46,085 bases of DNA from a bacterium. Lineage in GTDB: Bacteria > UBP6 > JAFGXH01. Position 1 is the stretch's first letter, and each line of letters starts with the position of its first letter. Position numbers and translations under genes: made by a program. The notes under the pieces are model-generated. The model was not told where the DNA came from, made no database searches, and was given only the letters and a program-made list of their open reading frames with translations. Below are positions 1-46,085 of this stretch, in pieces. Location of the stretch: contig JAMOQH010000080.1 of NCBI GenBank assembly GCA_027064085.1, positions 1 to 46,085 on the forward strand, read 5' to 3'.

Positions 1-350
1 AGGAGCATCTCCATTAGGACTCAAAATCTCTTTCGTTTCCCAACGGCGAGTTACAATATACATTTCCAACATCACTTTGTCAACATTTTTTTTCGCTTTT
101 TTCGCTTTTTTTTCATTTTTTATTCATTTCCTCGATATTTCATGCACTTATGAACAATATATTTAAACTTTATTTCCTGTATAATTACAATTGAGAATTT
201 TAGATTAAAGAAAGCTATATTTTTAAAAGCTTTTTTGTAAAGAAAATAGAAAATATTTTGTCTTTGTAATAAATATCATCAAATAAATAAACTGATTGAC
301 TTATAATTCCATCAAGTGTTAGTATATAATCCTTTAATATGGAGCTTTTA
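1..350. other. Non-coding left edge
   Basis: Apart from the outward promoter at 55-83 and its A-tract upstream region, I see no gene here. A weak hairpin with arms AAAGCT and AGCTTT followed by T residues lies near 211-237, with no obvious gene to terminate. A TATAAT at 325-330 precedes the gene at 351, but its best -35 (TTGACT, 296-301) is 23 bases away, so a promoter there is uncertain. Confidence 0.5.
55..83 (-). promoter_or_regulatory. Strong sigma-70 promoter reading out of the left edge, rRNA/tRNA-operon type
   Basis: On the minus strand a perfect -35 TTGACA (78-83) is followed after 17 bases by TATATT (55-60). Upstream, at about 85-120, lie A-tracts in phase with GCG spacers, like an UP element. 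Downstream of the -10 the sequence becomes unusually GC-rich for this window. That combination is typical of promoters for stable RNA operons, so an rRNA or tRNA operon probably begins just outside the window. The gene itself is not visible. Confidence 0.7.
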
Positions 351-773
351 ATGGCAGAATACATAATATTAGCAATAATCATTATCTTAATCATATTATC
401 ATTTATGTATTTAGTAAAGGGAATTAAATCAATCCCACTAAGTGAAGAAATTATTGTTTTTGATAATAATGCAATTCTTAATAAAAAATTATTACTAGAA
501 AACAACCTGGAAGAACTAGAGATAGATTTTCTATCTCAAAAACTAGATGATGACGAATATAAAATACTAAAAGAAAATATACTAGATTCAATAAATTCAA
601 TAAATTCAATAAATAAATCTGCTGATAATCAAGCAGGGCAGGTTTCCCCTGCCCTTATAGCAGATGGAGAAAAAGAAAAAGAAATAAAAAAAATAATTTG
701 TACAAATTGTAAAAAAGAATTAGAAATAGATAGTAAATTTTGTAAATTTTGTGGAAATAAAATCAGTCTTTAA
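351..773 (+). CDS. Small membrane-anchored zinc-ribbon protein
   Basis: A protein of 140 residues with one N-terminal membrane helix (about residues 4-24) and a short acidic helical segment resembling the SHOCT/CcmI-type 'LEELE...L..DEY..LK' pattern. A disordered linker follows, then a C-terminal zinc ribbon with CxxC pairs CTNC and CKFC. I chose the ATG at 351 because GGAG (341-344) is placed correctly for it; the upstream in-frame ATG at 339 overlaps that site. The linker holds three copies of a 9-base direct repeat (TTCAATAAA, about 587-613) and then a GC-rich perfect hairpin (635-655) translated in frame. The 3' end overlaps the convergent outer-membrane protein gene by 11 bases. Function unknown; the zinc ribbon suggests protein or nucleic acid contacts at the inner face of the membrane. 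Confidence 0.75.
   Translation: MAEYIILAIIIILIILSFMYLVKGIKSIPLSEEIIVFDNNAILNKKLLLENNLEELEIDFLSQKLDDDEYKILKENILDSINSINSINKSADNQAGQVSPALIADGEKEKEIKKIICTNCKKELEIDSKFCKFCGNKISL
635..655. repeat. GC-rich hairpin element within a coding linker
   Basis: Perfect inverted repeat: arms AGGGCAGG (635-642) and CCTGCCCT (648-655) with a 5-base loop. It lies inside the reading frame of the zinc-ribbon protein, in a disordered linker, and is far richer in G and C than its surroundings. Similar in-frame hairpins occur at 22747-22798 and 23576-23692. Confidence 0.7.
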
Positions 774-1452
774 ACTTAATAATTACCTTTTTATCATTTT
801 CATGTTCTCCTACAAGCCAATCTATATTCTTTCCAAATCTAAAAGAGATTCCAAAAACAACTTGAATATAAAATCCATTCATATCATATATATTATCAAA
901 AAACACCATATCTTGCAAGAAATTATAATCTATAGATGTTTTTAAATAGTAATCAGTGTATTTATCATAATACATCAAAAAAGCAAAGGAGAGGCCAAGT
1001 TTCGTACCAACAGCAGTAATATTCTTTACTATATCATCTCTAGAAAATTTAGTATATTGAATAATACCACCAAAATTTAGAGAAATTGAATTGTAGAAAA
1101 AATCGGTATAATAATTTTTTGAAAATTTATTCTTTATAAATCGAATTGCAAGCATAGGTCTGATATTTATAGACAGCCCAATATTATCTCCTAAAAAGAA
1201 GTCCTTACTATTGTTTACAAATAAATAATTAGTTAAAGATAAACCAAAAGAATCTACAACGATAAATTCTGAATCAAAAACCAAAGTAGGCAAGATGGTA
1301 TTAACTTTGCTTAAATACTTACCCCCTACTCCACCAGAAATACCAAAGTGGTATGCATTATCTAATATAGGATAATTATTGTTTGAATATAAAAAACTTG
1401 AATATAATATTAAAAAAGGAAATAGTATAACTACTTTAAACTTTTGGCACAT
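763..1452 (-). CDS. Predicted outer-membrane beta-barrel protein
   Basis: A 229-residue protein with an N-terminal signal sequence (hydrophobic core about residues 8-22) followed by alternating, aromatic-rich strands typical of small outer-membrane barrels. There is no recognisable enzymatic motif. The gene overlaps the end of the SUMF1-domain lipoprotein gene by 22 bases, so the two are translationally linked and probably the last members of the dnaA-led block. It ends 11 bases inside the convergent zinc-ribbon gene, with no terminator between them. I do not recognise the specific family; an envelope role is inferred from the export signal and strand pattern only. Confidence 0.6.
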   Translation of the reverse strand: MCQKFKVVILFPFLILYSSFLYSNNNYPILDNAYHFGISGGVGGKYLSKVNTILPTLVFDSEFIVVDSFGLSLTNYLFVNNSKDFFLGDNIGLSINIRPMLAIRFIKNKFSKNYYTDFFYNSISLNFGGIIQYTKFSRDDIVKNITAVGTKLGLSFAFLMYYDKYTDYYLKTSIDYNFLQDMVFFDNIYDMNGFYIQVVFGISFRFGKNIDWLVGEHENDKKVIIKFKD

Positions 1453-2213
1453 CTAAAACCTGTTCCAATAGTCCTTTGATAAGACCTTTCCCATCTTCTT
1501 GAGTATGCAACAACATATTTAGATGAGCTCCCAAAACAGCCACCTTTTATTGTTTTATATCTAACATTTGCAGTATCAGGTTTATTAAAATATCTTACCT
1601 TATAATCTGAATCTACCCATTCCCAAGCATTACCAACCATGTTATAAACACCATAATAAGATTTAAACTTAGAATTAGAATCTACGCTTTTAGTGTATTT
1701 AAATTTATTATCTTTGATACAATCTTTTCCCCAAGAACCACCATAAACAGCCTTATCACATGTTATTAAGTTGTTACCCCAAGGATAAATATTACCATTA
1801 GGGCCTCTTGCAGCCTTTTCCCACTCCTCTTCAGTAGGTAATCTCTTACCTAACCATTTACAATATGCTGTAGCATCATCAAAGGACACCCCCACAACAG
1901 GTTGCATTGCTGAATTTAATTCTTTAACACCGTAAAACTCAGGTCTTTTACATACTTTTGCTTTAAAACAAGTATTATAATTTTTATTAGATACTTCATA
2001 TTTATCTATATAAAAAGAATTAACATCTATAACTTTCTTTTTATGCCCCTTTTCAAACCATTTATCATTACCAATTATTGCCTTACCCTTAGATATTAAG
2101 ATCATATCCTCAAGACTATCTTTTTTTAAGTTTTTATTTATTATATCAAGTTTATAGTCAGATTGACATGAACTCACGATAAATATTATAAAAAATGATA
2201 TAAAGTATCTCAT
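1431..2213 (-). CDS. SUMF1/FGE-domain lipoprotein
   Basis: A 260-residue lipoprotein: the signal peptide ends in the lipobox VSSC with the lipidated Cys at residue 16. The rest is a formylglycine-generating-enzyme (SUMF1/EgtB/PvdO) fold, shown by RLPTEEEWEKAARG, YPWGN, NMVGNAWEWV and a closing GTGFRCAKS. The two catalytic Cys of true FGE, expected just after the 'KGG' strand, are absent (residues there are Ser and Val), so sulfatase activation is unlikely. Family relatives in Deltaproteobacteria are often secreted lipoproteins of unknown role. It starts 3 bases after the zinc-ribbon/TPR gene and is probably co-transcribed with it. The ribosome site is weak (AAGGA is rather distant), consistent with coupling to the gene before. 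Confidence 0.8.
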   Translation of the reverse strand: MRYFISFFIIFIVSSCQSDYKLDIINKNLKKDSLEDMILISKGKAIIGNDKWFEKGHKKKVIDVNSFYIDKYEVSNKNYNTCFKAKVCKRPEFYGVKELNSAMQPVVGVSFDDATAYCKWLGKRLPTEEEWEKAARGPNGNIYPWGNNLITCDKAVYGGSWGKDCIKDNKFKYTKSVDSNSKFKSYYGVYNMVGNAWEWVDSDYKVRYFNKPDTANVRYKTIKGGCFGSSSKYVVAYSRRWERSYQRTIGTGFRCAKSLK

Positions 2214-2216
2214 AAC

Positions 2217-3965
2217 TTATTTTAATAATTCCTTAATTAACTTTTTATTTACAAAGGTATTTTCTTTTTTAGCAACAAGAGCTTTGTAAGCTCTTATAAA
2301 TTTTGAAGCATATTTTTTAGTATCTTTATCTTTTTTTAGAATACCAAAAAGAACTCCATAAGCCTCAGCTTCTTTGGGAAAATTATAGGCAAGAGTTAGG
2401 TACATCTCTTTAGCAATTTTCACTTTTTTAGCCTTAACAGCCAATCTTGCTTTTTTATAATATCCTCTTTTTTCCTTTGAAGAAATCTTATGAATCTCTT
2501 TCTTAACTTCCTTCTTAGCTTCTTCCTTCTTAGCTTCTTCTTTCTTAACTTCTTCTTTCTTAACTTCTTCTTTCTTAACTTCTTCCTTCTTAACTTCTTT
2601 CTTAACTTCTTCTTTCTTAACTTCTTCCTTCTTAACTTCTTTCTTAACTTCTTCTTTCTTAACTTCTTCCTTTTTTATTTTTTTTATTTTTACTCTTGTT
2701 GTAGCTTCTTCAATTTCAGTATGATTTATTTTTATTATTTTAGGCTTCGGAGTAATAGCATCTAAAAATGAAATATTAACAACATTTGATAAGTGTAAAA
2801 TATAAACCACTAACAAAACAATTAAAACACCTAAAATCATAACAATGGGCATTAAGTTTGCTTTTTTAGGCAATTCTCTTTTTTCCAAGATATCTGAAGC
2901 AGAAACAACATCCACCTCTTCGTCTTTTGCTTTTTTAATAATTTCCTCAACATCCTTAAACAATTGATGATTCAATATTGGAGAAAATTCAATATCATCA
3001 AGGGAATATAAAACACCTTTTAAAGAAGATTTTGCTTTTAACCATTGAATGAGGTCCTTTTCTATTTGAAATTCAATACTCGGTCCATTTTCAAGCTTTA
3101 CAAATATTTTAGAATTCTCATTATTTTCATTTTTTACATTTGAACTATTTTCTGTTCCAATAAAATCACTATCATTTAAACCATCTTTTAATTTTTCTTT
3201 TAATTCTTCCATTTGCAAATTAGAGATTTCCTGTGTCTCTCCATCATCATTATTGATTTTAGGAACTTTAGTATTAGAAGAAGTATCTTGTTTGAATAGA
3301 TTTTCTTTATTAATTTCTTCTTTTTTTAATCTTTTTTCTTCTTCTTGCTTCCTCTCCATTTCTTCAATATCAAGTGTTGGTTCATCATCTAGTTTTAAAC
3401 TAGAAGTATCTTTAACTTTTTCATCTAATACCTCCTTTTCATGTTTACTTTTAGAATCTGAAGTTAAATCGTTAAATAAGTTATCTAAATCGTCATCAAT
3501 ACTATCTTTTTTAACTGGTTTATCAATATTTTCTAGTTTTTTAGAATTTTCATCTTGAGTATTCAAAGAAGTTTTCTTCTTGTCATCATTAGATATCTCT
3601 TCTTCAAAATCATCAAAAACTTCATCAAAAGAAGGACCACTTTTGTGTTTATCTGATAAAAAGCTAGGAGATATCCCAGATTTACTACTACTCTCAGCAT
3701 CTAAAGCCGTATCATTTAGCTCTTTATTTAAATTTTCATGAAATGACTCTGGTGCTAAAATCGTTGGTCTTTCATCAAAATCAGAAAAAGGAGCTGATAA
3801 ACTCTCGTTATTTTCTGGCTCCGAAGAGATATCAGTTTTTACATTATCTCTTGTAACAAAAATCATATTTTCACATTTTGCACATTTTAACTGAGCTCCT
3901 TGATCAGGAATAACATCTTCTTTAATATCATACTTTGTATTACAATTTTTACAAACAACTATCAT
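2217..3965 (-). CDS. Zinc-ribbon / transmembrane / TPR-like protein with KKEEV repeats
   Basis: 582 residues. It begins with an MJ0042-type zinc ribbon (C5, C8, C28, C31), then a long acidic disordered region (about 45-280) and a small globular segment (about 285-345). A single membrane helix follows (about 371-393), then a lysine/glutamate repeat tract built on KKEEV (about 425-490) and a C-terminal TPR-like helical domain. The layout (cytoplasmic zinc ribbon, one TM, rigid charged spacer, periplasmic helical domain) is common in Myxococcota-type proteins, some linked to motility or polar assembly, but no function can be assigned. AGGAG precedes the ATG. It follows dnaN by 79 bases in the same direction. 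Confidence 0.75.
   Translation of the reverse strand: MIVVCKNCNTKYDIKEDVIPDQGAQLKCAKCENMIFVTRDNVKTDISSEPENNESLSAPFSDFDERPTILAPESFHENLNKELNDTALDAESSSKSGISPSFLSDKHKSGPSFDEVFDDFEEEISNDDKKKTSLNTQDENSKKLENIDKPVKKDSIDDDLDNLFNDLTSDSKSKHEKEVLDEKVKDTSSLKLDDEPTLDIEEMERKQEEEKRLKKEEINKENLFKQDTSSNTKVPKINNDDGETQEISNLQMEELKEKLKDGLNDSDFIGTENSSNVKNENNENSKIFVKLENGPSIEFQIEKDLIQWLKAKSSLKGVLYSLDDIEFSPILNHQLFKDVEEIIKKAKDEEVDVVSASDILEKRELPKKANLMPIVMILGVLIVLLVVYILHLSNVVNISFLDAITPKPKIIKINHTEIEEATTRVKIKKIKKEEVKKEEVKKEVKKEEVKKEEVKKEVKKEEVKKEEVKKEEVKKEEAKKEEAKKEVKKEIHKISSKEKRGYYKKARLAVKAKKVKIAKEMYLTLAYNFPKEAEAYGVLFGILKKDKDTKKYASKFIRAYKALVAKKENTFVNKKLIKELLK
2498..2680. repeat. Tandem repeat encoding the KKEEV tract
   Basis: Imperfect tandem units of 15 bases, with some of 12, made of TTCTTCTTTCTTAAC-like sequence on the plus strand. 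They encode KKEEV/KKEV on the minus strand. Nearly identical neighbouring units suggest recent slippage expansion, so length probably varies between strains. Confidence 0.8.
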
Positions 3966-4044
3966 CTTAAGCTCCTACGCAACAATCTTAGAAGTAACAT
4001 TTTTAAATATAAAAAATCAAATTTAACATTATAATAAGTTATTA

Positions 4045-5202
4045 TTAGTCAATATCCATAGGCATTAATATATAAAAATAGTTCCTATCCTCTTTTCTTT
4101 CAGTATTTTCAATATGTCTATAAATCATAACTACATTTTCTTCTGATAACAAATCAAGTACAACAAACTCAGAATCAATCATTGAAACCATATCATTTAA
4201 ATACCTATTCGATAAACCAATAGTCATAGACTTTGCATCATAAGAACACTCAATCTCACCACTAAACTTAGAAGAATCATCATTCGATTCTATTTTTAAT
4301 TTATTTTGAGAAATAGATAATTTAACCAAAGGTGTTTCTTTTGAAATTGCAGGACTTGCTTTTTTTAATAATTCTTGAAATAATTTTTTATTAACAATAA
4401 CTTGATTTGCTTTATCTCTAAAAATTGACTCATATGCAATATAATCAGAACCCAGCAACCTTAACCAAACTTCTGTTTTTACATTTTCATCTCTATTTTT
4501 AAGATGAATAGAAACAGTGTTTTCTTGTATAGTCATTTTTATATTAGAGTTTAAGTCCTCTATTTCTAAAATTTTTCTAAGACGAGCTAAATCATCTTTT
4601 GCAATCAAAACACCTTCTGAAAGAAAATTAGATAAATCTTCTTCTTGTTCAACTTCAGAGTAAGCTAACTGAAAGCTATCTGTCCCAACCATCATTATTT
4701 TGTTATCTTTATATTTTAAATATCCAGCTCTAAGCTTATTTTTTGTATTATCAGAAGATATAGAAAACCAAACTTTTTTTATTAAAAATAAAAACTTACC
4801 AACATTTATTTCAAATGATTTACCTGTTACCTCTGGATGCTCAATATACTCAAAAACACTTGATGATGGAACTTTATATTCGAATTTTCCAGATTTAATT
4901 ATTAAAGTCCCTTTTTCATTTAATTCTAAATCAACAATATCTCCATCTAGTAATCTTAATATTGAATCAAGTTTCTTAGCTTTAACTAAAAATGCTTTTG
5001 CATTCTCCATAATTTCAAAATTCATGTAAGAAACAACACCAGTGTGTGCATTTCCATCTGTTGCTGTAACTGCAATTTGTTTATCATTTACAACATCAAT
5101 TAAAAAATTATTGAATGTTTCGGATATGGCATTATCATCAATAAAGCCAATTGATTTAGATATTATTTTTTGAAAAACCTTTCTATTTAGTTGTAACTTC
5201 AT
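4045..5202 (-). CDS. dnaN: DNA polymerase III beta sliding clamp
   Basis: 385 residues, the usual size for a bacterial beta clamp of three repeated domains. The N-terminal strand-helix-strand pattern, the central 'VGTDSFQLAYSEVE' segment and the ending 'ENVVMIYRHIE...YYILMPMD'-like clamp C-terminus are typical of DnaN. It forms the ring that tethers the replicative polymerase to DNA. GAGG precedes the ATG at a good distance, and the start is 9 bases after dnaA, so the two form an operon. The usual next genes, recF and gyrB, do not follow. Confidence 0.95.
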   Translation of the reverse strand: MKLQLNRKVFQKIISKSIGFIDDNAISETFNNFLIDVVNDKQIAVTATDGNAHTGVVSYMNFEIMENAKAFLVKAKKLDSILRLLDGDIVDLELNEKGTLIIKSGKFEYKVPSSSVFEYIEHPEVTGKSFEINVGKFLFLIKKVWFSISSDNTKNKLRAGYLKYKDNKIMMVGTDSFQLAYSEVEQEEDLSNFLSEGVLIAKDDLARLRKILEIEDLNSNIKMTIQENTVSIHLKNRDENVKTEVWLRLLGSDYIAYESIFRDKANQVIVNKKLFQELLKKASPAISKETPLVKLSISQNKLKIESNDDSSKFSGEIECSYDAKSMTIGLSNRYLNDMVSMIDSEFVVLDLLSEENVVMIYRHIENTERKEDRNYFYILMPMDID

Positions 5203-5211
5203 AACTTACCT

Positions 5212-6624
5212 CTATTCCGTTAATAATCTTGTTAATTCTTTAACATCTTTTGATATTTTAATATCTTCCTCTATTAGTTTTGTTACTTTATTAATACTGT
5301 TTACAACAGTAGAATGATCTCTTCCAAATCCTTTACCTATACTCTCAAGAGTTTCTTTAGTTATTTTTTTCGCAATATACATAGCAATTTGCCTTGCTGT
5401 AGTTATTGCTTTTTGTCTTTTTTTAGAGACTAAATCTTCAATAGGTATATCATAAAAATTAGCCACCCTTTTCTTTATGAAATCTATAGATAACTGTTTT
5501 TGATTTAACTTATTATATTTTCTAAGAATATCTTCCACAGTATCAAGAGTTATTTTCTTTTTAAGTAAAACATAAAGTTTTAATTTCCTTAAAATACCCT
5601 CTATTTCTCTAATATTTGACTTTAAATTAAATGCTAAAAAAGAAATAATATCTTCAGATAAATAAATACCATATCTTTTAGCTTTATCTTTTATTATGCT
5701 TATTCTTGTATTTAAATTCGGAGGATCTACAGCAACAATCAGCCCCCATTCAAATCTTGATCTAAGCCTGTCTTCAATATCAGGAATTTCGTTTGGATAA
5801 CGATCTGATGTCATTACAATTTGTTTTTCAGCATCTATTAGGTGATTGAAAATATGAAAGAACTGTGTTTGAGTTTTTTTCCACCTTGACAAAAACTGAA
5901 TATCATCAATTAATAAAATATCACAATTTTTTCTAAACTTATTAACAAGTTGTTGTAACCTATTGTTTTTAGCAGCTTGAGTATACTCACTCATAAATTC
6001 TTCTGATGTTAAGTTCAGTATAGTCATATTTGATTTTGTTATTCTTAATTCATTACCTATAGCATGTAATAAATGAGTTTTACCTAAACCAACTCCTCCA
6101 TATATAAACAAAGGGTTAAAACTTGGCTCTCCTGGATTTTCAGCAACAGATTTTGTTGAATAAAATGCTAATTCGTTAGAGTCACCAGTAATGTATGTAT
6201 CAAAAGTATATTCAGGGTTAAGTGAATGATTTTCAAAACCAGATTTTCTATAATCTTCATTACTTGTTCTTTTATCCTTATAGCTAATATTTTCTGAATA
6301 TGCCTCTTCTTTAAGAGTATTTACAGAATCTATTTCTACATTTTCTGTGTTTTGCTTTTCAGTATTTTTAAGGCTAGAAATCATTAAATACATTTCATAA
6401 TCTTTTCGAGTGATCTGTTTAATTATTTTTAAAATACGACTATCGAACCTATTATCGCTTAACCATTGCTTACTTCTTTCATCAGGAGCATAAACCTTTA
6501 AGGTGAGTTCCTCTTCATTTAAGCTATAATTTAATTCATAAAATCTATTATCATAAACATCATCACCTAGATTTTTCCTTAGTTTTTCTTTTAATTCCTG
6601 AATAATCGATGACATATATACCAT
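5212..6624 (-). CDS. dnaA: Chromosomal replication initiator DnaA
   Basis: 470 residues. Domain I is at the N-terminus, followed by a variable linker (about 90-135). The AAA+ domain carries Walker A GGVGLGKTHL (about 176-185) and Walker B ILLIDDIQFL (about 233-242). Domain IV ends with the DnaA signature GRDHSTVV (about 433), which reads the DnaA box. It melts the origin and loads the helicase. Two in-frame ATGs (6624 and three codons later) are possible and neither has a clear ribosome site. It is read from the promoter at 6642-6669 and followed by dnaN. Confidence 0.97.
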   Translation of the reverse strand: MVYMSSIIQELKEKLRKNLGDDVYDNRFYELNYSLNEEELTLKVYAPDERSKQWLSDNRFDSRILKIIKQITRKDYEMYLMISSLKNTEKQNTENVEIDSVNTLKEEAYSENISYKDKRTSNEDYRKSGFENHSLNPEYTFDTYITGDSNELAFYSTKSVAENPGEPSFNPLFIYGGVGLGKTHLLHAIGNELRITKSNMTILNLTSEEFMSEYTQAAKNNRLQQLVNKFRKNCDILLIDDIQFLSRWKKTQTQFFHIFNHLIDAEKQIVMTSDRYPNEIPDIEDRLRSRFEWGLIVAVDPPNLNTRISIIKDKAKRYGIYLSEDIISFLAFNLKSNIREIEGILRKLKLYVLLKKKITLDTVEDILRKYNKLNQKQLSIDFIKKRVANFYDIPIEDLVSKKRQKAITTARQIAMYIAKKITKETLESIGKGFGRDHSTVVNSINKVTKLIEEDIKISKDVKELTRLLTE

Positions 6625-6641
6625 TAACCAATAATAAACTT

Positions 6642-6669
6642 ATTATACTCTTTTTTAGCCCTTTGTAAA
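6642..6669 (-). promoter_or_regulatory. dnaA promoter
   Basis: Minus-strand -35 TTTACA (6664-6669) and a perfect -10 TATAAT (6642-6647), 16 bases apart, ending 17 bases upstream of the dnaA start. No DnaA boxes of the TTATNCACA type were seen between dnaA and the divergent PAP2 gene, so autoregulation through boxes is not evident. Confidence 0.65.
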
Positions 6670-6681
6670 GTTTTTTTTAAC

Positions 6682-6710
6682 TTGAAAACATAGTTATTTT
6701 ATGTTATTTT
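6682..6710 (+). promoter_or_regulatory. Candidate promoter for the PAP2 gene
   Basis: TTGAAA (6682-6687), 17 bases, then TATTTT (6705-6710), followed by AGGAG (6721-6725) and the ATG at 6731. The -10 is imperfect. Its position, divergent from the dnaA promoter, makes sense. Confidence 0.4.
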
Positions 6711-6730
6711 TCCTTAACATAGGAGTTTAT

Positions 6731-7489
6731 ATGATTTCCAAAAATATAATAAAATCATTTTTTATAACATTATATTACAAACACTTATATGCGTATTCAA
6801 GAAAATATTATTTTTTATCTGTAATATCAGGATTTATCTTATGGCAGTTTGCAATAAGATATATGTTTCAAGGTGGTTCTTTTGCAGAATCAATTCCATA
6901 TACACCATCTGCACATGATTTACTACTAGACTATTTACCAACAATAGACATGAACTGGATTTCAACCTACGGTATAGAATGGGCAATAAAATTCAGCTAT
7001 ATTTACACTCTAGTTTTTTTACCCAAAAGAATTCCTTTCATGATAAAGGCATTTGCTATGTTTAAAGTTTTTAGAGGTAGTTTCATTGTACTATTACATG
7101 TTGGTCATCCCTTTGGAATGATTCCTGATGGGTTTGCCAATGTACTAGGGGGCACACATTACTTAACAAAGGACTTGTTTTTTTCAGGCCATACAGGTTA
7201 CACATTTTTAGCTGTTTTTATTTTTTGGGACATAAAATTTTTAAGATATTTATTTATTATTTCAGCAGTATTAATAGGCTCGACAACACTCTTTATGCAT
7301 GACCACTACACAATTGATGTATTGGCCGCATTTCCAATAACATTTACTGCATTTATAGTTACCAAAGAGTTATTTAAATCTGACTGGTTAGCTTACAAAG
7401 AACCTGGATATCAAGAAAAAGAACCAGGATTTTTATCCTTAACGCCCTATCCCGATAAAAATAATAAATTTGATAGAAATATGATATAA
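6731..7489 (+). CDS. PAP2-superfamily membrane protein, sphingomyelin-synthase-like
   Basis: A 252-residue protein with about six membrane helices. Two motifs match the PAP2_C/sphingomyelin synthase class: S152-G-H-T155 preceded by KDLFF, and HDHYTIDV at 190-197 with the expected His192 and Asp196. Together with His154 these form the lipid phosphatase/phosphotransferase triad. Members move phosphorylated headgroups between lipids or remove a phosphate from a lipid at the membrane; the substrate here is unknown. I chose the ATG at 6731 because AGGAG sits just before it; the in-frame ATG at 6701 overlaps the probable promoter. Uridine kinase follows 35 bases later. Confidence 0.75.
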   Translation: MISKNIIKSFFITLYYKHLYAYSRKYYFLSVISGFILWQFAIRYMFQGGSFAESIPYTPSAHDLLLDYLPTIDMNWISTYGIEWAIKFSYIYTLVFLPKRIPFMIKAFAMFKVFRGSFIVLLHVGHPFGMIPDGFANVLGGTHYLTKDLFFSGHTGYTFLAVFIFWDIKFLRYLFIISAVLIGSTTLFMHDHYTIDVLAAFPITFTAFIVTKELFKSDWLAYKEPGYQEKEPGFLSLTPYPDKNNKFDRNMI

Positions 7490-7524
7490 GTTAAATGTGT
7501 AATTAATCTTTAGGAGATAATAAA

Positions 7525-8160
7525 ATGAACAAGCCACTAATAATAGGAATCGCAGGAGGAAGTGGAAGTGGAAAATCAACTGTTGCTCATAAAATACTTG
7601 ATAAAATAATGGGATATTCCATCGCTGCACTAGACCAAGATTCATATTATAAACATTATCCTGATTTAACATTTGAAGAACGCCAAAGAATTAATTTTGA
7701 CCACCCCGATGCCTTTGATATGGAATTAATGATTTCTCACTTAGATTCTTTAATGAATAACCAAGAAATTGAAAAGCCTGTATATGATTTTACTATCTAT
7801 AATCGTTCTAAAGAAACCATTAAAACTTTACCAGCCAAATTAATTATGATTGAAGGAATTTTAATATTTGAAAATAAGGCTCTAAGAGAAAGAATGGATA
7901 TTAAAGTTTTTGTTGATACAGATGATGATATTCGTTTTATTAGAAGAATGATGCGGGATGTAAAAGAAAGAGGAAGAGATATAGACAATATAGTAAATCA
8001 ATACACTAAACAAGTTAGACCTATGCACTTAACTTTTGTAGAGCCTTCAAAAAGATATGCAGATGTTATTATTCCTAAAGGTGGACATAATGATGTTGCA
8101 ATTAACATGGTTATTTCAGATATTTTTTATAAATTAGATAAAAAGTATAGACAACTTTAA
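7525..8160 (+). CDS. udk: Uridine kinase
   Basis: 211 residues, the usual length. The P-loop GGSGSGKST is at 11-19, with 'AALDQDSYYK' and 'INFDHPDAFD' following as in Udk, and the lid region contains R-R-x-x-R. It phosphorylates uridine and cytidine to UMP and CMP in pyrimidine salvage. AGGAG precedes the ATG. A Rho-independent terminator candidate follows. A nucleoside transporter gene lies about 6 kb away and could supply the substrate, though it is not in the same operon. Confidence 0.95.
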   Translation: MNKPLIIGIAGGSGSGKSTVAHKILDKIMGYSIAALDQDSYYKHYPDLTFEERQRINFDHPDAFDMELMISHLDSLMNNQEIEKPVYDFTIYNRSKETIKTLPAKLIMIEGILIFENKALRERMDIKVFVDTDDDIRFIRRMMRDVKERGRDIDNIVNQYTKQVRPMHLTFVEPSKRYADVIIPKGGHNDVAINMVISDIFYKLDKKYRQL

Positions 8161-8204
8161 GATTTTATTACTTGCCGTTTCAACCACCAAAGGTGTTTTA
8201 CACG

Positions 8205-8233
8205 GAAAAAAGCAAAGCTAAGCTTTCTTTTTT
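8205..8233 (+). terminator. Candidate Rho-independent terminator after udk
   Basis: A-tract plus AGC (206-213 of the 8 kb region), then GCTTTCTTTTTT (8222-8233), with an inner AAAGCT/AGCTTT palindrome, ending in a T-run. It lies 45 bases after the udk stop. The core resembles the AAGGCAAAGCC hairpin at 23609-23692, which may or may not be meaningful. Confidence 0.55.
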
Positions 8234-8254
8234 AATATTTTAAAGGATAATAAT

Positions 8255-9241
8255 ATGAAAAGCTTACTCCTAATTCATACTGGTGGAACCCTCTCAATGG
8301 AGGCCAAAAAATCTGGAGGTCTCGTAGCAAAAGAGCTTACTAACATTCTTGACCATATCGTCCCTGAAATAAATAATATTGCCAATATTACACATAAGCA
8401 ATTATTTCAAATTGACAGTAGCCACATAAATATTTCACATATTCAAAAAATTGCACAAACCTTATTTGAAGAAAGATTAAATTATGATGGTTTTGTAATA
8501 ACCCATGGAACAGATACGATGGCCTATACTGCATCAGCCCTATCTTTTATGCTAAGGAACTTTGGCAAACCAATTATTTTAACAGGAGCTCAACGACCTT
8601 TGTATAAGCCTCGAACAGATGCAAAAATAAATCTCATCGATGCGGTTACAACAGCTACATTAAGTAATTATAATGAAATAGCTATAGTATTTGATTCCAC
8701 AATATATAGAGGAGTAAGAAGCAGTAAATACAAAATAAATGAATATGATGCATTTAGGAGCTATAATATGGCCCCAATAGGTAAATTAGGTGTTGAAATT
8801 GAATTTTATAATAATGCAAAATATATAAAAAAAAAGAAAATTCTTTTTAAGTATTACCCCAAATTAAATAGTAATATTTTTGTATTTAAGGTCTTTCCAG
8901 GTATTGAGTTTTCAAATTTTAATTTTATAAAAAAACCTAATGCCATAATTTTGGAAGCTTTTGGTGCTGGTAATTTGGACGCGACAGATAATCTTGTCAG
9001 ATACATTAAAAAAAATGAAGAGATTCCTGTTATTATTTACAGTCAGGTAAATAAAGGTAAAGTTAATTTAAATCTTTACGAATCAGGAGTAATATTAAAA
9101 AGTTTAGGAGCAATAGGAAGTGGAAATATGACATTTGAAGCATTAATTTTTAAAACTATGCATTTACTTTCATACTCAAGCAATAAAAAAGCAATTTTAA
9201 GAAATATTACAAAAAATTTGGTTGGAGAATTGGATAACTAA
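8255..9241 (+). CDS. ansA: Type I (cytoplasmic) L-asparaginase
   Basis: 328 residues without a signal peptide. The two catalytic threonine motifs are present: HTGGTLSM near the N-terminus and THGTDTMAYTASAL at about 90. The lysine-containing 'LTGAQRP' loop follows. The enzyme hydrolyses asparagine to aspartate and ammonia. AAAGGA precedes the ATG. The stop codon overlaps by 4 bases the stop of the convergent acyl-CoA dehydrogenase gene. Confidence 0.92.
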   Translation: MKSLLLIHTGGTLSMEAKKSGGLVAKELTNILDHIVPEINNIANITHKQLFQIDSSHINISHIQKIAQTLFEERLNYDGFVITHGTDTMAYTASALSFMLRNFGKPIILTGAQRPLYKPRTDAKINLIDAVTTATLSNYNEIAIVFDSTIYRGVRSSKYKINEYDAFRSYNMAPIGKLGVEIEFYNNAKYIKKKKILFKYYPKLNSNIFVFKVFPGIEFSNFNFIKKPNAIILEAFGAGNLDATDNLVRYIKKNEEIPVIIYSQVNKGKVNLNLYESGVILKSLGAIGSGNMTFEALIFKTMHLLSYSSNKKAILRNITKNLVGELDN

Positions 9242-10980
9242 TCGATTATATCATATTTATATTTTTGATATTTATAGATTTTTTTGGCTGCATCTTTTAG
9301 GTATTCATCTTTATTAGTTTCAAATGAGTCGAAAATCCCTAAAATTTCTTTATGATATTTATCAGCAACATAAATAGCTATTTCAATTTCTTTGATAGAA
9401 TTTTCTTTACCATTTTCTAAAATAAAATCAGACACTCTAGATGTTGTTGCACTCATTGCATATATTTTTATTGCAATATCAGCAATTCTCTTTATTATAA
9501 ATTGTTTTTGAATTATTTCATTTCCATATTTTCTTATAACTCTTTCAATATGAATATTAAATTGCTCTATCATATCTTCAATTATAGTAGCTTCTCTTTT
9601 TAATAGAGGATCAACTCTTATTATCTTGTTTGCAAGAACTGATGCAGATATCTTTTTAACTAAAATATCTGATAATATACCTAAGGATTTAATTGGCTCT
9701 GTTAAAGCTTGTGTAAAGGAAATTTCTTCACTACTTTCCGAATTATTAAGCCCTGAATATGCAATAAAAAGCCTTAATACTTCATTTGTACCTTGAAAAA
9801 AGAACATCATCCTCAAATCTCTTAAGATTTGAGATAACCAATGATCCTCTAAGAATGCAACAGAAGAACAAATTGAAGTTGCTTGGTCAACTATTTTCAT
9901 TATACTCTCTGCTGCAAACACTTTACAAATAGCAGCTTCAACAGAATAGTCATTACCTTTAGCATCAATCAGACCTGCAGTTAAATATACCATACTTTCA
10001 AGTATATAAGTATCAATAGACATTGAACCAATTTTTTCCTGAATCATACCATATTCAGAAATACTATTTCCAAATTGCTTTCTATGAGTAGCATAATCAG
10101 ATGCTATTTTAATTGCTTTTTTAGCTATTCCTAATGCCTCGGTTGCTAATTCTAAACGACCATAATTTAAGGTTTCTACTGCAATATGAAATCCTTCTCC
10201 CTCTTCTCCAATTATATTTTCTTTAGGAACAAATACATTATCTAAAAATACTTGAGCAACCTCTAAGCCCACTAAACCTGATATTCTCTCTGTTTTGCCA
10301 ACTTTTATTCCATAGGATTTTTCTATAACAAAAGCAGTTAGTTCATCTTTATTTTTAGAATATTTAGGGTGTATTGTTTTAGCAAAAATAATAAAAACTT
10401 CCGCTTCTGGAGCATTAAATACCCAAATTTTACTACCGTTTAATATATAACCATTTTTTCTATCAATATATTCAGCTGATGTTTTTACTGATTTAACATC
10501 GCTACCTATCCCTGATTCAGTTAATGCAAATGCAAATAATTTTTCACCAGATGAAATCATTGGTAAATATCTTTTCTTTAAAAAATTACTTCCTTTTAGT
10601 AAAATGCCTATTCCACCCATAATTTGATGCGTAGAAATTCTTGTAGCTAATGAAAATGAATGCTTAGACACATTTTCTAATATCCTAAGATAAGAAGTTA
10701 TAGAAAATCCCAATCCATTGAACTCTTCAGGGATAATTAAAGAATATAAACCATTTTTACAAATTTCAGACTTAAGCTTTTTTGAAAACTTTCTATCTTG
10801 TAAAACTTTTTTTAAATTATATTCTTTTTCTATAAAATCATCTAAAGATTGTAATAATATCTTAATCGTATCCTTTTCATCTTTTGATAATTTAGGGAAG
10901 GGAAATATTAATTCTTCTCTAATTTGTCCCGAAAATATTCCTTTTATGAAACCACTTAAGTTATCATCTTTTGTTCCCAA
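9238..10980 (-). CDS. Acyl-CoA dehydrogenase-family protein, VLCAD-like, with Glu-to-Gln at the catalytic site
   Basis: 580 residues: the ACAD N-terminal, middle and C-terminal domains plus about 150 extra residues, as in VLCAD/ACAD9-type enzymes. The FAD-binding 'FALTESGIGSDV' and the helix 'RKQFG' are typical. In VLCAD the catalytic base is the Glu of FEGTN; here the motif is FFQGTNEVLRLF with Gln396 (codon CAA). The alternative base of LCAD/IVD, Glu before the Arg of the helix-G segment, is Gly here (YGRLEL). Normal alpha-beta dehydrogenation is therefore doubtful. The start codon is TTG, chosen because AAGGAG lies 7 bases upstream and no ATG is nearby. It starts 11 bases after the ExeA-like gene and ends overlapping ansA convergently. 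Confidence 0.85.
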   Translation of the reverse strand: MGTKDDNLSGFIKGIFSGQIREELIFPFPKLSKDEKDTIKILLQSLDDFIEKEYNLKKVLQDRKFSKKLKSEICKNGLYSLIIPEEFNGLGFSITSYLRILENVSKHSFSLATRISTHQIMGGIGILLKGSNFLKKRYLPMISSGEKLFAFALTESGIGSDVKSVKTSAEYIDRKNGYILNGSKIWVFNAPEAEVFIIFAKTIHPKYSKNKDELTAFVIEKSYGIKVGKTERISGLVGLEVAQVFLDNVFVPKENIIGEEGEGFHIAVETLNYGRLELATEALGIAKKAIKIASDYATHRKQFGNSISEYGMIQEKIGSMSIDTYILESMVYLTAGLIDAKGNDYSVEAAICKVFAAESIMKIVDQATSICSSVAFLEDHWLSQILRDLRMMFFFQGTNEVLRLFIAYSGLNNSESSEEISFTQALTEPIKSLGILSDILVKKISASVLANKIIRVDPLLKREATIIEDMIEQFNIHIERVIRKYGNEIIQKQFIIKRIADIAIKIYAMSATTSRVSDFILENGKENSIKEIEIAIYVADKYHKEILGIFDSFETNKDEYLKDAAKKIYKYQKYKYDIID

Positions 10981-10991
10981 TTATGAACTCC

Positions 10992-11912
10992 TTATTTTTT
11001 ATTAAAATCATTTAAAATATCATCAATCGCCTTATAACTTAAAACATTCTTTTTGTGATTAATAGGTTTATCTATAACTGCTGTTTTTTTAGTTAAATAA
11101 TAATTTAATCCAAGAGATAACGATACATCTTTTATTAATTTAGCATCTATTGCAGGTCTTTTTTGAATAAATGTTTCAAACATTGCATTATCACAAATAG
11201 TATTTATTAATCTTGGAATTCCTCTTGAGTAGTGATATATTTTCTCTACTGCTTCTTTTGAGAAATACATTCTTTTAGCACCTGATAACTTTAATCTGTG
11301 TTTTATATAATTTTCAGTAGCAATAAGGCTCAAAGAAGATAATTTATAGTTTAATGCTACTCTTTGTGCCAATGGTTCATCAAGATGAATATTTTCATTC
11401 AATTCTTTCAAACCAAATAAAATAAATGTAATCAATTTTTGTGAAGGAAGTTCCATATTTAAAATCCCTCTAATCTCTTCCATTATTTCACGAGTTTGCA
11501 ACATTTGAGCTTCGTCAATTAAGATAATAGGCTTAAGCCCTTGACTATTTAACTCAAGTAGCCTTTCATGCAGTAAAGACAATAATTCTAATTTATCACT
11601 AGAATCAGTTTCAATTCCTAATAATCCTGCTACCCTCTTTAAAAACCATATAGGAGTAATTCTAGAATGAACCATAATCATCATTCCTGATTGATATTTA
11701 TTACTGTTTAATGAAGTTAATAATCGTTTAGCTAATGTTGTTTTACCTGCACCAATCTCTCCAGTTAATAGAGCAAGTCCTTTCATTGAATTAATAATAT
11801 ATTTTAATCTTAAAATCGCTTCTGAATGACTTCTTGAACTATAAAAAAACTCTTGCATAGGTGCATTTGAAAATGGTTCTTTTTTTAGTTTAAAATAGCC
11901 CAAATAGTTCAT
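10992..11912 (-). CDS. ExeA/GspA-type AAA ATPase
   Basis: 306 residues. It opens with the family start 'YLGYFKLKKEPFSNAP', then Walker A GEIGAGKTT (about 49-57) and Walker B IILIDEAQM, with a C-terminal winged-helix-like segment ending 'SRGIPRLINTICDNA'. Relatives (ExeA, GspA) help type II secretion or pilus machines pass the cell wall, usually with a peptidoglycan-binding domain and a TM; both are absent here. It follows the large TPR gene by 13 bases with AAGGA before the ATG, and the acyl-CoA dehydrogenase gene follows. No secretin or pilin gene is in the window, so the machine it serves is unknown. Confidence 0.85.
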   Translation of the reverse strand: MNYLGYFKLKKEPFSNAPMQEFFYSSRSHSEAILRLKYIINSMKGLALLTGEIGAGKTTLAKRLLTSLNSNKYQSGMMIMVHSRITPIWFLKRVAGLLGIETDSSDKLELLSLLHERLLELNSQGLKPIILIDEAQMLQTREIMEEIRGILNMELPSQKLITFILFGLKELNENIHLDEPLAQRVALNYKLSSLSLIATENYIKHRLKLSGAKRMYFSKEAVEKIYHYSRGIPRLINTICDNAMFETFIQKRPAIDAKLIKDVSLSLGLNYYLTKKTAVIDKPINHKKNVLSYKAIDDILNDFNKK

Positions 11913-11925
11913 AATCTTCCTTTAG

Positions 11926-14070
11926 TTATAAATAAGATATATTATTTTTATCAGCCTTCAATTTTACATGCAATTGTTTTAGTCTTTTATAAGCATCTCT
12001 AAAAGTTTTATCCTTTTGTGAAATTTTCTTAAAAATACTAAAAGCGTTTTTAAAGTTACCCAATAAATCATATGCATTTGCTATTTCATAGTATATCGCA
12101 AGTTTTTGATTTAAATTTTCGGAATATTCTAAAGCTTTTTTAAAATATTTAATAGCTTTTTCAAATTCAGTTTTATCATTATAACAAAGCCCTATCATTA
12201 ATAAGCAATCACCTTTTTTCTCAACATGCCTATAAACTAGTTTAAACTCATTTATTGCATCATCTAATAATCCCATTGCTTTATAGGCAATACCTAGATC
12301 ATATCTTGTTTTTGCATCATCTTTTGAGATACTTTCATCAATACCCTTTTTAAATTGTTTAAGAATATCATCTACATCTTCTTGAATGTCCTCATGGCCA
12401 TTTGACAAATTATCATTAATAATAATTGGCTTAACGGCTTGCTCTAATTGGGAAAGCAAAGTTAATAATTCAGGATCATTAGGCGATATTTTTAATTTTT
12501 TATCTAATTCTAATTTTGCATTTTCAAAAAGCCCTTGAGAAATATAAAACTTTATTTGCTCTAAATCATAATCATCATTAATATCAATGCCTAGGCTATC
12601 ATCATCTATAGTTATTGTCTCTATAATTTCGTCATTAATAACGTCTTTAGCTTCAACAATTGTGCTTTCATCTAGAGTAAATGTTTCTGGAATATCTTCT
12701 ATTTTAGGAGAAACAGAGTCATTATAAAATTTATTAATATATTTATTTGCCTTTTTATTCTCTGAATCTATATATATTATCTCTTCTAGATAATCTCTTG
12801 CTTTTTCTTTATCTTTCTTATAAAGCTTTTCAAACAAATCAAATAACAACTCAACAGCTTGTTCAATTTTATGAGTTTTTATATAAATTTCTTTTAATCT
12901 TTTTGTAACTCCAGATATTTTAGGATATTTTTTATATAAATCTTTTAATATTGGTTCAGCTTTTGCAAAAAGCTTAAATTTGATATAAGTATCAACCTCT
13001 CTTAGTATATTTTTTAACTCTAACTCAGTAATCGTACTCTCTTTTTTAGGAATTGGTCTTGAAATCACAGTTTTATTTTCAATAGGTTCTAGTTTGGGTA
13101 TAGAAGAGGGTATCGTTTCTGGTTTATTTAGTTTTTGTATTTCTTGTTGAAGTTCTTTTGCCTTTTTTCTAACATCCTGACTTCCAGGTGCAATCTGTAA
13201 TATCTTGTTGTATGTTTCTAAAGCCTTTTCCTTTTCGCCAATTCTTTCATAAATTTTTGCCAATTCAAATCTAATAGAAAGCATTTGTTTTCTTTGGTTT
13301 GTTTCTTTAAAAAACGTAACCAATAATTTTGTTGTTTCTATTAGTGTGTCATCATCTTTAGCTTCTTTACTTATCCTATAAGCTTTTAACAATAGTTCTA
13401 ATAATTGCTCTCCATAATTTCTTTGAATTATGTAAATTGATGCTAATTCATTTAATATCTTGGCATCAGAATTACCTGAAACATGATTTATACGCCCCAA
13501 AATTTTAGTATACATTGCTAAATTATTTTGTTTTTTGTATATTTGTGCTGCAATTTTAAATAACTCTATAGAACGATTTTTATCATTTAATTGTAATTGA
13601 GCCTCTGCTGCATTAATAATTGCAATGGTATCCTCTGGATTAATTTCTAGAATCTTAGAAGCCACAGATACAGCTGAACGAAACAAAGCTTTTTTCATAT
13701 AATTTTCTAAAAGCTTTCTATAAACTAAAGTCGCATCTCCAGCTCTATTTATCTCTTTATAACAAAAAGCCAAATCATCATAAATCTCTTCTTTAGTTTC
13801 ACCTAGCCCCATCATTATACTATAAATAGCAATAGCCTGCTTATACAAGCCTCTTTTTTTATAATTCTCAACTAAACGAGAATAATAACGGAGGGCATCT
13901 TGTGGTTGATTTATATTTTCATAGCATTTAGCAACTTGCTTTAAATATGTAAGCTCATCGGGAAAAAACTTCAAAAGATGTTCATATTCTTTTATTGCTT
14001 TATTAAAAACCCCTTTAGTCATATACTTAAGTGCTGATTGTTCTACTTTTCTTTTTTTATTTTTATCCAA
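11926..14070 (-). CDS. Large TPR-repeat protein
   Basis: 714 residues with no signal peptide. TPR helices fill about 10-300 and 345-440. An acidic stretch (about 445-510) is followed by further TPRs to the end. The start codon is TTG (14068-14070), supported by AAGGA upstream; the next in-frame ATG is about 16 codons later. It heads an apparent three-gene unit with the ExeA-like ATPase and the acyl-CoA dehydrogenase, read from the promoter at 14097-14126. TPR scaffolds beside ExeA ATPases suggest an assembly role for an envelope complex; this is inference. Confidence 0.8.
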   Translation of the reverse strand: MDKNKKRKVEQSALKYMTKGVFNKAIKEYEHLLKFFPDELTYLKQVAKCYENINQPQDALRYYSRLVENYKKRGLYKQAIAIYSIMMGLGETKEEIYDDLAFCYKEINRAGDATLVYRKLLENYMKKALFRSAVSVASKILEINPEDTIAIINAAEAQLQLNDKNRSIELFKIAAQIYKKQNNLAMYTKILGRINHVSGNSDAKILNELASIYIIQRNYGEQLLELLLKAYRISKEAKDDDTLIETTKLLVTFFKETNQRKQMLSIRFELAKIYERIGEKEKALETYNKILQIAPGSQDVRKKAKELQQEIQKLNKPETIPSSIPKLEPIENKTVISRPIPKKESTITELELKNILREVDTYIKFKLFAKAEPILKDLYKKYPKISGVTKRLKEIYIKTHKIEQAVELLFDLFEKLYKKDKEKARDYLEEIIYIDSENKKANKYINKFYNDSVSPKIEDIPETFTLDESTIVEAKDVINDEIIETITIDDDSLGIDINDDYDLEQIKFYISQGLFENAKLELDKKLKISPNDPELLTLLSQLEQAVKPIIINDNLSNGHEDIQEDVDDILKQFKKGIDESISKDDAKTRYDLGIAYKAMGLLDDAINEFKLVYRHVEKKGDCLLMIGLCYNDKTEFEKAIKYFKKALEYSENLNQKLAIYYEIANAYDLLGNFKNAFSIFKKISQKDKTFRDAYKRLKQLHVKLKADKNNISYL

Positions 14071-14096
14071 GCTAAAATCCTTTTCACTTATTTAGC

Positions 14097-14126
14097 ATTT
14101 TAAATAAAACCTAACTGTCTTGTCAA
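14097..14126 (-). promoter_or_regulatory. Promoter of the TPR-ExeA-ACAD unit
   Basis: Minus-strand TTGACA (14121-14126) and TAAAAT (14097-14102), 18 bases apart, 27 bases upstream of the TTG start of the TPR gene. Confidence 0.6.
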
Positions 14127-14148
14127 GTTTTTAATTCATCTTAGCAAT

Positions 14149-15477
14149 TTACATTAATAATCCAGCAATAGAACCATTTATTAATGCGACAATTGTTCCT
14201 CCAAGCATTGCTCTTAATCCTAATTTAGCTAAATCACTTTTTCTTTTAGGAGCAATAGAGCCTATTCCACCAATTTGAATTGCAATTGATGAAAAATTAG
14301 CAAACCCAGTTAAAGCAAAAGTGGTTATCATAATAGACCTATCTGAAATAATCTGAGAAGCAGGTCCTAAATGAGTAAAAGCAACAAATTCATTAATTAC
14401 AAGCTTTTCTCCAAGCAAACTACCAACAGTTTGAGCATCTGTCCACTCTATTCCCATCATATAAGCAATTGGAGAAAAAATCCAACCTAACAATTTCTGT
14501 AATGAAACTGGATTATCCATAAATAATCCAGTTACACCTTGTAACCCATAATTAACAAAAGCAATTAATGCAATAAAAGCTAATAGCATGGCAGCAACAT
14601 TTAAAGCAAGCATTAATCCATCACTAGCTCCTCTTGCAGCAGCATCGATAATATTACTACTCTCGGACTTTACATCCATTTCAACAAGCCCTAAAGATTT
14701 TGGGGACTCAGTTTCAGGGTAAATAATTTTTGCAATAACCAACGCACCTGGTGCAGCCATTACCGAAGCTGAAATAATAGCTGTTGGGTCTGCTCCCATT
14801 CCAATGTAAGCAGCAAGAACACCTCCTGCAACAGTTGCAAATCCCCCAACCATAACAGCGGTAATTTCTGATTTAGTCATATCGTTAATAAAAGGTTTTA
14901 TAACCAAAGGAGCCTCTGTCTGACCTAAGAATATATTTGCAGTTGCATTTAATGATTCTGCACCGCTTGTTCCAAGCACTTTAGAAATTCCCTTAGCCAT
15001 ATACTTAACAATTATCTGCATTATTCCTAAATAATACATCACACCCATAAATGCAGAAAAGAATATTATTGTTGGTAACACATTCAATGCGAAACTAAAA
15101 CCATTACCAAATAAATTCCCAAAAACGAATTTACTTCCTTCATTTACAAATGACAATAGTTTTGAAACACCATCTCCTAATGCCTTGAATATTCTTATTC
15201 CTATAGGTATTTTCATTACAATAATGGCAAAGATAAATTGTAAAAATAAGCCACCTAAAATAACCCTCTTCCCTCTTTTCCATATTTCAGATTTATTAAA
15301 AGATAATAAAAAAGCCAAAAATAGCATTACAAAAATCCCAAAAAAGCTTCTAATCCTCATTGAAAAACTTGAAATAGGCTCTAAATTTTGTTTCATTTGT
15401 ATAGCTTTTTCTCCATCAGCAAAAATAGCAACAGAGAGTAACATTAATAAAAAAATAAATAAAAACAATCTCTTCAT
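14149..15477 (-). CDS. nupC: Concentrative nucleoside transporter (CNT family)
   Basis: 442 residues, about ten membrane helices. The CNT signature runs from 'NVLPTIIFFSAFMGVMYYLG' to 'NIFLGQTEAPL', and the later 'GFANFSSIAIQIGG' is also conserved. It imports nucleosides using a cation gradient. An N-terminal signal-like helix precedes the core, which is common in longer CNT members. AGGAG precedes the ATG. It is transcribed alone from a promoter near 15506-15532. Confidence 0.92.
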   Translation of the reverse strand: MKRLFLFIFLLMLLSVAIFADGEKAIQMKQNLEPISSFSMRIRSFFGIFVMLFLAFLLSFNKSEIWKRGKRVILGGLFLQFIFAIIVMKIPIGIRIFKALGDGVSKLLSFVNEGSKFVFGNLFGNGFSFALNVLPTIIFFSAFMGVMYYLGIMQIIVKYMAKGISKVLGTSGAESLNATANIFLGQTEAPLVIKPFINDMTKSEITAVMVGGFATVAGGVLAAYIGMGADPTAIISASVMAAPGALVIAKIIYPETESPKSLGLVEMDVKSESSNIIDAAARGASDGLMLALNVAAMLLAFIALIAFVNYGLQGVTGLFMDNPVSLQKLLGWIFSPIAYMMGIEWTDAQTVGSLLGEKLVINEFVAFTHLGPASQIISDRSIMITTFALTGFANFSSIAIQIGGIGSIAPKRKSDLAKLGLRAMLGGTIVALINGSIAGLLM

Positions 15478-15505
15478 TAATACTCCTAACTAAAGATTAG
15501 TCGAT

Positions 15506-15532
15506 ATTATAATAAAAGTTTTATTTAATCAA
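15506..15532 (-). promoter_or_regulatory. Candidate nupC promoter
   Basis: Minus-strand TTGATT (15527-15532) with TATAAT (15506-15511) 15 bases away. A TAATAT two bases further on gives the usual 17-base spacing, so the exact -10 is uncertain. Confidence 0.45.
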
Positions 15533-15689
15533 GTGATAAATTATTCACTCTTAAATAGTTTACAAAATAAATCGCTATCAGACTAAATTAAATTAAAATA
15601 CAATAAATTTAATAATTTTAAAGAAATTTTGAATATTTTTCTATTAAATGATATCTGATAAGTATGTTTTTATTTTTAAAGGAGATATT

Positions 15690-16268
15690 ATGAGGAAATT
15701 AGTAATTTTAATGGCAACATTGCTTAGCATTGGAATTTTTGCTAAAACCAGTCTGGAAATCAATTCAAATGGAGGAACTAAGATTAGTACAGATGAAGTC
15801 AATATGAAAGTTGACAAAAACGGAGCGAAAATTGAAACAAAAGATGTTAAAATTGAAGTAAATGAACAGAGAGCAACTGTTAAAACTAAAAACACCAAAG
15901 TGAGAGTAAAAAAGAAAAAAGTTGTAAAAAAAGAAATTGATGCAACTTTAATGGAAGCAATTACAGATGACAACAAAAATTTAGTTGTTAAATGCGGAAA
16001 AGAGGGACTTGCAATTAGTGGAGATAATAATACAGTTAAAATACTTGGTTTTTGTAATGAACTTTCTGTTACAGGTAGCAATAATGTAATAACTCTAAAT
16101 AAAAGAAATAATGAAGTTGTTGTTAATGGTGATAATAACAAAGTAAAACTAAAAGAAGGAACTAAGTCAATTATTAGTTCCGGTGATAATAATAATATTA
16201 AGTATAGAGCTAAAAAAAAGCCAAGAATAACCAGTAATGGCGACAATAATTCTATACACAAGTATTAA
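15690..16268 (+). CDS. Exported DUF3060-like repeat protein
   Basis: 192 residues with a cleavable signal peptide (residues 1 to about 18, ending IGIFA). After a segment rich in alternating Lys/Val strands and a basic stretch (KKKKVVKK), there are several short repeats of the form 'xGDNNxVK', each likely one turn of a beta-helix, as in DUF3060 proteins. The two Cys near the start of the repeats (KCGKE, GFCNE) could form a disulfide. AAGGAG before the ATG at 15690 sets the start; an upstream in-frame ATG (15648) lacks such a site. It is next to the giant surface protein, so an envelope role is likely, but no specific function is known. Confidence 0.75.
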   Translation: MRKLVILMATLLSIGIFAKTSLEINSNGGTKISTDEVNMKVDKNGAKIETKDVKIEVNEQRATVKTKNTKVRVKKKKVVKKEIDATLMEAITDDNKNLVVKCGKEGLAISGDNNTVKILGFCNELSVTGSNNVITLNKRNNEVVVNGDNNKVKLKEGTKSIISSGDNNNIKYRAKKKPRITSNGDNNSIHKY

Positions 16269-16359
16269 TGAAAGATATCTATTTTATTATTTAATTCACT
16301 CCACTTATAAACCATAGTTACACAAAATATATTTATTTATTTAATATTATATAAATTAC

Positions 16360-16388
16360 TTGACTAGAATTTTAATTCAAATTATAAT
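16360..16388 (+). promoter_or_regulatory. Promoter of the giant surface protein
   Basis: TTGACT (16360-16365), 17 bases, then a perfect TATAAT (16383-16388), 36 bases before the ATG at 16424. The 12 bases from the -10 onward (ATAATATATAGT) also occur at the promoter of the other Cys-rich lipoprotein (near 43385). Confidence 0.75.
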
Positions 16389-16423
16389 ATATAGTAATTT
16401 ATACTTAATTAGCGTGGGGGCTT

Positions 16424-19400
16424 ATGTTTAAATTCAGTAAGAACTTCTTTTATATGATAGGGATTGTAATTCTATTTTCAAAAGTGTTTGCTTGTACAGG
16501 CTCTGACGGGGGAGGTTGTGTTCCTCTAGAATTAATACCAGAAGGTTACAGAGCTCAACAATATCAAGATGATAATCCTGTTTTAACTAATGTAACTCAA
16601 GTCAGAATTACTCAAAATGGCCTTGATTATGCTAAAGACCATATTGGAGACATAATAAAAACTATTATGCCTACTATGGTTATGCCTAATGATGAAAATG
16701 GGAACACTAGAATCAGATTTTGTGTTCCATCTCAATATGGTAAACAAGGCTTAGATTATGGCGTTGCTAGTCGTTGTAGCCAAGCTGATTGTGATTTATG
16801 TTATGATAATAGTGATCATGGAGCAAGTTGCGAAAATCAATTTACTTGCGACGGAGTTTATGGTCAAGAACTAGTTATTACATTTTTAAAAGATAGCTTA
16901 GTATTAGAACCTAATGATGATGGAACAAATGCTGATGAAATTTTTGGTCATGCTGATTTACAAATATCACCTATTGAATTTTGGGTAGATACCTGGGAAG
17001 CTTGGGGTAATCAACATACTGTTTGTCATATAGGAACAAATGTAAATGATGAAAACAGAAAAATGCCTATAGACTTACATATAGATTTTACCATTAACAC
17101 ATTAAATCCTGCTGAAACATCATTTAAAATAATATTTCCTGAAAATCAAATTACAGAAGATAGTATTGCACATGAATGTGACGGTACATTTACTGAGCTT
17201 GGAGTTGGTTTAATTAAAGGTATGATAGTTGATCAAATAAATCCAGTAATTGACAACATGGTTTCATCACTTTCTGATACTATGTTATGTGCAAGAACTG
17301 TTCCTATTGATGAAGATGATTTTTCACAAGGTTTTCAATGCCCTATGAATGCTCCAGCAAGTGCAACAGCAGGAAATGGCTGTTTAGCAACCGAAGAATG
17401 TGATGATGGATATTATTGTGAAGGAGGTTATTGTAAAATTGATAATCAATGTAACTTATACGACCCTGAAAATCCAGATACAGAAACATACAAATGTGAA
17501 AAGGGCTTCTGTGATAAAAATTCTGGTAACTGTGTTGTATCACCTTACTGTATGGAAACAGAAAACCAGTGTTGGAAACAAAAACTTGGTGTTGATGGTA
17601 GAATAGACATTATGGCCATGTTGAGTAGTTTCATAGAAACAACAAGCCATTCATGGATGAATTTTTACTTAAATTTAGGACACTATGCCAAATCACAGTC
17701 AAATGGTATGACAATTGGAGTTTTAGCAGGAACAAGTAGTGATTTCAATCCATGTGTTACACCTAGCAATAAAGAATTTAATAAAATAATACCTGAAATA
17801 ACTATGTTTAATAGTAATGAATTAAATGGACAACCATATCATATAGGTTTAGGAATTTCTCAGTACTTTTTTAATCAATTTTTAGATAGTGCTTATAATG
17901 GAGGAGCATTATGTCTTGATATAGATTCAAAAGTATCTAGCATGATTACAACCGATTTATTTGGTTTATTAATTCCATCTATTAACAACCTAACATCTAA
18001 AGTAAATTCAGCTCTTATGATAGCAATCCGACCTAAAAAAGCTCCTTTTATAAAGATTGGCCCAGGTAATACTAATGCAAATGGAGATATAATTATAGAT
18101 CAAGCATTACTAAATGTTAAAATTAACGATTTAGATTTAGATTTCTATGCATTTTTAAACGATAGATATGTTAGAATATTCACAACAACAGTGGATTTAA
18201 ACTTAGGAATAAATTTAGATTTAGATGCAGAAGGTAAATTAATTCCTGTTTTAGCTCCTATTAAATTTTCAACAGAAGATGAGGCGGGTGCTTTAAGCAA
18301 TTTAAGGGTTTCTAACTCAGAAATACTTAGGGAAACAGATACTGATATTGCAGAATTACTTCCTGGAGTAGTAGAAATGGCTATGGGAATGATTCCATTA
18401 AATTTTGATCCAATTGCCCTACCTTCTTTTATGGGTTTTGGAATTGATATTAAAGATATTACTCAAATCACAGAAGGAAATGATGACGAAACGAAAAATT
18501 TCATAGGGATTTTTGCTGATATTCTTATTGGTGTTGAAGAACCTCAAAATATTACATTAAATAATATAATTTTAGAACAAAAGACTATACCAAGGATTAA
18601 AAACTTAAGAAAAGGAAAAAAAGTTTCTTATACTTTTAAAATCAATTCTGATTTAGGCTCAAATATAGAATACCAATACAGAATAAATAAAGGCTTTTGG
18701 ACAACATTTAAAAAAGGAAATATAGTTAAAATAGATAATCCTATTTTAAAATTACAAGGAAAATACAATATTGATATAAGAGCAAGAAAAATTGGAGAAA
18801 CAAAAACTTTATCCAAAATAATAACTAAAACAGTAATAGTAGATGCAATTTCTCCTAAAATTTCTATAAAACAAGCTAAAAACACTATAAAAATTAATGC
18901 AAAAGATAATATTACCAATAATGTTAAATATTTTGTAAGCACAGATAATTCACCTTATACAGAATATAATAAAGCTCCTAATATTAAAATACCTGCAAAC
19001 AAACAAAGCATGTTAGTTAAAGTAAAAACCATTGATGAATCAGGTAATGAGAGTATTATGAGCAGAAGATTTAATTTTGACAATAGGATAGTCTTAAATA
19101 CAAATAATTTACAAAATAAAAAAGAAGAAGTAGGTTGTTCTTATGGAAACAACAGTAACAACTCTGTTTTTATTCTTTTTATAATTGCATTAATTGCACT
19201 ACTTGGAAGGAAGAAGAATTTACTTCTTTTATTAGTAGCATCATTTACAATATTTTTTTACGGATGCAGTGATAATGGCCAAAATGGCAACTCATGTAAA
19301 ACAGACAAAGACTGTGAAAATGGCAAAATCTGTGTTGAAGAAATTTGTGTAACAGGTAACCGATGTGAAGAAGGTAGCACTGATTACAAATGTAGTGAAT

Positions 19401-21754
19401 GCTATCTTCCAGGCCGTTGTACAGAGCCAACTGGAGATAATCCATGCCATGAAGGATGTGAGTGCAATGTAACATTTGGACAATGTTTTAAAATAGAAGG
19501 ATATTGTACACAAAATGATGATTGTCAAAATGATGATTATGAATGTAAAGATAATTTATGTGTTCCTAAAAGATGTGAAAACGATAATGATTGTGCAGGA
19601 AAAGTAGAATGCAATGGAGATCACAGCCATCCTATTTGTAATCAAGCAGGAGCATGTAGTTGTTTTCAACCATGTGATGGTGGTTGTCCCAATGGAAAAT
19701 TTTGTTGCTTAGATGAATCAAATACAGGTGATTATAATCAATGTCTTGAAAATCCAGAAGTTTGTGATTTAACTTGTGATCCTGGTTATGAAATTAAAGT
19801 TACAGACGAAGGAAGCATAGATGAAATGAGCTGTAAAAGAGTTGGAGTTCAATGCGAATGCGTAGAAAAACCTCATTTAAAACTTGGTACTATTGGTTTA
19901 TACTCTAAATCTGCAGTTTGGAACGATGGAGAAAGTAATAGAGTTATTGTTGTTGCTTATAATAGTTTATATAAAGACTTAGTTTTAGGTTTATATGATA
20001 AAAATAAAGAAACTCTTGACAATGAACATATAACTTGGACTTTTATAGATGGTATTTTAAATGATGGCGAAAATAGTGCAGAGATAACTAATGGCCCAAC
20101 TGGCCCAAGAGGCGGTATCTCTCAATTAGGTATTGATGTTGGAGAATATACCTCTGTTGCAGTAGGAACAGATAATAAAATACATATTTCTTATTACGAC
20201 AAAGAACATAAATCTCTTAGATATATAACAGTTACCAAACATGATAATAATGGTGATGAAACAGACAAACAAGTTTGGGATATTTCAGCCCCAGTTATAG
20301 TTGACCAAGGAAGTGAAACTAGAGACACTGGTTATTATACTAGTATTACTCTTGATAACAACAATAATCCAACTATTACTTATATGACAAAAGATTATAA
20401 AGATGGAAATAACTATAAATCAAGTTTAAATATTGCAATATTAAAACCAGATAACACATGGATTACTGATATTTTAGATTCAGATATTAAAGATTTACCT
20501 TGTAATAATTCTTGTGCTAACAATCAAAAATGCTTATTTGATGAAGATGCTGTTTTAGCCTGTGAAACTGATTTAGTTACAGATACATTTAATTCTACGA
20601 CTAACAACTTAACAGTACCAGACAACAATCCTAGTGGTGTAACTTCTGCAATTACAATTCCTTCTAACACTCAGGTAAAAGAATTTAGAATTTCATATAA
20701 AATTTCTCATCAAGCAGCAGGTCACATTAAAATAGTATTAATTTCACCTGAAAGAAGAGAATATCCACTTGTTAACGCAGTTACAGACCCAAATACAGTT
20801 GATAGCAACACTCCTGATGGCATTAATGTTATAAACAAAAAATTAAACCAAATAAAAGATATAGATGCTGGTGGAACTTGGGTATTAAAAGTAGTTGATA
20901 CTCATTATAACATTCAAGGAACACTAGAAAATTGGTCTATTTCAATTAAATCACTTGCAGACAAATCCCCTTATTGTGGTGCAACTTGTCAAAATACACA
21001 AGAAACATGCGCTCCGGCTTGTTCTTCAATGGGAAGCGAATTATGTGCCTCTGATGGTATTTGTAAAAAAGAAGCAAAAGAAGTTACAGCTAAATACTAT
21101 ATTAATGGAGTTGGTTTATTTAATAGGTCTGTAAAATTTGGAAATAATCTTGGCATTACATATTACGATTCTATAAATGGCAACTTAAAATATATCCATT
21201 ATAAACCCTCAACTATGCATATAATTGAAAATAAAATTATCGATTCGGGTAAAGTTGGAAGAAATGCTAGTTTTACTGTTATAAATAATATAGCTCATAT
21301 TACTTATAGAGACAAAGCTGGTAATTTGAGGTACTTACAATATGCTCCAACACAAGCAGTAAATCAATCTTTGTTAGTTGATGATGGTTTAAGAGTTACC
21401 GATGGAAAATATTCAATTCATAAAATTGGTTCAGATTCTGTTGTTGTGGAAAATGGTATTAATGAATATGATATTTACTATTACGATGCAACATCAAGAA
21501 ATGTTTTATTTAAACATTATAAAACTTCAACTAACGAATTAGATGAAAATCCAACTATTTTTGAAGACTTAAAAGAAAAAGATGATAGTAATTATGAAGG
21601 TAGTTTTGGTTTTTATTTAAATCATTTAAAACTAGATAGTCAAGATATCTTTTCAACTTTCTACTACAGAACACAGGTTGGTCAAAAAACAGATGCAGAG
21701 TATAACTCTCTAGAAAAACCTGATTCTATGGGTAAAGTTAGAATTATTAAATAG
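16424..21754 (+). CDS. Giant Cys-rich surface protein: apparent fusion of a MYXO-CTERM-type protein and a lipoprotein
   Basis: 1776 residues in one open frame. The N-terminus is an export signal ending VFAC (C24), possibly a lipoprotein. Residues about 45-300 are an amphipathic region, 305-375 a Cys-rich repeat tract, and about 800-895 Ig/Fn3-like strands. Then comes C905, a hydrophobic helix (about 914-926), RKK, a second hydrophobic helix (about 932-946) and a lipobox-like YGC (C948). After it lie more Cys-rich knots of the 'CxxDxDCxxGxxC' type, beta-propeller-like 'YYD' repeats, and a proprotein-convertase P-domain (about 1385-1512). The middle reads like the tail of one exported protein joined to the signal peptide of the next, with no stop and no internal ATG. 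GGGGG precedes the start. Function unknown; an adhesin or surface sensor is plausible. Confidence 0.8.
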   Translation: MFKFSKNFFYMIGIVILFSKVFACTGSDGGGCVPLELIPEGYRAQQYQDDNPVLTNVTQVRITQNGLDYAKDHIGDIIKTIMPTMVMPNDENGNTRIRFCVPSQYGKQGLDYGVASRCSQADCDLCYDNSDHGASCENQFTCDGVYGQELVITFLKDSLVLEPNDDGTNADEIFGHADLQISPIEFWVDTWEAWGNQHTVCHIGTNVNDENRKMPIDLHIDFTINTLNPAETSFKIIFPENQITEDSIAHECDGTFTELGVGLIKGMIVDQINPVIDNMVSSLSDTMLCARTVPIDEDDFSQGFQCPMNAPASATAGNGCLATEECDDGYYCEGGYCKIDNQCNLYDPENPDTETYKCEKGFCDKNSGNCVVSPYCMETENQCWKQKLGVDGRIDIMAMLSSFIETTSHSWMNFYLNLGHYAKSQSNGMTIGVLAGTSSDFNPCVTPSNKEFNKIIPEITMFNSNELNGQPYHIGLGISQYFFNQFLDSAYNGGALCLDIDSKVSSMITTDLFGLLIPSINNLTSKVNSALMIAIRPKKAPFIKIGPGNTNANGDIIIDQALLNVKINDLDLDFYAFLNDRYVRIFTTTVDLNLGINLDLDAEGKLIPVLAPIKFSTEDEAGALSNLRVSNSEILRETDTDIAELLPGVVEMAMGMIPLNFDPIALPSFMGFGIDIKDITQITEGNDDETKNFIGIFADILIGVEEPQNITLNNIILEQKTIPRIKNLRKGKKVSYTFKINSDLGSNIEYQYRINKGFWTTFKKGNIVKIDNPILKLQGKYNIDIRARKIGETKTLSKIITKTVIVDAISPKISIKQAKNTIKINAKDNITNNVKYFVSTDNSPYTEYNKAPNIKIPANKQSMLVKVKTIDESGNESIMSRRFNFDNRIVLNTNNLQNKKEEVGCSYGNNSNNSVFILFIIALIALLGRKKNLLLLLVASFTIFFYGCSDNGQNGNSCKTDKDCENGKICVEEICVTGNRCEEGSTDYKCSECYLPGRCTEPTGDNPCHEGCECNVTFGQCFKIEGYCTQNDDCQNDDYECKDNLCVPKRCENDNDCAGKVECNGDHSHPICNQAGACSCFQPCDGGCPNGKFCCLDESNTGDYNQCLENPEVCDLTCDPGYEIKVTDEGSIDEMSCKRVGVQCECVEKPHLKLGTIGLYSKSAVWNDGESNRVIVVAYNSLYKDLVLGLYDKNKETLDNEHITWTFIDGILNDGENSAEITNGPTGPRGGISQLGIDVGEYTSVAVGTDNKIHISYYDKEHKSLRYITVTKHDNNGDETDKQVWDISAPVIVDQGSETRDTGYYTSITLDNNNNPTITYMTKDYKDGNNYKSSLNIAILKPDNTWITDILDSDIKDLPCNNSCANNQKCLFDEDAVLACETDLVTDTFNSTTNNLTVPDNNPSGVTSAITIPSNTQVKEFRISYKISHQAAGHIKIVLISPERREYPLVNAVTDPNTVDSNTPDGINVINKKLNQIKDIDAGGTWVLKVVDTHYNIQGTLENWSISIKSLADKSPYCGATCQNTQETCAPACSSMGSELCASDGICKKEAKEVTAKYYINGVGLFNRSVKFGNNLGITYYDSINGNLKYIHYKPSTMHIIENKIIDSGKVGRNASFTVINNIAHITYRDKAGNLRYLQYAPTQAVNQSLLVDDGLRVTDGKYSIHKIGSDSVVVENGINEYDIYYYDATSRNVLFKHYKTSTNELDENPTIFEDLKEKDDSNYEGSFGFYLNHLKLDSQDIFSTFYYRTQVGQKTDAEYNSLEKPDSMGKVRIIK

Positions 21755-21820
21755 TATTACACTCCAAATTTAATCTATGAAAAAAAATAATTTTATAAAT
21801 TTAATATATTAAGGAAAATA

Positions 21821-23218
21821 ATGTCATTAAACAATAAAGAACTCGCTCTATTTACTAAAGAATTCAAAGAATTATTACCAATAAAAATAGAAAAGCTATA
21901 TATTCCTGAAGAAAATATATTACTACTTACCATTTATAAAAAAGAACTAAAAAAACATTTATTAATTGAAGTAGGAAACAATTACTCAGGACTTTATTTT
22001 ATAAAAGAGAGGCCAAAACAAAATTTAATAGCTAATATTCAAAGCAAATTTAGAAATCTTTTATTAAATGGATTAATTACAGATATAGAACAAATAAATA
22101 ACGATAGAATTTTAAAATTAACTATTAAAAAATCAGAAAACCAAATCAATTTAATTTTAGAGTTAACAGGAAGGCATGGAAATATTTTTATAACACAAGA
22201 AAATATAATAGAAGCTCTCTTATTATTAAATAAAAAAGATAAAAAAAGGGATTTATCTCTATATTCTAAATATCAATACCCCCAAATCCCTAGTGGGCAA
22301 CATTCTATATCTGCCAATAATTTAAAAGGAACATTTCTAGATTATCTAGAAAATGAATATGCTCAAAAAATTAAAGAATTAAAAAGCTCCGAAATTGAGA
22401 ATCAAATAAAAAGCCAAATAAATAGAAAAATTAAAAAATTAAAAAACAAAAAGAAAAATTTACTCAAAGATTTAGATAAATTAAACTCTTATAAAAATTA
22501 CAAAAATATTGGAGAATTATTAAAAGCAAATTTATATCAAATTAAAAGAGGAATGAAAGCTATAGAAGTTACAGATTATTATAATGAAAATATGCCTACT
22601 ATAGAAATAAAATTAGAAAGCTCTAAAACTCCTATTGAAAATATGGAATTTTATTTTAAAAAACATGAAAAATACAAAAGAGGAGTTAGTTTTATTAAAA
22701 AAGAATTAAAAAAGATTGAAAACTCACTATTAGAGCTTGAGTACGAACAAGGCGATACCTTGTCCAATGCCTCGCTTTATCCATACAACGAAGCCAGGAA
22801 AGCCCAAAAAATTAAAAAAACTAAAGAAACACACATTCCATATAAAACTTATTTGAGCTCTAGTGGATTTAAAATTTTAGTTGGTAAAAAGAGTATAGAT
22901 AATGATTATTTAACCTTTAAAGTAGCATCAGGAAATGATATATGGTTACATGTTTTATCTTATTCTGGCTCTCATGTAATAATAAAAAAGAATAATAAAA
23001 AAGATACTATTGATATTAATACAATTTATGAAGCAGCACATCTTGCAATACTAAACTCAAAAGCACCAAGCAACGATAGCGTAGAAGTTTGCTATACTTT
23101 TAGAAAATTCGTCAAAAAACCACCTAAGTCCAAACCCGGAGCTGTTATTTACACCCAAGAAAAAAGACTTTATTTACAACTAAACAAAAAAGTGGTAGAT
23201 AATCTAAAGTTTATTTAG
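21821..23218 (+). CDS. rqcH: Ribosome quality control protein RqcH (NFACT family)
   Basis: 465 residues. The NFACT-N domain includes the D95-R96 pair that in RqcH is needed for alanine tailing, and 'GRHGNIFIT'. A long coiled coil spans about 190-305. The NFACT-R domain (about 345-460) has 'DIWLHVLSYSGSHVII'. RqcH binds obstructed 60S-like (50S) subunits and adds C-terminal Ala tails that mark the stalled chain for decay. AAGGA precedes the ATG. Between the coil and NFACT-R, residues 309-326 are encoded by a GC-rich hairpin segment with codons unlike the rest of the gene. The membrane peptidase gene starts 6 bases later. Confidence 0.9.
   Translation: MSLNNKELALFTKEFKELLPIKIEKLYIPEENILLLTIYKKELKKHLLIEVGNNYSGLYFIKERPKQNLIANIQSKFRNLLLNGLITDIEQINNDRILKLTIKKSENQINLILELTGRHGNIFITQENIIEALLLLNKKDKKRDLSLYSKYQYPQIPSGQHSISANNLKGTFLDYLENEYAQKIKELKSSEIENQIKSQINRKIKKLKNKKKNLLKDLDKLNSYKNYKNIGELLKANLYQIKRGMKAIEVTDYYNENMPTIEIKLESSKTPIENMEFYFKKHEKYKRGVSFIKKELKKIENSLLELEYEQGDTLSNASLYPYNEARKAQKIKKTKETHIPYKTYLSSSGFKILVGKKSIDNDYLTFKVASGNDIWLHVLSYSGSHVIIKKNNKKDTIDINTIYEAAHLAILNSKAPSNDSVEVCYTFRKFVKKPPKSKPGAVIYTQEKRLYLQLNKKVVDNLKFI
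22747..22798. repeat. Pair of GC-rich hairpins inside rqcH
   Basis: First hairpin: ACAAGG (22747-22752) and CCTTGT (22758-22763), loop of 5. Second: CCTCGCTT (22770-22777) and AAGCCAGG (22791-22798), 7 of 8 pairs, loop of 13. The second contains TTATCCATAC, which also occurs, in the same reading frame (Tyr-Pro-Tyr), in the 42-bp repeats at 23609-23692. Confidence 0.6.
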
Positions 23219-23224
23219 GTTATT

Positions 23225-25519
23225 ATGCTAAAGAAAATAAAAAATTATTTAAAAAACAATAAATCCTATTCAATTTCGCTACTTATAGTGATGATTATTT
23301 CATTTTTAATTACAAAACTTCCATTAATTAATGGATTTACTTATGAATTTGCATTTATCATTAATATTATTTTACTCCTACTATATCCTATCGCTTATAA
23401 ATATATTTATAAATTGAACATATACAAATCATATATCTACTTATTAATCCCTATAATAATTCAATTAATCACAATAAAAAACTTATGCGACCCATTTAAA
23501 GGCTTTTTTTTCTATTTATTAATTCCCACAACTACCCTATTCTTAATATATAACCTTCTTTCATTCTTATCAAATCCGTACGGACGAGGCGTTGACTCGT
23601 CCTCTGTATTATCACAGGATAAGGCAAAGCCGCCTTATCCATACCTATTATTATCACAGGATAAGGCAAAGCCGCCTTATCCATACCTATTAACCAAATA
23701 TTATTTAATAATATTTTTATCCTTAATTGGAGAACTTTATTTATTATACTCACAACCACAGATATTTTTTTACAATAGCTTTTGGGGCTATTTTCAAGGA
23801 AGCCTATATGATATTGAATTTTCAATATCCATGCCTTTAATTTGTTTATCTATTTTTAAGATTATTAATGGACTAATATTATATTTAATTAACTATATTC
23901 GCTCTTCGCAGAAGAAAATAATAAAAAAAGAAAAGATAATTTTAGCTTTTCTAATAATTTCATCTATAACTATTTACTTTAATCAAACTAATCTAGGGCT
24001 TATTTCTACACATAAATCCATACAAAAAACACTAGGAGGCTTTTATAAAACCCAAAATTTTAACATTTATTACGATAACAACTATCAAATAAGAAAAAAC
24101 ATAAAATTAATAGCTCAAGAACACGAAATGAGACTTGCTCAACTAAAAAAAATGTATAATATCAAGTGGAATGCTAAAATAGATTCCTATATTTTTAAAT
24201 CAAGTAAACAGAAAAAACAACTTATGGGAGCAGGAAACACTCTTTTAGCTAAACCTTGGCTTAAAGAAATATATATAAACTATAGCTCTGAATTTCCTCA
24301 TTCTCATTTAAAACACGAACTAAGTCATGTAATAGCCTCAAAATTTAGCAATAGATTTTTAGGTATCCCTATGAAATTTGGAATTATCCCACAAATGGGA
24401 ATAGTAGAAGGATTTGCAGTAAGCAGCGAAGACGAAAAGGGTGAACTCACTTTATTTGAACAAATGGCAATATTAAAAAAAATAAATAAATTTCCACCAC
24501 TAGAAAAGATGGTTAGTTTTGATGATTTTTGGAGCTATAACAGTTATTTTGCATATCAAACAGTAGGAGGATTTTTAAAATTTTTAAAAATTAAATATGG
24601 TGTAGAAAAATTAAAAATACTATACCAAAAAGAATCATTTAAATCAGCTTATAACAAAACTATTTTGCAATTAAAATCCGAATATTTGAAATTTTTAGGA
24701 AATATAAAAATTAATGATAAATATACTCCAAGAATAAAGTCTAATTTCAGTCAAAAATCAGTATTCAAAAGAGTTTGCCCTCATGATATTATCGAAATAA
24801 AAGAAAACGCAAATTACTTAATAAAAAATAAAAATTTTAACACAGGAATAAAATATGGAGAAAAGTTATTAAAACTAGAACCTTTTAATGTAAATCACAA
24901 ACTATTTTTAGCTAAATTATCTACAAAGTATAAAAAATACCAAAAAGCACTTTTATATCTTAAGGAAATTAATATAAAACAAGCAACAATAACAGATAAA
25001 ATGACCATTGAGTTATATCAAGCTAATATTTTATGGTATCTAAATAAAGCTAAAAAAGCTCTTAAGATTTATCAAGATTTAATAAAAAAAAATATCTCAA
25101 CATCTTTATTTAGAGAAATATATATAAAAATAAATGCCCTCAAAAATAAAAATATAGAAATAATGATTAAAAATTATTTATTAGAAAAAAAATCTATAGG
25201 TTCATATACTTATTATTTTCATAATTTGGAATTAAGTCCAAATTCTTATAATATTGTGAATTATTTATACGGTAGATACTATTATAATTATAAAAATTAT
25301 AAACAAGCTCTTTTCTTTTTGAATAGAATTACTACCACTCTACCTATTCCATTTATTATTGAAATATTAAAAATAAAAATAAAATCATACTTTTTTTTAA
25401 AACAGTATAAAAATAGTATTGATTTATCAAAAAAATTAATACTATTTTCACAAACACAAGGGAGTAAAGAGTTTGCTAAAAACTGGATAAAATATAATCA
25501 ATATTTCAATAAAAAATAA
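23225..25519 (+). CDS. Membrane HExxH metallopeptidase with TPR tail
   Basis: 764 residues. The N-terminal third has about seven membrane helices. A gluzincin-type metalloprotease domain follows, with H364-E-L-S-H368 and the third zinc ligand likely Glu395 in VEGFAV, as in peptidase MA-type families. The C-terminal third is TPR-like helices (about 530-760). It probably cleaves protein on the outer side of the membrane; the substrate is unknown. It begins 6 bases after rqcH and is probably co-transcribed. Residues about 118-156, in a loop between membrane helices, are encoded by GC-rich palindromic DNA that includes two identical tandem 14-residue repeats. Confidence 0.75.
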   Translation: MLKKIKNYLKNNKSYSISLLIVMIISFLITKLPLINGFTYEFAFIINIILLLLYPIAYKYIYKLNIYKSYIYLLIPIIIQLITIKNLCDPFKGFFFYLLIPTTTLFLIYNLLSFLSNPYGRGVDSSSVLSQDKAKPPYPYLLLSQDKAKPPYPYLLTKYYLIIFLSLIGELYLLYSQPQIFFYNSFWGYFQGSLYDIEFSISMPLICLSIFKIINGLILYLINYIRSSQKKIIKKEKIILAFLIISSITIYFNQTNLGLISTHKSIQKTLGGFYKTQNFNIYYDNNYQIRKNIKLIAQEHEMRLAQLKKMYNIKWNAKIDSYIFKSSKQKKQLMGAGNTLLAKPWLKEIYINYSSEFPHSHLKHELSHVIASKFSNRFLGIPMKFGIIPQMGIVEGFAVSSEDEKGELTLFEQMAILKKINKFPPLEKMVSFDDFWSYNSYFAYQTVGGFLKFLKIKYGVEKLKILYQKESFKSAYNKTILQLKSEYLKFLGNIKINDKYTPRIKSNFSQKSVFKRVCPHDIIEIKENANYLIKNKNFNTGIKYGEKLLKLEPFNVNHKLFLAKLSTKYKKYQKALLYLKEINIKQATITDKMTIELYQANILWYLNKAKKALKIYQDLIKKNISTSLFREIYIKINALKNKNIEIMIKNYLLEKKSIGSYTYYFHNLELSPNSYNIVNYLYGRYYYNYKNYKQALFFLNRITTTLPIPFIIEILKIKIKSYFFLKQYKNSIDLSKKLILFSQTQGSKEFAKNWIKYNQYFNKK
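23576..23602. repeat. GC-rich palindromes preceding the 42-bp repeats
   Basis: CCGTACGG (23576-23583) is an 8-base palindrome. It overlaps a hairpin with arms GGACGAG (23582-23588) and CTCGTCC (23596-23602) and a 7-base loop. Translated in frame as part of the membrane peptidase. Confidence 0.7.
23609..23692. repeat. Two identical tandem 42-bp hairpin units in a coding gene
   Basis: Units 23609-23650 and 23651-23692 are identical, and each starts on a codon boundary (LSQDKAKPPYPYLL twice). Each holds a perfect hairpin: arms GGATAAGGC and GCCTTATCC (23617-23625/23632-23640 and 23659-23667/23674-23682) with loop AAAGCC. Base composition is far from that of the rest of the gene. Confidence 0.9.
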
Positions 25520-25538
25520 AAAATAAAAAAATAATTTA

Positions 25539-25561
25539 GTTTCTAAAGTATTGGCCGATAC
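25539..25561 (+). promoter_or_regulatory. Candidate sigma-28 (FliA) promoter element for fliD
   Basis: GCCGATAC (25554-25561) matches the sigma-28 -10 consensus GCCGATAA in seven of eight bases. The -35 at the required 15-base spacing reads TTTA (25535-25538), not TAAA, so the match is partial. Flagellar cap genes are classic sigma-28 targets. Confidence 0.45.
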
Positions 25562-25573
25562 TCTATTAGAGTA
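25559..25573. promoter_or_regulatory. Perfect inverted repeat (possible operator) before fliD
   Basis: TACTCTA (25559-25565), one base, then TAGAGTA (25567-25573). It lies between the sigma-28-like -10 and the GGAGG site, where a repressor or an RNA hairpin could act. Confidence 0.45.
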
Positions 25574-25593
25574 GTATTATGTGGAGGATAATT

Positions 25594-28500
25594 ATGCCTA
25601 ATCAAATTACCGGACTAGCATCAGGAATGGATACCCAGGGCTTAATCAAATCTATTATGGATATAGAAAGAAAACCAATAGATAGATTAAATAATCAATC
25701 TACAATACTTGCTTTAAAAAAAGGATTGTATACTAGTCTTTCAGATAATATGAAAGATTTTCAAAAAACTTTAATGAGTTTAAAACTAGAGTCAACATTT
25801 CAAACTAAAAAGGTAAATAGCTCAGACTCATCTATTGTAACAGCAACTGCTGGTGTTGAAGCTAAAAGTGGTTCATATACCATTCAAACTAAACAAATTG
25901 CACAAAATGCTATATCTAAAAATACATATTCAAAAGTTAAATTACTTTCTGATGGTAACACAAGTGGAGTTACAGGGCTTTATGGTAGTTCACAAACAAA
26001 TTTAGAAGGTAATTATGAATTTACATTTGAAGATTTAACAACTTATACAAGAGCAAGTTCTAAATTAACACTTGATAGAAAATCTTCTATTCAAAAAACA
26101 AAGGGCTCAAATATAGAAGGTGCTAGCGAAAATAAATTTGCCAACACAATAAATAAAAGTAACAATAGACTAAATATAAGCTATGGAAGTGAAACATTTG
26201 ACATATTCCTAGATTTTGCTCTTTCTGAAAATACAGATATATCCAAAGTAAGCTCTGATTTAGAAAATAAAATAAATAAAAAGTTAAATCAGTTAAAAGG
26301 AACTCAAGATGTTACCTATGTAATAGCCGAAAATGAAAATCCTAATGGTTCAAGTAATACATCATTTTCTTTATATAATGTCAACTCTCAAAACAGTAAT
26401 TTTATTAAAATAAATGATGACGGAGGAGCTGATTTAGCAAATACAGCATTAGGATTTTCAACTACAACTTTAACTACAACTAATGCAATAACTAAATCTA
26501 CAACAGCCTCTGATTTTACAACTCTAAGAACAAAAATGAATGATGAAAATTTCCTAAGAGGCTATGATATTAGCTCTATTGATGGATTAAAAGAAGGTAA
26601 ATTTGAAGCAGCCATATCGAGTAGCCTAAATGCAACCCCTAAAAGAGGAGCAAGAGTTGACGGCGGAAGTAATATTTCAACAACAGGAATAGACCAAACT
26701 AAAATAGGCCTAAATTCATTAGGCTTATTAAAAACCATTACAGGAACAATTGATACAGACGGAAAAACAAATGCTACTTTTAGAATAAATAATGCTAAAA
26801 TAGTTTTAAATGATATAGATAACTTAAGTATGAATGATGTAATTGGTATTATAAATGGTAGTGAAGCAGGAGTTACTGCTTCTTATGATAATATTGATGA
26901 TAAGCTTATTTTAAAAGCAAATAATGGTATTAAAGAAATTAAAATGGGCTCTGTATTGGACGATACAAATTTTTTAGAAGCCACAAAACTTTCAATAGCT
27001 TATGGTGGTACATTATATGAAAGCTCTACTTCCTCAAATATCAATGTAAACTCTCCATTAGCAACTAGTGGTTTTGCAACAACAATAACTCCAGGAACAA
27101 CAACAATAAATGGAGTTTCAATATATATATCAAGCCAAGATACCTTAAATGATGTGATAAAAAAAATAAATAATTCTTCAGCAGGAGTAATTGCATCTTA
27201 TGACTCAAATAGTGATAATTTTTCACTTAGGTCTGACATGGAAACAACCGAAACTAATGAAAAACAAATAAATATAGGCTCATATTATGATACTTCAAAT
27301 TTTTTTGAAGTTGTAAATATAACAGGAAGCAAAAAAGCTGATTTACAAGCAGATCTTTCTTCGTTAAATGGAGATTTTGCTGGAGATACGATTCATTTTA
27401 AAGCAGGTAGTACCGAAACAGATATTACCCTTAGTGCTACAGCAGGAACAGGAGCTTATACTGATAACTTAGATTTAGATTTTACAACTGGAATAAGTGC
27501 AGGTACTTCTTTTATGATTGCTGGTGGAACAGATGGGTCTACAGTTTTTCATTGGACTAATAATTCAGGAAAAGTAATTTACAGCAAAGAAGATTTAATG
27601 AAAGAGTGGAACAATGAAGCAAATTGGACAGATAATGGGGGAGCTCCAACTTCTGTTGCTGTAAAAATGGTAAGTGGCCAAAATGATAATCAAGTAAGGT
27701 TATTTAATGCTTATGGAGGTAATAGTGCATCTTTTACTGTCTTTAATGATGTTGGTGATGATATCTCCCAGTTAGGAATAAGCGACGGAGTTATTCAAAA
27801 CCAACATATGAGTACAACTGCAACATCTGCTTATAATGCCTTTTCAATAGCATGGGATATTGGTTGGCAATTTAGTTTTTCAGGAGGAATGAATATTATT
27901 GCTGATGATTTAGGAGGAATAAATTTTGAATCAACTGAAGCAGGAATGGCCGGAATGTTTCAATTTTCAGATACAACAGGCTCAACAGTAAGCAATATTT
28001 TTGAAAACTCAGGAAGAAGCAGTAATTATGAAAATATTGGTAATAGTGGTAAAGATGCTATTGTTGAAATAGATGGAATAGAATACAAAAGAGCTAGCAA
28101 TAAAATTAAAGATGCAATTGGGGATGTTGAATTAAATATTAATTCAATATCATCTTCTCCAATAACTTTAGATGTTAATGTTGATACAGACAAAGTATTA
28201 AATGTAATTACAGACTTCATTGTTGGATACAATGGTATGATAAAAAGATTAAACCCAACAAGATTAACTGATCAACAAAAAAAATATTTAACACCACTAA
28301 CAGATAATATAAAAAATAATATGAGCTTTGTAGAATCAGATGATTATGAAAAAAAGTTTAAAGAATATAATGAAATAAATATGATATTAAAAGAAAGCTC
28401 TATAAGAGGATTATCTTATCAATTTAGACCTAATACAACTAAAATAGTAGAAAATTTAAGTGGTAAATTCAATTCTTTAAATACTTTAGGCATAAAAGTT

Positions 28501-28956
28501 GGCTCAACGGGAGATAATGATGATAGAAAAATGGGATATTTATTGTTTAGCCAAAATAAAACTCAATCAGATGAAGATTACAAAAAAGCAATACTAAAAG
28601 ACTTAAAAGAAAATAATGAACTTCTTAATAACATTAAAAATAATGCAACAGACCTTTATAAATTATTTGCAACAGATAGTGATAAACAAGCAGAAAAGGG
28701 AATTGCAAGAGGTTTAGATGAAATTATAGATGGTTATGTAAAAAGAGGCGGCATTTTTAAAGAAATGACTGTAACAAATGGTTCTATAGATAAAGAACTA
28801 ATTACAATTTTTGAACAAATAAAATCTTATAAAATGAGAAATGATAAAAAAGAACAATCTTTGTATAACCAATTTGCAAAAATGGAAACACAGCTTAGTA
28901 ATATACAAGCACAATCAGCAAGCTTTATGGCACAAATGGGCTTAAGTACGCAATAA
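25594..28956 (+). CDS. fliD: Flagellar filament cap FliD, oversized
   Basis: 1120 residues from the ATG at 25594, set by GGAGG just upstream. The N-terminus 'ITGLASGMDTQGLIKSIMDIER' and the C-terminal coiled coil 'QSLYNQFAKMETQLSNIQAQSASFMAQMG' are diagnostic for FliD. The middle is expanded to about twice the usual length; it includes two hook-IN-like modules (near residues 400-455 and 505-555), each with 'NDVI..IN.S.AGV.ASYD'. FliD caps the growing filament and helps flagellin fold into place. fliS follows 15 bases later. The expanded domains would be exposed at the filament tip. Confidence 0.93.
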   Translation: MPNQITGLASGMDTQGLIKSIMDIERKPIDRLNNQSTILALKKGLYTSLSDNMKDFQKTLMSLKLESTFQTKKVNSSDSSIVTATAGVEAKSGSYTIQTKQIAQNAISKNTYSKVKLLSDGNTSGVTGLYGSSQTNLEGNYEFTFEDLTTYTRASSKLTLDRKSSIQKTKGSNIEGASENKFANTINKSNNRLNISYGSETFDIFLDFALSENTDISKVSSDLENKINKKLNQLKGTQDVTYVIAENENPNGSSNTSFSLYNVNSQNSNFIKINDDGGADLANTALGFSTTTLTTTNAITKSTTASDFTTLRTKMNDENFLRGYDISSIDGLKEGKFEAAISSSLNATPKRGARVDGGSNISTTGIDQTKIGLNSLGLLKTITGTIDTDGKTNATFRINNAKIVLNDIDNLSMNDVIGIINGSEAGVTASYDNIDDKLILKANNGIKEIKMGSVLDDTNFLEATKLSIAYGGTLYESSTSSNINVNSPLATSGFATTITPGTTTINGVSIYISSQDTLNDVIKKINNSSAGVIASYDSNSDNFSLRSDMETTETNEKQINIGSYYDTSNFFEVVNITGSKKADLQADLSSLNGDFAGDTIHFKAGSTETDITLSATAGTGAYTDNLDLDFTTGISAGTSFMIAGGTDGSTVFHWTNNSGKVIYSKEDLMKEWNNEANWTDNGGAPTSVAVKMVSGQNDNQVRLFNAYGGNSASFTVFNDVGDDISQLGISDGVIQNQHMSTTATSAYNAFSIAWDIGWQFSFSGGMNIIADDLGGINFESTEAGMAGMFQFSDTTGSTVSNIFENSGRSSNYENIGNSGKDAIVEIDGIEYKRASNKIKDAIGDVELNINSISSSPITLDVNVDTDKVLNVITDFIVGYNGMIKRLNPTRLTDQQKKYLTPLTDNIKNNMSFVESDDYEKKFKEYNEINMILKESSIRGLSYQFRPNTTKIVENLSGKFNSLNTLGIKVGSTGDNDDRKMGYLLFSQNKTQSDEDYKKAILKDLKENNELLNNIKNNATDLYKLFATDSDKQAEKGIARGLDEIIDGYVKRGGIFKEMTVTNGSIDKELITIFEQIKSYKMRNDKKEQSLYNQFAKMETQLSNIQAQSASFMAQMGLSTQ

Positions 28957-28971
28957 TAATAGGAGTATAAA

Positions 28972-29394
28972 ATGGCATTAAATCCTTATCAAAAATACCA
29001 GGAGAATAAAATCGAGGGTTCTTCACAAGGGGAAATGATAATTCTTTTATATGAAGGTTGCATTAGATTTATGAATGAAGCACTTGTATTTATTGAAGAA
29101 AATAAAATTCAGGATGCTCATAATAAAATAATTAAAGCCCAAAGAATTATAAATGAATTAATGGTTACTTTAGATTTTGAAGCAGGTGGAGAAATTGCTC
29201 AAAATTTATATAATCTTTATGATTTTATTATGAATGAATTAATAAAAGCAAATATAAAAAAAGAAAAAGAAGGATTATATAATTCTATTGAAGTTATGCA
29301 AGAATTATTAGATGCATGGCGAGTTGTTATAAAGGAAGCTCAAGCAAATGCACAAGAGCAATCCGAAAATGTAAGCATTAATTTTAATAGTTAA
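28972..29394 (+). CDS. fliS: Flagellin export chaperone FliS
   Basis: 140 residues, the expected all-helical size, with 'NPYQKYQENKIEGSSQGEM' at the N-terminus and 'LLYEGCIRFMNEAL' after it, both typical of FliS. It binds the flagellin C-terminus in the cytoplasm to stop early polymerisation. AGGAG precedes the ATG. It shares the fliD transcript. No flagellin gene is present in the window. Confidence 0.95.
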   Translation: MALNPYQKYQENKIEGSSQGEMIILLYEGCIRFMNEALVFIEENKIQDAHNKIIKAQRIINELMVTLDFEAGGEIAQNLYNLYDFIMNELIKANIKKEKEGLYNSIEVMQELLDAWRVVIKEAQANAQEQSENVSINFNS

Positions 29395-29404
29395 AAGTTT
29401 TTAC

Positions 29405-29422
29405 ACTAAAATTGCTTTTAGT
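29405..29422. terminator. Weak hairpin between convergent fliS and DUF4388 genes
   Basis: Arms ACTAAAA (29405-29411) and TTTTAGT (29416-29422) with a 4-base loop, overlapping the stop codon of the DUF4388 gene. T-runs are short on both sides, so its strength as a terminator is doubtful. Confidence 0.3.
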
Positions 29423-29762
29423 CAAAGTCCATTTCAATGTCAATTGAAATTTCATCTTCGTATTGGGCAGCTTGCATTAATAAAAAAGGAATTGCAATGT
29501 CAATTGTATTTTTAAAATCCATGTTCTCTTCTTTGCATTTATAAAATTCAAATTTTCCACTACTTGAAGTCATTAAAATAAAAATCACCTCTTTAGGATC
29601 ATGTTTATTATTTTCAAAATAAGCATGATTAATTCTTCCATCTTTGAATAGAATAAAAGCAGTATCATAAGTTGATATTATCTTTAAATATCCTGTTCTT
29701 TTAGAAGAACTTAATAATTGTAAAACATCTGGAAGTGGTATTTGTTTTAAAACTCCTGACAT
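29418..29762 (-). CDS. DUF4388 domain protein
   Basis: 114 residues from the ATG at 29762; an alternative ATG at 29786 would add 8. The domain starts right away with 'MSGVLKQIPLPDVLQLLSSSKRTGYLKI', the hallmark of DUF4388, and continues with 'ILFKDGRINHAYFENN'. Such domains occur in Deltaproteobacteria and Cyanobacteria alone or with response regulators, often in polarity or gliding regulation. I prefer 29762 because AAGG lies 5 bases upstream and homologues begin there; GAGGGG before 29786 is only 2 bases from that ATG. A good promoter lies at 29809-29836. Confidence 0.8.
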   Translation of the reverse strand: MSGVLKQIPLPDVLQLLSSSKRTGYLKIISTYDTAFILFKDGRINHAYFENNKHDPKEVIFILMTSSSGKFEFYKCKEENMDFKNTIDIAIPFLLMQAAQYEDEISIDIEMDFD

Positions 29763-29808
29763 TGTTGCCTTACATTTACTTAACATAGCCCCTCAAAACA
29801 ATAAGTTC

Positions 29809-29836
29809 ATTATAACATTAAAAATTTATTATTCAA
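29809..29836 (-). promoter_or_regulatory. Promoter of the DUF4388 gene
   Basis: Minus-strand TTGAAT (29831-29836), 16 bases, then TATAAT (29809-29814) with an upstream TGT that makes it an extended -10. Confidence 0.65.
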
Positions 29837-29859
29837 GATTTTTGTATAAAATAATATGA

Positions 29860-31011
29860 TTATAGCTTTAAAGAAATTTTAACTATGCTTTCAATATCAC
29901 TTTTACTTAGCTTAACATAATCACCTAAATATTCATTTCTAACTGAATTATCTACAATTTTTTTAATATCATCACTTTTTATACTATCATTTAAAAGATA
30001 AGTTGGCACATTTAAGCTTTCAAAAAAACTTCTTAATTTTATTATCCCATCTTGTACAGAATCAACATTAAATATGTTTTTTGAAAATTTTAATACTTTT
30101 TCAGGCTCTTTTTGAGCAACTATTTCAAGCCAAGCAGGAAAAACTATAGCCAATCCAGCACCATGAGGCATATCATTTATTGCAGAAAATTGATGTTCAA
30201 TACTGTGAGTAGCCCAATCTCCACTACTCTTAATACCTTTCATTAAAAATCTTGACAACGCAATATTACCAGCCCAAAAGCTCTCCATTCTAAGCTCTTC
30301 ACTTTTAGGATTATTTAACAATGGTTTTGCGATTTTTATAACTGTTTTAAAAACAGATTCACAAAAGTAATCTCTTAATACTCCCCCATCTTCATTAACA
30401 AAATATTGCTCTGCAACATGTACAAAAATATCAATTAAGCCATAGGCTGTTTGATTAAGAGCTAAACTATATGTATTCACAGGGTCTAAAAGTGAGAATT
30501 TAGGTAAAAAAGCTTTGGAGCTAGCAGATTTCTTATCTATGTCATTAGAAAGAACGCTATATGGATTTGATTCCGAACCAGTTGCAGGAATAGTTAAAAT
30601 AACTCCTATTGGTAATGCACTTCTAGCGATTCTTTTCCCAATATAATAATCCCAAACATCTCCTCCTTCTATAAAATTAGCCGCGATAGCCTTAGCACTA
30701 TCAATAACAGAACCTCCACCAACAGCTAAAATAAAATCTACATTCTCTTTTTTTGCAAACTCAACAGCTTTATTTACTGTTTTAAGAATTGGATTAGCTT
30801 TAATGCCACCAAAAGAAACAAAATCTATAGCATTTTCTATTAAAATATTACTAACTTTTTTATATAAGCCATTTCTTTTTATACTACCCATTCCATAAAG
30901 TAATAAAATTTTTTTAGCACCATATTTATTTAGCATTTTCGCAAGTTTAAAAGTTGAATCTACTTCTAAAATCATTTCGGTATTATCTAAGTTTATTTTA
31001 AAACCTTTCAT
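29860..31011 (-). CDS. Iron-containing alcohol dehydrogenase (butanol dehydrogenase-like)
   Basis: 383 residues. Nucleotide-binding 'AVGGGSVIDSAKAIA' and 'PATGSESN', then metal-ligand motifs 'DIFVHVAEQYF' and 'HSIEHQFSAINDMPHGAGLA', mark group III iron-dependent alcohol dehydrogenases of the BDH/YqhD branch. It would interconvert aldehydes and alcohols with NAD(P)H, often in fermentation or aldehyde detoxification. Its start overlaps the stop of the pseudokinase gene (ATGA), so the two are translated together. Confidence 0.9.
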   Translation of the reverse strand: MKGFKINLDNTEMILEVDSTFKLAKMLNKYGAKKILLLYGMGSIKRNGLYKKVSNILIENAIDFVSFGGIKANPILKTVNKAVEFAKKENVDFILAVGGGSVIDSAKAIAANFIEGGDVWDYYIGKRIARSALPIGVILTIPATGSESNPYSVLSNDIDKKSASSKAFLPKFSLLDPVNTYSLALNQTAYGLIDIFVHVAEQYFVNEDGGVLRDYFCESVFKTVIKIAKPLLNNPKSEELRMESFWAGNIALSRFLMKGIKSSGDWATHSIEHQFSAINDMPHGAGLAIVFPAWLEIVAQKEPEKVLKFSKNIFNVDSVQDGIIKLRSFFESLNVPTYLLNDSIKSDDIKKIVDNSVRNEYLGDYVKLSKSDIESIVKISLKL

Positions 31012-32168
31012 TTTCTCCCCTTATCAATATCAGATTTTTTATAAGTATCCAATATAATCTTTTTTCTATTTGATTTTACTTTTTTATTTTTATTTTGATA
31101 TTTCTTTTGATATCCATTCTTATAATTTTTTTGATAAGTATTTGGGTTTTCAATACCAAGCATTAATGTACCCAAGAAATAATATATCACATATCCCCAT
31201 ATTATAAAAAATATCAAAGAAAACAAGAATTTATAACTTTTCCTACTCTTTTTACCATATTTATCATTATCAATTTCAGCATAAAACTGTTCATTTTTTA
31301 CGATTTGACTAGCAATATAATCATCTTCTATTTCATTTGAATTATTTTTCTTTACTTTAATTTCAACTTTCTCTCCATTTGCTATTTTATGGAATAAGTC
31401 TAAAGCATATTTTATATTTGTAAATCTTTCAGTTGAATCATTATTAATCATAATTTTAATAAACTCTCTTAAGTTTTCATCTGTAGTAACAGAGAATAAT
31501 ATATTATCAATAACAGACTTATCCTTAATCGAATCAACATTGACCATATTTTGTGAAATCATGCTAAGAAAAACAATACCTAAAGCATATTGATCACTTC
31601 TAGTTGTCGTAAATCCTAATTTTTGTTCATTTGGCATTAAATTAGAATCTCCAATAATGGGTTCAATTGTTCTACCACTGTTTAATTTATTTCTTATAGC
31701 ACCAAAATTTATCAGATAAACATTCAATTTTTCATCTATAAGGATATTTTCAGAATTAATCGATTTATGAATAACTTTTTTACTTTCAAGATATTCAAGA
31801 ATCTTTAATAACTGATTTCCTATTTTAAAGAAATTTTCATCAATCAGTTTTTTGTTATCAGTAATTAATTCCCTTAAAGTTTTACCCTCAATATGTTTGC
31901 TAGCAATATAAAAATATCTTTCTCCATTTTCTTCAAGTTCATTCGCCATAATATACTTAGGAATACCATTATAATTTAGCTCTTTAATAACAAGTACTTC
32001 TGATTTAAACATATTAAAAAGTATATTATTTATATATTTAGTCATAATTAATATTTTTATATCAACTAAATCATTTCCGTTTTGAATATCTTCAGTCAAA
32101 TAAATTTCTGCTATTTCTGGGCTATAAATTTTTTTTATGACTCTAAATCTATTATCTATTAATTCCAT
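31008..32168 (-). CDS. Membrane-anchored protein-kinase-fold protein, predicted pseudokinase
   Basis: 386 residues. A Ser/Thr kinase fold (1 to about 260) has the beta-3 Lys (VDIK, K38) and the helix-C Glu (E57). The HRD motif is HKS (134-136) and DFG is NFG (154-156), so both catalytic Asp are missing, and the Gly-rich loop is absent. One TM helix (about 314-338) is followed by a Lys/Tyr-rich tail outside. It may bind nucleotide or partners and signal without phosphotransfer. Promoter at 32189-32217. Overlaps the alcohol dehydrogenase gene by 4 bases. Confidence 0.8.
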   Translation of the reverse strand: MELIDNRFRVIKKIYSPEIAEIYLTEDIQNGNDLVDIKILIMTKYINNILFNMFKSEVLVIKELNYNGIPKYIMANELEENGERYFYIASKHIEGKTLRELITDNKKLIDENFFKIGNQLLKILEYLESKKVIHKSINSENILIDEKLNVYLINFGAIRNKLNSGRTIEPIIGDSNLMPNEQKLGFTTTRSDQYALGIVFLSMISQNMVNVDSIKDKSVIDNILFSVTTDENLREFIKIMINNDSTERFTNIKYALDLFHKIANGEKVEIKVKKNNSNEIEDDYIASQIVKNEQFYAEIDNDKYGKKSRKSYKFLFSLIFFIIWGYVIYYFLGTLMLGIENPNTYQKNYKNGYQKKYQNKNKKVKSNRKKIILDTYKKSDIDKGRK

Positions 32169-32188
32169 AAATACCTACTTAAAAATTT

Positions 32189-32217
32189 ATTATATTTATA
32201 ATTGACAAAAGATTCAA
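32189..32217 (-). promoter_or_regulatory. Promoter of the pseudokinase-ADH operon
   Basis: Minus-strand TTGAAT (32212-32217), 17 bases, then a perfect TATAAT (32189-32194), 20 bases before the start codon. Confidence 0.65.
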
Positions 32218-32264
32218 GAATTAAAACTAGATTTAACTGCAATTCGTAAAAAAGAATTTAAAAC

Positions 32265-32291
32265 AAGGTAACACATAATATTAGTTACCTT
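32265..32291 (-). terminator. Hairpin at the end of the small remnant ORF
   Basis: Perfect arms AAGGTAAC (32265-32272) and GTTACCTT (32284-32291) with an 11-base loop. On the minus strand it is followed by TGTTTTAAATTCTTTTTT. The stop codon of the small ORF (TTA on the plus strand, 32281-32283) lies in the loop. Confidence 0.5.
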
Positions 32292-32385
32292 CTGTATTTA
32301 ACTCCTTTTGTAATTCTTTGATTTTTTCAATAGATAATTTAGTATATTTTTGAACAAATGCAATTACTGCTAGATTTAAATACAA
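32281..32385 (-). pseudogene. Possible 3' remnant of a lost gene
   Basis: A 34-codon open stretch with no ATG (only a TTG at 32383-32385). It reads as a protein C-terminus (ending 'SIEKIKELQKELNTEGN') with an amphipathic helix. It is followed directly by a terminator-like hairpin. It sits between two promoters that both face away. Its family is not recognised. It could also be chance; the terminator is what makes a remnant plausible. Confidence 0.3.
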
Positions 32386-32386
32386 A

Positions 32387-32415
32387 TTGACTTTATTAAT
32401 TTACAATAGTAAAAT
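32387..32415 (+). promoter_or_regulatory. Promoter of the ADP-ribosylglycohydrolase gene
   Basis: TTGACT (32387-32392), 17 bases, then TAAAAT (32410-32415), 25 bases before the ATG. Confidence 0.6.
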
Positions 32416-32439
32416 AGATAAGTTTTTTTAGAGATAACA

Positions 32440-33351
32440 ATGATAGATAAAAATAAATATACAGCATGCTTTTTAGGATTGGCTATGGGGGATGCTTATG
32501 GAGCTGTTTTTGAAAGTGGTATTTTAGAAAGATTTGTATGGAAATTGATAGGTAAAACAAATGGAAGATTACGCTATACTGATGATACTCAAATGTCTAT
32601 TGATTTAGCAAAATCATTTTTAGAAAATAAAAAAATTAATCAAGATAAACTTGCAATAAATTTTGCAAATTCATATAAATGGTCAAGAGGTTATGGGAAT
32701 GGTGCGACATGGTTATTAAAAAATATTAAGAAAGGTGGAAACTGGAATGAACTAAACAAAGCTAAATATAAAGATGGTTCTTTTGGAAATGGAGCAGCTA
32801 TGAGAGCTCCAATACTAGCACTTTGTTATCCTAATGATTTGAAAGTTTTAATTAAAAATGTAGTAAAAGCTTCTGAAATTACTCATGCAAATATACTTGC
32901 AATAGAGGGAGCAATACTTGTTGCTATCTCTACTTATGGAGCATTAAATGATTGGAATAATGATACTATTTTAAAAGAATTATTAATTCACTCCACTTTA
33001 GATCAATATAAGGAAAAAATAAATTTATCTATTAAATATATAAAAAAAACAGATGAAGTAACAAATTCAGAAATAAGAAAAAATCTAGGAAATGGAATTG
33101 CAGCAATAAATTCAACAGTAACAGCAATTTACTTTGCTCTTAAGTACAAAAATAAAGCTCATGACTTAATGTTTAAAAAAATATTTTCTCTAAAAGGTGA
33201 TACTGATACCATAGGGGCAATGGCAGGCGGAATTTGGGGAGCATTTAATGGATATGAACAAATTCATAAAGAAAAGTTAAAAAAGGTAGAAGATTATGAA
33301 ACTATAAAAGAGCTTGCGGAAAAATTACATAAATTTAATTTTCATCAGTAA
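32440..33351 (+). CDS. ADP-ribosylglycohydrolase, ARH3/DraG-like
   Basis: 303 residues. The Mg2+-binding motifs of the family are present: YTDDTQM (46-52) and GDTDTIGAMAGG (about 252-263). 'SFGNGAAMRAPIL' and the 'RGYGNGATW' segment resemble ARH3 more than nitrogenase-type DraG. Such enzymes remove ADP-ribose from protein residues, nucleic acids or O-acetyl-ADP-ribose. No ADP-ribosyltransferase lies nearby, so the partner is unknown. It has its own promoter and a weak GAGATAAC ribosome site. Confidence 0.9.
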   Translation: MIDKNKYTACFLGLAMGDAYGAVFESGILERFVWKLIGKTNGRLRYTDDTQMSIDLAKSFLENKKINQDKLAINFANSYKWSRGYGNGATWLLKNIKKGGNWNELNKAKYKDGSFGNGAAMRAPILALCYPNDLKVLIKNVVKASEITHANILAIEGAILVAISTYGALNDWNNDTILKELLIHSTLDQYKEKINLSIKYIKKTDEVTNSEIRKNLGNGIAAINSTVTAIYFALKYKNKAHDLMFKKIFSLKGDTDTIGAMAGGIWGAFNGYEQIHKEKLKKVEDYETIKELAEKLHKFNFHQ

Positions 33352-33387
33352 TTGATATTAATACATCAAATATGATATAGAATCTAT

Positions 33388-35265
33388 ATGAAGATTATAC
33401 TTTACTTTATAACATCTATTATTACTATATTTTTGCTAACGCTACTCTTTGCTAACCTATTAAACACTAATGGTTTTAATATTCAAATTACTATATTAAT
33501 CACAGTATTTACTTTTTTAATTAAAGATAGAATTGAACTTGATAAAATATTATACTCTATTCTATCAATTAATATAATTGCAATATTATTACAAATATTT
33601 TCAAACTCTGTTATTAGTAATTTTAATAGCGTGTTTTTTAAAAAGTTAGGATTTTCTTTATTTTCAAGTTTTTTAGTTATCTTTTTAATTTCATTATTAT
33701 TTTTGACTAAATATCTTAAAATTAGCAATAAAACTAAAAAGATAAGCTTAATTATCCTAAATTTATCTCTAATTACACTTAGTTTTTTTATTTTTAAAAC
33801 AATTCTATATTATTCATATTTACTATATTTTTTAATATTATTTCTTGTTTCATATACAATTAAATTATTTATAAATAAAAGCCCTAAAAGAATACCTTCA
33901 ATACTTACTCTGTCAATATCTATGTTTTTATTTGTTATTTCACTATTTGCAACAGAAACAAATAATAATGTAAGTAATGGCTTAAATAGAGTTTCTAATG
34001 ATAAACCATTAAATCGCTTTAATGTTAATAAAAAAGAAGATAATAAAAATAAAATAAAATTATTAAATCCTGATAATAAAAAAATAACTAAAAATAAACC
34101 AAAAGACAAAATAAAAAAAACTATCACAAAAAAGAAAAAGAATATATTACTAATTACCATAGATGCCTTAACTCCATTTCATTTAGATTTATATGATTAT
34201 AAACGAAAAACTGCCCCTAATTTAGCAAATTTTGCTCAAAAGTCCTTACTATTTAATAAAGCATTTTCACAAGGACCAAATACAAGGCCAGCAATAGCAT
34301 CTTTAATTACATCAAAATATGTTACAGAAATATATTGGAGCAACAAAAAACACTTTATACCCTTAAAACAAGAAAATTTAACATTTGCAGAAATACTAAA
34401 AAAAGAAGGCTATCATACTTATGGAGTGCTTACTCATTCATATTTTTTAAAAAAGTTTGGCTATAATCAGGGATTTGATAACTGGGACATGAGTTTAATT
34501 AGCACAGATGGTAAAGTAGCTTTTGAACAAGAAACAGCCCATAAACTTTATGATAAATTTAGAAGTATAGTAAAAACAATGAAAAAAGATGAGCCTAATT
34601 TTATATGGCTACATTTTTTTGACCCTCATGATAGTTATGTTTTTAGAAAAGAAGCTAAAAATTATGGAAGTAAAACAATTGATATATATGACAATGAAAT
34701 TAATTATACCGATATATATCTAGATAAATTATTTAAGTTTTTAAAAGAAAAAAAACTCATGGACAATTTTATTATTATAATTACAGCCGACCATGGAGAA
34801 GCATTTGGAAGTCATGGATATGTAAAGCATGGAAGAAGTGTATACAATGACCAAATGTGGGTTCCTTTAATTATAAAATTTCCAGACATAAAGCCACAGA
34901 TTATAGAACATGAAGTAGCCCATATTGATATTATTCCTACTGTGTTAGATTATTTAAAAATAAATAAATATAATGATAAACTTTCAGGCTCATCTATTTT
35001 GGAGAAAATTAAAAATAATAAATTTCCACCTGTTTATACCCTACTCTTTAAAAAAGGTAAAAATCAGTATTCAATAACATACAAAGGCTATAAATTGAAT
35101 TATTCTGAAAAACAAGATATAAAAAAATTATTTGATTTAAGAAATGATATGAATGAAATGCATAATATAGCTAATGAACACCCAGAAATAATGTATGATT
35201 TATGGAATAAACTATCAAGGTGGATAAAAAAACAAAATAAAATTTATAAAAAGAGAAATAAATGA
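33388..35265 (+). CDS. Membrane sulfatase-fold (alkaline phosphatase superfamily) enzyme
   Basis: 625 residues. Five or so N-terminal membrane helices, a Lys-rich linker (about 205-250), and a sulfatase-fold domain (about 252-620). The metal-binding and nucleophile sites are 'LLITIDAL', the likely nucleophile Thr299 in NTRPAIASL, 'FFDPHD' and 'ITADHGEAFGSHG'. There is no C/S-x-P-x-R formylglycine site, so this is closer to phospho-headgroup transferases (LtaS/EptA-like) or phosphodiesterases than to true sulfatases. It probably modifies lipid or glycan outside the inner membrane. The rlmH start overlaps its stop (ATGA). The ribosome site is weak. Confidence 0.75.
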   Translation: MKIILYFITSIITIFLLTLLFANLLNTNGFNIQITILITVFTFLIKDRIELDKILYSILSINIIAILLQIFSNSVISNFNSVFFKKLGFSLFSSFLVIFLISLLFLTKYLKISNKTKKISLIILNLSLITLSFFIFKTILYYSYLLYFLILFLVSYTIKLFINKSPKRIPSILTLSISMFLFVISLFATETNNNVSNGLNRVSNDKPLNRFNVNKKEDNKNKIKLLNPDNKKITKNKPKDKIKKTITKKKKNILLITIDALTPFHLDLYDYKRKTAPNLANFAQKSLLFNKAFSQGPNTRPAIASLITSKYVTEIYWSNKKHFIPLKQENLTFAEILKKEGYHTYGVLTHSYFLKKFGYNQGFDNWDMSLISTDGKVAFEQETAHKLYDKFRSIVKTMKKDEPNFIWLHFFDPHDSYVFRKEAKNYGSKTIDIYDNEINYTDIYLDKLFKFLKEKKLMDNFIIIITADHGEAFGSHGYVKHGRSVYNDQMWVPLIIKFPDIKPQIIEHEVAHIDIIPTVLDYLKINKYNDKLSGSSILEKIKNNKFPPVYTLLFKKGKNQYSITYKGYKLNYSEKQDIKKLFDLRNDMNEMHNIANEHPEIMYDLWNKLSRWIKKQNKIYKKRNK

Positions 35266-35726
35266 TAAAAATTATTGCATATGGATTTTTTAAAAATAAC
35301 AACTTAAAACCTATATTTGAAGATTATAAAAAAAGAATATCTAGATACTATAAAATCGAACTTGTGGAATTAAGAGAAATTCCAGTTAAAAAAAATCAAA
35401 ATGTAAAAAATATATTAAAAAAAGAGGCAGAGCAACTAGAACAAATTATTAAAAAAAGTAAAGGAGTTATTTATCTACTCTCCGAATGGGGCAAAGAATA
35501 CGAAACAATAAAATTTAGTAATTTAATATTTAGCCACATACATAATTCAGAAAATATCACATTTATTCTTGGAAGTGCTCATGGCTTTGACAAAGAATTC
35601 TTAAAAAAGCATAAAAGTATATCACTTTCTAAAATGACTTTTCCACATTTATTAGCAAGAGTAATGCTAATAGAACAACTATATAGAGCTGTAACCTTGG
35701 AAAAAAATATAGATTATCACAAATAG
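35262..35726 (+). CDS. rlmH: 23S rRNA pseudouridine1915 N3-methyltransferase RlmH
   Basis: 154 residues, the usual size. The SPOUT knot is shown by 'FILGSAHGF', 'LSLSKMTFPHLLARVMLIEQLYRA' and the C-terminal YHK, all conserved in RlmH. It methylates pseudouridine 1915 in helix 69 of 23S rRNA using SAM. It is translationally coupled to the membrane sulfatase-fold gene by a 4-base overlap. Confidence 0.95.
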   Translation: MIKIIAYGFFKNNNLKPIFEDYKKRISRYYKIELVELREIPVKKNQNVKNILKKEAEQLEQIIKKSKGVIYLLSEWGKEYETIKFSNLIFSHIHNSENITFILGSAHGFDKEFLKKHKSISLSKMTFPHLLARVMLIEQLYRAVTLEKNIDYHK

Positions 35727-35742
35727 AACTTATAAATAATAC

Positions 35743-36783
35743 TTAATTATTAACCTTTAAAGCATTATACCAATCAACCCAATTAAAGTTTTTTCCATAT
35801 TTATTTTTATCATCTTTATAGTCAATATAAGCCTTTCTTTTTAGTGATTCTAACCATGTAAAAAAAACTTTATGCCATTTTTGATATGTTAAAATTTGAT
35901 AAACTTCTTGTTTTTTAGATTCATAGTTGCTTGCTTCATCTTTTTGTTTCTCTAGTAATTTAAAAATATGATATCCATTATCTGTTTTTATTGGCTTTGT
36001 ATATTTTTTAAGACTTAATTTCTTAATTTCAGTTTCTAATTTTTCATTAAAAACACCTTCTTTTATAAAACCAAGCCTTCCGCCAATTGCTTTATAAGGC
36101 CCCTCTGTATATTTAGTAGCAACTTCAGCAAATGGTTTTGTTTTTAATTCTTCTTGAATTTTAGATAATTTTTCAGCAACAGCCTTTTTTTGCTCATCAT
36201 TATAAGAGCTATCTTCTTTAATGTAAATATATGCCAAACCATATTTAAACTTTTCTTTATAATGTAATTTATAGTAATTTTCAATTTCTAAATCTGAAAT
36301 AGAAATTTTAGGAAATACCTTTTGTTGTTTAATTTTTTCAACTAAACTTCTTTTCTTTAGTAGCTCCTCAAATTCAGACATTGTTAGGCCTTGTTGAGTT
36401 AAAGCTTGTGCAAAAGCAACTTCATTAGTGTTATTTCTTTCTATAATTGATTTTTTCAATTTTTGAACTTCATAATCAGAAACCTCTATTCCTGATTTTT
36501 TAGCATCTTGTTCTATTAACTTTTGAGCAATCAATATTTCAAGCATAAATTCTTTTTTATTTAATTTTTTTTGAACTTTAGGATTCCTTAATAAATCACT
36601 CAAAAGTATAGAATAAGGCTCAAAACCAGTTAATCGTCCACCTGAAATAACAAGTTTATTTACTTCATAATTTAAATCCTGCATTGAAACAAAGGAATCA
36701 TTAACAATTACTTCTATTTTATCAACAGTTTCTGCTTGCAAGTTTATAGTAAAGATTACAAATAACAACATCAAATATTTCAT
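35743..36783 (-). CDS. SurA-like periplasmic chaperone / peptidyl-prolyl isomerase
   Basis: 346 residues from the ATG at 36783, which has GAGG upstream; an upstream TTG is possible but overlaps that site. A signal peptide (to about residue 17, LQA) is followed by a SurA-N domain (about 20-165), one parvulin domain (about 170-275, 'YTEGPYKAIGGRLGFIKEGVF' and 'TDNGYHIFKLLE') and a helical tail. It assists folding of outer-membrane proteins in the periplasm. Promoter at 36811-36839. It lies just after a damaged outer-membrane protein gene. Confidence 0.85.
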   Translation of the reverse strand: MKYLMLLFVIFTINLQAETVDKIEVIVNDSFVSMQDLNYEVNKLVISGGRLTGFEPYSILLSDLLRNPKVQKKLNKKEFMLEILIAQKLIEQDAKKSGIEVSDYEVQKLKKSIIERNNTNEVAFAQALTQQGLTMSEFEELLKKRSLVEKIKQQKVFPKISISDLEIENYYKLHYKEKFKYGLAYIYIKEDSSYNDEQKKAVAEKLSKIQEELKTKPFAEVATKYTEGPYKAIGGRLGFIKEGVFNEKLETEIKKLSLKKYTKPIKTDNGYHIFKLLEKQKDEASNYESKKQEVYQILTYQKWHKVFFTWLESLKRKAYIDYKDDKNKYGKNFNWVDWYNALKVNN

Positions 36784-36810
36784 ACACTTCCTCAAATAAA
36801 AGAGTAAATG

Positions 36811-36839
36811 AAATTAACATAATATAGGGAATAGGTCAA
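36811..36839 (-). promoter_or_regulatory. Promoter of the SurA-like gene
   Basis: Minus-strand TTGACC (36834-36839), 17 bases, then TAATTT (36811-36816), 27 bases before the ATG. Confidence 0.45.
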
Positions 36840-36855
36840 ATTAAATTTTTAACAG

Positions 36856-37577
36856 CTAAAAATGATATCCAAGCTTTATTCCACCCCAAAAAAGTTTATT
36901 CCATTTATCATCACTAGAACCAAATAAATTAAGTTTAATATTTACAAACCCGCCTTCAATGAAATAGTAAAACCCAAACTAGGTGAACCTCCTAAACTGG
37001 CGTTTATACCAATATTTTTTCTCTCTCTAATTCCTCTTCTTTTTAGGTTCTTATTTTTATTAATATTCTTTTTTATATCTTTTTTCTCTTGATATGTTTC
37101 TTTTTGTTTTTTTAAAGAATTAAAACTACTATTTTCTTTATCATTTGCTTTATAACTAAGTAGTTCTTTTAATTCTGGTAATAAAAAAGTAATTAGAGTA
37201 TTGCTATTAGTTAATTTTCCTTTATATATACTTCTAAGGCTATATTTCTTATTTATACTAAAATCAAATAAATCAAATGTAAACTCTATATCTTCATTGA
37301 TTTTATCAAGCTTAATAATAACTACATTTTTTATTTTTAATGTTTTAGCTAAAGTTAAAATACAAGTTTCTGTACCACATTTATTTTTAATTTTATCCTC
37401 ACCAAATACCTTATAATCACTAGTTTCTAAAAAACTTTTTGTAATAGTTTCAAGCTTAATAATTGAGTTCTCTGTTAAAGTAAAATTTTTTGATTGAATT
37501 TTTAATATTGTATTACTTTCACTACTAAGCATATTTAAACTAAACATAAAAGTAACAATTAATAATATCATTTTCAT
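36856..37577 (-). pseudogene. Outer-membrane protein gene with a 3' frameshift
   Basis: From the ATG at 37577 (GGGAG upstream) 211 codons run to a TAA at 36942-36944. They give a signal peptide, a small alpha/beta domain with a Cys pair (NKCGTETC), a Lys-rich linker, and the first barrel-like strands ('NIGINASLGGSPSLGFTISL'). In another frame, open from 36978 to a TAG at 36856-36858, the text continues as further barrel strands and ends 'GIKLGYHF', with the C-terminal Phe of outer-membrane proteins. A single indel between 36942 and 36978 explains this. It may be a true mutation, phase variation or a sequencing error. Confidence 0.65.
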
Positions 37578-37692
37578 AAGATTTCTCCCAAATAAATAAA
37601 AACACTCCTTCACAAGCAAACATATTTCCATATTTATGCACAAAATAAATACAAGTAAAAACAATATATTAAGAGAACTAACAGGAAAACAG

Positions 37693-37706
37693 TGACATTC
37701 ATGTCA
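37693..37706. promoter_or_regulatory. Inverted repeat between flavoprotein and OMP genes
   Basis: TGACAT (37693-37698), two bases, ATGTCA (37701-37706). A possible operator about 116 bases upstream of the OMP start, with no experimental basis. Confidence 0.25.
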
Positions 37707-37730
37707 TTACATTTATGTTTTTCATTATAT

Positions 37731-39023
37731 TTATTCAGTTTCTTTTCTAGCTTCTAAGATTCCATGTCCAGTTGCATAAGTGATACTTCTACTCCACCCA
37801 CTACAATCACCAATAAATTTAATGTTTTTGAAATAACTATTATCAAGCATATTAGAGTAAAATTTAACTTCAACACCATATAATAAATTATCAGGTGCAG
37901 TAACCCCTGGAACGACTTCATTTAGAATTTCTAAAAAATGAATTATAGATTCTTTCGTTTTACTTGGAAAAACTAAATTTAAATCACCTAAAATATAATT
38001 TTCACTTGGTAAAGTAGGAGTAACTCTTCCTATTTGTTTAGTTCTTCTTTCATTTTTAAAGTCACTATACTTTTGTAATGTAACTTTTTTACCACCAGCT
38101 AAAATATTAGATAATTTTGCAATATGAGTACCATATCCTATAGGGTCGTTAAATGGTTCTGTAAATGTATGAGTTACTAAAATTGCAAAATTAGTATTAT
38201 CTGTTTTACTTCTTACCTTTGAATGACCGTTTACCGTTACAAATTCATTTTCATTATATCTTTCTAAAGTTACATAGCCAGAAGGGTTATTGCAAAAAGT
38301 TCTTACATTATAACCAGTTTTAGTTTCCATTTTTACTTTAAATTCATACATCTCTCTATTTAAATCATCTACAATATGATTGGGTAATTCAAAACGAATA
38401 CCTAAATCAACTGAATTACTCGATAAAGATATTTTTGGATGTCTCTTTTTTATATTTTGAACTAATTTATGCCCACTTCGACCAACTCCAATAACAGCTT
38501 TATCAAAAATATCATTAAACTCCTTATTTTCTTTATTAACATGAGTAATTTTCACTTCATCATTAACCGCTTCAACATTAATAATTTTACTATTAAAGTG
38601 AAAGATTACGTTACTCCTATTTGATAGATCATCATAAATATTTTTCATAACATTTTTTAAATAATCTGTTCCAATATGATAAAACTCAGAATTAACAGGT
38701 TGAAATCCTTTCATATAAAAATCTTTATAATAACCCTCTTTTTTACTTTGAAAAGAAAACCCATGTTCTATTTTGTCTTCAGGAACTTCTGATTTATCTA
38801 AATAAAAATCAACAATATTTCTCTGAATATCTAAGTTTAAGTCTAATTTTCCACCCATTTCACTAGAAATAAAAATTTTACCATCTGAGCGGATTCCACT
38901 CAAACTAGATGAAATAATATCTTTTGATCTTTCAAAAATATGCAACTCAAAATTTTTATTTTTAAGTTCATTTACATAGCCAATACTTGCAGCCCCAAAG
39001 CCAATTACAGCAATTTTTTTCAT
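37731..39023 (-). CDS. FAD-dependent oxidoreductase, COG2509-type
   Basis: 430 residues. It starts with a Rossmann-type FAD site (IAVIGFGAAS) and later has 'VIGVGRSGHKLV', 'VDLGIRFELP', 'LGDLNLVFPSKT' and a closing 'FIGDCSGWSRSITYATGHGILEA', as in the uncharacterised COG2509/HI0933-like flavoproteins. The reaction is unknown. AAGGAG precedes the ATG. A promoter at 39074-39102 and an operator-like repeat at 39053-39068 are divergent from the HU/IHF gene. Confidence 0.8.
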   Translation of the reverse strand: MKKIAVIGFGAASIGYVNELKNKNFELHIFERSKDIISSSLSGIRSDGKIFISSEMGGKLDLNLDIQRNIVDFYLDKSEVPEDKIEHGFSFQSKKEGYYKDFYMKGFQPVNSEFYHIGTDYLKNVMKNIYDDLSNRSNVIFHFNSKIINVEAVNDEVKITHVNKENKEFNDIFDKAVIGVGRSGHKLVQNIKKRHPKISLSSNSVDLGIRFELPNHIVDDLNREMYEFKVKMETKTGYNVRTFCNNPSGYVTLERYNENEFVTVNGHSKVRSKTDNTNFAILVTHTFTEPFNDPIGYGTHIAKLSNILAGGKKVTLQKYSDFKNERRTKQIGRVTPTLPSENYILGDLNLVFPSKTKESIIHFLEILNEVVPGVTAPDNLLYGVEVKFYSNMLDNSYFKNIKFIGDCSGWSRSITYATGHGILEARKETE

Positions 39024-39052
39024 AATAAAAGCTCCTTAGAGTAAAAAAATAT

Positions 39053-39068
39053 GTCAAAAGGTTTTGAC
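39053..39068. promoter_or_regulatory. Operator-like inverted repeat at the flavoprotein start site
   Basis: GTCAAAA (39053-39059), GG, TTTTGAC (39062-39068). It lies just downstream of the -10 of the flavoprotein promoter, a common repressor position. Confidence 0.4.
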
Positions 39069-39073
39069 CAATG

Positions 39074-39102
39074 AGTGTATTTATTTATAGTAATAATGTC
39101 AA
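39074..39102 (-). promoter_or_regulatory. Promoter of the FAD oxidoreductase gene
   Basis: Minus-strand perfect TTGACA (39097-39102), 17 bases, then TACACT (39074-39079). Confidence 0.6.
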
Positions 39103-39136
39103 GAAAAAATTTCTTAAAAACATTAAAAAAAATCAT

Positions 39137-39165
39137 TTGCTAAAAAATAAAAAATATGGTAGATT
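39137..39165 (+). promoter_or_regulatory. Promoter of the HU/IHF gene
   Basis: TTGCTA (39137-39142), 17 bases, TAGATT (39160-39165). Transcription would begin near 39172, which excludes the in-frame ATG at 39156. Confidence 0.5.
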
Positions 39166-39191
39166 TTAGTTCTATTTTTTTAGGAGTTTTT

Positions 39192-39473
39192 ATGACAAAA
39201 ATGGAATTTATTCATAATATTGCAGAGAAAAGTAACCTTCCCAAAAAAGACGCGACTTTGGTAGTTAATACCATCTTTAATAAAATGACTGATGCACTAG
39301 TAAAAGGTGATAGAATTGAAATTAGAGGATTTGGTTCATTTAGTGTTAAATCTTATGAAGGTTATGAAGGAAAAAATCCAAAAACACATAAATCAATTAT
39401 TGTTCAACCCAAGAAAAAACCTATTTTTAAAGTAGGAAAAGATCTTAAAGACAGAATAAACACTAAACTTTAA
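39192..39473 (+). CDS. HU/IHF-family DNA-binding protein
   Basis: 93 residues from the ATG at 39192, with AGGAG 6 bases upstream. The full HU fold is present: 'MTKMEFIHNIAEKSNLPKK', then 'GDRIEIRGFGSFSVK' and 'KNPKTHKSIIVQPKKKPIFKVGKDLK'. The DRIEIRGFGSF segment is closer to IHF beta than to HU. It bends and compacts DNA. The 3' end overlaps the convergent PilZ gene by 11 bases. Confidence 0.93.
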   Translation: MTKMEFIHNIAEKSNLPKKDATLVVNTIFNKMTDALVKGDRIEIRGFGSFSVKSYEGYEGKNPKTHKSIIVQPKKKPIFKVGKDLKDRINTKL

Positions 39474-40197
39474 AGTCATTTGCTTTTATAATTATATTTA
39501 GTAATGCTTCAATTTTACTTATTGTAAAAGGTTTTTTCAGATGAAAATCAAAGGATTTCTTTTCTTTATTTCCTAATCCTATATATATAACTTTATCTTT
39601 ATGTAGCTTTAAATTGTTAGTAATTTCATCTATATTTAATAATGTTGTATCTAATATTACAATATCAAAATCCTCTAAAAGAAAATCTTGTATTATATCT
39701 TCTTTATTCTCAACATTTCTTATTATAAAATTTATATTTTGATACCTTTCCAAATTATTGATATTCTTGATTATATCAATAAAAGATGATTTTATAAACT
39801 TATTACTATGATAGAAAAGCATTTTTATAATTTTATTATCCCTTTCTGATTCATACTTTCTAGAAATTATTTCAATTAATTTATTAAATTTTTTTTTATG
39901 ATATTCATCATTAAATAAAAACTTAACACCTATACCTTTTTTGATTTCATCATCAAAATTTTCTTCATAAGTCCAAACAACTTCAACATCTAGAGGAATA
40001 GCTTTAATTATTTTAGGAAAAGATAACATCACTCTAAATTTTTCACCTATTTTAAAGTTTTCCCTTGTTATTATAAAAGTTCCACCTAACGAAATATTTT
40101 CAGTATAATCTATTAGAAAATCTTTGTAACTATCATACTCCACTTTAAAAACAGCGTTATATCTTTTATTTGACCTAATATTTTTACGAAAATCCAT
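39463..40197 (-). CDS. PilZ domain plus degenerate receiver
   Basis: 244 residues from the ATG at 40197, set by GGGAG upstream. Residues 1 to about 105 form a PilZ domain of the Myxococcus type (RSNKRY, 'NISLGGTFI', 'GIGVKF'), which may bind c-di-GMP. The rest looks like a response-regulator receiver: 'FDIVILDTTLL' with the phospho-acceptor Asp and 'LKKPF' near the end. The acidic pair at the first strand is missing (IIKMLFYH), so phosphorylation is doubtful. It overlaps the antiporter gene by 14 bases and is the last gene of the kal operon. Confidence 0.8.
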   Translation of the reverse strand: MDFRKNIRSNKRYNAVFKVEYDSYKDFLIDYTENISLGGTFIITRENFKIGEKFRVMLSFPKIIKAIPLDVEVVWTYEENFDDEIKKGIGVKFLFNDEYHKKKFNKLIEIISRKYESERDNKIIKMLFYHSNKFIKSSFIDIIKNINNLERYQNINFIIRNVENKEDIIQDFLLEDFDIVILDTTLLNIDEITNNLKLHKDKVIYIGLGNKEKKSFDFHLKKPFTISKIEALLNIIIKANDFKV

Positions 40198-41350
40198 CTT
40201 GCTCCCTATAAAGTATCTTAAAAAATATAGGATATACAACTCCAGTTACAATTGCAAGAAAAATAATTGCGTTATTTGTTTTTGAGCTAATTAATCCTAA
40301 TTTTAGTTCTATCATAGCAATTGCAACTAGTAAAGTTAAAGGTGCAGCTAACATGAAGGCTGTGGCAACTATATTTCTAAATTTAATCCCTTTAAATAAC
40401 AAAGGGAGTGAAGAAATCAACTTAATAATGAAAGCAATGAACATCAGTTTTAAAAAAATAAAAAAAGTTTCCTTTTCTAATATGGAAGATAAATCAAAAT
40501 TTATACCAATATTTATAAAAAATATAGGAATAAAAAATCCATAACCAATTCCATTCATCTTTTCTTCTAAAGCCCCCTTATCTTTAAAAGTTGCTGAAAT
40601 TACTATTCCTGCAATCAAAGCACCAATAATAAACTCGATATGAAATATTAAAGCAATAGTGATAAGGCTAAACATCAAAATAAATGACATTCTAATACCA
40701 ATTTCTTTAGAATCTTTAGGGTGGATTAAATTAATAACTTTGTCTGGAAACCACCATGAAATTAAATATAAAAGTTTTAAAAATACTATTGAAATAAGAA
40801 TCATAATTGGCATTTGTAAAATTCTTATAGAAAATCCATGTAATTTATATACTTCAAAAAAAGTAAATAATAGAAGAGTTAGAAGTTCAGCAACTAAACC
40901 TAAAATGAAAAGCATACTACCAAATTCTTTTTTTTCTAAATTTAAATCCTTTAAAACAGGAATAAGTAATCCTATTCCCGTTGCCATTACAATAAAAATC
41001 AACCCAATTTCCATATTTAAGCTATCTATAATAATTATAGATAAAGTTACTGATATCAAAAATGAAAATACAGGTAATCTTAAATTTTTAATTCCCTTTT
41101 TCTTTAAATCTCCAAAGTTTATTTCAAGACCTGCTAAAAACATTAAAATAATAAATCCTAAATCAGCCATAAAACTAAGCCACTTAGCATTAAGAGATAA
41201 ATCGATTATATTTAACAAAGACTTACCTATTATCATCCCATAGAGCATTTCAGCGACCGCACCAGGTAACTTAAAAAAAGGTGCAAAGATAGGAACAATA
41301 AAAGCTCCAAAGCTTATTATTAGTAATGTATAAATATGATAATCTTGCAA
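40184..41350 (-). CDS. CPA2-family cation:proton antiporter
   Basis: 388 residues, about twelve membrane helices, with the monovalent cation:proton antiporter-2 pattern ('KLPGAVAEMLYGMIIGKS', 'FLAGLEINF', 'FIIGALIAGIVIS', 'FFINIGINFD'). It exchanges K+ or Na+ for H+. The start codon is TTG, directly after the stop of the RCK gene, with GAGG inside the end of that gene. The RCK protein next door is the likely regulator, in the manner of Kef systems but as a separate chain. Confidence 0.85.
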   Translation of the reverse strand: MQDYHIYTLLIISFGAFIVPIFAPFFKLPGAVAEMLYGMIIGKSLLNIIDLSLNAKWLSFMADLGFIILMFLAGLEINFGDLKKKGIKNLRLPVFSFLISVTLSIIIIDSLNMEIGLIFIVMATGIGLLIPVLKDLNLEKKEFGSMLFILGLVAELLTLLLFTFFEVYKLHGFSIRILQMPIMILISIVFLKLLYLISWWFPDKVINLIHPKDSKEIGIRMSFILMFSLITIALIFHIEFIIGALIAGIVISATFKDKGALEEKMNGIGYGFFIPIFFINIGINFDLSSILEKETFFIFLKLMFIAFIIKLISSLPLLFKGIKFRNIVATAFMLAAPLTLLVAIAMIELKLGLISSKTNNAIIFLAIVTGVVYPIFFKILYREQDGFS

Positions 41351-42847
41351 TTATTCCTCACTACTACCAAAATTATATATAAGAACTGAAGGTGCTGCCT
41401 GATGTATCAAGTATTGGTTTTCAGATGGTGACATAAATGTTGATTTTTTAGGTAACATTTGAGAAATTATTAATAAATCCTTATTTTTAGACTTTTCTTT
41501 AATTTTTCTGATTGGATTTCCTTCTAAATAAGTTTGATTTATATCAACTTTATATAATTTACATAATTTTTTAATTGTTTCTTTGTTAGACTCTGATTCA
41601 CTATCTGGAATTGAGTAATGATCTGCAGTATCTTCCATAAACTCTGGTTTTTTTATAGTTATCTTTTCTAGTTTTGCCTTAGTTTGTTTTGCTATACTAA
41701 TTGCAATTTCAAATCCTTTTAACGGAGAATTTATATCTCTATCAGAAATTAATATATTTTGATAAGGATATTTACCTTTTGCAATAATAATAGGAGAATG
41801 AATAAAATTTTGTAATTTATAAATAGTATTCTCTACTCCTAATTTATTTAAAAGAGTAAAATTTTCATCAGGTAAAATCACTAAACCATAACTTCCATTA
41901 ATATAAATATCCTTTATTGCTTTTACTTTAAAGTTTGTATTAATTTCTTTGATATTAACAACATGATTTTTATAATTTGAAACATCATTTACATAAGATT
42001 TTATATTTTCAATATCTTTTTTATTAAAAATACCACTTTTTTCATCATTTAAAATAAAAAAATCAATTTTTTTAGAATAAAACTCTCTTAATAAGTATAA
42101 TGATTCATCAATTAGTACTTGCCAATCCTTAGGAGTAGTAATAACAGATAGTATGTTATTGCCAAAATTTAGGGGAAACCTATAATCTCCTACAGAAATA
42201 TATTCTGCAATAGCATGTATTTTAGATGGCTCACTTATAATTAAAACTCTATCATTTTCTAAAAACCTGGTATTACCATGAGGCAGTATTAAATTATTAT
42301 TTCTATAAATAGCACCAACAACCCAATCATAAGGCTTAATATCTAAAAGTTTTTTATTTAATATTCTACTTGTACCAGTAATAGTAACTTCTGCAATTTC
42401 TCCATGTCCAAGCCCAATATCAGTTGCCGTAGAAGTACGACTATCTATTTTATTCATTAAAAAGGAGCTAATCATAGAGGGAACATCTATAGCATCAATA
42501 TCATGCTCTTTAAATAAAACTAAACTACTTTTTTTAACAATTGCAGTTATAAATTGTATTTCAGGATATTTTTCTTTTAGTAACAAAGCAATTTCATAAT
42601 TAACTTCATCGTGATTTGTTAAGCCTACAACAACATCTGTATTTTCTATATTTGCTTTTTTAAGTATGTAGTTACTTGAACCATCTCCATGAATTATATT
42701 TATTCTATGATCTATTTTTCTTACTAGCTCAAGAGAATCCTCACAAATATCAATAACGGTTAAATTCCATTGCTTATCTAACCTTGAGATTAATTCTCTT
42801 GATTTTGTTCCTGCTCCTATAATAATAATATTTACTTTACTAGCCAT
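41351..42847 (-). CDS. RCK (TrkA-type) K+ regulator with C-terminal USP domain
   Basis: 498 residues. TrkA-N Rossmann domain ('VNIIIIGAGTKSRELISRL', 'NIIHGDGSSNYIL'), then a TrkA-C domain (about 150-225), a middle region of unknown type, and a C-terminal universal-stress-like domain (about 365-495, 'NILISDRD', 'APSVLIYN'). It likely gates the CPA2 antiporter in response to NAD(H) or nucleotides. It is 6 bases after kal and directly adjacent to the antiporter gene. Confidence 0.8.
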   Translation of the reverse strand: MASKVNIIIIGAGTKSRELISRLDKQWNLTVIDICEDSLELVRKIDHRINIIHGDGSSNYILKKANIENTDVVVGLTNHDEVNYEIALLLKEKYPEIQFITAIVKKSSLVLFKEHDIDAIDVPSMISSFLMNKIDSRTSTATDIGLGHGEIAEVTITGTSRILNKKLLDIKPYDWVVGAIYRNNNLILPHGNTRFLENDRVLIISEPSKIHAIAEYISVGDYRFPLNFGNNILSVITTPKDWQVLIDESLYLLREFYSKKIDFFILNDEKSGIFNKKDIENIKSYVNDVSNYKNHVVNIKEINTNFKVKAIKDIYINGSYGLVILPDENFTLLNKLGVENTIYKLQNFIHSPIIIAKGKYPYQNILISDRDINSPLKGFEIAISIAKQTKAKLEKITIKKPEFMEDTADHYSIPDSESESNKETIKKLCKLYKVDINQTYLEGNPIRKIKEKSKNKDLLIISQMLPKKSTFMSPSENQYLIHQAAPSVLIYNFGSSEE

Positions 42848-42853
42848 ATTTTT

Positions 42854-43252
42854 TTATGATTTCCTTTGACAATTTTTAGGAGTAACGCAAGTTCCCGTTG
42901 CTTTACAGACTAAAATAGGAGGTTCTAAATAATCAGCAGCGCTATCACTTATTTCAGCTTGTGCAGAAATTACTTTCCATGCTTCAAATTCCATTTTTCT
43001 TGAAGAATTACCATTGGAAATAATTCTACCTTTTGCCTCTATAAAATCACCTGCATAAACAGGTGCCAAAAACTCAATACTATCATAAGCCCTAAATAAC
43101 CCTTCATCTCCATCAAAAGCAATCAATAATTCAGTTGCAACATCACCAAATAAATTTAACATTTTAGCTCCATCAACAAGACCTCCACCATAATGTGCAT
43201 CATGACTGCTCATTCTCAATCTAATCATAATTTCTTCATTTTTTCTTTTCAT
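42854..43252 (-). CDS. kal: 3-aminobutyryl-CoA ammonia-lyase
   Basis: 132 residues of hotdog fold. '[21 protein letters not shown]', '[11 protein letters not shown]', 'DGDEGLF' and '[13 protein letters not shown]' match Kal of lysine fermentation, which removes ammonia from 3-aminobutyryl-CoA to give crotonyl-CoA. The ATG at 43252 follows AGGAG; the longer frame from 43300 begins upstream of the probable transcription start. It heads the operon with the RCK, antiporter and PilZ genes. No other lysine fermentation gene (kamA, kamDE, kdd, kce) is in the window. Confidence 0.85.
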
Positions 43253-43279
43253 AATAATTCTCCTAAAAAATACAAATGT

Positions 43280-43308
43280 ATTATAAATTTTTATTACCAA
43301 AAATGCAA
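43280..43308 (-). promoter_or_regulatory. Promoter of the kal operon
   Basis: Minus-strand TTGCAT (43303-43308), 17 bases, perfect TATAAT (43280-43285), 27 bases before the kal start. Confidence 0.65.
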
Positions 43309-43359
43309 TTATAAAATTTAAGTAAAATAAAACAATTTTTTTTATTTTTTATTTATTTA

Positions 43360-43388
43360 TTGACAAAAAAAGATTTATGAAACATAAT
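43360..43388 (+). promoter_or_regulatory. Promoter of the second Cys-rich lipoprotein
   Basis: Perfect TTGACA (43360-43365), 17 bases, CATAAT (43383-43388), followed by ATATAGT as at the giant surface protein promoter. GGAGG lies just before the ATG at 43428. Confidence 0.7.
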
Positions 43389-43427
43389 ATATAGTTAGGA
43401 ATTTTAAGTTCTATTTTGGAGGATTAA

Positions 43428-45776
43428 ATGAAGTATATTTTACTGTTATTTTCAGTTTTTTTTATAATATCTTGCTCTTCTGCGAGTACAAGTAAAAAAA
43501 CATGTAGTGATAATTCTGGTTGTGAAAACGGAGATGTTTGTTTTTATGGTTCTTGTTTTAAAGAAGGCGATAAAGCAATGGGTGTTAAAACAATTCAGAT
43601 TGTTGGAGGTGCTAGATTAGAGCTAATTGATGGTGATATTGCTCCATTAAGAATACAAGTTGTCTTATCTGGTACAAACGAAATGAAAGAAGCATTCTCA
43701 GAAGACGATTTAAAAAAGATTGTTGGCCCAATAGAAGGCGAAACTGTAAATTTTAAATTTAGTACTCAGGGTTTAGAATCTCAGTTATCTAAAACAGAAA
43801 TAGTTACTGATGAGTTTGGAATGGGAACAATCAACCTCTCGGCAATAAACAGTGGCAATACCGGTGTCAACTTCAATGTCTCAACTTTTACAAATAACTG
43901 CTCTCCAAATCAAAAATGCTATAAAAACTTTATGGTAGAAATAAATAAAAGAAGTAAACTTTTATCTGTTAAAAGCAATAATCCTCTTAGTGTTTATACT
44001 AATTCACATAAAACACTCATGGTGCAAGTGACAACAAATAGTACTCTTCCATACCCCGACCAAGATGTTAAATTTAAAATAGAAGGAAATGCACAAGGTA
44101 CAACTCTTGAAAACAATGGAAACACAGGTAATGAAATTACTGTAAAATCTGACTTTGCAGGTATTGCAAGAGTTAAATTAAATGCCGGTGAAACACCTAC
44201 AAATTTTAATGTAAGTATAGAATCTTCAGGAACAGCTAGTAAAAACATCGCTGTTACAATCAAAGAAAGAACAGCTGGAGGCTGTGACACTACAGAGGAT
44301 TGCTTAACACTAGGCGAAGCATATGAATGTCAATTAGGAGTATGCGTATATGTCCCAATTCCATGCGATATGTCAAATGGAGATGCTGATTGCCCTGAAA
44401 AATTTGAATGTAAAAATAGTATTTGTGTTGAAAAGCCTTATGTTTGTGGTGAAGACGGTACTGATTTAGACTCTTGTAGATGCACGACTGATTTAAACTG
44501 TCCTGCAACTCATCAGTGTGTTAGAGGTAGATGTGTTGAACAAAATATTGCTTGTACAGATAATATTGATTGCCCTAATGGTTTAATTTGCCGAGAAGGT
44601 ACTTGTCAACCAAATCATACAGAATGTAAAATGGATATAAATTGTCATCAATTTTTTGAAGAAAAGTGCCCAGAAGAAGGTTCTTGTATTTGTAGAGAAG
44701 GATTATGTGTAAATCCTTGTCCAGATACAGAATACATTGAACTTTCTGGTGGTAGCGGCCAATCTTGTAGTAATGATTCACAATGTTCAGATAATGAAGT
44801 TTGCTTTACTGCAAACAATGTTAATAAGTGTATAGTAAAATGGGATGCAAATTATTATTTTCACTTAATAGATGCTCTTCCACCAAGTTTACAAACAATT
44901 TTAAATGGAATGGGTCAAGTACTAGGGCCTATTTCAGATATTTTACTTGGGCAAAATATTGATTGGGGATTACCTCATTGGTTATCATGGCTTGAAGAAA
45001 CTATAGTATCAGCAGTAAGGCCTCTAATTGATCAATATATTCCTGCATGGGCTCAAGATTTAGTAATTGGCTTAAATGATACTATTGAAATTTTACAAGA
45101 GATGAAAGTAAAAGTTAAAATGGCATTTATACATGACTCCGACCGTCATTCTAGTATAAAGGGTATTGAATCATGGGATGGATTTTTTGTTCAATGGCAT
45201 GGTCAATGGACAGAAGTAGAGCCCCAAGGGCAAGAAGAAGGCTTTCAGTTAAATTCATCTTCATTTACAGGAAGTATAGCTTGTGAAATTAAAGATGGTA
45301 ATCCTGTTTATAGTATTTATATAGACGAACATGCTGCCGAATTTTATTTTGGTAGATTTGTAACAGCATTTTTAGATGGCGTATTAATTCCAGCAGTAAC
45401 CCATGGTCAAGCTAATAGTTTAGGTGAAGCAGTTGAATTATATGTTGACTGCAGAAGTATTTCACAAACAGTTGTTGATACAGTTGCAAATCTTGTTGGA
45501 GATTGGGCAAGTGGATTTATCACAGTAGATACAGTAGAAGGCTTATGTCATACAGGCGTAAATTTATTAGTTGATAAAGTTAATGATTATATTAATCAAT
45601 TACATGTTGGAGATGCAGCAGGTGGAAGTGATGCTTTTAAATTTGGTGGATATGCAACAATTGAAGCAAGAAACACTGAAGGTAAAAAACTTAAAGATGG
45701 TAAATATACAGGTACACTTAATTTAGGTGGAGAAAGAGCATTTAATGCAGATTGGGATGCAGAAAAATCCAGATAA
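43428..45776 (+). CDS. Large Cys-rich surface lipoprotein
   Basis: 782 residues. Lipobox IISC with Cys at 16. A first Cys-rich knot (about 25-45) is followed by two beta-sandwich domains of invasin/Big type (about 55-175 and 185-280) and a run of Cys-rich repeats such as 'CTDNIDCPNGLICREGTC' (about 285-465). A helical region with a TULIP-like look (about 480-560) and a final domain with two further Cys pairs complete it. The order of parts and the Cys repeats resemble those of the giant protein at 16424. It is probably displayed on the cell surface; function unknown. No terminator is evident after it. Confidence 0.8.
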   Translation: MKYILLLFSVFFIISCSSASTSKKTCSDNSGCENGDVCFYGSCFKEGDKAMGVKTIQIVGGARLELIDGDIAPLRIQVVLSGTNEMKEAFSEDDLKKIVGPIEGETVNFKFSTQGLESQLSKTEIVTDEFGMGTINLSAINSGNTGVNFNVSTFTNNCSPNQKCYKNFMVEINKRSKLLSVKSNNPLSVYTNSHKTLMVQVTTNSTLPYPDQDVKFKIEGNAQGTTLENNGNTGNEITVKSDFAGIARVKLNAGETPTNFNVSIESSGTASKNIAVTIKERTAGGCDTTEDCLTLGEAYECQLGVCVYVPIPCDMSNGDADCPEKFECKNSICVEKPYVCGEDGTDLDSCRCTTDLNCPATHQCVRGRCVEQNIACTDNIDCPNGLICREGTCQPNHTECKMDINCHQFFEEKCPEEGSCICREGLCVNPCPDTEYIELSGGSGQSCSNDSQCSDNEVCFTANNVNKCIVKWDANYYFHLIDALPPSLQTILNGMGQVLGPISDILLGQNIDWGLPHWLSWLEETIVSAVRPLIDQYIPAWAQDLVIGLNDTIEILQEMKVKVKMAFIHDSDRHSSIKGIESWDGFFVQWHGQWTEVEPQGQEEGFQLNSSSFTGSIACEIKDGNPVYSIYIDEHAAEFYFGRFVTAFLDGVLIPAVTHGQANSLGEAVELYVDCRSISQTVVDTVANLVGDWASGFITVDTVEGLCHTGVNLLVDKVNDYINQLHVGDAAGGSDAFKFGGYATIEARNTEGKKLKDGKYTGTLNLGGERAFNADWDAEKSR

Positions 45777-45827
45777 TTATAATTATTAACTCCATCCATA
45801 TTCATGAAACTTACCTTTACTAAAAAC

Positions 45828-45947
45828 CTATTCAAAGACTACTCGAAGTATCTCTTCCATTCCTTCAACTGAATCATTTTCTAAAATCTTTTTCATATCT
45901 CGTTCCAACTCTTTACTTAAAAAATCTTTTCTGTTATTATCTTTCAT
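45828..45947 (-). CDS. Small 39-residue protein
   Basis: ATG at 45945-45947 with AAGGAG (45955-45960) 7 bases upstream, a near-ideal site. The product is a short, highly charged, probably helical protein (MKDNNRKDFL... ending RVVFE) of no family I recognise. Upstream is an extended -10 (TGCTATAAT, 45975-45983 on this strand). No gene follows it before the convergent lipoprotein gene. A lone antitoxin-like or regulatory peptide is possible but not shown. Confidence 0.55.
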   Translation of the reverse strand: MKDNNRKDFLSKELERDMKKILENDSVEGMEEILRVVFE

Positions 45948-45970
45948 GAGTCATCTCCTTTTTTTTGTAA

Positions 45971-45983
45971 TGCTATTATAGCA
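45971..45983 (-). promoter_or_regulatory. Extended -10 with palindrome for the small gene
   Basis: TGCTAT, T, ATAGCA is an inverted repeat that contains the extended -10 TGCTATAAT on the minus strand. No good -35 is present. A repressor binding the palindrome would block the promoter. Confidence 0.45.
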
Positions 45984-46085
45984 TAAAATTAGGCGACCCT
46001 TTTAGACACAATTTTAATATACACTATCAATAAATTACTTTTCAGTTTTCTAAAAATAATGCTTGTTTTTTTATTATTTTTTTTT
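45984..46085. other. Non-coding right edge
   Basis: AT-rich, ending in long T-runs. I see no gene or strong promoter. Confidence 0.4.

Follow-up and report, generated by a model that had tools for sequence, protein, structure and literature searches.

The gene at positions 16,424–21,754 of the window—the whole 46,085-nucleotide stretch of contig JAMOQH010000080.1 (assembly GCA_027064085.1, phylum UBP6) analyzed here—is strongly supported, by sequence comparison, as a real, inherited fusion of two formerly separate proteins. The fused gene thus joins once-separate proteins, each bearing a sorting signal of its own. The conserved fusion quite likely encodes a two-protein precursor, the membrane hairpin of which would be cleaved on its first side by a CPBP protease, after C905, and on its second by LspA, before C948. 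Its product probably must be cut into two lipid-anchored proteins.

The frame runs through its 1776 codons with zero internal stops and carries a strong Shine–Dalgarno sequence (GTGGGGGC) immediately 5' of the ATG. The order that the first-pass annotation had read between residues 905 and 948—Cys, helix, RKK, helix, YGC, and then Cys knots—was confirmed on rereading of the frame and is kept in two orthologues. G904–C905 lies at 19,133–19,138, RKK929–931 at 19,208–19,216, and G947–C948 at 19,262–19,267; on the Kyte–Doolittle hydropathy scale, helix 1 averages 3.0 and helix 2 averages 1.95. The fused protein is the sole match to the pattern C–helix–basic–helix–[GAS]C among 403 ORFs (172,000 aa) of the same family—a uniqueness valid at that stringency only, because the thresholds also miss both orthologues, which have two Trp residues in their first helix. 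With 0 matches in shuffled proteins and this lone match at scan stringency, the helix pair as a chance feature is ruled out. A further signal, absent from the first-pass annotation, opens the N-half itself: the lipobox VFA-C24 in the window gene and VFS-C20 in the orthologues. The precursor has three lipidatable Cys residues because this lipobox adds to C905 and C948.

Table 1. Coordinates of the fused gene, its parts, and the LspA-like genes of the type II secretion system (T2SS) operon; positions refer to the window unless a locus is given
Feature	Position	Strand	Basis or remark
Fused gene, 1776 codons	16424..21754	+	Open frame, Shine–Dalgarno, unbroken orthologues
N-terminal lipoprotein signal peptide of N-half, lipobox VFA-C24	16424..16495	+	C24 invariant in distant split homologues
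N-half, residues 24–905	16493..19138	+	Weak TULIP (LBP/BPI/CETP) similarity; separate genes in G273, G154, G290, G118
Internal MYXO-CTERM-like sorting signal: G904-C905-S, helix 1 (~914–928), RKK929–931	19133..19216	+	Orthologue conservation, tail alignments
Internal lipoprotein signal: RKK929–931 (shared), helix 2 (~932–946), lipobox FFYG-C948	19208..19267	+	
Cys-rich knots, residues 949–1146, start of predicted mature C-half lipoprotein	19268..19861	+	Resemble N-termini of other lipoproteins
Proprotein convertase P-domain, residues 1419–1507, in C-half	20678..20944	+	PF01483
LspA-like gene in T2SS operon	L171:5548-6360 (-) (G000:C164); L167:5901-6353; L168:5199-5639		

Full-length, unbroken orthologues (L005 and L006) are present in both other family genomes examined, at 42% identity; the fusion is carried by three genomes, which belong to two genera represented by metagenome assemblies. 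The contigs of L005 and L006 are also present, as L065 and L066, in separate public assemblies. G904, C905, R929, K930, K931, G947, and C948 are invariant in the three orthologues while the helix letters drift, and insertions or deletions at the junction keep to whole codons. When the two closer orthologues are compared, the junction has a dN of 0.13 and a dS of 0.59 (~12 synonymous and ~12 nonsynonymous changes); the globular halves of the same two are tighter, at a dN of 0.06–0.07. The excess of dS over dN at the junction, drawn from ~24 changes only, argues that it is translated and under purifying selection. Neither homologues with a soluble linker in place of the helix pair nor a stop at the junction, by which the first-pass annotation had set its reading at risk, were found.

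The two signals that meet at the junction have counterparts at the ends of stand-alone proteins. As judged by BLAST of the junction against the ORFs of fetched loci, residues 880–934 align with the last 35–50 residues of stand-alone proteins (342–391 of 394; 497–532 of 534; 719–763 of 763; 564–601 of 604) and residues 931–977 with the first ~50 residues of stand-alone lipoproteins. The assignment of the first signal to the C-terminal sorting type and of the second to the lipoprotein type, both made in the first-pass annotation, is thereby borne out. A genome-wide search with a junction profile finds at least 27 other family proteins that end in [GS]C[SNTD][YFI]..., a helix, and a basic cluster—a lower bound, as the census derives from searched and fetched stretches of genome. 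The stop follows 2–7 residues past the basic cluster in these 27 tails, and most of the proteins have a signal peptide at their start. Among tail-bearing family proteins, only the fused gene and its orthologues run on, for ~800 residues further.

The internal tail features the order of a MYXO-CTERM signal—invariant Cys, hydrophobic helix, basic cluster—but not its position at the extreme C-terminus. The family tail consensus, [GS]C[SNT][YF]..N, is missed by the public MYXO-CTERM model: TIGR03901 (curated cut-off of 20 bits) has no matches in genomes G000 (that of the window), G001, and G002, even with E-values of up to 10 allowed. Its cut-off is passed in five genomes of the phylum, so that the MYXO-CTERM signal extends past Myxococcota if the phylum is separate from Myxococcota. 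In the phylum, MYXO-CTERM-like tails also terminate large proteins from other families, some of them clustered (L035–L064).

The C-half signal features a basic n-region, a helix, and a lipobox Cys: the RKK-helix is followed by FFYGC, IISGC, or IIGGC in the three orthologues, with residues allowed in the lineage census. This signal is internal to the primary product and N-terminal in the split homologues. In the 43 lipoprotein-like N-termini of the lineage, F is the commonest residue at −3 (19/43), Y occupies −2 in 2/43, and G occupies −1 in 7/43; the lipobox FFYG-C is atypical in general yet, by this count, fits the lipoproteins of the lineage. A 257-aa frame in L142 (G002:C223:12001-21000) bears a lipoprotein signal at its start and the tail CSFSGSN...FFIKKRDEK, and given this frame, double lipid anchoring may recur.

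The halves, which the first-pass annotation had proposed to search for separately, are found as distinct genes in distant bacteria. A full profile run against 386 genomes yields distant homologues of this kind in G273, G154, G290, and G118; half-specific profiles find no further homologues of either half in the phylum. In G273 (67% GC), the N gene and the C gene are adjacent, in the same order, and overlap by one base as TGATG; their pairwise E-values against the window halves are 2e-34 (N) and 2e-14 (C). The N gene of this pair starts with a lipoprotein signal (...LIVAAC), ends in GGGCGCS...WRRRSSRRDARTKAVK, and scores 18.1 bits against TIGR03901 (cut-off 20). The C gene starts with MNARTCLVGALALTLAGVANPGCSCG, which is a lipoprotein signal. 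The pair is split between contigs in G154, G290, and G118. A Cys-type tail terminates the complete N genes of G154 (ACGC..RVRKKA) and G118 (AGC..WRKKSVSC), and the N gene of G290, interrupted by the contig end, reads ..AWGC... there. C24, G904, C905, and R929 are invariant over the fused and split N proteins. Since the split homologues have complete terminal sorting signals, the halves were probably once lipid-anchored separately.

As judged from these sequences, the ancestral state is likely a TGATG-overlapping pair as in the distant G273. The first-pass annotation had suggested, as one of two possibilities, fusion of two neighboring genes by loss of a stop. The separate and, in one case, adjacent genes uphold the neighbors, but the stop loss alone is insufficient because the second gene of a TGATG overlap is in another frame; a frame change is needed too. 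Unfused neighbors of comparable type are also seen at other loci: a Cys-type-tail gene is followed by a lipoprotein gene 10 nt on in L140 ((-); G000:C23) and 198 nt on in L132 ((+); G001:C134).

The N-half shows a weak, below-threshold resemblance to the LBP/BPI/CETP (TULIP) lipid-binding family: it scores 21.3 bits against PF02886, under the cut-off of 23, and the distant N homologues have sub-cut-off scores against PF01273 and PF02886. The C-half holds the Cys knots, a P-domain, and a possible beta-propeller. Its match to PF01483 passes the gathering score (42.2 to 69.3 bits vs. 21), with an E-value of 2.4e-10 in the window gene and down to 3.1e-19 in the orthologues. The predicted model of the C-half matches the furin P-domain, and the fold search supports the P-domain only. 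The structure predictions of the two halves are too poor to support further assignments (mean pLDDT of 40 and 47), and a profile search of solved structures gave nothing useful for them.

In the proposed origin and maturation, the stop and the frame break of a TGATG pair would have been lost, leaving the tail and the lipoprotein signal back to back around one basic cluster. Sec would export the N-half, which would be lipidated at C24. Helix 1 would then halt the transfer with RKK remaining cytoplasmic, and helix 2 would re-insert such that the C-half is exported and both halves come to lie outside. C948 would be lipidated by Lgt and C905 likewise lipidated; the myxosortase-like CPBP protease would cleave after C905 and LspA before C948. 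The predicted outcome is an equimolar pair of lipid-anchored proteins plus a leftover hairpin—the N-half product being anchored at both ends and the C-half product being a lipoprotein. The type II secretion system could carry both products to the cell surface.

The first-pass annotation had advised looking for a myxosortase gene, and the window's genome holds one candidate, found with the MrtX model: a single CPBP protease (G000:C182:43679-44269) with the EExxxR and HxxxN motifs (EEFFYR and HGISN). Its best scores go to myxosortase families, all under the curated cut-offs—91.4 bits against Mrt_core NF040914 (cut-off 100) and, as its top family match, 104.5 bits against MrtP (cut-off 250). Because it stays below every curated Mrt cut-off, the protein is termed myxosortase-like and not a member. 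An MrtX-like match occurs in 27 of the 28 phylum genomes, with Cys-type tails in many of them; the myxosortase-like protein and Cys-type C-terminal signals thus co-occur across the clade. The myxosortase-like CPBP gene lies directly 3' of ftsY on the same strand (L017:1486-3580 (-); G000:C182).

The window's genome also encodes LspA, several Lgt paralogues, and a complete type II secretion operon. Across the 28 genomes of the phylum, the Lgt-family matches per genome number 3 to 7, and LspA is usually single. The window's genome carries a tandem lgt-lgt-lspA-lspA (L085:9732-12591). A Cys-rich insert is present in one Lgt, and the candidates for the lipidating enzyme of the Cys-type C-terminal signals include an Lgt paralogue. 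An LspA-like gene (PF01252; NxxDR, NxAD) sits between gspF and gspG of the T2SS operon in all three family genomes (Table 1). In the window's genome, its frame continues into gspG without a stop, and gspG retains its own AAGGAG-ATG. A T2SS-linked lipoprotein peptidase may matter to surface lipoproteins.

Several other readings of the junction bear weighing. An artefact of sequencing or assembly, with a stop lost or a frameshift introduced near 19,220, is suggested by the metagenome origin of the assembly and by two terminal signals abutting precisely here, but is next to impossible: an equally unbroken junction occurs in three assemblies at 42% identity with whole-codon indels, and error or chimera is excluded because two orthologues keep the arrangement without a stop. 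The fusion would be only apparent if the C-half were also, or mainly, translated from a start inside the tail of the first gene. The two g2 orthologues hold an in-frame ATG within helix 1, preceded by a GGTGGAG element, and these may be the relic of an old start. This reading is nonetheless highly unlikely: none of the three orthologues has a stop that would end the N-half, and for the window gene an internal start is excluded because no in-frame ATG, GTG, or TTG lies between residue 879 and C948.

The remaining readings accept the fusion and differ in what becomes of its product. It is quite unlikely that the protein stays uncut, its permanent membrane hairpin tying two periplasmic domains in the inner membrane. 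The hairpin topology would be self-sufficient for this, and the CPBP protease does lie under the Mrt cut-offs, but a plain hairpin would need neither the flanking Cys residues nor the basic cluster, which are invariant despite the divergence of the helices, and the split halves carry complete terminal sorting signals. Alternatively, only one signal may be used—LspA, for example, freeing the C-half and leaving the N-half anchored by the hairpin, or the reverse. The two enzymes differ, a first cut may block the second site, and mrtX mutants of M. xanthus still surface part of the substrate, possibly uncut (PMC11980579). Against this outcome, which appears unlikely, stand both Cys residues, kept in all three orthologues, and the candidates for both proteases encoded in the genome. 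Cutting on both sides of the hairpin is the preferred reading.

An exported bacterial polyprotein cleaved at an internal signal peptide is known from the cytochrome bc1 complex of Bradyrhizobium (fbcH), where the cleavage is of the signal peptidase I type and yields respiratory subunits; unlike the predicted junction of the window gene, it involves neither a C-terminal sorting signal nor lipidation at the junction. A literature search for internal lipoprotein signals in polyproteins found no precedent, and we know of no internal MYXO-CTERM signal whose basic cluster also serves a lipobox. With classical Lgt/LspA maturation, the window gene shares a basic n-region, a hydrophobic helix, a lipobox Cys, and a lineage-typical Cys-rich mature start, but its signal lies ~930 residues into the chain and lacks a start codon of its own. 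With the MYXO-CTERM/myxosortase systems (MrtX, MrtC, MrtP), it shares the succession of Cys, helix, and basic cluster, a CPBP glutamic intramembrane protease, and the T2SS; it differs in that the signal is internal and missed by TIGR03901 and that the protease scores under all curated cut-offs. In M. xanthus, MrtX cuts MYXO-CTERM proteins in a Cys-dependent manner, and these proteins use the T2SS; the cleavage has been demonstrated in M. xanthus and E. coli (PMC11980579).

An internal MYXO-CTERM motif in a presumed fusion is already on record with MXAN_5598 of Myxococcus xanthus, for which a two-gene fusion with the usual processing and anchoring was proposed (Guo, Haft and Wall 2025, PMC11980579). 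Both genes carry a MYXO-CTERM-type signal mid-ORF. However, the second part of MXAN_5598 is an outer-membrane beta-barrel with OmpA domains, whereas that of the window gene is a lipoprotein sharing the basic cluster; in addition, the window fusion is conserved across genera and has a known unfused pair. The overlapping traA and traB genes of M. xanthus, in which the end of a MYXO-CTERM gene overlaps the next gene (PMC11980579), resemble the G273 pair in this respect; they are unfused, and no lipoprotein with a tail-adjacent lipobox follows. As far as the literature searched shows, the back-to-back sharing of a basic cluster with a lipobox, the cross-genus conservation, and the unfused overlapping pair are new.

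Bacterial polyproteins that yield two exported proteins are rare. On balance, the sequences slightly favor a heritable polyprotein in which two different intramembrane protease systems, a C-terminal sorting protease and LspA, would each cleave one side of a common hairpin and thereby always yield the surface lipoproteins 1:1, the first of them doubly anchored. Such a protein lets a myxosortase-type protease and LspA be compared on the same molecule with regard to the order of their cuts, their independence, and their need for lipid. It also bears on what the MYXO-CTERM field asks about the enzyme that attaches lipid to the tail Cys and about the function of the signal away from the C-terminus. 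With its genes still separate, the distant TGATG pair allows the states before and after fusion to be compared, and it suggests a joint action of the two proteins.
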